The translations under genes were made by a program, and so were the position numbers. Below are positions 1 through 35,719 of a stretch of DNA of 35,719 nt, piece after piece; position 1 is the stretch's first letter, and every line of letters starts with the position of its first letter. The DNA comes from Alphaproteobacteria bacterium (lineage in GTDB: Bacteria; Pseudomonadota; Alphaproteobacteria; UBA7985; JAUIBT01), in contig JAUIDR010000036.1 in assembly GCA_030428565.1 (NCBI GenBank), forward strand, positions 1-35,719. Reading direction: 5' to 3'. Under the pieces are notes generated by a model. The model did not search any database and was not told where the DNA came from. It worked only from the letters and a program-made list of their open reading frames with translations.

Positions 1-215
1 GGGTTCAGTAGGCGAAGAACGCCACGTGCCAGCGTTGACTTGCCAGAACCACTTTCGCCCACGATTGAGAGGGTCTCGCCTTCGGCCAAATCAAAGCTGA
101 CATCTTCGACTGCGCGCAGCGGTGGGCGCGGTCCGAACAGGTTGCGTCCTTGCTTGAAGTGTACCGACAAACCGCGGACTTGCAGCAAGGGCGGCTTCGA
201 TGGGGTCTCGGACAT
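1..215 (-). CDS. oppF: Oligopeptide ABC transporter ATP-binding protein OppF, N-terminal part
   Basis: Only the first 71 codons are present; the gene runs off the left edge. The translation opens [20 protein letters not shown] and contains a Walker A motif, GESGSGKST, near residue 55. A segment resembling [17 protein letters not shown] precedes it, as is usual in the second ATPase of Opp/Dpp systems, where a longer stretch separates the first strand from the P-loop. The ATG lies 2 bp after the stop of the upstream ATPase gene oppD, so translation is probably coupled. The family role is to hydrolyse ATP, paired with OppD, on the cytoplasmic face of the OppBC channel. The Walker B and signature motifs lie outside the window, so whether the gene is intact cannot be judged. 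Confidence 0.9.
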
Positions 216-217
216 GC

Positions 218-1216
218 CTAGGCCTCCTTCAAAAGTTGCGGGGCGTCCGCCTTGTAGCACGCGCAGAAATGATCTTGATCTCGCTCTTCCAGTGGGGGCG
301 TGGCTGCAGTGCAAAGGTCGGGAGCGCCCAAGGGGCAGCGCGGGAAGAAAGCACAGCCCGGCGGTGGCACACGCATGTTGGGCGGCTGTCCCGGAATGGC
401 GGCAAGGCGTTGGGTCTCGGCGTCGGCTTCAACGCGAGGGGTCGCTTGCATCAGCGCGATGGTATAGGGATGCTGCGGGTTCTCAAACAAGGCCTGGGCC
501 GCGGCCGTCTCCTGCACGCGCCCGCCGTACATGACCGCGACCCGATCGCAGGTCTCAGCCACCACACCCAGATCGTGAGTTATGAGCACGATCGACATGC
601 CGCGCTCGGCTTGCAGTTCGCGCAGGATATCCAGAATTTGTGCCTGGATGGTCACGTCGAGCGCTGTCGTCGGCTCGTCCGCGATCAACACCTTGGGGTC
701 ATTGAGCAGCGCCATGGCGATCATGAGGCGCTGGCGCATACCGCCAGACAGTTCGTGCGGGTATTGACGAAAACGGCGCGAGGCGTCGGGTATCGCCACG
801 CGCTCCAGCATAGCAATGCAGCGCTTTTTGGCCTCCGTCTTTGAGATGGAGCGATCATGAAAACGCAAGCCCTCCATCATCTGTGTCGAAATCGACAAGT
901 AGGGGTTGAGGCAGGTCATGGGATCTTGAAAGACCATGGAGATCTTGGTGCCCCGTACGCGATTGAGCGCGCGCGGCTCCAGGCTCAACAGGTCTTGTCC
1001 TTCGAACAAGGCTTGTCCGCTGACGCTAGCATTGTCCGCCAGCAAGCCCATGGGCGCCATCCAGGTTTGGCTTTTGCCAGAACCACTTTCACCCACGATG
1101 CCAAGTATTTCTTGTTCACGCAGGTCCAACGAGACCCCATTGACAGCCTTTACAATGCCGTCAGGCGTCTTGAAGTGGATGGTCAGATCGCGCAGAGAAA
1201 GGATTGCTTGGGTCAT
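218..1216 (-). CDS. oppD: Oligopeptide ABC transporter ATP-binding protein OppD
   Basis: This 332-residue protein has the full set of ABC ATPase motifs. Walker A is GESGSGKSQ near residue 42, the signature is LSGGMRQR near 155, Walker B is [12 protein letters not shown], and the switch histidine is in LITHDLG. The C-terminal extension has the cysteine pattern [10 protein letters not shown]...C typical of the oligopeptide/dipeptide transporter ATPase C-terminal domain. Length matches the family. It sits between oppC (14 bp upstream) and oppF (2 bp downstream) in one transcription unit. Its inferred role is to energise peptide import with OppF at the inner membrane. OppD and DppD are hard to tell apart by sequence; the neighbouring long OppA-like binding protein favours oligopeptides. 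Confidence 0.93.
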
Positions 1217-1230
1217 ATTGGCGCTCCTTT

Positions 1231-2151
1231 CTAGCGGTCTTTGGGATCGAAGGCGTCGCGCAGGCCGTCGCCGATGAAATTGAGCGACATGAGCAACAGC
1301 ACCAAAAAGACACCGGGGGAGAAAACGAGCCAGGGTTTGTGCTCAACGCGGGTGGCGCCTTCGGAGATCAAGACCCCAAGAGAAGTGTTGGGCTCTTGCA
1401 CGCCCAGACCCAAGAAGCCCAAGAAGCTCTCGACCAGGATGACTTCTGGAATGGTCAGAGTCAGATAGACCACCGCGATGCCAATCACATTGGGAATGAT
1501 GTGGTGCAGCACAATTGAGGTGGTGGGAACGCCGGTCGCTCTTGCCGCTTCAATGAAGTCCGAATTGCGCAGGCTGAGCACCTGGCCGCGTACCACACGG
1601 GCCATAATCTGCCACTCGACCAGGCCAATGATGGCGAAGACGATATAGATATTACGCCCAAAGTAGGCCAAGGCGATAACCGCGATCAGCGTCAAAGGGT
1701 AAGAGATCAGCAGATCCAAAAAGCGCATCATCAGCACATCGACCCAGCCGCCAACCAGACCTGAAATCGCGCCATATAAGACGCCGACAACCAGCGCTAC
1801 GGTGGCTGCGACCAGGGCGACCAACATGGAGATACGCATGCCAAAGATGACACGAACCATGATATCGCGGCCGTTCTGGTCGGTGCCCAAGAAGTGCTTT
1901 GCCTCCCAGTTGGGTGGTTTGGCGCTGTAAAAATTGCGGTCCTGAAACTCCATGGTGTAGCCAGTGAGGATCTCGGCGACGGGCGCGAAGATCGCCAGTA
2001 GCACTAACACCGCTAGGATGATGGTTGAAACGACCGCTACCTTGTTGCGCGAAAAACGCTCAAAGGCCAAACGGGTGAGGGAGCGGCTTTTGACCGCGTC
2101 AAAGGCGCCATTGAGGGCCGCTTCGCTACGCTCGGGTCGTAGGAGACTCAT
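1231..2151 (-). CDS. oppC: Oligopeptide ABC transporter permease OppC
   Basis: A 306-residue integral membrane permease. An N-terminal cytoplasmic stretch precedes the first membrane segment (VVSTIILAVLVLLAIFAPVA, around residues 36-55). A periplasmic loop with the family-typical HFLGTDQNGRDI motif follows, then further membrane segments. The permease EAA loop that contacts the ATPases is visible as EAARATGVPTTSIVLHHIIP near residue 200. The ATG overlaps the oppB stop by 4 bp, a classic translational-coupling overlap. Length and motif order are normal. It forms the channel heterodimer with OppB. Confidence 0.93.
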   Translation of the reverse strand: MSLLRPERSEAALNGAFDAVKSRSLTRLAFERFSRNKVAVVSTIILAVLVLLAIFAPVAEILTGYTMEFQDRNFYSAKPPNWEAKHFLGTDQNGRDIMVRVIFGMRISMLVALVAATVALVVGVLYGAISGLVGGWVDVLMMRFLDLLISYPLTLIAVIALAYFGRNIYIVFAIIGLVEWQIMARVVRGQVLSLRNSDFIEAARATGVPTTSIVLHHIIPNVIGIAVVYLTLTIPEVILVESFLGFLGLGVQEPNTSLGVLISEGATRVEHKPWLVFSPGVFLVLLLMSLNFIGDGLRDAFDPKDR

Positions 2152-3356
2152 GTCGGGCTCCCCTCTGTTCGTATACGCGGATCAAGCCAGGTATAGAGCA
2201 GATCAACGATGAAATTGAGCACGATGACAAACACCAGCAAGATAACCGTGGTGCCCATGAGGAGCGTGTAGTCGCGGTCGGTCGCGGCCGAAATGAACTG
2301 CGATCCCAGGCCGGGCAAGGAGAAGGTGTACTCAATGACCAGCGAGCCCGTGAGGATGACCGCCGAGACCGGACCCAAATAGGTCACAACTGGGAGTATT
2401 CCGGGCTTCAGCACATGGCGGAACAAGATCAGCCAGTTCGGCAGTCCTTTGGAGCGCGCCGTGCGCACGTAGTTCGAGCGCAGAGCTTCCAAGGCCCCAG
2501 CGCGCGAAAGGCGAACGATGCGGCCCAGTAAGGCGGTACCAAGTACCAGCGTCGGCAGAAAATAGTGGATCGGACCGCCGCTTTTGCCTGACGGGATCAG
2601 ATTGAGAGTCCTTTGTCGTCGCGACAGCTCCACCCAGTCGAGGTAATCGACAAACAGCCAATGAAAGAAGCCGTCCAATTGGATGGCGAGCAGGTAAATG
2701 AGGATCGGGCCCATAACCAGATTGGGGATGATGGTGCCGACCATGCCAGCCGAGACCATGGCAAAATCAACCCGCGTGTTCTGGAAGTAGGCGGCAAGAA
2801 ACCCCATCGGCACGCCCAAGAACAGAGCGAACAGCAGCGAAGGCACGGCGTATTTCAAGGTGCCAGGAAGGCCGTCGCGCACGTAGTCATTCACGTAGAT
2901 ATTGCGTTTGGTCATAGAGAGGCCGAAATCGCCGCGTAGCACCCCGCATTTGCGCAAGGGGCGCTGATCGGGTTTGCTGGAGACCCAGCGCGATAGCCAT
3001 TCATCCCAGGGGCACCATTTACGCACGAGTAGATCATCATCCGTGAGCTCATCGTAGATTGAGCCGGTGATGCTGACTTTCGCGCGGTCGGGAATTGTTA
3101 GCCAATGAACACGCCCCGGGCGGCCGCTTTGGCCTACGTCACGCGCGGCCATGCCAAACAGATAGCCCATGAATTGAGAGGGCATGCCCAGGTCCATGTC
3201 ATAATAAGCGCGCAGGTTGGCAAGAATTTCGGGCGGTGGTGGCTTTTCGCCGTCGAAAGGCCCGCCGGGGGCAAGCCTTTGGGTAGAAAAGACGGCAGCC
3301 AAAGCGATGACCACCAGGATCAGCATTTGGCCGAAGCGACGAAAGACGTATGCCAT
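2148..3356 (-). CDS. oppB: Oligopeptide ABC transporter permease OppB, enlarged
   Basis: The permease core is clear. There is an N-terminal membrane segment followed by RLAPGGPFDGEK, a typical OppB start, and the EAA loop is RTARSKGLPNWLILFRHVLKP near residue 300. The C-terminus ends near LYTWLDPRI. At 402 residues it is about 100 longer than E. coli OppB (306). Most of the extra length lies between the first membrane segment and the GDFGLSMTKRNIYVNDYV stretch (roughly residues 75-140, polar, with two cysteines), plus a smaller insertion near residues 225-260. From the topology of the family these should face the periplasm. No clear Shine-Dalgarno is seen before the ATG. A 322-bp gap separates it from oppA, so oppA may be expressed at a different level from the membrane components. 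Confidence 0.92.
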   Translation of the reverse strand: MAYVFRRFGQMLILVVIALAAVFSTQRLAPGGPFDGEKPPPPEILANLRAYYDMDLGMPSQFMGYLFGMAARDVGQSGRPGRVHWLTIPDRAKVSITGSIYDELTDDDLLVRKWCPWDEWLSRWVSSKPDQRPLRKCGVLRGDFGLSMTKRNIYVNDYVRDGLPGTLKYAVPSLLFALFLGVPMGFLAAYFQNTRVDFAMVSAGMVGTIIPNLVMGPILIYLLAIQLDGFFHWLFVDYLDWVELSRRQRTLNLIPSGKSGGPIHYFLPTLVLGTALLGRIVRLSRAGALEALRSNYVRTARSKGLPNWLILFRHVLKPGILPVVTYLGPVSAVILTGSLVIEYTFSLPGLGSQFISAATDRDYTLLMGTTVILLVFVIVLNFIVDLLYTWLDPRIRTEGSPT

Positions 3357-3678
3357 AAAATGAAATAGATCACAGGGTTGGACGTTGGATGTCGATCATC
3401 GAGGCGCATCAGGTCGCTGACGTAAAAGCCCATCGGACGGCACTTATATCGCTGCATTAGCGCCTTTTTTCGCGCCATGCATCGCGACTTGTATCGCGGG
3501 TAGGCGTTGCCACCTGACACCGCCTAGCTCCGCGCCCAGGAATACCTTGTGAGCAAGAGCGCCGTAAGGACGGGCCGGTTGCCGAACGAAAAACCAGATG
3601 ATCGAGAGAAGGACGCTCCGCACAGCGATCTAGACCGAAGGCCCAGACGCTGAGCAGAGCGCACACGAGGCGAACAAA
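3357..3678. other. Intergenic region between oppA and oppB
   Basis: These 322 bp lie between the end of oppA and the start of oppB on the same strand. No convincing gene is seen: the short open frames here lack a ribosome site and have unlike-protein composition. I see no clean GC hairpin with a T-run that would end the oppA transcript. The usual reason for such a gap is partial termination or mRNA processing that leaves the binding protein more abundant than the permease, but nothing in the bases proves it. Confidence 0.4.
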
Positions 3679-5256
3679 TTATTCGCTTACTGAGATCCAA
3701 CGTGAGGGGTGACGGTCATCGCCGTTTGCGACGTAGCCATTGACGTAAGACGCCACCAGGTGCTTGGAGTTGTAGTAGTAGATCGGAGCCAAAGCGGCTT
3801 CGTCCATGGCGATGGCCTCGGCCTTCTGCATGGTCTCGACACGCTCTTGGCCGGTCTGTTGGTATGATGCTTTAAGCAGTGCATCAAACTCGGCATTTGA
3901 ATACTGGCCGTAGTTGTAAGAATTGTCAGTAGCCATCAGAGCCAGCAGGTTTTCTGCATCGGGGTAATCCCAAATCCAGCCCGCACGTCCAACCTGGAAG
4001 TCCTGCTTTTGCAGGTCGTCATAGTGAGTGCGTGCATCGGTGTTGAACAGCTCGATTGTAACACCGAGCTTTGACCACGTATCAGAGACCGCCAGCGCGA
4101 TGTTCTTGTGCCCCTCGTTGGTGTTATAGCGAAGCACAACGTTCAAGGGATTGTCAGGGCCGTAACCAGCACCCGCCAACAGGTCAGCCGCCATGGCCAT
4201 GCGCTCTTCATAGGATTTTGATGCCCAGGCAGGGTTTTGTGTCTCGTAACCGGTCAACGAAGTCGGAACGAAAGAAAAAGCAGGCACGATACCCGAGGTG
4301 TTCACAACGGAGGTGATGAAATCGCGGTCGATTGCCATTGACAGCGCGCGACGCACATCGACGTTATTGAAGGGCTCGGTCGTTGTGTTGAACGAGTAGT
4401 AGTAGGTGCCGCCGTAGGGCGCGATCACGACTTCATCGCCAAATTCAGCTTTGATTTCGTCGATGATGTCGGCCGGCATGTTGTAGGTGACGTCCAGGCC
4501 GCCTTCGCGATACAGGTTCAGTTCGGCGGTCTCTTCCTTGATTGGGAAGTAGTTGACTGCATCCAAGGCCACGTTGCCTGCGTCATAGAAAGCGGGGTTT
4601 TTTTTCAGGGTCAGCCTTTCGCCGATCACCCAAGAATCCACTTTGAAAGCACCGTTGACAACGATGTTTTCTGGGCGTGCCCAGTCGCTGCCAAACTTTT
4701 CTACGATGTGCTTGGGCACGGGGTAGGCGGTGCTGTGGGTGGTCTGAGCGATGAAGTAGGGAGCGGCGGAGTCCAACGTCACTTCCAGGGTCTTGTCGTC
4801 GATAGCCTTGACGCCAACCATGTCAGCCGTGGCGCCATCCTCGCCGCCGTTAAATTCTTTGCCGCCATCGATGATGTGCATTAGGTAGGCATAGTCAGCC
4901 GCCGTAGCGGGGTCCAAAATTCGCTTGAACGCAAATTCGAAGTCTTGTGCTGTCACAGGAGAGCCATCTGACCAATTGTGGTCACGCAGATGGAAGGTAT
5001 AGGTCAGGCCGTCGGCAGAAACGTCATGGCTCACCGCTGCGCCGGGGATAATGCTACCGTCAGCGGCTTCTGCATAAAGACCCATGAACTGGTCGCGCGC
5101 GATGTCTGATTCCCAAGTGCCTGAAATCTGGTGTGGATCCAAGGAGCCGGGGTTATCGCCACCGCCTCGGTTTAGAACCATTTCAGCGCTGGCCGATGTG
5201 GCAAGACCCACCGCCATTGCTGCTAGTGTTCCTAGCGATACGAGCAACTTTCTCAT
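3679..5256 (-). CDS. oppA: Oligopeptide ABC transporter periplasmic binding protein OppA
   Basis: A 525-residue extracytoplasmic solute-binding protein of family 5. The N-terminus is a Sec signal peptide: MRKLLVSLG, a hydrophobic core, then cleavage after ATSASA near residue 24. The mature start, EMVLNRGGGDNPGSLDPH, matches the OppA/MppA lineage. Other family stretches are LTYTFHLRDHNWSDGSPVTAQDFEFAFKRIL (as separated motifs, residues 90-120) and DVRRALSMAIDRD near 300. Translation starts behind a strong AGGAGGT site six bases from the ATG. It delivers peptides to OppBCDF and is the first gene of the set, with the likely promoter in the 484-bp region upstream. A run of eight T on the plus strand near 4600 is read through in frame and does not disrupt the protein. 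Confidence 0.95.
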   Translation of the reverse strand: MRKLLVSLGTLAAMAVGLATSASAEMVLNRGGGDNPGSLDPHQISGTWESDIARDQFMGLYAEAADGSIIPGAAVSHDVSADGLTYTFHLRDHNWSDGSPVTAQDFEFAFKRILDPATAADYAYLMHIIDGGKEFNGGEDGATADMVGVKAIDDKTLEVTLDSAAPYFIAQTTHSTAYPVPKHIVEKFGSDWARPENIVVNGAFKVDSWVIGERLTLKKNPAFYDAGNVALDAVNYFPIKEETAELNLYREGGLDVTYNMPADIIDEIKAEFGDEVVIAPYGGTYYYSFNTTTEPFNNVDVRRALSMAIDRDFITSVVNTSGIVPAFSFVPTSLTGYETQNPAWASKSYEERMAMAADLLAGAGYGPDNPLNVVLRYNTNEGHKNIALAVSDTWSKLGVTIELFNTDARTHYDDLQKQDFQVGRAGWIWDYPDAENLLALMATDNSYNYGQYSNAEFDALLKASYQQTGQERVETMQKAEAIAMDEAALAPIYYYNSKHLVASYVNGYVANGDDRHPSRWISVSE

Positions 5257-5740
5257 AGCATACCTCCTGTAGATGATGCTTCATTTTGATTGTTTGTTTG
5301 CGGGCAACATTCAGAGGCTGTCCGCTTTCGTTTTGCAAAAGACGCGCCGAGAACGGCCCATCTAGGCGCCGCCATGCTATGAGCATGGGGCGCAAGCAGC
5401 AAGCCTAATGTTTCAATTTTGCGCAAGATTCGAAAATTGATTACTTTGTTAAGTAATTGACGTGACAAGTTAAATTTATGATTCGGCGCTAGCGCGAAAG
5501 TGATGCGACGCCCTGGGTTAAGTGTTTTTAAGTAGTCGGCCGCCGCCCGCATCGTGGGCTTTTGGCTTCGCAATTTGCTAGTTGGGCTTGGGTGTCATGG
5601 CTCGTTTCTGGCGCGCTTTGGCCATTTGGAGTTGGCCCAAGGCGGTCGATTGCAGTAGGGCTAATTCTTATAAATCCGCGCCCAAGGTGTTCGCTCTTGA
5701 TCGACCAAGGCGCCTTCCTTCCTATCAAGGCAATGCGAAA
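5257..5740. promoter_or_regulatory. Divergent intergenic region between oppA and the DMT permease
   Basis: No gene is supported in these 484 bp, which must hold the oppA promoter (leftward) and probably that of the permease (rightward). Three small perfect palindromes are visible. TTTTGCAAAA lies near 5332-5341. CCATGCT and AGCATGG, separated by ATG, lie at 5372-5388. ATTACTT and AAGTAAT, separated by TGTT, lie at 5440-5457 inside an AT-rich tract. Any of them could be an operator for a nitrogen or amino-acid regulator; the assignment is not possible from sequence alone. Confidence 0.4.
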
Positions 5741-6610
5741 ATGACAGTAGTTCTGCTCGCCCTTGGCGCGGCGGCCATGCTGGGTCTGGCTGTTAATTTG
5801 CAAAAAAGAGGTCTAGGCCGCGCTCAGGTGCGCGTCGGTGTCCTCATTGGCGTTTTCAGTATGGCGGCCTGTTTTTGGATATTGGCGCCTTTTTATGTCA
5901 GCCCGGCTTGGTGGGGATCGACAGCCATTGTTTGGTTTGTACTCGCGGGCTTGATGATGCCAGCACTGGCGCAGTCTATGCAGGTGGCGGCGGTCGCGCG
6001 GGTCGGGGCCTCGATGACCACCGCCATGGCCGCCTTTACGCCCTTGTTCTCGGTCTTGTTCGCCATGGCCATCTTGGGCGAGCGCCCGAACCTGCAAACC
6101 GCTTTGGCGATCGCACTGTTGGTCAGCGGCTTGGTGTTGGCCGCCGACGGCGCTACCAAAAAGCTGGGAACGTTCTCCTTGCTGGTCTTGTCATTGCCGT
6201 TGGGAATGGCGGTCATGCGGGGCCTAGCGCACCCCTTGGTCAAACTCGGATTGGCCGATATTGCGAGCCCGTTTTTTGCCTCGATGGTGATGACCAGTGT
6301 CTCCTGCCTGGTCGTCCTGGCTATGACCTTCGTTTCCTTTAAAAGTGGCCGCCCCCTGATATGGCCATCTCAAGCCAAAGATGGGTTTTGGTTTGTCGCC
6401 AGCGGTATTTTGATCGGTCTGGCTCTTTGGATGCTGACCGCAGCCGTTCACCAAGGCAACGTTATAATCGCGGTGCCGCTGGCCTCGACAACGCCGCTTT
6501 GGGCGCTGGGCTTTGAGGTCTTGGTGTTTCGCCAAGAGGCCTTTCGCATCCGGCAACTTGTCACAATCGCGCTCGTGCTTGTCGGTGGCCTCCTACTTGT
6601 GACGCGTTAG
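5741..6610 (+). CDS. DMT-superfamily (EamA-type) transporter
   Basis: A 289-residue hydrophobic protein with about ten predicted membrane segments in two similar halves, as in EamA/RhaT-type drug/metabolite permeases. The first half contains the family-like stretch AAFTPLFSVLFAMAILGERP (about residues 100-119). The second half contains the matching VPLASTTPLWALGFEVLVF, followed by a Gln-Glu and a short last helix. An upstream in-frame extension exists (from 5582) but is Arg/Trp-rich and unlike a permease, so the ATG at 5741 is preferred. Substrate is unknown; such proteins export or import amino acids, sugars, nucleotides or other metabolites. It stands alone, 59 bp before the FMN enzyme gene. 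Confidence 0.82.
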   Translation: MTVVLLALGAAAMLGLAVNLQKRGLGRAQVRVGVLIGVFSMAACFWILAPFYVSPAWWGSTAIVWFVLAGLMMPALAQSMQVAAVARVGASMTTAMAAFTPLFSVLFAMAILGERPNLQTALAIALLVSGLVLAADGATKKLGTFSLLVLSLPLGMAVMRGLAHPLVKLGLADIASPFFASMVMTSVSCLVVLAMTFVSFKSGRPLIWPSQAKDGFWFVASGILIGLALWMLTAAVHQGNVIIAVPLASTTPLWALGFEVLVFRQEAFRIRQLVTIALVLVGGLLLVTR

Positions 6611-6669
6611 CGATGGTTGGTGCTGCCATGATCGCTAGAGTGAGCGAAGAGACAGCGGAGTAGCATCAT

Positions 6670-7818
6670 ATGGATCTCAACAAGTCCTTCCCCTGTATTG
6701 ATGACCTAGAGCGCGCGACTTTGCGCCGACTGCCGCGTTTTGCCAGCGAATACCTGCGCGGGGGCATAGGCAGGGAAGTCGCGTTGGTCAACAACCGTGT
6801 GGCCCTGGATCGTGTGCGTTTCGATGCGCGCTATATTCCGAACCAAGACCCTGGACCGGTCGATCTGGCTACCCGCGTATTGGATCAAGACTTTGCGCTG
6901 CCCTTTGGCATCTCACCGGTGGGGTTGTCGGGTTTGATGTGGCCGCGCGCGGTGGAAATCCTAGCCAAGGCGGCGGCCAAGGCCGATATCCCAATGGGAC
7001 TATCGCACCACGCCACAACCCATCAAAGCGACTTTCACGCAATCGCGGGCAAGAACGGCTGGTTTCAGCTCTATCCTGCGCGCGACGATGACATGCGCCG
7101 TGCGATGATTGATGAAGCCATCAAGACCGGCTTTGAAACGCTGATCGTTACCGTTGATATTCCCGGTCTAACCCGTCGCGACCGTGAGCTGCGGGTCGGG
7201 CTCAGTGTGCTGCCGCGCCTCAACTACGAAACGCTGTGGCAGGTGGCTACGCACCCGCGCTGGGCTTTGGCGGCGGCTTTCGCTGGTCCACCGCAATTTA
7301 AGAACTTGTTGCCGTATCGCCCCAAAGGGCTCAGCGCGAAGCAGCAAGTCGAATTCTTTGCGACTTTTATGGATCGCCCGGTCTGCCGACAAGTCTTGTG
7401 CGATATTCGCAAACAATGGCCGGGTAAGCTTGTCGTTAAGGGCATCAGTGGAATGGCAGATGCCAAGGCGGCGCGGGACTGTGGCGCGGATGCCGTTTGG
7501 GTGTCGAACCACGGCGCAAGGCAGCTGGATGCAGCCCCTGCTAGCGTTGAAATGCTACCCGCCATACGCCAAGGCCTCGGCACTGGCGCAGAAATATTCG
7601 TCGATAGTGGGCCTAGAACTGGGCTCGATATCGCGCGCATGTTGGCCAGCGGCGCCGACTTCGTGTTCCTGGGGCGGCCCTTCATCTATGGCGTTGCTGG
7701 ATTGGGTGCGCGTGGCGGCGATCACGCGATCCACATTCTGCGCGAAGAACTGCGAGCGGTCTTGGTGCAATTGGGCTGTTCGCGCCCGGCAGACCTGTCC
7801 GGTTTTCTTGCCGAATAA
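6670..7818 (+). CDS. FMN-dependent alpha-hydroxy-acid dehydrogenase/oxidase
   Basis: A 382-residue member of the L-lactate dehydrogenase / glycolate oxidase / mandelate dehydrogenase family, at normal length. Visible motifs are the N-terminal EYLRGGIGREVALVNN (about residues 23-38), FGISPVGLSGLMWP (FMN phosphate side), QLYPARDD, and IVTVDIPG. The active-site set follows as VVKGISG (FMN-binding Lys), SNHGARQLD (catalytic His and substrate-binding Arg), VDSGPRTG and FLGRPFIYG. A GGAG ribosome site precedes the ATG. It oxidises a 2-hydroxy acid to the 2-oxo acid, passing electrons to quinone or oxygen. The substrate cannot be told from these residues. Its position ahead of ligC and near pobA makes an aromatic 2-hydroxy acid such as a mandelate worth considering, but lactate is equally possible. 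Confidence 0.87.
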   Translation: MDLNKSFPCIDDLERATLRRLPRFASEYLRGGIGREVALVNNRVALDRVRFDARYIPNQDPGPVDLATRVLDQDFALPFGISPVGLSGLMWPRAVEILAKAAAKADIPMGLSHHATTHQSDFHAIAGKNGWFQLYPARDDDMRRAMIDEAIKTGFETLIVTVDIPGLTRRDRELRVGLSVLPRLNYETLWQVATHPRWALAAAFAGPPQFKNLLPYRPKGLSAKQQVEFFATFMDRPVCRQVLCDIRKQWPGKLVVKGISGMADAKAARDCGADAVWVSNHGARQLDAAPASVEMLPAIRQGLGTGAEIFVDSGPRTGLDIARMLASGADFVFLGRPFIYGVAGLGARGGDHAIHILREELRAVLVQLGCSRPADLSGFLAE

Positions 7819-7966
7819 CCGGCAGCTGAGCCTTGCTAGATCGCAGTTCCATGAGGTCATTATAGCTAAAATTAATATCCAAGACCGGCATTGGATTTGG
7901 GGTTTTCGGACAGCGGTGCTATGTCCATGCCTCGATCATATCCAAGACTAGAATGAAGGCAGGTCA

Positions 7967-8884
7967 ATGGCAGCCACGGCGTCGTCGCCTCGGTTACTGG
8001 CTTTTATCGGCTTTGGCGAAGCGGGGCGGGCTTTTGCAGGCGGGCTGCGCAAAGCCAATACACCTTACCTGCGCGCATTCGATATCAAGTCACTTGATCT
8101 ATCGACCGGGCCGGACATGTTGCAGGCCTTTGCTGCTCACGAGGTTGAGGGGTGTGCCAGCGCTGGGCAGGCGGCCGATGGCGCCGAAGCGATATTCAGC
8201 CTGGTGACGGCTGACCAAGCCCTGGCGGTAGCAGAGAGCTTGGCGTTGCACGGCCTGCACGGGCAACTCTATTTCGACTGTAATTCCTGTTCGCCGGGCA
8301 CAAAACGTGCCGCAGCAGAGGTGATCGAAGCCGCGGGCGGGCGTTATGTTGATGTCGCGGTCATGGCCCCCGTGCACCCCAAGGCGCACCAAACGCCTTT
8401 GCTGGTCAGTGGGCCTCATATGCAAGACGCTCTGGACCTGTTGGCTGCGCTGGATATGCGAGCCAAGCCCATGCCTGGCGACGTAGGGCGGGCTTCATCA
8501 GTTAAAATGGTGCGGTCCATTATGATTAAGGGCCTGGAAGCGCTGACGCTGGAATGCGTGCTGGCGGGCCGTCAAGCAGGCGTTGAAGAGGAAGTCTTAG
8601 CGACCCTCGACCAGAGCTTTCCTGGTTTTGACTGGAACAGCAAGGCCGCCTACATGATGGAGCGCGTCATGACCCACGGCATTCGCCGCGCGGCTGAAAT
8701 GCGCGAGGTGGTCAAGAGCGTCGAGGAATGGCAGCTTGCGCCACACATGGCCCGCGCCACGGTTGAAAGACAACAAGAAGTCGGTGATTTGAAGCTCAAT
8801 GCCGAGGATCATGAAGCTGACTATCAAGTTTACGCGGACGCGCTTTTGCAGCGTCTGATTACGAACAATGAGCCCCGCGAATAG
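7967..8884 (+). CDS. NAD(P)-dependent oxidoreductase with DUF1932-type C-terminal domain
   Basis: A 305-residue protein of the 3-hydroxyacid / 6-phosphogluconate dehydrogenase superfamily. The N-terminal Rossmann motif is AFIGFGEAGRAFAGGL (about residues 12-27). FDCNSCSPGTKR near 105 is the superfamily's substrate-side segment. ASSVKMVRSIMIKGLEAL near 180 contains the catalytic-lysine-like K and matches the DUF1932 subgroup, where KMxRS is typical. The ATG follows an AGG-rich ribosome site (7957-7964). It is followed 24 bp later by ligC with a good ribosome site, so the two are probably co-transcribed. The reaction is presumably oxidation or reduction of a small hydroxy/oxo acid within aromatic catabolism; the exact substrate is not known to me. 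Confidence 0.8.
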   Translation: MAATASSPRLLAFIGFGEAGRAFAGGLRKANTPYLRAFDIKSLDLSTGPDMLQAFAAHEVEGCASAGQAADGAEAIFSLVTADQALAVAESLALHGLHGQLYFDCNSCSPGTKRAAAEVIEAAGGRYVDVAVMAPVHPKAHQTPLLVSGPHMQDALDLLAALDMRAKPMPGDVGRASSVKMVRSIMIKGLEALTLECVLAGRQAGVEEEVLATLDQSFPGFDWNSKAAYMMERVMTHGIRRAAEMREVVKSVEEWQLAPHMARATVERQQEVGDLKLNAEDHEADYQVYADALLQRLITNNEPRE

Positions 8885-8908
8885 CGGGCAAAACAAAAGG
8901 ATAAGGCC

Positions 8909-9853
8909 ATGAAACTATGTTTAGCCGGTGCTTATGGTGCCTTCGGTCGTAAGCACCTTGATGCTTTGAAGGCCATTGATGGTGTGGAAGTGACGTCTGT
9001 CATGGGACCGACCCGCGCCAAGATCGACGCGCTGGCCGCCGAGTACGGTATCGGCCACGCCGCCACCGATCTGGACGAGTGCTTGGCTCGCGATGATGTC
9101 GAAGCGGTCATTTTGGCGACACCGACACAGTTGCATGCCGAGCAGGCCATCGCCTGCATGCGTGCGGGCAAGCCGAGCTTGGTGGAAATCCCCATGGCGG
9201 ACTCTTTAGAAGACGCCCGCGAAATCGTGCGCGTGCAAGAGGAGACCGGCGTGCTTTGTATGGCGGGGCAGGTGCGCCGCTTTAATCCCAGCCACCAATG
9301 GATTCACAACAAGATCGCGGCCGGTGAGCTGAAGGTTCAGCAAATGGACGTGCAGACCTATTTCTTCCGCCGCTCAAATACCAACGCCAAAGGTGAGCCG
9401 CGTAGCTGGACCGATCATCTGTTGTGGCACCACGCTTGCCACACTGTGGACTTGTTCCAGTATCAAACCGGTGAGACCGCCGCACAGGTCTATGGCCTTG
9501 AAGGCCCGCACCATCCTGAGCTGGGCATCGCGATGGACATGTCGATCGGAATGAAGACGCCGTCGGGTGCCATTTGCACGCTGTCGCTGTCCTTCAACAA
9601 CGACGGGCCGTTGGGCACCTTCTTCCGCTATATCTGTGACAAGGGTACCTATATCGCCCGCTATGACGATCTGTTCGACGGTTACGATAATCCGATTGAT
9701 CTGTCAGACGTGGCTGTGTCTAGCAACGGTATTGAGTTGATCGACCGCGAATTCTTGGCCGCGATCGCGGAAAAGCGTGAACCGAACGGTTCGGTTCAGC
9801 AGGTGTTAGCAGCCATGGACACGCTCGACCGTATTGAGCGCAGCTTCGACTAA
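8909..9853 (+). CDS. ligC: 4-carboxy-2-hydroxymuconate-6-semialdehyde dehydrogenase (LigC type)
   Basis: A 314-residue Gfo/Idh/MocA-family protein that closely resembles Sphingobium LigC as I remember it. It has a Rossmann start KLCLAGAYGAFGRKHLDAL. It shares VILATPTQLHAEQAIACM near residue 70, RRFNPSHQWIHNKI near 130, QQMDVQTYFFRR, and SWTDHLLWHHACHTVDLF. It also shares HPELGIAMDMSI and LSLSFNNDGPLGTFFRYI. LigC oxidises the hemiacetal form of 4-carboxy-2-hydroxymuconate-6-semialdehyde to 2-pyrone-4,6-dicarboxylate with NADP, the step after protocatechuate 4,5-dioxygenase. AAGGATAAGG precedes the ATG. No ligAB, ligI, ligJ or ligK is seen in the window. The similarity to LigC extends over the full length, so confidence in the family is high; activity itself is inferred. 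Confidence 0.9.
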   Translation: MKLCLAGAYGAFGRKHLDALKAIDGVEVTSVMGPTRAKIDALAAEYGIGHAATDLDECLARDDVEAVILATPTQLHAEQAIACMRAGKPSLVEIPMADSLEDAREIVRVQEETGVLCMAGQVRRFNPSHQWIHNKIAAGELKVQQMDVQTYFFRRSNTNAKGEPRSWTDHLLWHHACHTVDLFQYQTGETAAQVYGLEGPHHPELGIAMDMSIGMKTPSGAICTLSLSFNNDGPLGTFFRYICDKGTYIARYDDLFDGYDNPIDLSDVAVSSNGIELIDREFLAAIAEKREPNGSVQQVLAAMDTLDRIERSFD

Positions 9854-9889
9854 GCCCAACCTACCAATAGCACGAAGGCACCCCGCAAT

Positions 9890-10879
9890 ATGAAACAGCG
9901 CAAGCTTGGACCGTTTAATGTCTCCGCCCTTGGCTTTGGCTGCATGAGCCTCAGCCATGCCTACGGTTCGCCAGTCGGCGAGGCCGAAGGTGTGCGGATT
10001 TTGCAAGCGGCGCTGGATGCGGGCGTGACCCATTTCGATACGGCTCTGCAGTATGGGTTCGGTAAAAACGAAATGCTGGTCGGCAAGGCCCTGTCGCACC
10101 GCCGCCAGGAGTTCACCCTGGCCTCAAAGTGCGGTATGGGCCCCGATGCTGACGGCAAGCGTGAAATTACCAACGATCCGGCCAAACTGCGGGCGGCCTG
10201 CGAGGGCGCGCTGAAGCGCCTCAATACCGATGTGATCGACCTCTATTATCTGCACCGCTGGGATAAGATCACGCCGATTGAAGAGAGCGTCGGCGTCTTG
10301 GCAGATCTGAAAAATGAAGGCAAGATCAAAGCCATAGGCCTGTCTGAGGTCTCGGCAGCTACGCTACGCCGGGCCCAACAGGAGCACCCTATCGCGGCCG
10401 TTCAGAGTGAATATTCGCTGTGGTCGCGCAATCCTGAGATCGCCGTTCTGGACGCCTGCAAGCAGCTGGGCGTTAGCTTTGTTGCCTTCTCCCCCATGGC
10501 ACGCGGATATCTTTCGGGCAAGCTGCGCGATGTCTCGACTTTGGCGGAAAAAGATCTGCGCAGGGGCATGCCGCGCTTTTATCCCGACAATTACGCTCGC
10601 AATTTAGACGTGCTGGCACCTTATCTGGCCCTGGCCGAAGAACTGGGCCATACCCCTGCGGAATTGGCCATTGCTTGGACGATGGCCAAGGGCGAGCACA
10701 TCTTGCCTTTGCCGGGCACGGTTAACCTGGACCATCTGGCCGAAAACATTCGCGGCGTCGGCCTTGAGCTTAGCGCTGAAGCGCAAACGCGCATGGAGGC
10801 CATGATCAATCAGAACACGGTTGTTGGCACCCGCTATAAGCCCGCTACACAGGCTGAAATCGACACCGAAGATTTCTGA
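9890..10879 (+). CDS. Aldo/keto reductase
   Basis: A 329-residue AKR with all the family landmarks: LGFGCMSLSHAYG near residue 13, DAGVTHFDTALQYGFGKNE (catalytic Asp and Tyr), TLASKCG (catalytic Lys) and DLYYLHRWD (catalytic His). Then come IGLSEVSAATLRRA, VQSEYSLWSRNPE, FVAFSPMARGYLSG, and the C-terminal ILPLPGTVNLDHLAEN that binds the NADP 2'-phosphate. The closest-looking relatives are the general stress / pyridoxine-like AKR reductases of about 330 residues. It is 36 bp downstream of ligC and probably ends that operon. A role in reducing an aldehyde derived from the aromatic pathway is an inference from position only. Confidence 0.9.
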   Translation: MKQRKLGPFNVSALGFGCMSLSHAYGSPVGEAEGVRILQAALDAGVTHFDTALQYGFGKNEMLVGKALSHRRQEFTLASKCGMGPDADGKREITNDPAKLRAACEGALKRLNTDVIDLYYLHRWDKITPIEESVGVLADLKNEGKIKAIGLSEVSAATLRRAQQEHPIAAVQSEYSLWSRNPEIAVLDACKQLGVSFVAFSPMARGYLSGKLRDVSTLAEKDLRRGMPRFYPDNYARNLDVLAPYLALAEELGHTPAELAIAWTMAKGEHILPLPGTVNLDHLAENIRGVGLELSAEAQTRMEAMINQNTVVGTRYKPATQAEIDTEDF

Positions 10880-10975
10880 GCCCCGTGTCGCTCGCCTGCC
10901 TCTTTCTGGCTTTGTAGCGAGCGGGCTATCCTGCCGGCATCTGCGCGCATTGAAGCAAACTGGGATACCTGGAAA

Positions 10976-11017
10976 GCGATGCAAAGAACGCGATGCATAG
11001 AACGTGATGCAGGGAAA
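10976..11017. repeat. Three tandem imperfect 14-bp repeats
   Basis: Three consecutive 14-bp units lie between the aldo/keto reductase and the terminator: GCGATGCAAAGAAC (10976-10989), GCGATGCATAGAAC (10990-11003) and GTGATGCAGGGAAA (11004-11017). The first two differ at one base; the third is more diverged. They are non-coding on both strands as far as can be seen and have no recognised function. Confidence 0.7.
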
Positions 11018-11022
11018 TAAAA

Positions 11023-11069
11023 AAGCGCCCGTAGGTGTGACATCGCACGTGTACGGGCGCTTGGTTTTT
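11023..11069. terminator. Bidirectional rho-independent terminator
   Basis: An 11-bp perfect stem, AAGCGCCCGTA (11023-11033) with TACGGGCGCTT (11052-11062), has an A-run before it and GGTTTTT after it. It can therefore end both the rightward aldo/keto reductase transcript and the leftward pobA transcript, which converge here. Confidence 0.88.
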
Positions 11070-11122
11070 CGTTGGTCCGCGTGCGGCAGCCCAAGCAAGG
11101 AGTACCTGGGCTTTTGGCGCGT

Positions 11123-12292
11123 TTAGTAGGGCAAACCGACGTAGTTCTGAGCGAAGACTTTCTGGGCAGCTGCATTGTCGCGCAGGAAGTGGATGTCGGC
11201 CACCTGCATTTTCAGATCGAAGTCGTTCATCTCTGGGAAACGGTGCAAGAGCATGGTGGTCGACCAGCTAAAGCGTTCGGCTTTCCAGATGCGGGCGAGG
11301 GCCTTTTCTGAATAGGCCTCCAGGCCGCTGCTGTCCTTATCCTTATAGTGCTGAAGCAGCGCATAATAGAGATAGTGGATGTCTGAGGCCGCGGTATTCA
11401 GGCCTTTGGCACCCGTCGGCGGCACAATGTGCGCCGCGTCGCCGCACAGGAATAGGCGTCCCCACTGCATGGGTTCACAGACGAAGCTGCGCAAGGGAGC
11501 GATGGATTTTTCAATCGACGGGCCCGTGACGATGGTCTCGGCGAACTGCTCAGGAATGCGGCGCTTTAGCTCTTGCCAGAAAGCCGCATCGCTCCAATCG
11601 TCGGGGCTATCGCTCAGCGAACATTGGATGTAATAGCGTGAGAGATTGGCGTTGCGCATCGAGCAGAGCGCAAAACCGCGATCGGAGCAGCTATAAATCA
11701 ATTCGTGATGGACCGGCGGGGTCTCTGACAAGACGCCGAGCCAACCGAAAGGATAAAGCTTTTCGTACTCGCGGCGCACGGTTGTCGGGATGGTCTGGCG
11801 GCTGACGCCATGGAAGCCATCGCAGCCCGCCACGTAATCACAATCGATGCGTTGCGTGGTGCCGTCCTTTGTGAAAGTAACGTAAGGCGCATCGCTCTTG
11901 GCATCGTGGATTTCGACGTCATCGACATTGAATTGGATGTCGGCGCCGTCGGCCTCTAGAGCGTCGTAGAGATCACGGGTTAGCTCGGTCTGGCCATAGA
12001 CCACAACCGGGGTGCCGGTGTGTTCGACGAAATCAACGTGAAAGATCTCGTTATTGAGCGAAATGCTGGTGCCGGCGTGGGTGAAACCCTCGGTGTCCAT
12101 GCGCTCTGCGATGCCGGCAAGGCGCATCAGTTCGACAAAACCGACCTCCAGGACGCCCGCGCGGATACGGCCCAGAACATAGTCACGGGTCTTGCGTTCT
12201 AGAATCTGAACATCAATGCCTTGATTTCGCAGCAACTTTCCGAGCAATAGCCCCGAGGGGCCGCCGCCAATGATACAAACTTGAGTGCGCAT
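11123..12292 (-). CDS. pobA: 4-hydroxybenzoate 3-monooxygenase PobA
   Basis: A 389-residue flavoprotein hydroxylase closely matching Pseudomonas p-hydroxybenzoate hydroxylase. The FAD motif is IIGGGPSGLLLGKLL at residues 7-21. RDYVLGRIRAGVLE, VVYGQTELTRDLYDAL, and the DG motif region DYVAGCDGFHGVSRQTIP follow. The substrate pocket appears as ELIY...FALCSMR...SRYYIQ, corresponding to Tyr201, Ser212, Arg214 and Tyr222 of the Pseudomonas enzyme. GDAAHIVPPTGAKGLN and a final NYVGLPY (Tyr385 equivalent) are also present. It converts 4-hydroxybenzoate to protocatechuate with NADPH and O2. The start chosen (12292) follows an AGGAAAG site; an in-frame upstream extension is unlike the family. The divergent AraC gene is its probable activator. 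Confidence 0.96.
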   Translation of the reverse strand: MRTQVCIIGGGPSGLLLGKLLRNQGIDVQILERKTRDYVLGRIRAGVLEVGFVELMRLAGIAERMDTEGFTHAGTSISLNNEIFHVDFVEHTGTPVVVYGQTELTRDLYDALEADGADIQFNVDDVEIHDAKSDAPYVTFTKDGTTQRIDCDYVAGCDGFHGVSRQTIPTTVRREYEKLYPFGWLGVLSETPPVHHELIYSCSDRGFALCSMRNANLSRYYIQCSLSDSPDDWSDAAFWQELKRRIPEQFAETIVTGPSIEKSIAPLRSFVCEPMQWGRLFLCGDAAHIVPPTGAKGLNTAASDIHYLYYALLQHYKDKDSSGLEAYSEKALARIWKAERFSWSTTMLLHRFPEMNDFDLKMQVADIHFLRDNAAAQKVFAQNYVGLPY

Positions 12293-12385
12293 ATAACTTT
12301 CCTTTGCTGTGTTAAGATGGTACTTAGCGCGCATGAAAGGCTCACAGAAGGCATTGAGCGCGCATTGACTGGTACTTTTCAATCA
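12293..12385. promoter_or_regulatory. pobA / AraC-regulator control region with swapped direct repeats
   Basis: Two 8-bp copies of TGGTACTT occur at 12318-12325 and 12370-12377, 52 bp apart. Two copies of AGCGCGCAT occur at 12326-12334 and 12357-12365, 31 bp apart. The order is A-B ... B-A. Spacings near whole helical turns suit an AraC-family dimer that binds direct half-sites. The region overlaps the first codons of the regulator if its ATG at 12317 is used, which suggests that the true start may be further downstream. Confidence 0.45.
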
Positions 12386-13288
12386 TTGTCTGATTTTTTC
12401 TACGACAGCAGTGAGTCGATCCCGGCCTATGACCTTTACGGCGAGCGCGCGGAGCTGCCCGACTTCTTGCATTGCGAGCGCATCGTCGCGCGTGCGGCCA
12501 AACATGGTTGGTCGATTGCGGCCCATCGCCATGCCCGTTTGCATCAATTCTTTTGGGTCAAAGATCGCGCGGTAGCCTTGAACCTGGAGGGGCGGCGTCA
12601 TCGCCTGGCCGCTGGGCGGGTGGTCTCATTGCCGATATTTTGCGTCCATGGTTTCGAGTTTGAACCCCAAACGCAAGGATTGGTGGTGACGGTCCACCAG
12701 GAAGAAATCGCGCGGCTGGTTGACCAACACCCGGCGTTGGCGCCTTGCTTGGCGCAGCCCATGATTGTTTCGGCCCACGATGATTTGGCCGCCGCCTTTG
12801 CCGCCGTCGAACGCGAGTTTCGCCACCACGATGGATTGAGGAACTTGGCACTGCGTGGCGCTTTCTTATCGCTTGTTAGTACGCTCGCGCGCAGTTATCA
12901 GCCGGGCCCCAAAGCCGACAAGCGCGCGCAAGATCGTGTTGCTCAGCTTCTTCATGCGGCACGGCAAGCCTATGCCGACGGTCGCGAAGGCATGGGGCCT
13001 GATCTAAGAGTGCAGGACTACGCCAAGCTGCTCGGGATCTCGCCTGCGCACCTGAATCGCCTCTGCCAAGAAGCCAGTGGTCAGAGCCCTGGAGCGCTGA
13101 TCGAGACGGTGCGTCTGCAAGAAGCCAAGCGGCTGCTGGCCTACACGCGAATGAGCGTGGCTGAGGTGGGATATCGCCTAGGGTTCGACGATCCGTCCTA
13201 TTTTGCTCGGGCATTCAAGCGCGGGCAGGGCGTATCACCCAAAGCCTACCGCCAGCAATTACAAGCGCAAGACGCGGCTGCCTCCTAG
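12317..13288 (+). CDS. AraC-family transcriptional regulator, probable activator of pobA (PobR type)
   Basis: A 323-residue protein with an N-terminal cupin-like sensing domain (ASIAAHRHARLHQFFWV-like stretch, about residues 60-90) and two C-terminal helix-turn-helix units. The first is VQDYAKLLGISPAHLNRLC and the second is VAEVGYRLGFDDPSYFARAF followed by KRGQGVSPKAYR, the AraC signature. The phrase SIPAYDLYGE near the N-terminus resembles the start of AraC-type PobR proteins. Its divergent position next to pobA supports a 4-hydroxybenzoate-responsive activator. The start is uncertain. The ATG at 12317 has no clear ribosome site and would leave only 24 bp to the pobA start. In-frame TTG codons at 12365 or 12386 would free the control region. 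Confidence 0.85.
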   Translation: MVLSAHERLTEGIERALTGTFQSLSDFFYDSSESIPAYDLYGERAELPDFLHCERIVARAAKHGWSIAAHRHARLHQFFWVKDRAVALNLEGRRHRLAAGRVVSLPIFCVHGFEFEPQTQGLVVTVHQEEIARLVDQHPALAPCLAQPMIVSAHDDLAAAFAAVEREFRHHDGLRNLALRGAFLSLVSTLARSYQPGPKADKRAQDRVAQLLHAARQAYADGREGMGPDLRVQDYAKLLGISPAHLNRLCQEASGQSPGALIETVRLQEAKRLLAYTRMSVAEVGYRLGFDDPSYFARAFKRGQGVSPKAYRQQLQAQDAAAS

Positions 13289-13549
13289 GCCTCAAGGATA
13301 GCCTGCATGCTAACGGGTAGGCACGGGCAGAACACAGCCTCTCACAGGCAACAGAATTAACATCGCAAACGGTTTCGGATGCTCGGCTGGATAGATGGCC
13401 AGCGCGGCTCTCCTCCGATGCTTGCCCACTGCGCTTGTGCGCTAGGGCGGTGCTCCGCTTCCTCGACGCTCCTTGCTTGTTTTTGATCAAATGCGACTCT
13501 CTAAGACCCAAGCGCGACCAGAAAGTGCTTGACGCTCAGCTGGTGCCAT
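13289..13549. other. Intergenic region upstream of the metF palindrome
   Basis: About 260 bp lie between the AraC-type gene and the palindrome ahead of metF, with no supported gene on either strand. I see no strong hairpin plus T-run to end the regulator transcript and no riboswitch layout that I recognise. It presumably carries the metF promoter near its right end. Confidence 0.35.
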
Positions 13550-13575
13550 GACATATAAAGATATCTTTATATGTC
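13550..13575. promoter_or_regulatory. Perfect 26-bp palindrome, probable operator of metF
   Basis: The 26 bases are an exact inverted repeat with no spacer, centred on GATATC, with core AAAGATATCTTT. The right end is 12 bp from the metF ATG, so a bound protein would cover the ribosome-site region or the transcription start. The core resembles, from memory, operators of ArsR-family methionine-cycle regulators such as the S-adenosylhomocysteine-responsive SahR. No ArsR gene is present in this window. Confidence 0.75.
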
Positions 13576-13587
13576 GAGTTATTTACC

Positions 13588-14478
13588 ATGCCAATCTCAA
13601 TCGAACTCTTTCCGCCACGAAATAGCGAAGGTGCCGCACGCCTGGATACGCTTTTGGCAGGTTTGTCCCGTTATCAGATTTCCAAGTTGAGCGTCACCGA
13701 AGGGGCCCTGGCTTCGGATGCAGCGGGCAGCATGGAGACGATTGAGCGCGCGCAAGCTTTGACCGGACTGCCGATCACGAGTCATTTGGTGTCTTGGGGC
13801 AAGAGCGAACAAGAGATCGTTTGGCAGGTAGAAAAATTGCGAACGCTCAAGGTGCGCTCAATCTTGGCGCTGCGTGGCGATAAGCGCGGTACAGAGCCGG
13901 GTGTCTTTGCGCAGGCTGACCAGCTGACCGCTTACCTTAACAAGGTCGCGCCTGAATTTGAGATCGGCATCGCGGCCTATCCCGAAGGCCACCCAGAAGA
14001 TCGCGACTTTAGGCAGACACTCGACATCTTGGCGAGCAAGGCCGACGCGGGCGCCCGCTTTGCCGTGACCCAATTTTGCTTTGACCTCGACGCTCTGGAG
14101 CGTCTTCGTCAAGGTCTAGCGGATCGCAACATTGCCATTGACCTGCACGTGGGTGTTCTGCCGATCCGTGAGCTAGCGAGCGCCAAGCGTCTGGCTCAGC
14201 AGTGCGGCGCCGATATCCCGGACTGGATCGCAACATGGATTGCGGCTTGGGAAGAAGAGACCGGCCAGACCTGGAATGACCAAGGCGCGGCAGCGCTTGC
14301 GCTCGACTGGTGCCAACAGCTCAAAACGCGCGGGTTTGATCATCTTCATCTCTATGCGCTCAATCGCGCTCAGCCGACGCTAGACCTCTTGCAGGGGCTT
14401 GATCTGGGCAAAAGACGCATCGCAACCGCCGATCGTCGCCCAAGCCGCGCAGATTTCGCCACCGCCACGACCCTTTAA
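13588..14478 (+). CDS. metF: 5,10-methylenetetrahydrofolate reductase MetF
   Basis: A 296-residue TIM-barrel flavoprotein of the MTHFR family, at normal length. The active-site Glu lies in SIELFPPRNSEGAARL at residues 3-18, as in bacterial MetF. LRGDKRG near residue 93 corresponds to the conserved LRGD of the FAD/folate site, YPEGHPE near 133 to the family YPExHPE, and FAVTQFCFD near 155 to the folate-binding Gln segment. It interconverts 5,10-methylene-THF and 5-methyl-THF in the cytoplasm, linking C1 units to methionine synthesis or to corrinoid methyl transfer. No strong Shine-Dalgarno is visible; the palindrome sits immediately upstream. The genes downstream suggest a methyl-THF/corrinoid operon, and the convergent sarcosine oxidase produces its substrate. 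Confidence 0.92.
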   Translation: MPISIELFPPRNSEGAARLDTLLAGLSRYQISKLSVTEGALASDAAGSMETIERAQALTGLPITSHLVSWGKSEQEIVWQVEKLRTLKVRSILALRGDKRGTEPGVFAQADQLTAYLNKVAPEFEIGIAAYPEGHPEDRDFRQTLDILASKADAGARFAVTQFCFDLDALERLRQGLADRNIAIDLHVGVLPIRELASAKRLAQQCGADIPDWIATWIAAWEEETGQTWNDQGAAALALDWCQQLKTRGFDHLHLYALNRAQPTLDLLQGLDLGKRRIATADRRPSRADFATATTL

Positions 14479-14523
14479 ACGGCAATCCCAGCCTTTATAA
14501 ATTCTCCAGCTAAGGAAACTATC

Positions 14524-14862
14524 ATGTCAAAGCCAATCGCTTCCAACGAACAGCCGCAAACCTGGAGCCAGGTCATAGACTTGCTGCCGACCGTTAAGGT
14601 CTCCACCGAAGGCCACACTTACGATTACTGGTCGGTATCCGAGCGCAACTTGAGCCCGCGCGAAGCAACCAAGCTGGGCGTGGCCTTGGGTGAACAGACC
14701 TTGGCGGTAATCCAGCGCAACCCTGAGGCCGCAAGCTGTCTGCGCCGCATCCTGCGTGCGCTGCCCGCTGAAAGCCTGGCTGCTGAAGGCTTTTTGTGCG
14801 CGCTTGAAGATCGCGTCGCCTTCACCACCAGCACGCAAGTTAAAAACGCCTACGTCGCTTAG
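14524..14862 (+). CDS. Small conserved-looking protein of the metF locus
   Basis: A 112-residue soluble acidic-to-neutral protein with a good ribosome site (AAGGA before the ATG). It has no signal peptide or membrane segment. The stretch VSTEGHTYDYWSVSERNLSP (about residues 28-47) and the Ala/Leu-rich helical second half (CLRRILRALPAES...) look like a folded, conserved unit. In alphaproteobacteria a short protein labelled 'virulence factor' (PF13769 as I recall) often sits between metF and the methyl-THF:corrinoid methyltransferase, and this gene has the right size and position. Its biochemical function is unknown to me; the co-localisation suggests a role in the folate/corrinoid methyl branch. 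Confidence 0.75.
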   Translation: MSKPIASNEQPQTWSQVIDLLPTVKVSTEGHTYDYWSVSERNLSPREATKLGVALGEQTLAVIQRNPEAASCLRRILRALPAESLAAEGFLCALEDRVAFTTSTQVKNAYVA

Positions 14863-15071
14863 GTATAGCTGGCCGCAGTTCATAGCCAAGGTATTTGCCC
14901 CTTGCGGGGGCGGCGCCGCTGGCCATAGACCGCTGCACTGATGTCGCTCCTGATCGCGGACTGACTTCAGCGCAACGGTTTATGTCGGTCTTGATACAGC
15001 CGAGCCCCCACCTTGGCGGCCATACCAGTGCTCAACCAAACACCACCGATCTATTCTCGAAGAGGCCCCTC

Positions 15072-15992
15072 ATGGCGCGCACAATCCTAGCTTCGCCCAA
15101 AAAAGAAGTCATTATGGGCTTCGATCAGCCGTTTTGCATCATTGGCGAACGCTTGAACCCAACCAACCGCAAAACCTTCATGGCCGAGCTGCGCGCAGGC
15201 GATCTGTCGCGCGTTGAGCGTGACTGTATCGCGCAAGTTGAAGCTGGCGCTCATATGTTGGACGTGAACGCGGGTGTTCCGCTGGCCGACGAGCCCGCTC
15301 TGTTGGCGCAGTGTATCGAGCTGGTTCAGAACTTGTGCGATCTGCCAATCTGTATCGACTCCTCTATCATTGATGCTTTGGAAGCGGGCCTGTCGGTCTA
15401 CAAGGGTCGCGCCCTGGTGAACTCCGTCACCGGTGAAGACGAGAGCCTGGAGCGCGTCCTGCCTCTGGTCAAAAAGCACGACGCTGCCGTTGTTGCGATC
15501 TCAAACGATGAGACCGGCATCTCTGAAGACCCTGAGGTTCGCTTCGCTGTTGCCAAGAAGATCGTTGAGCGCGCAGCCGATCACGGCATTAAGGCTGAAG
15601 ACGTTGTAGTTGATCCGCTGGTCATGCCCGTGGGCGCTATGGGCACCGCCGGTCGCCAGGCTTTCGAAATCGTCTACAAGCTGCGTAAAGAGCTGGGCGT
15701 TAACACCACCTGTGGTGCCTCTAATATCTCCTTTGGTCTGCCCAACCGCCACGCGCTGAACGCGCACTTCCTGGCGATGGCATCGGCTTGTGGTATGACC
15801 TCGGCCATTATGAACCCGCTGCACGAAGAAGAAATGGCGGGCATCAAAGCTGCTGACGTTCTGAACGGCAACGACCCGGATTGCATGCGCTGGATCATGA
15901 AGTATCGTGAGCCCGTCCAGGGTGGCGGCGAAGGTGGCGAAGGCGGTTCTGGTGGCCGTCGCGGCGGTCGCCGCCGTCGTTCAGCGGCCTAA
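15072..15992 (+). CDS. Methyltetrahydrofolate:corrinoid methyltransferase with GR-rich tail
   Basis: A 306-residue pterin-binding (DHPS-like) TIM-barrel protein. Folate-site motifs are FCIIGERLNPTNRKTF (residues 21-36), AHMLDVNAG (60-68), ICIDSS near 95, VNSVTGED near 120, and AISNDETGIS near 140. TTCGASNISFGLPNRHALN near 215 is the family GASNxSFGLP signature. Such enzymes (MtgA/MtvA/AcsE-like) move a methyl group between a corrinoid protein and THF. The last 23 residues (bases 15921-15989) form a Gly/Glu linker plus GGRRGGRRRRSAA, not part of the barrel. The ATG at 15072 is preferred; the extension back to 14895 is unlike the family. No corrinoid protein gene is in the window. Confidence 0.88.
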   Translation: MARTILASPKKEVIMGFDQPFCIIGERLNPTNRKTFMAELRAGDLSRVERDCIAQVEAGAHMLDVNAGVPLADEPALLAQCIELVQNLCDLPICIDSSIIDALEAGLSVYKGRALVNSVTGEDESLERVLPLVKKHDAAVVAISNDETGISEDPEVRFAVAKKIVERAADHGIKAEDVVVDPLVMPVGAMGTAGRQAFEIVYKLRKELGVNTTCGASNISFGLPNRHALNAHFLAMASACGMTSAIMNPLHEEEMAGIKAADVLNGNDPDCMRWIMKYREPVQGGGEGGEGGSGGRRGGRRRRSAA

Positions 15993-16023
15993 GGCCTTGA
16001 ACGGCGACACTTAGCGCGAATTT

Positions 16024-16068
16024 AAGCGGCTCTGGGCTGACAAACGTCAGCTCACGGGCCGCTTTGTT
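16024..16068 (+). terminator. Intercistronic hairpin between the methyltransferase and activator genes
   Basis: A nested hairpin has outer arms AAGCGGC (16024-16030) and GCCGCTT (16058-16064) and inner arms GCTGAC (16036-16041) and GTCAGC (16046-16051) around AAAC. It is followed by TTGTTGTTT. It looks like a rho-independent terminator or attenuator placed only 19 bp before the activator ATG, and would reduce activator expression relative to the upstream genes. Confidence 0.65.
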
Positions 16069-16082
16069 GTTTGGGGGAAGAC

Positions 16083-18119
16083 ATGTCAAACGCAGCAAAA
16101 TCTGATGAGGCTCTAGTTCTTTTCATGCCCACCGGCAAGCGGGGGCGCTTTCCAAAGGGCACCAAGGTGTTGGATGCGGCGCGCGAGCTTGGCGTCGATA
16201 TCGACAGCCTTTGCGGTGGTCGCGGCATGTGCGGACGCTGCCAAGTTGAACCGCAATTTGGCGAGTTCGCTAAGCACGGCATTCACTCGATGCCCGAGCA
16301 CGTATCAGCCCCTGGGGCGACCGAGACCCGCTATGCTGAAAAGCGCGGTATGGCTCCGGGCCGTCGCCAGTCGTGCCAGTGTAGCCTACAGGGCGATCTT
16401 TTGATCGACGTACCGCCCGAGAGCCAGGTTCACCAACAGATCATCCGCAAGGCCCCCGATCAACGCGACATGCCGTTGGACCCAGCGCTTAGGCTGTATC
16501 GCGTGCAGGTGCGCGAGCCAGACATGCACGACCCCACCGGTGATTTGCAGCGCGTTAAAGAGGCGCTGCGCGAACAGCACGGCCTGGGCAAGCTGCGCGC
16601 GGATTTGCATGTGCTCCAGAGCCTGCAACCGGTGCTGCGCAAGGGGCAGTGGCAAGTCACGGTGGCGGTCTATGACGGCCAATTCATCACCGGCGTTTGG
16701 CCAGGCGAAAAGGCCGAGGTTTACGGGCTCGCGGTCGATGTGGGCTCAACGACCATCGCGGCCCATCTGTGCAATTTGGCCACGGGCAAGGTCGTGGCCT
16801 CTACGGGTCTCATGAACCCGCAAATTCGCTATGGCGAAGACCTCATGTCTCGCGTCTCCTATTCCATGATGAATAAGGGCGGCGCCGATACCATGCGCGA
16901 TGCTATTTGGGACGCGCTCAACGGTCTGTTGCAAGCGGCGTGTAACGAAGCCAACGTGCCCGCTGAACAGGTGATGGACATCGTGTTGGTCGGCAACCCC
17001 GTCATGCACCACCTGTTCTTGGGTATTGATCCGGTCGAGCTTGGCGGCGCGCCTTTTGCGCTTGCGAGCGACGAGGGCTTGTTGCTGCGCGCTTCTGAGA
17101 TCAAGATTTTGGCCCACCCTGGGGCGCGGCTCTATGTGTTGCCCTGTATCGCGGGGCATGTGGGCGCAGACTCGGCGGCGGTTGCCTTGGCCGAACGTCC
17201 TGACCTGCAAGATGAGCTGACCTTCGTTGTTGACGTTGGTACGAACGCCGAAATGCTGTTGGGTACAAAGGAGAAGGTTCTGGCGGCTTCCAGCCCCACG
17301 GGCCCTGCCTTCGAAGGTGCGCAGATTTCGTCAGGCCAGCGCGCCGCTGCGGGGGCAATCGAGCGTATCCGCATCGACAAAGACACGCTGGAGCCGCGCT
17401 ATCGCGTCATCGGCGTAGAGCCTTGGTCGGACGAGTCGGGCTTTGACGAGGCCGTTGCCAAGACCGGTATCACCGGAATTTGCGGCTCGGGCGTCATTGA
17501 AGCGGTCGCCGAGATGTATCTGGCGGGCGTGATCAACGAGGATGGCCTCTTGCAAGGCGAGCTGGCCGAGCGCAGCCCACGCGTCCTCGCCGATGGCCGG
17601 ACCTTTTCCTACATGGTTCGCGATGGGGAAAACCCAATCAAAATCACTCAGAACGATGTGCGCGCCATTCAGCTTGCCAAGGCGGCGCTCTATGCGGGCT
17701 ATCGTTTGCTGATGGATCGCTATGGCGCTGAAGAGGTCGAACGCGTGGTGTTGGCAGGGGCCTTCGGTTCGCACATCGATACCAAATACGCCATGGTGTT
17801 GGGCATGATCCCCGACTGTAGCCTGGATAAGGTCGTGTCAGCCGGCAACGCCGCGGGGACGGGCGCGCGCTTGGCGTTGGTCAATCAGGCGGCGCGTGGC
17901 GACGTTCAGGATTTGGTCAATCGCATCGAAAAGGTCGAGACGGCACTGGAGCCCAAGTTCCAAGAACATTTTGTGGGTGCCATGGCCATTCCGCATAAAG
18001 TCGATGCTTATCCCAAGCTGCGCGGTCAGATCGAAATGCCGGCTTTGGTCGGTAACGTCCCTGGCGTGGGTGATGATGGCGAGGGCGGTGGCCGTCGTCG
18101 TCGTCGGCGCTCTCGCTAG
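16083..18119 (+). CDS. 2Fe-2S / ASKHA-domain reductive activator of corrinoid proteins (RACo/RamA-like, DUF4445)
   Basis: A 678-residue protein. The N-terminal ferredoxin-like domain carries CGGRGMCGRC (Cys44, Cys50, Cys53) and a fourth ligand in SCQC (residues 98-100). A middle region follows, then an ASKHA ATPase fold with phosphate motifs LAVDVGSTTIAAHL (about 217-230) and VVDVGTNAEMLLG, the acid-base region PAFEGAQISSGQRAAAGA, ITGICGSGVIEAVAE, and GNAAGTGARLAL. RACo proteins use ATP to reduce inactive Co(II) corrinoid proteins back to Co(I). The chosen ATG follows GGGGGAAG; an upstream in-frame TTG at 16071 is within that site. The last 16 residues (18069-18116) are GDDGEGGG plus RRRRRRSR, echoing the tail on the preceding methyltransferase. 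Both activities imply a partner corrinoid protein encoded elsewhere. Confidence 0.9.
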   Translation: MSNAAKSDEALVLFMPTGKRGRFPKGTKVLDAARELGVDIDSLCGGRGMCGRCQVEPQFGEFAKHGIHSMPEHVSAPGATETRYAEKRGMAPGRRQSCQCSLQGDLLIDVPPESQVHQQIIRKAPDQRDMPLDPALRLYRVQVREPDMHDPTGDLQRVKEALREQHGLGKLRADLHVLQSLQPVLRKGQWQVTVAVYDGQFITGVWPGEKAEVYGLAVDVGSTTIAAHLCNLATGKVVASTGLMNPQIRYGEDLMSRVSYSMMNKGGADTMRDAIWDALNGLLQAACNEANVPAEQVMDIVLVGNPVMHHLFLGIDPVELGGAPFALASDEGLLLRASEIKILAHPGARLYVLPCIAGHVGADSAAVALAERPDLQDELTFVVDVGTNAEMLLGTKEKVLAASSPTGPAFEGAQISSGQRAAAGAIERIRIDKDTLEPRYRVIGVEPWSDESGFDEAVAKTGITGICGSGVIEAVAEMYLAGVINEDGLLQGELAERSPRVLADGRTFSYMVRDGENPIKITQNDVRAIQLAKAALYAGYRLLMDRYGAEEVERVVLAGAFGSHIDTKYAMVLGMIPDCSLDKVVSAGNAAGTGARLALVNQAARGDVQDLVNRIEKVETALEPKFQEHFVGAMAIPHKVDAYPKLRGQIEMPALVGNVPGVGDDGEGGGRRRRRRSR

Positions 18120-18138
18120 GGCCAGCACGGCAATAAAA

Positions 18139-18170
18139 AAGGTGAGCGGGGCCTACGCCGCGCTCACCTT
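18139..18170. terminator. Bidirectional terminator between the corrinoid and sarcosine oxidase genes
   Basis: A 10-bp perfect stem, AAGGTGAGCG (18139-18148) and CGCTCACCTT (18161-18170), is preceded by an A-run and followed by GGTTGCTTTT. It lies between convergent genes (activator rightward, soxG leftward). It should serve the leftward transcript well, through the complement of the A-run, and the rightward one moderately. Confidence 0.82.
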
Positions 18171-18235
18171 GGTTGCTTTTGGGTTGCCAGTTAGGCCGGT
18201 TGTGTCCAGCTGCCGCCCTTGGCCGGGCTCGGCGA

Positions 18236-18802
18236 TCAATGATACTCAGCGGCGCCGTGGTCCAAATAGTCGACCAGCGCTTGTGCGAATGACGTGGTGA
18301 CGTAAAGGTCCGTCGTGTCATCATCAACAGCCATCAGCGTAACGGCGAGCTGTTCGACCAGTGTCATGGCCACATCGCCCGGCTGAAAGTGCAAAAAGTC
18401 CAACGAACATGACTTGTTCAGAATATCAAAGCGGCGTTCGCCGGTCAGGCGCAGGCAACAGCGGGCATGGCTCAAGTCCAGCATGACCGCTTCGTCCGGT
18501 GAGACCAGCGGGGCCAGGCGCTCAGCCAGTTCTTCTTGCGTGAGTGTCTTTGATGTCAGCCACCATTGATCCGGACCGGACCAGATCAAGGCCATATCAT
18601 TCGCTGCTAGCGATTTGCCAACTTGTGGCGTTTGGCCGTCGAACAGCCCTGCCAATTTTTCGCCAAGCGCATCGCTACAGCCCTTGAAGGCAGCGACTTG
18701 CCACAAGCTTGCAATCGGCATTTCATCCAAAGCAAATCCGGGGCACGAGGGCAGCGGCGCGGTCAACAAGCCCGCATCGGTAAGACGGATTGGCTTATCC
18801 AT
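18236..18802 (-). CDS. soxG: Sarcosine oxidase subunit gamma
   Basis: A 188-residue protein of the SoxG family, which adopts a GcvT-like fold. Family-like stretches are LWQVAAFKG near residue 33, GPDQWWLTS near 76, VMLDLSHARCCLRLTGERRF (about 106-125), LDFLHFQPGDVAMT near 134, and the C-terminal DLYVTTSFAQALVDYL. It is the last gene of soxBDAG, its ATG overlapping the soxA stop by 8 bp. In the heterotetramer the gamma subunit helps hold the complex and contacts the THF-binding part of alpha. A close relative is the N-methylglutamate dehydrogenase set, but the gene order matches sarcosine oxidase. Confidence 0.9.
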   Translation of the reverse strand: MDKPIRLTDAGLLTAPLPSCPGFALDEMPIASLWQVAAFKGCSDALGEKLAGLFDGQTPQVGKSLAANDMALIWSGPDQWWLTSKTLTQEELAERLAPLVSPDEAVMLDLSHARCCLRLTGERRFDILNKSCSLDFLHFQPGDVAMTLVEQLAVTLMAVDDDTTDLYVTTSFAQALVDYLDHGAAEYH

Positions 18803-21773
18803 ATTGGCGCTCTCCTTGCGGGTCGATCATATGCGGTGAGACAATGTTTACGGGCAGGTGTTCGTCATCGACGGGCGAGGCGGCGAACAGGGTCTGTCCA
18901 ATCCGCTCGCTGCCCTTGTCAATAAAGCCAAGCGCGACGAAACAGTCGTGTTCGACACTAAAGTGAGCCGAGGATATCCAACCCAAGGATTTGGTCATGC
19001 TGCCGAAGCCGCCGACCTGGCCTTCTTCGGTCAGTTGTGAGCCAGCGATCACATTAGAGCGACCATCGGCGGGCATAATGCCAACCAGGGTCGGGCGATC
19101 GGCCTTGTTGAGACCTTCGCGCAGCAGACCCAGACGGCCGATGAAGTCTTTCTTCTTTGCCACCATTTTGCCGAGACCCATATCGGCGGGCGTGGTGCGA
19201 CCGTCCAGCTCGCCACCAGCAACGTGACCCTTTTCGATACGCAAGGCACCCAGCGCCTCGGTGCCGTAGGGCATAAGGCCAAAGTCCTTGCCTGTCTCGC
19301 TCAGCGCTTGCCAGACCTGCGGGCCAAAGCGCGCGGGGGTATGCACCTCATAGGCCAGCTCGCCCGAGAAGGAGATGCGCAGCACGCGAACGGGCAAGCC
19401 ATTCAGCTCTGTATCGACAAATCCCATGAAGGGCAGGCCCTCGTTCGACATGTCAATGTGGGGCAGGGCGGCTTGCAACATATCGCGAGAGCGCGGCCCG
19501 GCGACTGCCATGCCGGCCCACTGATCTGTAATGCTGGCGACCCGGACCTTCAGCTCAGGCCAAACGACATCCAAGTGGTATTCCATGTGCGCCAACACAG
19601 CCGCAGCATTGGCCGTGGTGGTGGTCATGTAATAATGGTTGTCGGCGAGACGCGCCACGGTGCCGTCGTCGAATACAATGCCATCGTCTCGCAGCATGAG
19701 GCCATAGCGCACTTTGCCGATAGCCAGCGTCTTCATACCATTGCAGTAGAGCCGCTGAATGAACTCTTGTGCGTCGGGGCCTTGCACGTCGATCTTGCCA
19801 AGCGTCGAGACATCGCACATGGCGACGGCCTGGCGCACTTGGCGAGCTTCCCGTTTGATCGACGCCCACATGTCTTCGTCGTCGCGCGTGTACCACTCGG
19901 CGCGCATCCACATACCAGCCTCGACGAAGGATGCCCCGGCGTCCTGGTGCAGATCGTGCATAGGCGTGCGGCGGATCGGTGCGAAGGATGCGCCAACGTG
20001 CGGGCCGCCAAAGGCCCCGAGCGTCAGCGGCGTATAGGGCGGGCGGAAGGTTGTCGTGCCGACTTCTGCGATCGCGCGACCTTGTGCTTGTGCCAGCAAG
20101 GCGTGACCGTTGATGTTGGCCGTCTTGCCCTGATCGGTGCCCATGCCGAGCGTGGTGTAGCGCTTTAGGTGCTCGACCGAACGGTAGCCCTCTTGATTGG
20201 CCATAACGACATCGCTGGAGCCTGCATCGTTCTGGAAATCAACGAAAGCCTTCCCCTTGACCTTTCGCGGCTTGGGATTGCTCCATAGCGGCATGATTGG
20301 GCTGGTCTCAATGCTGGCGATGTCCAGCGTTGGCGCATGCCCGGCACTGACGCTGTGTCCCAAATCCTGTGCCGCCGTGATGCCTTGTTGCCAGCCGGAT
20401 GCGAGTGCTTCGTGTGTAGCAAACAGGCCCGCCGCCGCGCCGACCGCGACACCTTCTTGCAGGCGCTTGCCCGGCACAAAGGCTTGCAAATCATCGCGCC
20501 ATTCGGCTTTGCCGCCTGTATGGCTGTGGAGATGGATCGAGGGCGACCATCCGCCCGAGCTGAGAACACCATCGCAGTTGATCAACCGGGAAGACTTGCC
20601 ATCCAGCCCGCCGATCTCGGCAGCGCTGACGCCGTTGCTGCCACCTTTGGCGGACAGAACGGTTTGCCCCAAGGACAGCTCGACGTTGCTGCCTTTCAAG
20701 CTGTCCTGCAGGGCCTCGCTGACTTGGTCGCGCGCCTCCAGCAGATGCACCTGGGCACCGGCGTCGGCCAATAGGCGCGCCGAGCTGTAGCCGTCGTCAT
20801 TGTTGGTCGCCAGGACCAGAGACTTGCCGACTAAGACACCGAACTTGCCCGCAAAGGCCGCGCCTGCATGAGCTAGCATGACGCCCGGGCGGTCATTGTT
20901 GGCAAAAACCAGCGGGCGCTCGATGGCACCGGTCGCGTAGATAACCCGCTTGGCGCGGATGTGCCAGGCGCGCGCGCGCGGCTGGTGTGCTGATAGCGGC
21001 TTGCCGGGATCGCCTTCGACCTGAACGCAGGCCACCATGTTGTCGTCGTAGTGGCCCCAAGCCGTGGTCCGGCTCATGAGGCGAACCTTGGGGTAGTCAG
21101 CCAGCTCTGCCAAGGCTTCGTGCAGCCACTCACGCTGAGCTGCTTCGCGCCAAAGTCCCTGACCGCCCAGCTTGTCATGCTCATCGACCAGGGTCACGCT
21201 GGCGCCAGAACGTGCGGCTGCCAAAGCGGCGGCAACCCCCGACAGGCCCGAGCCAACGACAAGCACATCGCAATGGGTAAAGTGGTGCTGGTAGTCGTCT
21301 TCATTGGCGAGCTCGTTGGGGCGCCCAAGGCCTGCCGCGCGGCGAATGAAATATTCGGGCAGCAGCCAGAAATTGGCCGATCCCAGAAAGATTTTGTAAT
21401 AGAAACCGGCAGGTAAGAAGGCGCTCAACAAGCTGTTGACCGCCATGATGTCGGTCTTCAGCGACGGCCACGCGTTCTGCGACTGTGCGTCCAGCCCCTC
21501 ATAGAGGTCGATCATGGTGGCGCGCAGGTTACTTTCCTGCTCTTGGCCTCTGCCGACGGTCATCAGGGCGTTGGGCTCTTCGCTGCCGCTGCCGTAGACA
21601 CCGCGCGGGCGGTGATACTTGAACGAACGCCCCATAAGCTGCACGCCGTTGGCCAACAAAGCCGAGGCCAGGGTGTCGCCTTGGAAACCCTGGTAAGCCT
21701 TGCCATCAAAGCGGAAATTGAGCGGCGTGTTGCGGTCGATCAGGCCGCCTTGGTCCAAACGAAAAGAAGTCAT
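18795..21773 (-). CDS. soxA: Sarcosine oxidase subunit alpha
   Basis: A 992-residue protein, the normal size for heterotetrameric sarcosine oxidase alpha. The N-terminal ferredoxin-like domain contains GRSFKYHRPRGVYG (about 48-61). An NAD-binding Rossmann unit begins at CDVLVVGSGLSGVAAALAAA (168-187), with YATGAIERPLVFANNDRPGV near 285-310. The C-terminal half (from about 590) is a GcvT-like aminomethyltransferase domain with DVSTLGKIDVQGPDA and GELAYEVHTP. That domain binds THF and captures the formaldehyde equivalent as 5,10-methylene-THF. The start codon directly follows the soxD stop (TAAATG). The enzyme turns sarcosine into glycine with H2O2 production, on the cytoplasmic side. Confidence 0.95.
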   Translation of the reverse strand: MTSFRLDQGGLIDRNTPLNFRFDGKAYQGFQGDTLASALLANGVQLMGRSFKYHRPRGVYGSGSEEPNALMTVGRGQEQESNLRATMIDLYEGLDAQSQNAWPSLKTDIMAVNSLLSAFLPAGFYYKIFLGSANFWLLPEYFIRRAAGLGRPNELANEDDYQHHFTHCDVLVVGSGLSGVAAALAAARSGASVTLVDEHDKLGGQGLWREAAQREWLHEALAELADYPKVRLMSRTTAWGHYDDNMVACVQVEGDPGKPLSAHQPRARAWHIRAKRVIYATGAIERPLVFANNDRPGVMLAHAGAAFAGKFGVLVGKSLVLATNNDDGYSSARLLADAGAQVHLLEARDQVSEALQDSLKGSNVELSLGQTVLSAKGGSNGVSAAEIGGLDGKSSRLINCDGVLSSGGWSPSIHLHSHTGGKAEWRDDLQAFVPGKRLQEGVAVGAAAGLFATHEALASGWQQGITAAQDLGHSVSAGHAPTLDIASIETSPIMPLWSNPKPRKVKGKAFVDFQNDAGSSDVVMANQEGYRSVEHLKRYTTLGMGTDQGKTANINGHALLAQAQGRAIAEVGTTTFRPPYTPLTLGAFGGPHVGASFAPIRRTPMHDLHQDAGASFVEAGMWMRAEWYTRDDEDMWASIKREARQVRQAVAMCDVSTLGKIDVQGPDAQEFIQRLYCNGMKTLAIGKVRYGLMLRDDGIVFDDGTVARLADNHYYMTTTTANAAAVLAHMEYHLDVVWPELKVRVASITDQWAGMAVAGPRSRDMLQAALPHIDMSNEGLPFMGFVDTELNGLPVRVLRISFSGELAYEVHTPARFGPQVWQALSETGKDFGLMPYGTEALGALRIEKGHVAGGELDGRTTPADMGLGKMVAKKKDFIGRLGLLREGLNKADRPTLVGIMPADGRSNVIAGSQLTEEGQVGGFGSMTKSLGWISSAHFSVEHDCFVALGFIDKGSERIGQTLFAASPVDDEHLPVNIVSPHMIDPQGERQYG

Positions 21774-22073
21774 TTAGCGGCCCTCGGGGAAAGTGGGCAG
21801 TTCTTCGTCTGCCTTAACAGAGGCGCGAATGCGGTGGTCAACCACGTTGCGCTCAACCTTGAAGTGGGCACGGCAGCCGCTGGTGTGCTGCCAGTATTCT
21901 TGGTGCCAGCCCTTGGGATTGTCGCGCAGGAATACGTAGTCGCTGTGCGCCTGTAGGGTCGCATCGCTCACTTCGAGCGCGCTGGTATCAGGGCGCTTGC
22001 GTCGCGCATCGCCGATATAGGTAAATTCGTTTTCTGAGCGTTCGCCGCACCAGGGGCAGGGGATGAGCATCAT
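21774..22073 (-). CDS. soxD: Sarcosine oxidase subunit delta
   Basis: A 99-residue zinc-binding subunit. It starts MMLIPCPWCGERSENEFTYI, where CPWC gives two zinc ligands. The central YVFLRDNPKGWHQEYWQHTSGC adds the conserved Trp/His and a further Cys. The end is VERNVVDHRIRASV, normal for SoxD. It stabilises the alpha-beta assembly. It lies between soxB (29 bp upstream) and soxA (adjacent) in the operon. Confidence 0.94.
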   Translation of the reverse strand: MMLIPCPWCGERSENEFTYIGDARRKRPDTSALEVSDATLQAHSDYVFLRDNPKGWHQEYWQHTSGCRAHFKVERNVVDHRIRASVKADEELPTFPEGR

Positions 22074-22102
22074 GGCAAGAAATCCTGCTGTTATAAGGTC
22101 GC

Positions 22103-23359
22103 TTAGTGCGCTTTGGGCACGGGGCCCGCGCCGCTTTCGTCGATGGCATAGCCGCGCTCAAAACGATCAAGCGTGAAGCCAGCGTTGAGCGGGTGGGGCT
22201 CACCGGTTGCGATGGTATGGGCAAAGCACCAGCCAGAAGCGGGCGTCGCTTTGAAGCCGCCGTAACACCAGCCCCCGTTGATAAACAGATTATCGCGCGG
22301 GGTCTTGGAGATGATGGGGCTACCGTCCATGCTCATATCCATGATGCCGCCCCAATGGCGCAGCAAGCGCAGTTTGGCATAGCGCGGGAAGAGCGAAATC
22401 ATGGCCGCTGTTACGTGCTCCAGCGTTCGGGTGTTCCCACGCTGACTAAAGGAGTTGTAGAATTCGATGTCGCCGCCGAAGACCAAGCCGCCTTTATCGG
22501 ACTGCGACACGTAGAGGTGCGCCGCGCCTGAGGTGACAACGTAATCCAAGGTCGGCTTGATGGGCTCTGAGACCATGGCTTGCAGCAGGTGGCTCTCGAT
22601 CGGGGCGGTCAGCCCAGCCATGTTGAGAAGCTGGGTGGTATGGCCGGCAACCGCGATGCCGACCTTCCCGGCTTTGATCGGCCCGCGCGAAGTCTCGACC
22701 CCTACGATGCGGTTGCCTTCCATCATCATGCCGGTGACTTCACACTGCTGAATAATGTCAACGCCTCGCGCGTCCGCGCCGCGCGCATAGCCCCAAGCCA
22801 CGGCGTCGTGACGCGCGGTGCCGCCACGCTTTTGCATGAGGCCACCCTTTACCGGGTAGCGCGCGTTCTTCGAAACGTTCAGATCGGGGATCTTTTTGGC
22901 GATGGTCTCAAGATCCCAATACTCCGAGTCGATCCCGTTAAGGCGCATGGCATTGCCGCGCCGCTTAGCAGCATCGCGTCCGGCATCGGAATGTACCAGG
23001 TTCAACACGCCGCGTGGTGAGAACATAACGTTGTAGTTCAGGTCGATAGACAGTTCGTGCCACAGCTTGAGGCCATGCTCATAAAAATGGGCGTTGTCGT
23101 CCAGCATGTAGTTGGAGCGAACAATCGTCGTGTTTCGTCCGGTGTTGCCGCCGCCCAGGTAGCCTTTTTCCAACACGGCGACGTTGGTGATGCCGTGCTC
23201 TTTGGCCAAGTAGTAAGCGGTCGCCAGGCCATGGCCGCCGCCGCCGATGATAATGACGTCATAGTGGGACTTGGGCTCAGGATGTCGCCATGCGGCTTGC
23301 CAGTTTTTGTGACCAGTCAGGGCGTTGCGGGCCAAGGACCATATCGAATAGCGCTGCAT
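22103..23359 (-). CDS. soxB: Sarcosine oxidase subunit beta
   Basis: A 418-residue flavoprotein of the D-amino acid oxidase / glycine oxidase family. It begins RYSIWSLARNALTGHKNW, typical for SoxB. The FAD motif is DVIIIGGGGHGLATAYYLA (residues 34-52). GGNTGRNTTIVRSNY follows, and RHDAVAWGYARGADARGVDI near 183-202 is the segment that carries the covalently bound FMN in related enzymes, as I recall. The C-terminus has NGGWCYGGFKATPASGW and HTIATGEPHPLN. It oxidises sarcosine; electrons pass to O2 through the covalent flavin. The ATG at 23359 gives the usual length; the in-frame extension further upstream is unlike the family. First gene of soxBDAG. Confidence 0.95.
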   Translation of the reverse strand: MQRYSIWSLARNALTGHKNWQAAWRHPEPKSHYDVIIIGGGGHGLATAYYLAKEHGITNVAVLEKGYLGGGNTGRNTTIVRSNYMLDDNAHFYEHGLKLWHELSIDLNYNVMFSPRGVLNLVHSDAGRDAAKRRGNAMRLNGIDSEYWDLETIAKKIPDLNVSKNARYPVKGGLMQKRGGTARHDAVAWGYARGADARGVDIIQQCEVTGMMMEGNRIVGVETSRGPIKAGKVGIAVAGHTTQLLNMAGLTAPIESHLLQAMVSEPIKPTLDYVVTSGAAHLYVSQSDKGGLVFGGDIEFYNSFSQRGNTRTLEHVTAAMISLFPRYAKLRLLRHWGGIMDMSMDGSPIISKTPRDNLFINGGWCYGGFKATPASGWCFAHTIATGEPHPLNAGFTLDRFERGYAIDESGAGPVPKAH

Positions 23360-23489
23360 ATCAGTCTCATAGTTCGCGGTTCCCCTTGCTTTTAGACAAG
23401 TTGGCCGCCGCTGTGATGCCCTTTTCCGACATCTAGTGACAAATTTTGCGCGTCCTATGCTGACATTTGTAGCGGGCGGGCCCGAGCCG

Positions 23490-24839
23490 CTAGATCTTTG
23501 TTTGCAGAAGCTTGGCCGCTTGGCCGTGACGATGCATGATGTCGGCCAGCTCGTGGCCGACCAGGGCACCCTCTTGCACGCGCCATTGCCCGCCAACCAT
23601 AACCGCCTGAGCGCGGTGGGCCCCGCAGACGACCAGCGCCGCCAAGGGATCGCCTGCGCCGCTAAACCGGGGTTCGTCCAGACGGAACAGGGCCAAGTCA
23701 GCTTGGCAGCCGACGGCGATTCGCCCCAGATCGGGCCGACCGAGCAAACCGGCGGAGCCTTGAGTTCCCCAGCGAATGGCGTCCCGCCAAGACACCGCTG
23801 CCGATCCGTATTTCAGGCGCTGGAGCAGCCAAGCCTGTCGCAGCTCTTGCATCATGTTAGAGCCATCGTTGGAGGCTGAGCCGTCCACTCCCAGCCCGAC
23901 AGTGACGCCAGCTTTCTCCATCTCGCAAACGGGGCAAGCACCGCTGGCCAAGTGCATATTTGAGCAAGAACAGGAGGAGACGCCCGCGTCAGCTTTGGCC
24001 ATGCGCTGCCACTCGCCTTGATCGAAATGGACGCCGTGGGCGAACCATGATTTGGTATCCAGCCATCCGCATTCTTCGACATAGTCCAAAGGGCGGCAGC
24101 CGAAGGCCTCCTGACAAAAGCGGTTCTCGTCTTCGGTCTCAGCCAGGTGCGTATGCAGCAAGACTCCCGCTCGTTTGGCGAGCTCGGCAGCATCTTTCAT
24201 GAGCTGGCGCGTAACCGAAAAGGGCGAACAAGGCGCGAGCGCGATTTGCACCTGGGCACCTGGGCTGCTTTGATGATAGCGCGCGATCAGGCGCTCAGAG
24301 TCGGCCATGATAGCATCTTCACTCTGCACGACCGATTTGGGTGGCAGGCCCCCGTCTTCTTCGGACAAGCTCATGGAACCGCGCGTCAGGACCACGCGCT
24401 GTCCGAGTTTGCGGGCCGCTTCGACTTGGCGGTCAATGGCATCTTCGTGCCCATCTGGAAAAACGTAGTGATGGTCGGTCGAGGTGGTGCAGCCCGACAG
24501 CAAGAGTTCGGCCATCGCCAGTTCGCTGGATACGCTCACCATTTCCGGATCAAGCCCCGCCCAAATGGGGTAGAGGTGCTTTAGCCAGTCGAACAGCTCT
24601 TTATCGACCGCCCCGGGCAGCGCGCGCGTTAGGGTCTGATACATGTGGTGGTGGGTGTTGATCAGGCCCGGCAGCACCACATCGTCGCTGGCGTCATACA
24701 CCTCGTCGTGCTGGGGAACCTGGCCCGCTGAGACCAGCTCAGCGATGGTGTCACCCTGTACGACCAGGCCGCCCGCCGCCTCGCCATTCTCAGCAAAAAT
24801 GGCCAGCGGATTTTTGATCCAAAGTCGACGGTCGGACAT
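23490..24839 (-). CDS. 8-oxoguanine deaminase (amidohydrolase family)
   Basis: A 449-residue TRZ/ATZ-type metal-dependent hydrolase. The metal motif is LINTHHHMYQTLTRALPGA (about residues 60-78), followed by LFDWLKHLYPIWAGL. Further ligands are in LLHTHLAET (about 228), WFAHGVHFD, and the Asp of GLGVDGSASNDGSNMM. These sequences match bacterial 8-oxoguanine deaminase (the Pseudomonas PA0142 type) as I remember it; hydroxydechloroatrazine hydrolase is the nearest alternative. It converts 8-oxoguanine to urate and ammonia. The ATG at 24839 is preferred over 24845 because GAAGAG then sits at a proper distance. It lies in line with adenine deaminase and xdh genes, which also lead to urate. Confidence 0.85.
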   Translation of the reverse strand: MSDRRLWIKNPLAIFAENGEAAGGLVVQGDTIAELVSAGQVPQHDEVYDASDDVVLPGLINTHHHMYQTLTRALPGAVDKELFDWLKHLYPIWAGLDPEMVSVSSELAMAELLLSGCTTSTDHHYVFPDGHEDAIDRQVEAARKLGQRVVLTRGSMSLSEEDGGLPPKSVVQSEDAIMADSERLIARYHQSSPGAQVQIALAPCSPFSVTRQLMKDAAELAKRAGVLLHTHLAETEDENRFCQEAFGCRPLDYVEECGWLDTKSWFAHGVHFDQGEWQRMAKADAGVSSCSCSNMHLASGACPVCEMEKAGVTVGLGVDGSASNDGSNMMQELRQAWLLQRLKYGSAAVSWRDAIRWGTQGSAGLLGRPDLGRIAVGCQADLALFRLDEPRFSGAGDPLAALVVCGAHRAQAVMVGGQWRVQEGALVGHELADIMHRHGQAAKLLQTKI

Positions 24840-24881
24840 GGGCATCTCTTCAATGGCTGTTCTGTTTTGGGTGCCGGTTGG

Positions 24882-25895
24882 CTAGGCTTTGCTTGTCTCG
24901 TAAGCGGCGAGGTTGGCCAGCATCTCAGACTTTCGCTCAGCGCTGGCGAAACTGCCGTTAATGCCATTGCGAGCGAGCTGGCCCAGGGCGGCGCGATCCA
25001 GGCCGAGTCCGTCTTGTACCAACTGGTAGTTCTCGCTCATATAGCCGCCAAAATAGGCCGGGTCGTCAGAGTTGATGCAGGCCGCGATTCCCATATCCAG
25101 CATGGGCTTGATGGGATGTTGGGCGATATCTGTGCAGTTCTTGAGCCGCATATTGGACTGCGGGCAGACCGTCAGGCAAATGCCCAGATCGGCAACGCGC
25201 TGTGCCAAGGCGGGGTCTTCCATGCAGCGGTTGCCGTGGTCGATACGGTCCACTTTCAAATGGTCAATAGCGCCGCTGACATACTCGGGCGGGCCTTCTT
25301 CGCCCGCGTGCGCCATGAGCTTTAAGCCCTCAGCGCGGCAACGATCAAACAAGCGTTGGAATTTTTCGGGTGGATTTCCGCGCTCCGAACTATCCAGCCC
25401 GACACCGATAAAGGCGTCGCGATGTGGTAGAGCCTGCTCCAGCGTTGCAAAGCCTTCTTCCTCGCTCAAATGGCGCAAGAAGCTCATGATGAGTTCGTGG
25501 CTTATGCCGTGGCGCGTCTTGGCCTCATTAAGGGCGGCCCTGATGCCATTGAGGGGCACTTCAAAGGCAATGCCGCGTTCTGTATGGCCTTGCGGGTCCC
25601 AAAAAATCTCAACGTGCTGGACGTTTTGCGCAGCCATCTTTGTAAGATAGGCCCAGGTCAGGTCGTAGTAATCCTGCTCAGTCTGCAGAACGTTCATGCC
25701 TTGATAATAGAGGTCTAGGAAGCTCTGGAGATCGCTGAAGTTATAGGCGGCTTGCAGAGCGCCAACCGACTCATAAGGCAGCTTGATACCGTTGCGCTCA
25801 GCGATTTGAAACATGAGCGCAGGTTCGAAGCTGCCTTCAATATGCAAGTGCAGCTCGACCTTCGGAAGTCCGGCGATATAGGCGTCAATGGTCAT
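24882..25895 (-). CDS. Adenine deaminase (adenosine/adenine deaminase family)
   Basis: A 337-residue metal-dependent deaminase. The metal motif is VELHLHIEGSFEP at residues 13-25, where HLHxEG rather than HLHLDG points to the adenine branch. DSSERGNPPEKF near 168, LMAHAGEEGPPE near 194 (metal His and catalytic Glu), VDRIDHGNRC, CPQSNMRL and INSDDPAYFGGYMSEN near 275 are also typical of fungal-type and Pseudomonas adenine deaminases (PA0148 type). It would turn adenine into hypoxanthine, the substrate of the neighbouring xanthine dehydrogenase. A GGGAG site precedes the ATG. Automated annotation often calls such proteins adenosine deaminase (add), which is the main alternative. Confidence 0.87.
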   Translation of the reverse strand: MTIDAYIAGLPKVELHLHIEGSFEPALMFQIAERNGIKLPYESVGALQAAYNFSDLQSFLDLYYQGMNVLQTEQDYYDLTWAYLTKMAAQNVQHVEIFWDPQGHTERGIAFEVPLNGIRAALNEAKTRHGISHELIMSFLRHLSEEEGFATLEQALPHRDAFIGVGLDSSERGNPPEKFQRLFDRCRAEGLKLMAHAGEEGPPEYVSGAIDHLKVDRIDHGNRCMEDPALAQRVADLGICLTVCPQSNMRLKNCTDIAQHPIKPMLDMGIAACINSDDPAYFGGYMSENYQLVQDGLGLDRAALGQLARNGINGSFASAERKSEMLANLAAYETSKA

Positions 25896-25962
25896 AAATG
25901 GCTCCCAATTTTACGCGCACGACGGCGCTTTATATTTGTTATCAAAGGGTTCGTTTTTGCGC

Positions 25963-25991
25963 CTGGCGCCGACAACCAAGATTGGCGCCGG
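25963..25991. other. Hairpin immediately after xdhC
   Basis: Arms CTGGCGCC (25963-25970) and GGCGCCGG (25984-25991) can pair over eight positions (one G-T). The right arm touches the xdhC stop. No T-run follows on the minus strand, so it may be an mRNA-stabilising or processing stem separating the xdh part from the deaminase part of the transcript, not a true terminator. Confidence 0.45.
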
Positions 25992-26834
25992 TTAGGCTTG
26001 GCGCGCTGGTGGCCGCAAGCTTATCATAGTCGCTGAGCGCAAGGCCAGCAGCTCGGCAGCCAGCGAAGCGGCGATAACTTCGGGCTCCTTGCCGCGGATA
26101 CCCGCTAGACCAATGGGGCAGACGATGGGGCTGGGGTCTAGGCCTTGCAGGCGCAGCTGCTTTAAAAAGCGCGCCCGCTTGGTCTGTGATCCAATCAAGC
26201 CAATGTGGCCGACATTGCCAATTTGCAAAAGGGCGGCGCATAGCTCTAGATCTAGCGCATGGTCATGGGTCATGACGATGTGCCAGCTCCCTGGCGGTGC
26301 CAGGGCAATCGCCGTCCTGTGATCGCGCTCTTGTGCTGCAAATTGCGGTCGCTCGTCCACGCCGACGACGTGAAAGGGCAGCGGAGCCATGGCTAGTAGG
26401 GCAGCGCGCCCGACATGCCCTTGGCCGTGTAGGTAGACCCAAGGCCTCCAGTCCTTTGGTGTAGCGGCGTCACCGGTAAGCCAGCGAAAGCCCAAGCGCA
26501 GATAGCCGCCACAGCATTGTTGCGTGGCGGGGCCTAGCGGCAGCTCCAGCGTGGCATCCTTGTCGCTGATGGGGGGCAGGCTTCTGCTCTGATCGTCATT
26601 TTCAACCAGGGTTAGGGCGCAGCGCTCGATCAGGCGGCGGGCGTGGCGCATGGCCAGCCATTCCAGGCGCCCGCCACCGATGGTGCCGCCGCAGGTCGCA
26701 GCGCTGACCCACATGTGGGTGCCGGCCTCACGCGGCGTCGAACCCCAAGCTTCCAAGATCTCAATTTCAATCTTGGGATCACTTGCCGTCGCCGCCTTAG
26801 CCGCGTTTGCAGGGTTGAGGTCAGGGACTCTCAT
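25992..26834 (-). CDS. xdhC: Xanthine dehydrogenase accessory protein XdhC
   Basis: A 280-residue XdhC/CoxI-family protein. The N-terminal domain has STPREAGTHMWVS near residue 32 and GTIGGGRLEW near 50. The pair of cysteines in GPATQQCCGG near 104 is typical of XdhC. A Rossmann-like C-terminal half follows, with YLHGQGHVGRAAL and HIGLIGSQTKRARFLKQL, then PIGLAGIRGKEPEVIAASLA. XdhC binds molybdenum cofactor, promotes its sulfuration and inserts it into XdhB, but is not part of the mature enzyme. It begins 15 bp after the xdhB stop, so it belongs to the same operon. Confidence 0.93.
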   Translation of the reverse strand: MRVPDLNPANAAKAATASDPKIEIEILEAWGSTPREAGTHMWVSAATCGGTIGGGRLEWLAMRHARRLIERCALTLVENDDQSRSLPPISDKDATLELPLGPATQQCCGGYLRLGFRWLTGDAATPKDWRPWVYLHGQGHVGRAALLAMAPLPFHVVGVDERPQFAAQERDHRTAIALAPPGSWHIVMTHDHALDLELCAALLQIGNVGHIGLIGSQTKRARFLKQLRLQGLDPSPIVCPIGLAGIRGKEPEVIAASLAAELLALRSATMISLRPPARQA

Positions 26835-26849
26835 CGAATGCCCCGCTCG

Positions 26850-29159
26850 TCACACCGCCGCTGCGTTGGCCGCATCGAGGCAACGCAGCACCTCTTCGGC
26901 TGTCGCTGGCGCATCAAGGTCTGGCCAATAGCCGGGACCACCCAAGCCTGAAATGGCATGCGCGAGCGCCGAATGAACCGAGATCGCCAGCATAAAGGGC
27001 GGCTCCCCCACAGCTTTCGAGCGATGCACGGTGGCCTCAGGGTTCTTGTTGTCATACAGCGTGATGTTCAGCACATCCGGGCGGTCGGTCGCTGTTGGAA
27101 TCTTATAGGTGCTAGGCGCGTGCGTCAGCAGCTGGCCTTTGTCGTTGAAAACGAGCTGTTCCATGGTCAGCCAGCCCATGCCTTGAATGTAGGCCCCTTC
27201 GATCTGCCCCAGGTCGATGGCCGGGTTGATGGATTGTCCGACATCGTGCAGCAGATCTGCACGCACCACGCGGTTGGCACCGGTCAGCGTGTCGATCTCG
27301 ACTTCTGACACAGCGGCGCCGTGTGCGAAATAGAAGAAGGGACGCCCCTTGCCGGTCTTGGCATCCCAACCGATGCCGGGCGTCGCGAAGTGACCGGTAG
27401 CGCTGAGCGGGATACGCGCGAACCAAGCCGCACGCGCCATTTCGGCATAGCTCATGTGGTGAAAGCCGATCAACACGCGACCATCTTTGAACAGCGGCAA
27501 AGCGTCGGTCTCAAATTTCTGCTGCAAAAACCGCGTAAGCCGCTGTTTGAGGGTCTTGCACGCCGCCAAGGCCGCCGCGCCGTTCAAGTCGGTGCCCGAT
27601 GAGGCAGCCGTCGGTGAGGTATTGGGCACCTTGTCTGTCCGGGTCGCCGAAATTTTCACCATGTCTAGCGGTACGCCGAACTGATGCGCCACCACTTGCG
27701 CAACTTTCAGATAAAGGCCTTGGCCCATCTCTGTGCCGCCGTGGTTTATCAGGATAGAGCCATCCTTATAGATATTCAGCAAGGCGCCCGCTTGGTTCAA
27801 AAATGAAATGGTAAAACTAATACCAAACTTGACGGGCGTCAGTGCGATGCCGCGCCGATAGCGCCCTGCGCTCTGGTTGGCGGCTTCGATTTCGGCTCGA
27901 CGCTGGCGATAATCAGCGCTGACTTCCAATTGACGGATCAACGGCTCTAAGACCCGTTCTTTGACCTGCATGCCATAGGGCGCAATGTCACCGTGGCGGC
28001 CATAAAGATTTTCTAAGCGCACATCCAAGGGATCTTTGCCCAAGCGCGCCGCGATTTGATCCATTGCACGTTCAATCGCCACCATGCCTTGCGGACCACC
28101 GAAGCCGCGATAGGCGGTGTTTGAGACCGTATTGGAGCGATAGCGGTGCGAGGTTATGCGATGCTCGGGAATGAAATAGGCGTTATCAGAGTGAAACACT
28201 GCGCGATCGCAGACCGCCGCTGACAGGTCCGCCGAATGGCCACAGCGCGCCGCTAGATCGAAGGTGCCTGCATATACGCGACCGCTGTCGTCATAGCCCA
28301 AGCGATAGTCCACGCGAAAATCGTGCCGCTTGCCGGTCGTCACCATGTCGTCGTCCCGGTCCAAACGCAGTTTGACCGGCCGCCCGGTATGATAAGCCGC
28401 CAATGTTGCCATCATGGCGGTGTGGGCGGCTTGGCTCTCTTTACCGCCAAAAGCGCCGCCCATGCGCCGCACTTCAACCGTTATTTCTGCTGACGAAAGC
28501 TCTAGCAAGTGGCCCAACATCTCTTGAACTTCGGTCGGGTGCTGGGTGGAGCTGACTACCCGCAGGCCATCGGGAGAGGGCAGCGCCAACGCGATTTGCC
28601 CCTCAAGATACATATGCTCTTGGCCGCCGATTTCGATCCGACCTTCCAGCTTGTGTTGGGCCTTGGCGAGGGCGGCTTCGGCATCACCGGTCACAACTTC
28701 GAGGGTAGGCATGACATGCTCGTCGCGTTCAACGATCTGGTCATAAGTGACGGCGGCGGGCCGTTCTTCAGCTTCAAATTTGGCTAGGCGTGCGGCGCGT
28801 CGCGCCTGGTCCCTGGTCTCCGCAGCCACCACGAAAAGGGGCTGCTGGGCATAGCTGGTCTGATCGCTGGCCAACAAGGGTTCGTCATGGACCACCGATC
28901 CAGCGTTGTTTTCGCCAGGAATATCGGCGGCGGTGAAGACGGCCACCACTCCGGGGGCCTGGCGCACGGCATCAAGGTCCATGGCCACGATGCGCGCTGG
29001 GAAGGCTGGTCCCAAGCCCATTGCGGCGTGTAGGCAGCCCGCGGGCTCGCGAATATCATCGCAGTAAAGAGCCTGGCCCGTAACGTGCTGACCGGCGGAA
29101 TCATGCTCCAGCGCGCGCCCCAGGGGATTGGCGATCTCGGGCTTTGAAATCTGGTTCAT
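26850..29159 (-). CDS. xdhB: Xanthine dehydrogenase, molybdopterin-binding subunit XdhB
   Basis: A 769-residue Moco subunit at normal length. It starts with the family LGRALEHDSAGQHVTGQALY segment. Active-site motifs are GGAFGGKESQAAHTA (about residues 235-249, with the substrate Glu), NTAYRGFGGPQGM near 335 (substrate Arg), NHGGTEMGQGLY near 475, ATSPTAASSGTDLNG-like Moco loop near 515, and VGEPPFMLAIS near 716 with the catalytic Glu. It oxidises hypoxanthine to xanthine and xanthine to urate at the sulfurated molybdenum centre. Its ATG overlaps the xdhA stop by 4 bp (ATGA), giving coupled translation. Confidence 0.95.
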   Translation of the reverse strand: MNQISKPEIANPLGRALEHDSAGQHVTGQALYCDDIREPAGCLHAAMGLGPAFPARIVAMDLDAVRQAPGVVAVFTAADIPGENNAGSVVHDEPLLASDQTSYAQQPLFVVAAETRDQARRAARLAKFEAEERPAAVTYDQIVERDEHVMPTLEVVTGDAEAALAKAQHKLEGRIEIGGQEHMYLEGQIALALPSPDGLRVVSSTQHPTEVQEMLGHLLELSSAEITVEVRRMGGAFGGKESQAAHTAMMATLAAYHTGRPVKLRLDRDDDMVTTGKRHDFRVDYRLGYDDSGRVYAGTFDLAARCGHSADLSAAVCDRAVFHSDNAYFIPEHRITSHRYRSNTVSNTAYRGFGGPQGMVAIERAMDQIAARLGKDPLDVRLENLYGRHGDIAPYGMQVKERVLEPLIRQLEVSADYRQRRAEIEAANQSAGRYRRGIALTPVKFGISFTISFLNQAGALLNIYKDGSILINHGGTEMGQGLYLKVAQVVAHQFGVPLDMVKISATRTDKVPNTSPTAASSGTDLNGAAALAACKTLKQRLTRFLQQKFETDALPLFKDGRVLIGFHHMSYAEMARAAWFARIPLSATGHFATPGIGWDAKTGKGRPFFYFAHGAAVSEVEIDTLTGANRVVRADLLHDVGQSINPAIDLGQIEGAYIQGMGWLTMEQLVFNDKGQLLTHAPSTYKIPTATDRPDVLNITLYDNKNPEATVHRSKAVGEPPFMLAISVHSALAHAISGLGGPGYWPDLDAPATAEEVLRCLDAANAAAV

Positions 29160-30532
29160 TGTGCAGCCTCCTGACTGGGGTTGCTTGCGTCGGGCTCCAA
29201 AAAGGCACGCAACAGATTTTCAGCAACGCGCAGGCGATAGGCCTTGCTCGCCCGAAGATCGCTCAGCGGCTCAAAATCTTTGTGGATGTCGCTGGCCTGG
29301 CGCGAGGCCATGACGGTTTTTGCCAGCTTGGGCGTTGCGGCCATGCCTCCGAACGCCAGCCTGAGGCCGACGCTGGTCTCGCTGAAAGCAGCCAACACGG
29401 CGGTAATGTCTTGGTCGATACGACGCGAGACCTTTTCGACCATTAGGCGTTGGCCGGGCTGACGACGCGGCACAAGTACGGCCTCGACGAATTCGTCCTC
29501 AGCTAGATCTTGTTTGCCGTAGGCGATGAAATAGTCCTCCAAAGCCACTTCGCGCAGCGTTTCACCCTTGCGCAAACGCAAGCTGGCGCCGAGCGCGATC
29601 ATCAGCGGCGGCCCGTCGCCGATGGGCGAGCCGTTGGCAATATTGCCGCCCAGCGTTCCAGACGCGCGCACCTGGACCGAGCCCAGGCGCTCAAACCAGT
29701 CTCGGGCTTCCGGGTAATCTTGCAGCAAGGTCGGACCGACCTGGCTGTAGGGGACAGCGGCGCCAAAACAGAAGTGCTCGGCGGTCTGTTCGACAGCGTG
29801 GAGCTCGTGAACATAGGTGGTAAGGATCAACTTGGGCGGCTGTTTGAGCCCTTTGGTCATCCAAAGGCCCACATCGGTTGCACCGGCCACTATTAGGGCG
29901 TCGGGGTGAACCGAACGCAAGCTGGCCAAGTCCTTTAAGGTGCTGGGCGCATAGATGCTGCCGGTGGTGCCGTGGCACTCAAACCCACCGGCGTCGCTGG
30001 CCTTGATCCAGGATTCTGCCGCGTCGAGCTTAGCGCGAAAGGCTGCGGGTTGCGGGGTGTTTCGTTGCCCTTCAAAGGCGCGAATCAACCCTCCGTAGCC
30101 GGTACAGCGGCAGAGGTTGCCCGCAATTTGCACCTCGGCACTATGCTCCACCTTGCCCAATTGACCCGCGACCATGCTGGCGATGAATCCGGGTGTGCAA
30201 AAGCCACACTGGCTGCCGTGCTCGTCGACAACAGCTTGTTGGATGGGGTGCAGAGCTTGGCGGTTGCCGAAGTCTTCGACGCTAAAAATCGCGGTCCCGT
30301 CCAGATTGGCGAGCGGAAAGATGCAGGCGTTAACGGGTTGATAATCAATATGCTCGCCTTGCTTGCGCGCCAAAACCACGCTGCAAGCCCCGCAATCGCC
30401 CTCGTTGCAGCCTTCTTTGGTACCGCGAGCTTGTTGGTGTTCGCGCAGCCAGCCGAGCAGCATATCTGTTGGCTCAACAGCCTCTAGGCTATGGCTTCGC
30501 CCTGCGTAAAAAAATGTGATGCCTGTACGCAC
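29156..30532 (-). CDS. xdhA: Xanthine dehydrogenase, FeS/FAD subunit XdhA
   Basis: A 458-residue subunit with two 2Fe-2S clusters and FAD. The first cluster has CNEGDCGACSVV (about residues 42-53) and a Cys in VNACIFPL. The second has QCGFCTPGFIASM (about 107-119) and LCRCTGYGGLIRAF. The FAD domain contains LIVAGATDVGLWMTKG near 214, ASGTLGGNIANGSPIGD near 285, and a C-terminal CO-dehydrogenase-flavoprotein-like domain. It passes electrons from the molybdenum centre to NAD. The start is a GTG at 30532; the closest upstream ATG is out of frame. First gene of an xdhABC operon with a palindrome 18 bp upstream. Confidence 0.94.
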   Translation of the reverse strand: MRTGITFFYAGRSHSLEAVEPTDMLLGWLREHQQARGTKEGCNEGDCGACSVVLARKQGEHIDYQPVNACIFPLANLDGTAIFSVEDFGNRQALHPIQQAVVDEHGSQCGFCTPGFIASMVAGQLGKVEHSAEVQIAGNLCRCTGYGGLIRAFEGQRNTPQPAAFRAKLDAAESWIKASDAGGFECHGTTGSIYAPSTLKDLASLRSVHPDALIVAGATDVGLWMTKGLKQPPKLILTTYVHELHAVEQTAEHFCFGAAVPYSQVGPTLLQDYPEARDWFERLGSVQVRASGTLGGNIANGSPIGDGPPLMIALGASLRLRKGETLREVALEDYFIAYGKQDLAEDEFVEAVLVPRRQPGQRLMVEKVSRRIDQDITAVLAAFSETSVGLRLAFGGMAATPKLAKTVMASRQASDIHKDFEPLSDLRASKAYRLRVAENLLRAFLEPDASNPSQEAAQ

Positions 30533-30549
30533 TTCATGTCCCTGGTTAT

Positions 30550-30564
30550 TTGGCCGACGGCCAA
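30550..30564. promoter_or_regulatory. Palindrome upstream of xdhA
   Basis: TTGGCCG and CGGCCAA flank a single central base, forming a perfect inverted repeat of 15 bp. It ends 18 bp before the xdhA GTG and could be the operator of a purine-responsive regulator or an mRNA stem near the ribosome site. No regulator gene is adjacent in this window. Confidence 0.5.
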
Positions 30565-30585
30565 GGCCGCGCCCTTTGTTTTTCT

Positions 30586-30597
30586 GAACATTTGTTC
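30586..30597. promoter_or_regulatory. LexA-like box GAACATTTGTTC between xdhA and uvrD
   Basis: The 12 bases fit GAAC-N4-GTTC, the layout known for Gram-positive LexA boxes. Alphaproteobacterial LexA normally uses a GTTC-N7-GTTC direct repeat, so the match is suggestive only. It lies about 150 bp before the uvrD ATG; uvrD is an SOS gene in many bacteria. Confidence 0.3.
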
Positions 30598-30745
30598 TGG
30601 TTGCGCAGAGCCTGTCTCAATTGCTCGGTCTTGGCAAGGCCAGAATGTCGCAGCACGAAGCAAGTTACCCCCAATCAACGGAGAAGATTTCGCGTATTGG
30701 AACCCAGGGCTTAACCCGGCTGCGGGTTGGGCTTATTTAGAAGTC

Positions 30746-33175
30746 ATGAATCGATTCTCCTATGCCCCTAATTTGCCCTCTGGATCCACCCTTGGCTTGG
30801 TCATGAGCCCCGACGGCGGCTCCGGTGACTTGCCGGACCAATCCGAATTGCTGCGACGCTTTCCTTGGCTTGAGGGCTTGAACGCTCCTCAACAAGACGC
30901 CGTCTTAACCACCGAAGGGCCGGTCTTGATGCTGGCGGGCGCTGGTACAGGCAAAACGCGCGCCTTGACGACGCGCATCGCGCATCTGTTGCTGACGGGC
31001 CAAGCGCGGCCAGGGCAGATCTTGGCCGTGACCTTCACCAACAAAGCCGCCAAGGAAATGCGCGAACGGATTGAGGGCATGATCGGCCACCCCACAGAGG
31101 GCTGGTGGGTCGGCACCTTTCACGCCATTTGTACGCGGATTTTGCGCCGCCACGCGTCAGCCGTTGGGTTGAAGTCGAATTTTTCCATCTTGGATGATGA
31201 CGACCAATTGCGTCTCATCAAGCAGATCATGCGCGCGATGGACCTGGACGAAAAGCGCTGGAATGCGCGCGCGACGCTGGGGCTCATTAGCCGCTGGAAG
31301 GATAAGGGGCTTATTCCGTCTAAGGTTCCCGCCAGCGAGGTCAGCGACTTTGCGAACGGCCGTCTGCTGGATATTTATTCGACCTACCAAGAGCGGCTTT
31401 TGACCCTCAATGCATGCGATTTCGGCGATCTGCTGTTGCATTGTCTGACGCTCTTTACCCAAGAGCCCGAGATTCTGGCAGACTACCAAGACCGCTTTGC
31501 CTTCATGCTGGTCGATGAATATCAGGATACCAACGTCGCCCAGTATTTGTGGCTGCGTTTGCTGGCGCAAAAGCGAAAAAATATCTGCTGTGTGGGCGAT
31601 GACGACCAGTCGATCTATGGCTGGAGAGGCGCTGAAGTCGGCAACATTCTGCGCTTTGAAAAGGATTTTCCCGGCGCCAAGGTCATTCGCCTAGAACAGA
31701 ATTATCGTTCGACCTCGACCATTCTGGCCGCTGCATCAGGATTGATCGCGCACAACGAGGGACGCCTCGGCAAGACGCTCTGGACCCAGGACAACAGCAC
31801 CGACAAAGTGCAAGTACGCGGCTATTGGGATGGCGATGAAGAGGCTCGCCAAATCGCCGAGACCATCGAGCAGCATCAAATCAAGGGAACACGCCTGCAC
31901 GATATGGCAGTGTTGGTGCGCTCGTCCTCCATGATGCGCGGCCTTGAAGAACGCTTTGTCACCGTCGGCATTCCTTATCGCGTCGTCGGTGGTCCGCGTT
32001 TCTATGAACGGCGCGAAATCCGTGACGCGCTGGCCTACTTGCGAGTGGTGGCGCAACCTGCTGACGACTTGGCCTTTGAGCGCATCGTTAATGTGCCCAA
32101 GCGCGGTATCGGGCCGACCAGCGTGCAAAAACTCTATGGCATTCAGCGCGACATTGGGTTGCCGCTGACCGGTGTCGTTGAGCAGGTTCTGCGCACCGAC
32201 GAAATCGGCGGCAAGGCACGCAAATCCTTGCAGGTCTTAATGGGGGATTTCGATCGTTGGCGCTCTATGGTGGCTTCAACGCCGCATCCTGAGCTGACCG
32301 AAATCATTCTAGACGAGAGCGGCTATACGGAGATGTGGCGTCTTGATCGCTCCCCCGAAGCGCCCGGTCGTCTGGAGAACCTAAAAGAACTCATTTCAGC
32401 CATGGCCAGCTTCGACTCCTTGGCGAGTTTCTTGGAGCACGTGTCACTTGTCATGGAAGGCCTGGAAGATCAAAGCACGGATATGGTCTCGATCATGACC
32501 CTGCACGCCGCCAAGGGCTTGGAGTTCGATTTGGTATTCTTGCCGGGGTGGGAGCAAGGCCAGTTTCCCAACCAACGCGCGCTCGACGCTGAAGGACAAA
32601 AGGGCTTGGAAGAAGAACGGCGCCTGGGCTACGTCGGCATTACGCGGGCGCGCAAGTCGCTCTATATCTCCTACGCGGGGCGGCGGCGAATCCACGGCCA
32701 ATATACCGACGCTCTGCCATCCCAGTTCTTGGAAGAATTGCCCGACGAACAGCTTGAGATGATCAGCACGGCGTCAAGCTGGGGCAGCAATTGGCTGCAT
32801 CAAGATTCGGGCTTTTCAGCGCCCTCGACGGGCTTTGGTGCCAATTGGGGCGCAAGCTGGAGCAGTCAGGCAGCGCCGCGGACCCGGACCAGCGGCGGTA
32901 GTGACCGTGGTTTCGGCTACGAGAGTCCCGGCTGGAAGCGCGCGCAGGCTCGGCGCAATCAGGGCAAGATTATTCAAGGCAGCCCAAAGGACATGCAGCC
33001 TGGTCACACCGTCAAAGCGACGCGCAATTACAAGCAAGGTGAGCGGGTCTTTCACCAGAAGTTCGGCTATGGCGAAGTGAGCCTGGTGGATAAAGACAAG
33101 CTGGTCGTAAACTTTGACGTCAGTGGCGAGAAGAAGATTATGTCAAGTTTCGTCGTGCCGGCCTCCGAGGCCTGA
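30746..33175 (+). CDS. uvrD: DNA helicase II, UvrD/PcrA type
   Basis: An 809-residue superfamily 1A 3'-5' helicase. The motifs are LNAPQQDAV (Q motif), LAGAGTGKTR (motif I, about 63-72), AVTFTNKAAKEM (Ia), MLVDEYQDTN (II, about 254), CCVGDDDQSIYGWRGAE (III), RLEQNYRST (IV), MTLHAAKGLEFDLVFLPGWE (V) and YVGITRARK (VI, about 628). The C-terminal 45 residues, starting GERVFHQKFGYGEV, form the small Tudor-like domain of UvrD/PcrA that contacts RNA polymerase. The protein unwinds DNA in nucleotide excision and mismatch repair. The ATG at 30746 follows TAGAAG. The open frame extends back to 30491, but that part is Cys-rich, unlike the family and overlaps xdhA. A Ser/Gly-rich linker is seen near 690-750. 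Confidence 0.93.
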   Translation: MNRFSYAPNLPSGSTLGLVMSPDGGSGDLPDQSELLRRFPWLEGLNAPQQDAVLTTEGPVLMLAGAGTGKTRALTTRIAHLLLTGQARPGQILAVTFTNKAAKEMRERIEGMIGHPTEGWWVGTFHAICTRILRRHASAVGLKSNFSILDDDDQLRLIKQIMRAMDLDEKRWNARATLGLISRWKDKGLIPSKVPASEVSDFANGRLLDIYSTYQERLLTLNACDFGDLLLHCLTLFTQEPEILADYQDRFAFMLVDEYQDTNVAQYLWLRLLAQKRKNICCVGDDDQSIYGWRGAEVGNILRFEKDFPGAKVIRLEQNYRSTSTILAAASGLIAHNEGRLGKTLWTQDNSTDKVQVRGYWDGDEEARQIAETIEQHQIKGTRLHDMAVLVRSSSMMRGLEERFVTVGIPYRVVGGPRFYERREIRDALAYLRVVAQPADDLAFERIVNVPKRGIGPTSVQKLYGIQRDIGLPLTGVVEQVLRTDEIGGKARKSLQVLMGDFDRWRSMVASTPHPELTEIILDESGYTEMWRLDRSPEAPGRLENLKELISAMASFDSLASFLEHVSLVMEGLEDQSTDMVSIMTLHAAKGLEFDLVFLPGWEQGQFPNQRALDAEGQKGLEEERRLGYVGITRARKSLYISYAGRRRIHGQYTDALPSQFLEELPDEQLEMISTASSWGSNWLHQDSGFSAPSTGFGANWGASWSSQAAPRTRTSGGSDRGFGYESPGWKRAQARRNQGKIIQGSPKDMQPGHTVKATRNYKQGERVFHQKFGYGEVSLVDKDKLVVNFDVSGEKKIMSSFVVPASEA

Positions 33176-33281
33176 ACCTGTCAAAACTGGGCGTGGGCGA
33201 TGGGGATTCGCAAAATGGCCTAAGGCTTCCACTTGGCCTGGTAAGTGATACAATTTGCTCGGTCTTTTAAGGAGTAAGCCT

Positions 33282-33671
33282 ATGTTTCGATCTGTTGGTG
33301 CCACGTTGGTCGCAGCGTTGAGCGCAGCCCTTGTGTTGACGTCGGTTAGCGTTGGTGCCCACGCCGCCGGTGCCATTGCCTTCAATCCTTACAACATGGC
33401 TTGGGGCTGGGCGTCAGGCTATTCGACCCAGATACAGGCTAAGAACCAAGCCAACTTCAACTGTAAGTACAATTGCAACAATTGGGTCACGTTCAGCAAA
33501 GGCCAGTGCGCTTTTGCGGCGGCGGATTGGACCCGGAGCAACAACAGCTACAGCGGTGCTTTTGGTTGGGGGCGCTCGTCCAACAAGTCGACCGCGCGCA
33601 ATAGAGCGCTGATCGAGTGCCGTAATCACGGCGGTCGCGATTGTCGTATCCTCGTTTGGTCCTGCGACTAA
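33282..33671 (+). CDS. Secreted small cysteine-rich protein, DUF4189-like
   Basis: A 129-residue precursor. An AAGGAG site (33269-33274) precedes the ATG. The Sec signal peptide ends around VGAHA (residue 28), leaving a mature protein of about 100 residues. The mature part has six cysteines (FNC, YNC, GQC, IEC, RDC, WSC) and two similar halves, each with WG followed by a run that includes A and N residues (AWGWASGYSTQIQAKNQA and AFGWGRSSNKSTARNRA). That arrangement matches DUF4189-type proteins as I remember them. The six cysteines suggest three disulfides in the periplasm or outside. Function is unknown. Confidence 0.82.
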   Translation: MFRSVGATLVAALSAALVLTSVSVGAHAAGAIAFNPYNMAWGWASGYSTQIQAKNQANFNCKYNCNNWVTFSKGQCAFAAADWTRSNNSYSGAFGWGRSSNKSTARNRALIECRNHGGRDCRILVWSCD

Positions 33672-33696
33672 CTTGCTTGCGCATAGATATAAGAAA

Positions 33697-33724
33697 AAGA
33701 GCGGACCCGAGGGCCCGCTCTTTG
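33697..33724. terminator. Bidirectional terminator after the DUF4189-like gene
   Basis: Arms AAAGAGCGG (33697-33705) and CCGCTCTTT (33716-33724) form a 9-bp stem that begins within an A-run and ends with TTT. It lies between the rightward DUF4189-like gene and the leftward fasciclin gene and can serve both. Confidence 0.82.
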
Positions 33725-33752
33725 TCGTTGTTGCGATTTTACTGCCCGCAAG

Positions 33753-34367
33753 TTAGGGGAGCAAGACCGCGTCGATTGAGTGGAACACGCCGTTGGCCTG
33801 CATGACATCGTAGACGCTGATGTTGGCGGTGCCGCCGTTGGCATCTTCGATCATAATGTTGCTTGGGCCGTTCATTTTGATGGTCAGCGATCCGCCCGAC
33901 AGCGTTTCGACCTGCAAGGCACCGCCGGTCGCCTCCAGTTTTTCCATCAAGGAATCACGGGTCCATGCGCCAGCGACAACGTGGTAGGTCAAGACGGCGA
34001 CGAGCGTGTCCTTGTTTTCGGGCTCCAGCAGGTTTTCAACCGTACCTTCGGGCAGGTCTTCAAAGGCGTTGTTGACCGGACCAAACACCGTAATAGGCCC
34101 TTCACCGGCGATAGCATCCAATAGGCCTGCCGCTTGTACAGCAGCGACTAGGGTTGTGTGATCGCCCGAATTGACGGCGTTTTCCGACAATGTTTTGCTG
34201 GGCAGCATGGGTGCGCCACCGACTTCGACGGTCGCTTCGTCCATCATGGAACCGCCTGATGAATGGCTGGCGGCTTGCGCCTGGACAGCAAAGATGCCGC
34301 CAATCAATGCCAGAGAAGTCAGGCCCGCAAGAGCGGCATTTTTGGTAGAAGATTTGAACTGTGACAC
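33753..34367 (-). CDS. Secreted fasciclin (FAS1) domain protein
   Basis: A 204-residue precursor with a GTG start behind a GGAG site. The signal peptide runs to about VQAQA (residue 32). A Ser/Gly/Met linker precedes one FAS1 domain (about residues 65-204). Its H1 box is TLVAAVQAAGLLDAI...GPITVFGPVNNAFEDLP. The middle YHVVAG motif is in VAVLTYHVVAGAW, and the H2 box is QANGVFHSIDAVLLP at the very end. Such proteins sit in the periplasm or cell envelope and mediate adhesion or matrix interactions; the bacterial substrate is unknown. Both this gene and the DUF4189-like neighbour encode exported proteins and share a terminator. Confidence 0.93.
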   Translation of the reverse strand: MSQFKSSTKNAALAGLTSLALIGGIFAVQAQAASHSSGGSMMDEATVEVGGAPMLPSKTLSENAVNSGDHTTLVAAVQAAGLLDAIAGEGPITVFGPVNNAFEDLPEGTVENLLEPENKDTLVAVLTYHVVAGAWTRDSLMEKLEATGGALQVETLSGGSLTIKMNGPSNIMIEDANGGTANISVYDVMQANGVFHSIDAVLLP

Positions 34368-34678
34368 GGGATTAAGCTCCAGGGTTAGAATGAAAGGTTC
34401 GGCGCCTGGAACTCAAATCTCGCAGCCCCTGTTTTTTTCAAGGGCTGCTGACATGGGTTTTTGTCCTCAACGGATATATAATCGCAGTATCAATAAGTTA
34501 AGCCCGTTTCACAGCCGCGTCAGTTTGCTGTGATGGGCTTTTTTGAAGGCCATGTGCCTACAGATATAACCTAGGTGGCGGGCCGGTGGTAGGCGAGTTA
34601 TTTCGATAAGTTCGCAAGATGTGTTAGAGCCATGCAAGGGCGCGCGGACCCGCAAACCGCCAATCAAACGAGATCAGC
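34368..34678. promoter_or_regulatory. Intergenic region between the fasciclin gene and prmA
   Basis: No gene is supported in these 311 bp. Visible elements are a 7-bp stem GCAGCCC (34422-34428) and GGGCTGC (34442-34448) around a T-rich loop, a TATAAT hexamer at 34477-34482 on the plus strand, and the terminator-like hairpin at 34500-34544. The region must contain the leftward fasciclin promoter and probably the rightward prmA promoter. Confidence 0.45.
34500..34544 (+). terminator. Terminator-like hairpin in the prmA leader
   Basis: Arms AAGCCC (34500-34505) plus CACAGC (34510-34515) pair with GCTGTG (34527-34532) plus GGGCTT (34535-34540), with a small internal bulge, followed by TTTT. It is rho-independent in form on the plus strand, but no plus-strand gene lies just upstream. 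It may be an attenuator of prmA or the 3' end of a short RNA started from the TATAAT at 34477. Confidence 0.6.
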
Positions 34679-35596
34679 ATGAAACGTGTTACGAGCATTA
34701 TGAGCCTTCGCGAAATCGACGAGGCGGCAGAGCAGTTAGAGGCCCTAGAGGGTTTGGTTGTCAGCCAAGATTACTACGATCCGCTGCTGGACCCTGCCGA
34801 ACGCGCCGAAAACCTGGAGCTGGCGGCTTACGCAGAAGACATGGCCTTAGCTATGGAAGCCCTCAGTCTGTTACAGCAACAAGGGTTTGACGCTCAGATC
34901 GAAGAATTGCCAGACGTTGATTGGGTCTCACAGAGCCAGGCTGGCTTGCCACCGGTTCAGGCGGGGCCTTGGCGACTGCATGGCTCGCACGATGAAGCCA
35001 TAATAGGGCGGCGGCATTGGCAGCTGCGCATCGACGCAAATACGGCGTTTGGCACCGGGCACCATGAGACCACGCGCGGGTGCTTGCTAGCGATGGAGCG
35101 CATACGACGCAAACGGGCTTTGGGCCGGGTAATGGACGTGGGGACCGGTACGGGTGTACTGGCGCTGGCGGCGGCGCGGGCAGGGGCCCGTGCCGTGGTC
35201 GCGAGCGATATCGATCCAGAGGCGAGCCGCCGCACGATCTTGAACGCTCAGCAAAACGCTGTCTGCGCACGGCAGGTTACGGCCTCATCCGTCGGTCGTG
35301 CCAGTAGGAGCGCCCAGGCTGTCATGCGCGTGACGACGGCAGCGGGAAGCGCCGCGCCAGCCATCCGTTCGGCTGGGCCTTACGATGTTGTCTTTGCCAA
35401 TATTTTGGCCGCGCCACTCTTGGCGCTCGCGCGTGATTTGTCGGGCCTGTTGGCGCCCGGCGGCTACCTGATCTTGGCAGGCCTTATCCGCCCGCAACAG
35501 CAGGCCATTGAAGCGCGCTATCGCCAACAAGGGCTTGCCCTTGAGCATCGTTCGATCTTGGGCGATTGGCCGACACTGGTGTTTCGTCGCGCCTAG
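34679..35596 (+). CDS. prmA: Ribosomal protein L11 methyltransferase PrmA
   Basis: A 305-residue SAM-dependent methyltransferase. The N-terminal third is the less conserved substrate-recognition domain. The signature IDANTAFGTGHHETTRGCL near residue 118 precedes the SAM motif MDVGTGTGVLALAAARAGA (about 152-170). SDIDPEASRRTILNAQQN near 179 and YDVVFANILAAPLLALA near 237 (the FANIL motif) follow. The stretch between NAQQN and YDVV is about 38 residues, Ala/Ser/Arg-rich and longer than in E. coli PrmA. It trimethylates lysines and the N-terminus of ribosomal protein L11. The ribosome site is weak. No partner gene is adjacent. Confidence 0.92.
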   Translation: MKRVTSIMSLREIDEAAEQLEALEGLVVSQDYYDPLLDPAERAENLELAAYAEDMALAMEALSLLQQQGFDAQIEELPDVDWVSQSQAGLPPVQAGPWRLHGSHDEAIIGRRHWQLRIDANTAFGTGHHETTRGCLLAMERIRRKRALGRVMDVGTGTGVLALAAARAGARAVVASDIDPEASRRTILNAQQNAVCARQVTASSVGRASRSAQAVMRVTTAAGSAAPAIRSAGPYDVVFANILAAPLLALARDLSGLLAPGGYLILAGLIRPQQQAIEARYRQQGLALEHRSILGDWPTLVFRRA

Positions 35597-35619
35597 CAGC
35601 CCGTTGAATAAGTGTGTTT

Positions 35620-35641
35620 TTGAACGCAACAGAACGTTCAA
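35620..35641. terminator. Inverted repeat between prmA and the right-edge gene
   Basis: TTGAACG (35620-35626) and CGTTCAA (35635-35641) form a 7-bp stem with an 8-base loop between two convergent genes. No T-run follows in either direction, so it is only a possible weak terminator; its right arm covers the stop codon of the edge gene. Confidence 0.35.
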
Positions 35642-35719
35642 GCGTTAGGTTGCATGCGACCAATGCCGACGAGATCGTCGGTCACATCAAAGACAACATT
35701 GATAGCCGAATTCTGTTCG
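35638..35719 (-). CDS. C-terminal end of an unidentified gene, cut by the right edge
   Basis: An open frame enters from the right edge and ends at a TGA at 35638-35640. The 26 visible residues end NVVFDVTDDLVGIGRMQPNA. The composition looks like real protein, with alternating hydrophobic and acidic residues, but no family can be named from so little. It converges on prmA. Confidence 0.45.
   Translation of the reverse strand, partial: EQNSAINVVFDVTDDLVGIGRMQPNA

Follow-up and report, generated by a model that had tools for sequence, protein, structure and literature searches.

Why should a long, perfect palindrome stand directly before metF, and which factor, if any, reads it? We scrutinized this locus in a window of 35,719 nucleotides, the whole stretch of DNA analyzed, which represents contig C22 of a 3.5 Mb alphaproteobacterial genome (114 contigs, 99.2% complete). 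Positions 13550-13575 read GACATATAAAGATATCTTTATATGTC, which is identical to its own reverse complement and has no spacer between its arms. This 26-bp palindrome is separated from the metF ATG (13588) by 12 bp (13576-13587), bearing out the initial annotation, which had described an exact inverted repeat at this distance. With an arm of 13, it is the longest perfect palindrome in the window, where the only other with an arm of at least 7 has 7. Its length had also been claimed to exceed chance, in agreement with 200 dinucleotide-preserving shuffles of the window, whose longest arm was 11 once, 10 eight times, and 6 to 9 otherwise. Length is the remarkable part. The short core AAAGATATCTTT, found in the window as one exact match and one more with 2 mismatches at 12041, is unremarkable alone, since the shuffle expectation was a mean of 0.59 and 12 of 100 shuffles also reached two matches. 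A palindrome arisen by chance in an AT-rich spot, for which the local base composition and nothing else speaks, has a negligible probability given the shuffled arms, and is refuted by conservation: the surrounding spacer varies among the three genomes of the genus, yet all of them carry the exact core at metF.

The genes behind the palindrome, all on the forward strand, are predicted to form an operon. The first, metF (13588..14478), encodes a divergent methylenetetrahydrofolate reductase of 296 aa, matching PF02219 with 175 bits (cut-off 24) and TIGR00676 with 188.8 bits, the latter below its cut-off of 293.7. Across 61 genomes, its identity was 65 to 68% within the genus and at most 36% to other MetF matches covering most of the protein. 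No other strong PF02219 match was found genome-wide; a second one, on contig C100, scored 29 bits and was rejected as an additional MetF, being far below the MetF equivalog cut-offs. Next follows a gene for a 112-aa protein (14524..14862) without a Pfam or NCBIfam match, which is kept behind metF in the genus with 87% and 74% identity in the other two genomes. Behind it lie genes encoding an MtgD-like pterin-binding (methyl-tetrahydrofolate:corrinoid) methyltransferase (14895..15992, start codon uncertain) and a RACo/RamA-like corrinoid reactivation protein (16071..18119; PF14574, PF17651, and PF17650). Adjoining these on the opposite strand, at 18236-21773, are genes for the gamma and alpha subunits of sarcosine oxidase, which fit glycine betaine breakdown. 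Elsewhere in the window, at 11123-13288, the 5' end of a 4-hydroxybenzoate 3-monooxygenase gene runs into the frame of a divergent AraC/HpaA-like regulator; the two frames (11123-12382, minus, and 12281-13288, plus) have probably been assigned start codons that lie too far upstream.

In the initial annotation, the palindrome had been taken for the operator site of an ArsR-type regulator of the methionine cycle whose gene lies beyond the window. Searching the whole genome with the 16-bp core ATAAAGATATCTTTAT at no more than one mismatch returned three places only, namely metF, C48:51710, and C58:113377, so that the core is indeed present near other methionine-cycle genes. The site on contig C48 (1 mismatch) lies between ahcY, with metK directly behind it, and a divergent gene encoding P0001, which combines an ArsR helix-turn-helix (HTH_5) with a methyltransferase domain and measures 319 aa from its assumed start. 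Located 44 bp before ahcY and 39 bp before the assumed P0001 ATG, this site places a copy of the core in the promoter region of the candidate regulator itself, whose gene does lie outside the window as had been supposed. On contig C58, the site is found between an mtgB-like gene (MTTB-family methyltransferase) and a divergent bmt-type gene, 9 bp from the start of the latter as measured by 20-mer. The product of this bmt-type gene is of the betaine-homocysteine methyltransferase type (NF005718, 451.8 bits, cut-off 338). Allowing up to three mismatches gave 11 places in the genome compared to six for the reversed control, and the matches beyond the best three, which are those whose neighboring genes were inspected, look like background.

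SahR, a regulator belonging to the ArsR family, occurs in Alpha-, Delta-, and some Gammaproteobacteria and responds to S-adenosylhomocysteine (SAH) (Leyn et al. 2014, PMC4239095). Considering the domains of P0001 and the genes next to the three sites, the metF palindrome is very probably the operator of SahR, acting as a repressor of the metF operon. The stretch QSQPRxSRH, within the presumed recognition helix, was invariant in 20 aligned SahR-like regulators (20 of 29 such proteins), as expected if these regulators read one site. The palindrome would instead serve a protein other than this SahR if another ArsR-type protein of the genome, or an unrelated methionine regulator, had taken it over. 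Seven PF01022 matches are encoded in the genome, and related regulators can have such targets in common, as SamR of Xanthomonadales illustrates (PMC4239095); however, among these seven only the C48 match adjoins a site with one mismatch or none, and that reading is improbable.

Conservation of the sites among relatives points the same way. In the two other genomes of the genus, all three sites are kept at the same genes, with no mismatch at metF, one in the gap between the regulator gene and ahcY, and, between the bmt-type and mtgB-like genes, one in G001 and two in G002. Each of these genomes carries one further 2-mismatch site, at a locus matching none of nine query proteins. For a wider comparison, metF loci were examined in 30 of the 36 genomes with a MetF match (all except G007, G012, G013, G033, G038, and G044), and a genome was counted as having SahR at E < 1e-40, a line that we drew ourselves, among the matches listed, best first. 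Among 26 loci from genomes with SahR, 25 had a core with up to three mismatches in the 1.5 kb before metF, compared to none of four without it, SahR being judged among the matches listed (Fisher p 0.00018, a value that overstates independence as the genomes are related). At up to two mismatches, 22 of the 26 loci with SahR among the matches listed had such a site. In the one exception with SahR, G046, the best site upstream of metF has 4 mismatches. Shuffling these upstream stretches (20 times for each of the 30) yielded no match in 600 at up to two mismatches and three in 600 at up to three. The best of 16 loci in a contig scan, from 'Bacterium HR39' (36% identity), had a 3-mismatch core. The motif occurs at homologous metF loci, and together with the three sites in the genome this supports the annotated role as operator of an ArsR-type methionine-cycle regulator. 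That the motif before metF follows the presence of SahR (among the matches listed) also argues against use of the palindrome by a different regulator.

The arrangement of these loci differs among relatives. Among the matches listed, sahR directly adjoins metF in 23 of 29 genomes; consequently, the site lies 0.9 to 1.2 kb before metF, ahead of sahR, in 21 of the 26 loci with SahR. In the genus of the window, sahR is elsewhere in the genome and the site is found right before metF. The palindrome measures 26 bp here, and about 20 bp of its length are conserved in relatives. Core counts over whole genomes separated poorly, a match at up to two mismatches being present in 24 of the 29 genomes that have SahR but also in 19 of the 32 that lack it (again among the matches listed), and in AT-rich genomes such matches were as frequent as those of the genome's own reversed control. 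Five genomes with SahR had no whole-genome match at up to two mismatches (G007, G024, G026, G035, and G038).

How might a regulator bound here act? The initial annotation had offered two modes of repression, blocking either the start of transcription or translation. By-eye alignment suggests a candidate -35 hexamer, TTGACG, at 13529..13534 on the forward strand, 15 bp before the palindrome in all three genomes of the genus. TATA-like candidates for the -10 element follow 17 to 19 bp on from TTGACG, within the left arm of the palindrome, either CATATA (13552-13557) or TATAAA (13554-13559), again by eye; a rule-based promoter scan reported no promoter at this position. With such a promoter, transcription would start within the palindrome, and a SahR dimer bound there would cover both the -10 element and the start point, thereby excluding RNA polymerase. 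We infer from this geometry that blocking of transcription start is the favored mode, and blocking of translation the disfavored one. Accumulating SAH, the signal indicated by published work on SahR, would cause SahR to release the operator. The predicted operon of metF, the 112-aa gene, the mtgD-like gene, and the RACo gene would then be made along with ahcY-metK and the bmt-type gene, such that homocysteine derived from SAH would be remethylated and SAM restored.

A palindrome so close to a start codon might also function as RNA: folded into a hairpin, the metF leader could mask the ribosome site, terminate transcription, or form part of a riboswitch. The stretch does fold well (-15.9 kcal/mol, z -3.23), although any perfect palindrome does so by construction, and a terminator scan lists it (one found, 0.6 expected). 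However, only three of the 12 pairs counted in the stem are G-C, and the next 10 bases hold five scattered T and no run. No Rfam match at the gathering threshold, SAH and SAM riboswitches included, was found in the window or at loci L028 and L029. Hairpin, terminator, and riboswitch readings are thus all disfavored. Moreover, divergent genes flank two of the three sites, and the distance of 0.9 to 1.2 kb noted above for 21 of the 26 loci with SahR (among the matches listed) leaves a whole gene between the site and metF. Altogether, a role as RNA is very unlikely.

The predicted metF operon may also bear on how this bacterium makes methionine. By PF02310, which matched two frames of 234 and 694 aa, no cobalamin protein of MetH size was found in the genome. 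A match on contig C43 to cobalamin-independent methionine synthase was rejected as a full MetE, as it spans 377 aa and falls under every curated cut-off. Parts of the split type are encoded separately: the pterin-binding protein in the window, a homocysteine-binding protein (the bmt type) on C58, and a cobalamin-binding protein on C35, as well as MTTB-family and RamA-like proteins. At L026:653-2139, on C35, an MtgC-like cobalamin protein is followed by a DUF1638 protein. Given the pterin-binding and RACo parts of the predicted operon, the bmt-type protein, the MtgC-like protein, and the lack of a MetH-sized match, these parts resemble the split methionine synthase of Ruegeria, which doubles as a glycine betaine demethylase. 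With SahR sites at its methyl-tetrahydrofolate and homocysteine parts alike, the split synthase would come under SAH control. No SahR-type site was found upstream of the MtgC-like gene, the best within 500 bp upstream having 7 mismatches. More tentatively, SahR may tune, through both operators, a split methionine synthase and glycine betaine demethylase in shared use, besides methionine recycling, so that the SAH level would help to set whether osmolyte methyl groups go to methionine or to oxidation; we regard this as possible rather than probable.

With these results, an oddity of sequence becomes a proposed regulatory site whose presumed regulator can be named and located elsewhere in the same genome, and the SahR regulon is extended to a genus with a MetF distant from those of other relatives. 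In itself, the palindrome before metF is most likely a very clean case of a switch that is otherwise ordinary and known. What is new, to a modest degree, is the place of the operator at the head of a predicted operon containing components of a split methionine synthase/glycine betaine demethylase. This ties the SahR regulon to genes whose control was undescribed in the literature searched; no paper there joined SahR with this enzyme system, and none was found to contain the core sequence.

Comparison with known systems places the locus accordingly. In the available text of PMC12478193, the split system of Ruegeria pomeroyi and Phaeobacter inhibens comprises the same separate pterin-, homocysteine-, and cobalamin-binding, MTTB-family, and RamA-like proteins as found here, and in Ruegeria the MtgC-like cobalamin protein is likewise next to a DUF1638 protein. 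Unlike those bacteria, in which metF2 follows mtgD and another metF is present, the genome described here has metF upstream, as its only strong one; SahR does not appear in that text. For SahR of Ensifer aridi, a motif is predicted upstream of sahR, ahcY, metH, bhmT, and metK, and sahR expression was highest in a sahR deletion, in line with autorepression (PMC8877191). The motif is shared here at sahR, ahcY, and metK, whereas metF, which carries a site here, is unnamed in the available text of that paper. The closest counterpart is the regulon reconstructed for SahR (PMC4239095, in the parts available), with a 20-bp palindromic site, core targets sahR, ahcY, metH, metH2, metF, and metK, and bhmT as a genome-specific target. 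As in that regulon, palindromic sites here lie at sahR, ahcY, metF, and metK, with the bmt-type gene corresponding to bhmT; in contrast, sahR is apart from metF, a classical metH was not seen, and the predicted metF operon contains split-synthase parts. On the grounds of its regulator, its targets, and the co-occurrence of site and SahR across genomes, the locus is most likely a member of the known SahR regulon.

Follow-up and report, generated by a model that had tools for sequence, protein, structure and literature searches.

Why should two neighbouring genes of corrinoid metabolism encode proteins that both finish in a flexible, glycine-rich linker followed by a block of arginines? The question was raised by a stretch of 35,719 nucleotides of an alphaproteobacterial genome (hereafter, the window), in which a first-pass annotation had pointed out such tails on a methyl-tetrahydrofolate (methyl-THF):corrinoid methyltransferase and on the product of the next gene, a corrinoid activator, and had proposed that they share a common docking surface. 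The features concerned are listed below.

13588..14478, + strand: methylenetetrahydrofolate reductase (MTHFR), encoded in this gene cluster; no arm (PF02219)
15072..15992, + strand: MtgD-like methyl-THF:corrinoid methyltransferase, pterin-binding (PF00809; Pfam and NCBIfam models; PDB homologue AcsE)
15921..15989, + strand: putative MtgD arm, a disordered Gly/Glu linker and then an Arg-rich C-terminal part (sequence, AlphaFold2, conservation)
16083..18119, + strand: RamA/RACo-like reductive corrinoid activator (PF17650, PF17651, PF14574; PDB RACo 3zyy)
18069..18116, + strand: putative arm of the RamA-like protein, an acidic Gly linker and then an Arg-rich C-terminal part (sequence, conservation in homologues)

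The MtgD-like protein has 306 residues, the last 23 of which (residues 284-306) form the tail GGGEGGEGGSGGRRGGRRRRSAA. The family model (Pfam/NCBIfam) of the folded part stops at residue 282, before the tail, and the arm is predicted to be disordered: AlphaFold2 gave pLDDT values below 50 over residues 284-299 and 303-306, and no secondary structure. The RamA-like protein, 678 residues long, consists of an N-terminal ferredoxin-like domain, a RACo linker, and the middle and C-terminal ASKHA domains; its tail GDDGEGGGRRRRRRSR takes up the last 16 residues (663-678), downstream of the RACo_C_ter match, which extends to residue 646 (Pfam). The first-pass annotation had read both tail sequences exactly, and its statement that they follow complete folded domains is borne out by these model ends. 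PF17650, PF17651 and PF14574 all exceed the Pfam cut-offs in the RamA-like protein. Its scores were below the curated NCBIfam cut-offs for AcsV (383 bits vs 800) and for the methylamine RamA (121 bits vs 500), hence it falls into a related but separate group among the RACo/RamA activators.

Judged by their sequences, the two genes are the MtgD and the RamA-like activator of the split methionine synthase/glycine-betaine demethylase system, MtgBCDE. According to PMC5764234, the methionine synthase of Phaeobacter inhibens consists of three separate proteins, a homocysteine module, a B12 protein and the pterin protein PGA1_c16040, and it is reactivated by the RamA-like DUF4445 protein PGA1_c15200 together with a DUF1638 protein. 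In Ruegeria pomeroyi, MtgC, MtgD, MtgE and the MTTB-family protein MtgB carry out both methionine synthesis and glycine-betaine demethylation, and in the ocean this split system is both abundant and strongly expressed (PMC12478193). PGA1_c16040 and R. pomeroyi SPO1863 are the same type of protein as MtgD of the window, and in these two organisms methionine synthesis or the use of betaine requires the genes together (PMC5764234; PMC12478193).

The same set of genes was found in the genome of the window. MtgD is a stand-alone pterin protein and not a module of MetH, the sole other PF00809 match of the genome being FolP-like. The single MtgC (PF02607 and PF02310, 233 amino acids) adjoins the gene of the DUF1638 protein (G000:C35), the RamA-like (DUF4445) activator is encoded at 16083-18119 of the window, and separate genes for MtgE and an MTTB-family protein are divergent neighbours (G000:C58). 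A profile search of this genome yielded no second B12-cap (PF02607) protein, and thus no MetH was found in it. The MTHFR, MtgD and RamA genes adjoin one another in Sinorhizobium meliloti, Azoarcus and Paracoccus. The MtgBCDE systems of P. inhibens and R. pomeroyi comprise the same families, inferred reactions, and MTHFR-MtgD-RamA and MtgC-DUF1638 neighbourhoods as the one described here (PMC5764234; PMC12478193). The enzymes and the pathway are already known, and by analogy with these homologues the system of this genome would act as a methionine synthase or a glycine-betaine demethylase.

The tails were followed in 80 genome contigs, picked by MtgD similarity, and by genome searches within the order, class and phylum; non-identical complete proteins were counted, some of them from closely related loci, so that the counts are not independent events. 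A tail was scored when at least five arginines were present within the last 30 residues, the thresholds for 'Arg-rich' having been set once the first tails were known. By this measure, the tail was present in 124 of the 124 distinct MtgD proteins (median of 8 Arg) and in 99 of the 100 distinct RamA-like proteins; in the lone exception, the stretch RRRGLRRRG lies further upstream. Another 19 RamA-like proteins, outside this hundred, all carried the tail (19/19), as did both proteins in every stretch with both genes complete (87/87). The taxa sampled comprise alpha-, beta- and gammaproteobacteria and bins labelled Acidimicrobiia and Chloroflexi. Residues, length and order within the tail vary, and the pattern noticed at the outset, a flexible linker plus an arginine block on both proteins, is kept across homologues. 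The charges of the MtgD and RamA tails are correlated (rho 0.43, p 3e-5), with genome relatedness still contained in these data. The GC content of the genomes ranges from 33 to 72% and its correlation with the number of arginines is only r 0.17-0.19; GC hardly predicts arginine number, which argues against composition drift as the cause. The MtgD tail is kept in genomes of 33-44% GC (for example, SRGARAGRQRARRRG). Accordingly, the tails are neither scattered at random among homologues, nor limited to one of the two proteins, nor an unconserved repeat expansion, the three outcomes that the first-pass annotation had named as fatal to its proposal.

The arm is not confined to the two proteins in which the first-pass annotation had correctly seen it: MtgE and the MTTB family, which had been missed, carry it as well. 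An Arg-rich C-terminal tail was present in 19/19 complete MtgE proteins, in the genome of the window as GGKEAAGGRRRGRRRG. In the MTTB family, the arm is N-terminal and was found in 69/69 proteins with at least four arginines (68/69 with at least five; median 8). This armed set reaches down to approximately 25% identity and includes eight proteins from the genome of the window. Named MTTB proteins with the arm come from P. inhibens, Ruegeria, Cereibacter sphaeroides 2.4.1, Azoarcus, Aminobacter and Leisingera; they were located with a probe hand-assembled from family sequences, which was used solely to find named records and whose identity values mean little. In the solved MTTB-family protein 4yyc, the arm lies inside the construct, and the sequence there matches the S. 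meliloti protein.

Conserved neighbour families and annotated neighbouring genes served as the background for Arg-rich ends. Within the same loci, no arm was observed in MtgC (0/25), in MTHFR or at the C-termini of the MTTB proteins, and in the DUF1638 cluster one of 29 proteins was flagged, apparently because of a misread frame, the others having no arm. The homocysteine modules of MetH and other PF02574 paralogues from the same genomes, unlike MtgE, have ends without the arm, and so does FolP, the other PF00809 protein in the genome of the window. None of six distant RACo-like proteins from the same phylum had it either. A simple rule applied to 50 annotated genes from the S. meliloti pSymB, Azoarcus and Paracoccus regions flagged an Arg-rich disordered end in seven, and all seven encode MTTB, MtgD or RamA-like proteins. 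Since practically all homologues have the tails and the neighbour families do not, chance is excluded. The arm is restricted to clients of MtgC, and what the four arm-bearing families have in common is that each must act on this protein.

An acidic corrinoid protein, which was to be sought in the same genomes, was indeed found: it is MtgC. All of the 73 homologues are acidic (pI 4.16-4.75, median net charge -23), and the first 25 residues, a conserved N-terminal stretch, have a median charge of -10. About 14 of the N-terminal residues fall outside the NCBIfam models of anaerobic MtgC. The core, with a net charge of -19 vs -11 to -20 in solved corrinoid homologues, is not unusually acidic. MtgC is a hub with many clients: the genome of the window has one PF02607 protein and eight MTTB matches, several relatives have a single PF02607 protein and 6-16 MTTB proteins, and the arrangement of one MtgC with 6-16 MTTB enzymes holds for many genomes. 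MTTB genes were present in 32/32 sampled genomes with the Mtg-type RamA vs 0/15 without it. Genomes with one B12-cap protein and 11-16 MTTB enzymes include G002, G037 and G226; for most of the MTTB enzymes in genomes with such copy numbers, we know of no substrate.

From these results, a hypothesis regarding the role of the arms may be put forward: they would constitute a shared set of disordered, Arg-rich docking arms, present on each type of enzyme that has to act on MtgC. We assign this reading, which is drawn from sequence comparison, a probability of roughly 0.6. The arm, placed at the N-terminus of the MTTB methyltransferases and at the C-terminus of MtgD, MtgE and the RamA-like activator, would extend away from the folded enzyme on its Gly-rich linker, and its arginines would touch the acidic MtgC in weak, fast and non-stereospecific contacts, probably at the conserved acidic N-terminal stretch DEDEIILAELNDEELVQQMHDDLYEGL and the first helix. 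Because such contacts are weak and fast, each client would be held near the hub and the others would not be blocked. Clients could then swap while MtgC cycles through methylation, demethylation and reductive reactivation, charge taking the place of the covalent linkers of one-chain MetH. Of the partners suggested by the first-pass annotation, an acidic corrinoid protein is the best supported, the arm being found on all four enzyme types that contact MtgC and MtgC being acidic and itself armless; the number of arginines in the MtgD tail, however, does not correlate with the charge of MtgC (rho -0.22, p 0.18), both of which vary little. A broader form of the hypothesis is an electrostatic 'arm code': irrespective of fold or of the terminus concerned, enzymes of four families would reach one acidic hub once they had acquired a disordered Arg-rich arm. 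A single MtgC might then serve up to about sixteen methyltransferases acting on different substrates, together with methionine synthesis and reactivation, within one cell; we regard the chances for and against this form as evenly balanced.

The arms lack a fixed motif, and their partner might therefore be any polyanion. In the main rival explanation, they would attach to a polyanionic scaffold, be it RNA, polyphosphate or nucleic acid in general, on which the enzymes cluster or condense, contact with MtgC being indirect. The arms are RGG/RG-like and conserve arginine content without a conserved sequence, as is usual for disordered regions that bind RNA or polyanions. We nevertheless consider this explanation rather unlikely, because MtgC, an obligatory member of any such cluster, is acidic and without a basic arm, and because MtgC clients alone carry the arm, which the remaining one-carbon enzymes of these loci lack. 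Binding to anionic lipids, of which Arg-rich arms are capable, would tether the enzymes to phospholipids of the membrane, for instance close to betaine transporters, the genes of which are indeed found near some of the clusters; yet hydrophobic and amphipathic residues are almost absent from the arms, and MtgE carries one although methionine synthesis needs no membrane, which makes a membrane anchor very improbable.

Another explanation dispenses with a partner altogether and treats the arms as a generic by-product, codon repeats having expanded at the chain ends neutrally or under the influence of GC, or else as mere solubility tags. Low complexity, variable length and order, and the GC-rich codons of Gly and Arg would all suit it. 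It is improbable nonetheless, given that none of the 124 MtgD proteins, low-GC genomes included, has lost the tail, that the correlation with GC is weak, that neighbours and paralogues have no arm, and that four families bear it, at both chain ends and always as MtgC clients. The arm of MtgD, a folate-using enzyme like others of its family, carries a charge opposite to that of the polyglutamate tail of methyl-THF and might bind it. The same type of arm on MtgE, MTTB and RamA-like proteins, none of which uses folate, makes this extremely improbable as its role.

Docking of clients on MtgC by such arms would differ from the arrangements in known relatives. One-chain MetH has homologous homocysteine, pterin and B12 modules joined by covalent linkers. 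The anaerobic AcsE/CFeSP/RACo system and Desulfitobacterium MtgB (PDB 2qne, 9yce) share homologous folds and chemistry, but their solved chains have no Arg arm: those of AcsE and RACo stop where the tail would start, and that of Desulfitobacterium hafniense MtgB starts at the point where an arm would finish. In Methanosarcina, the corrinoid protein is likewise docked on a TIM-barrel methyltransferase in MtaB-MtaC and MttB-MttC, and specificity comes from an extra folded N-terminal domain of MtaC (MtaBC) or from neighbouring subunits (MttBC), not from disordered arms of the clients (PMC9842639). The words 'arginine' and 'tail' are absent from the main texts of PMC12478193 and PMC12366255, and the passages of PMC5764234 that were consulted contain no mention of a terminal arm. 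No description of Arg-rich tails on corrinoid enzymes was found in the searchable literature, from which subscription journals are mostly excluded. This suggests that a shared disordered-arm docking scheme on this known split enzyme is apparently undescribed. If the scheme is correct, a cut-up methionine synthase could pass a methyl group between partners that need no tight binding, and the sharing of one B12 protein by many demethylases is explained. The Arg arm would then be a sequence marker by which an armed MTTB or ASKHA protein is assignable to the MtgC hub, useful for the many MTTB paralogues without an assigned substrate.

Several minor observations concern the loci themselves. TAG codons were flagged in two genomes, and inspection of the open frames revealed no internal stop. 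The small protein encoded at 14524-14862 (+), adjoining MTHFR, gave no match in Pfam or NCBIfam; its position matches that of a gene annotated 'virulence factor' in other genomes. The genes at 18236-21773 (-), convergent with the RamA-like gene, look from their reading frames alone like the gamma and alpha subunits of a sarcosine-oxidase-type enzyme, which would suit a betaine-degradation context for MtgD and RamA. In S. meliloti, a small hypothetical protein encoded between MtgD and the RamA-like gene ends in the basic stretch AVRPYAKRVRANARRLAK (L281:9966-10304). In one alphaproteobacterial family (f21; L131, L132, L133), the open frame of MtgD is 359-398 amino acids long and contains the insertion DDEAFCAMFGLGSTKPKAGKEMEAIRAANFL before the C-terminal helix, with the Arg arm still at the end.
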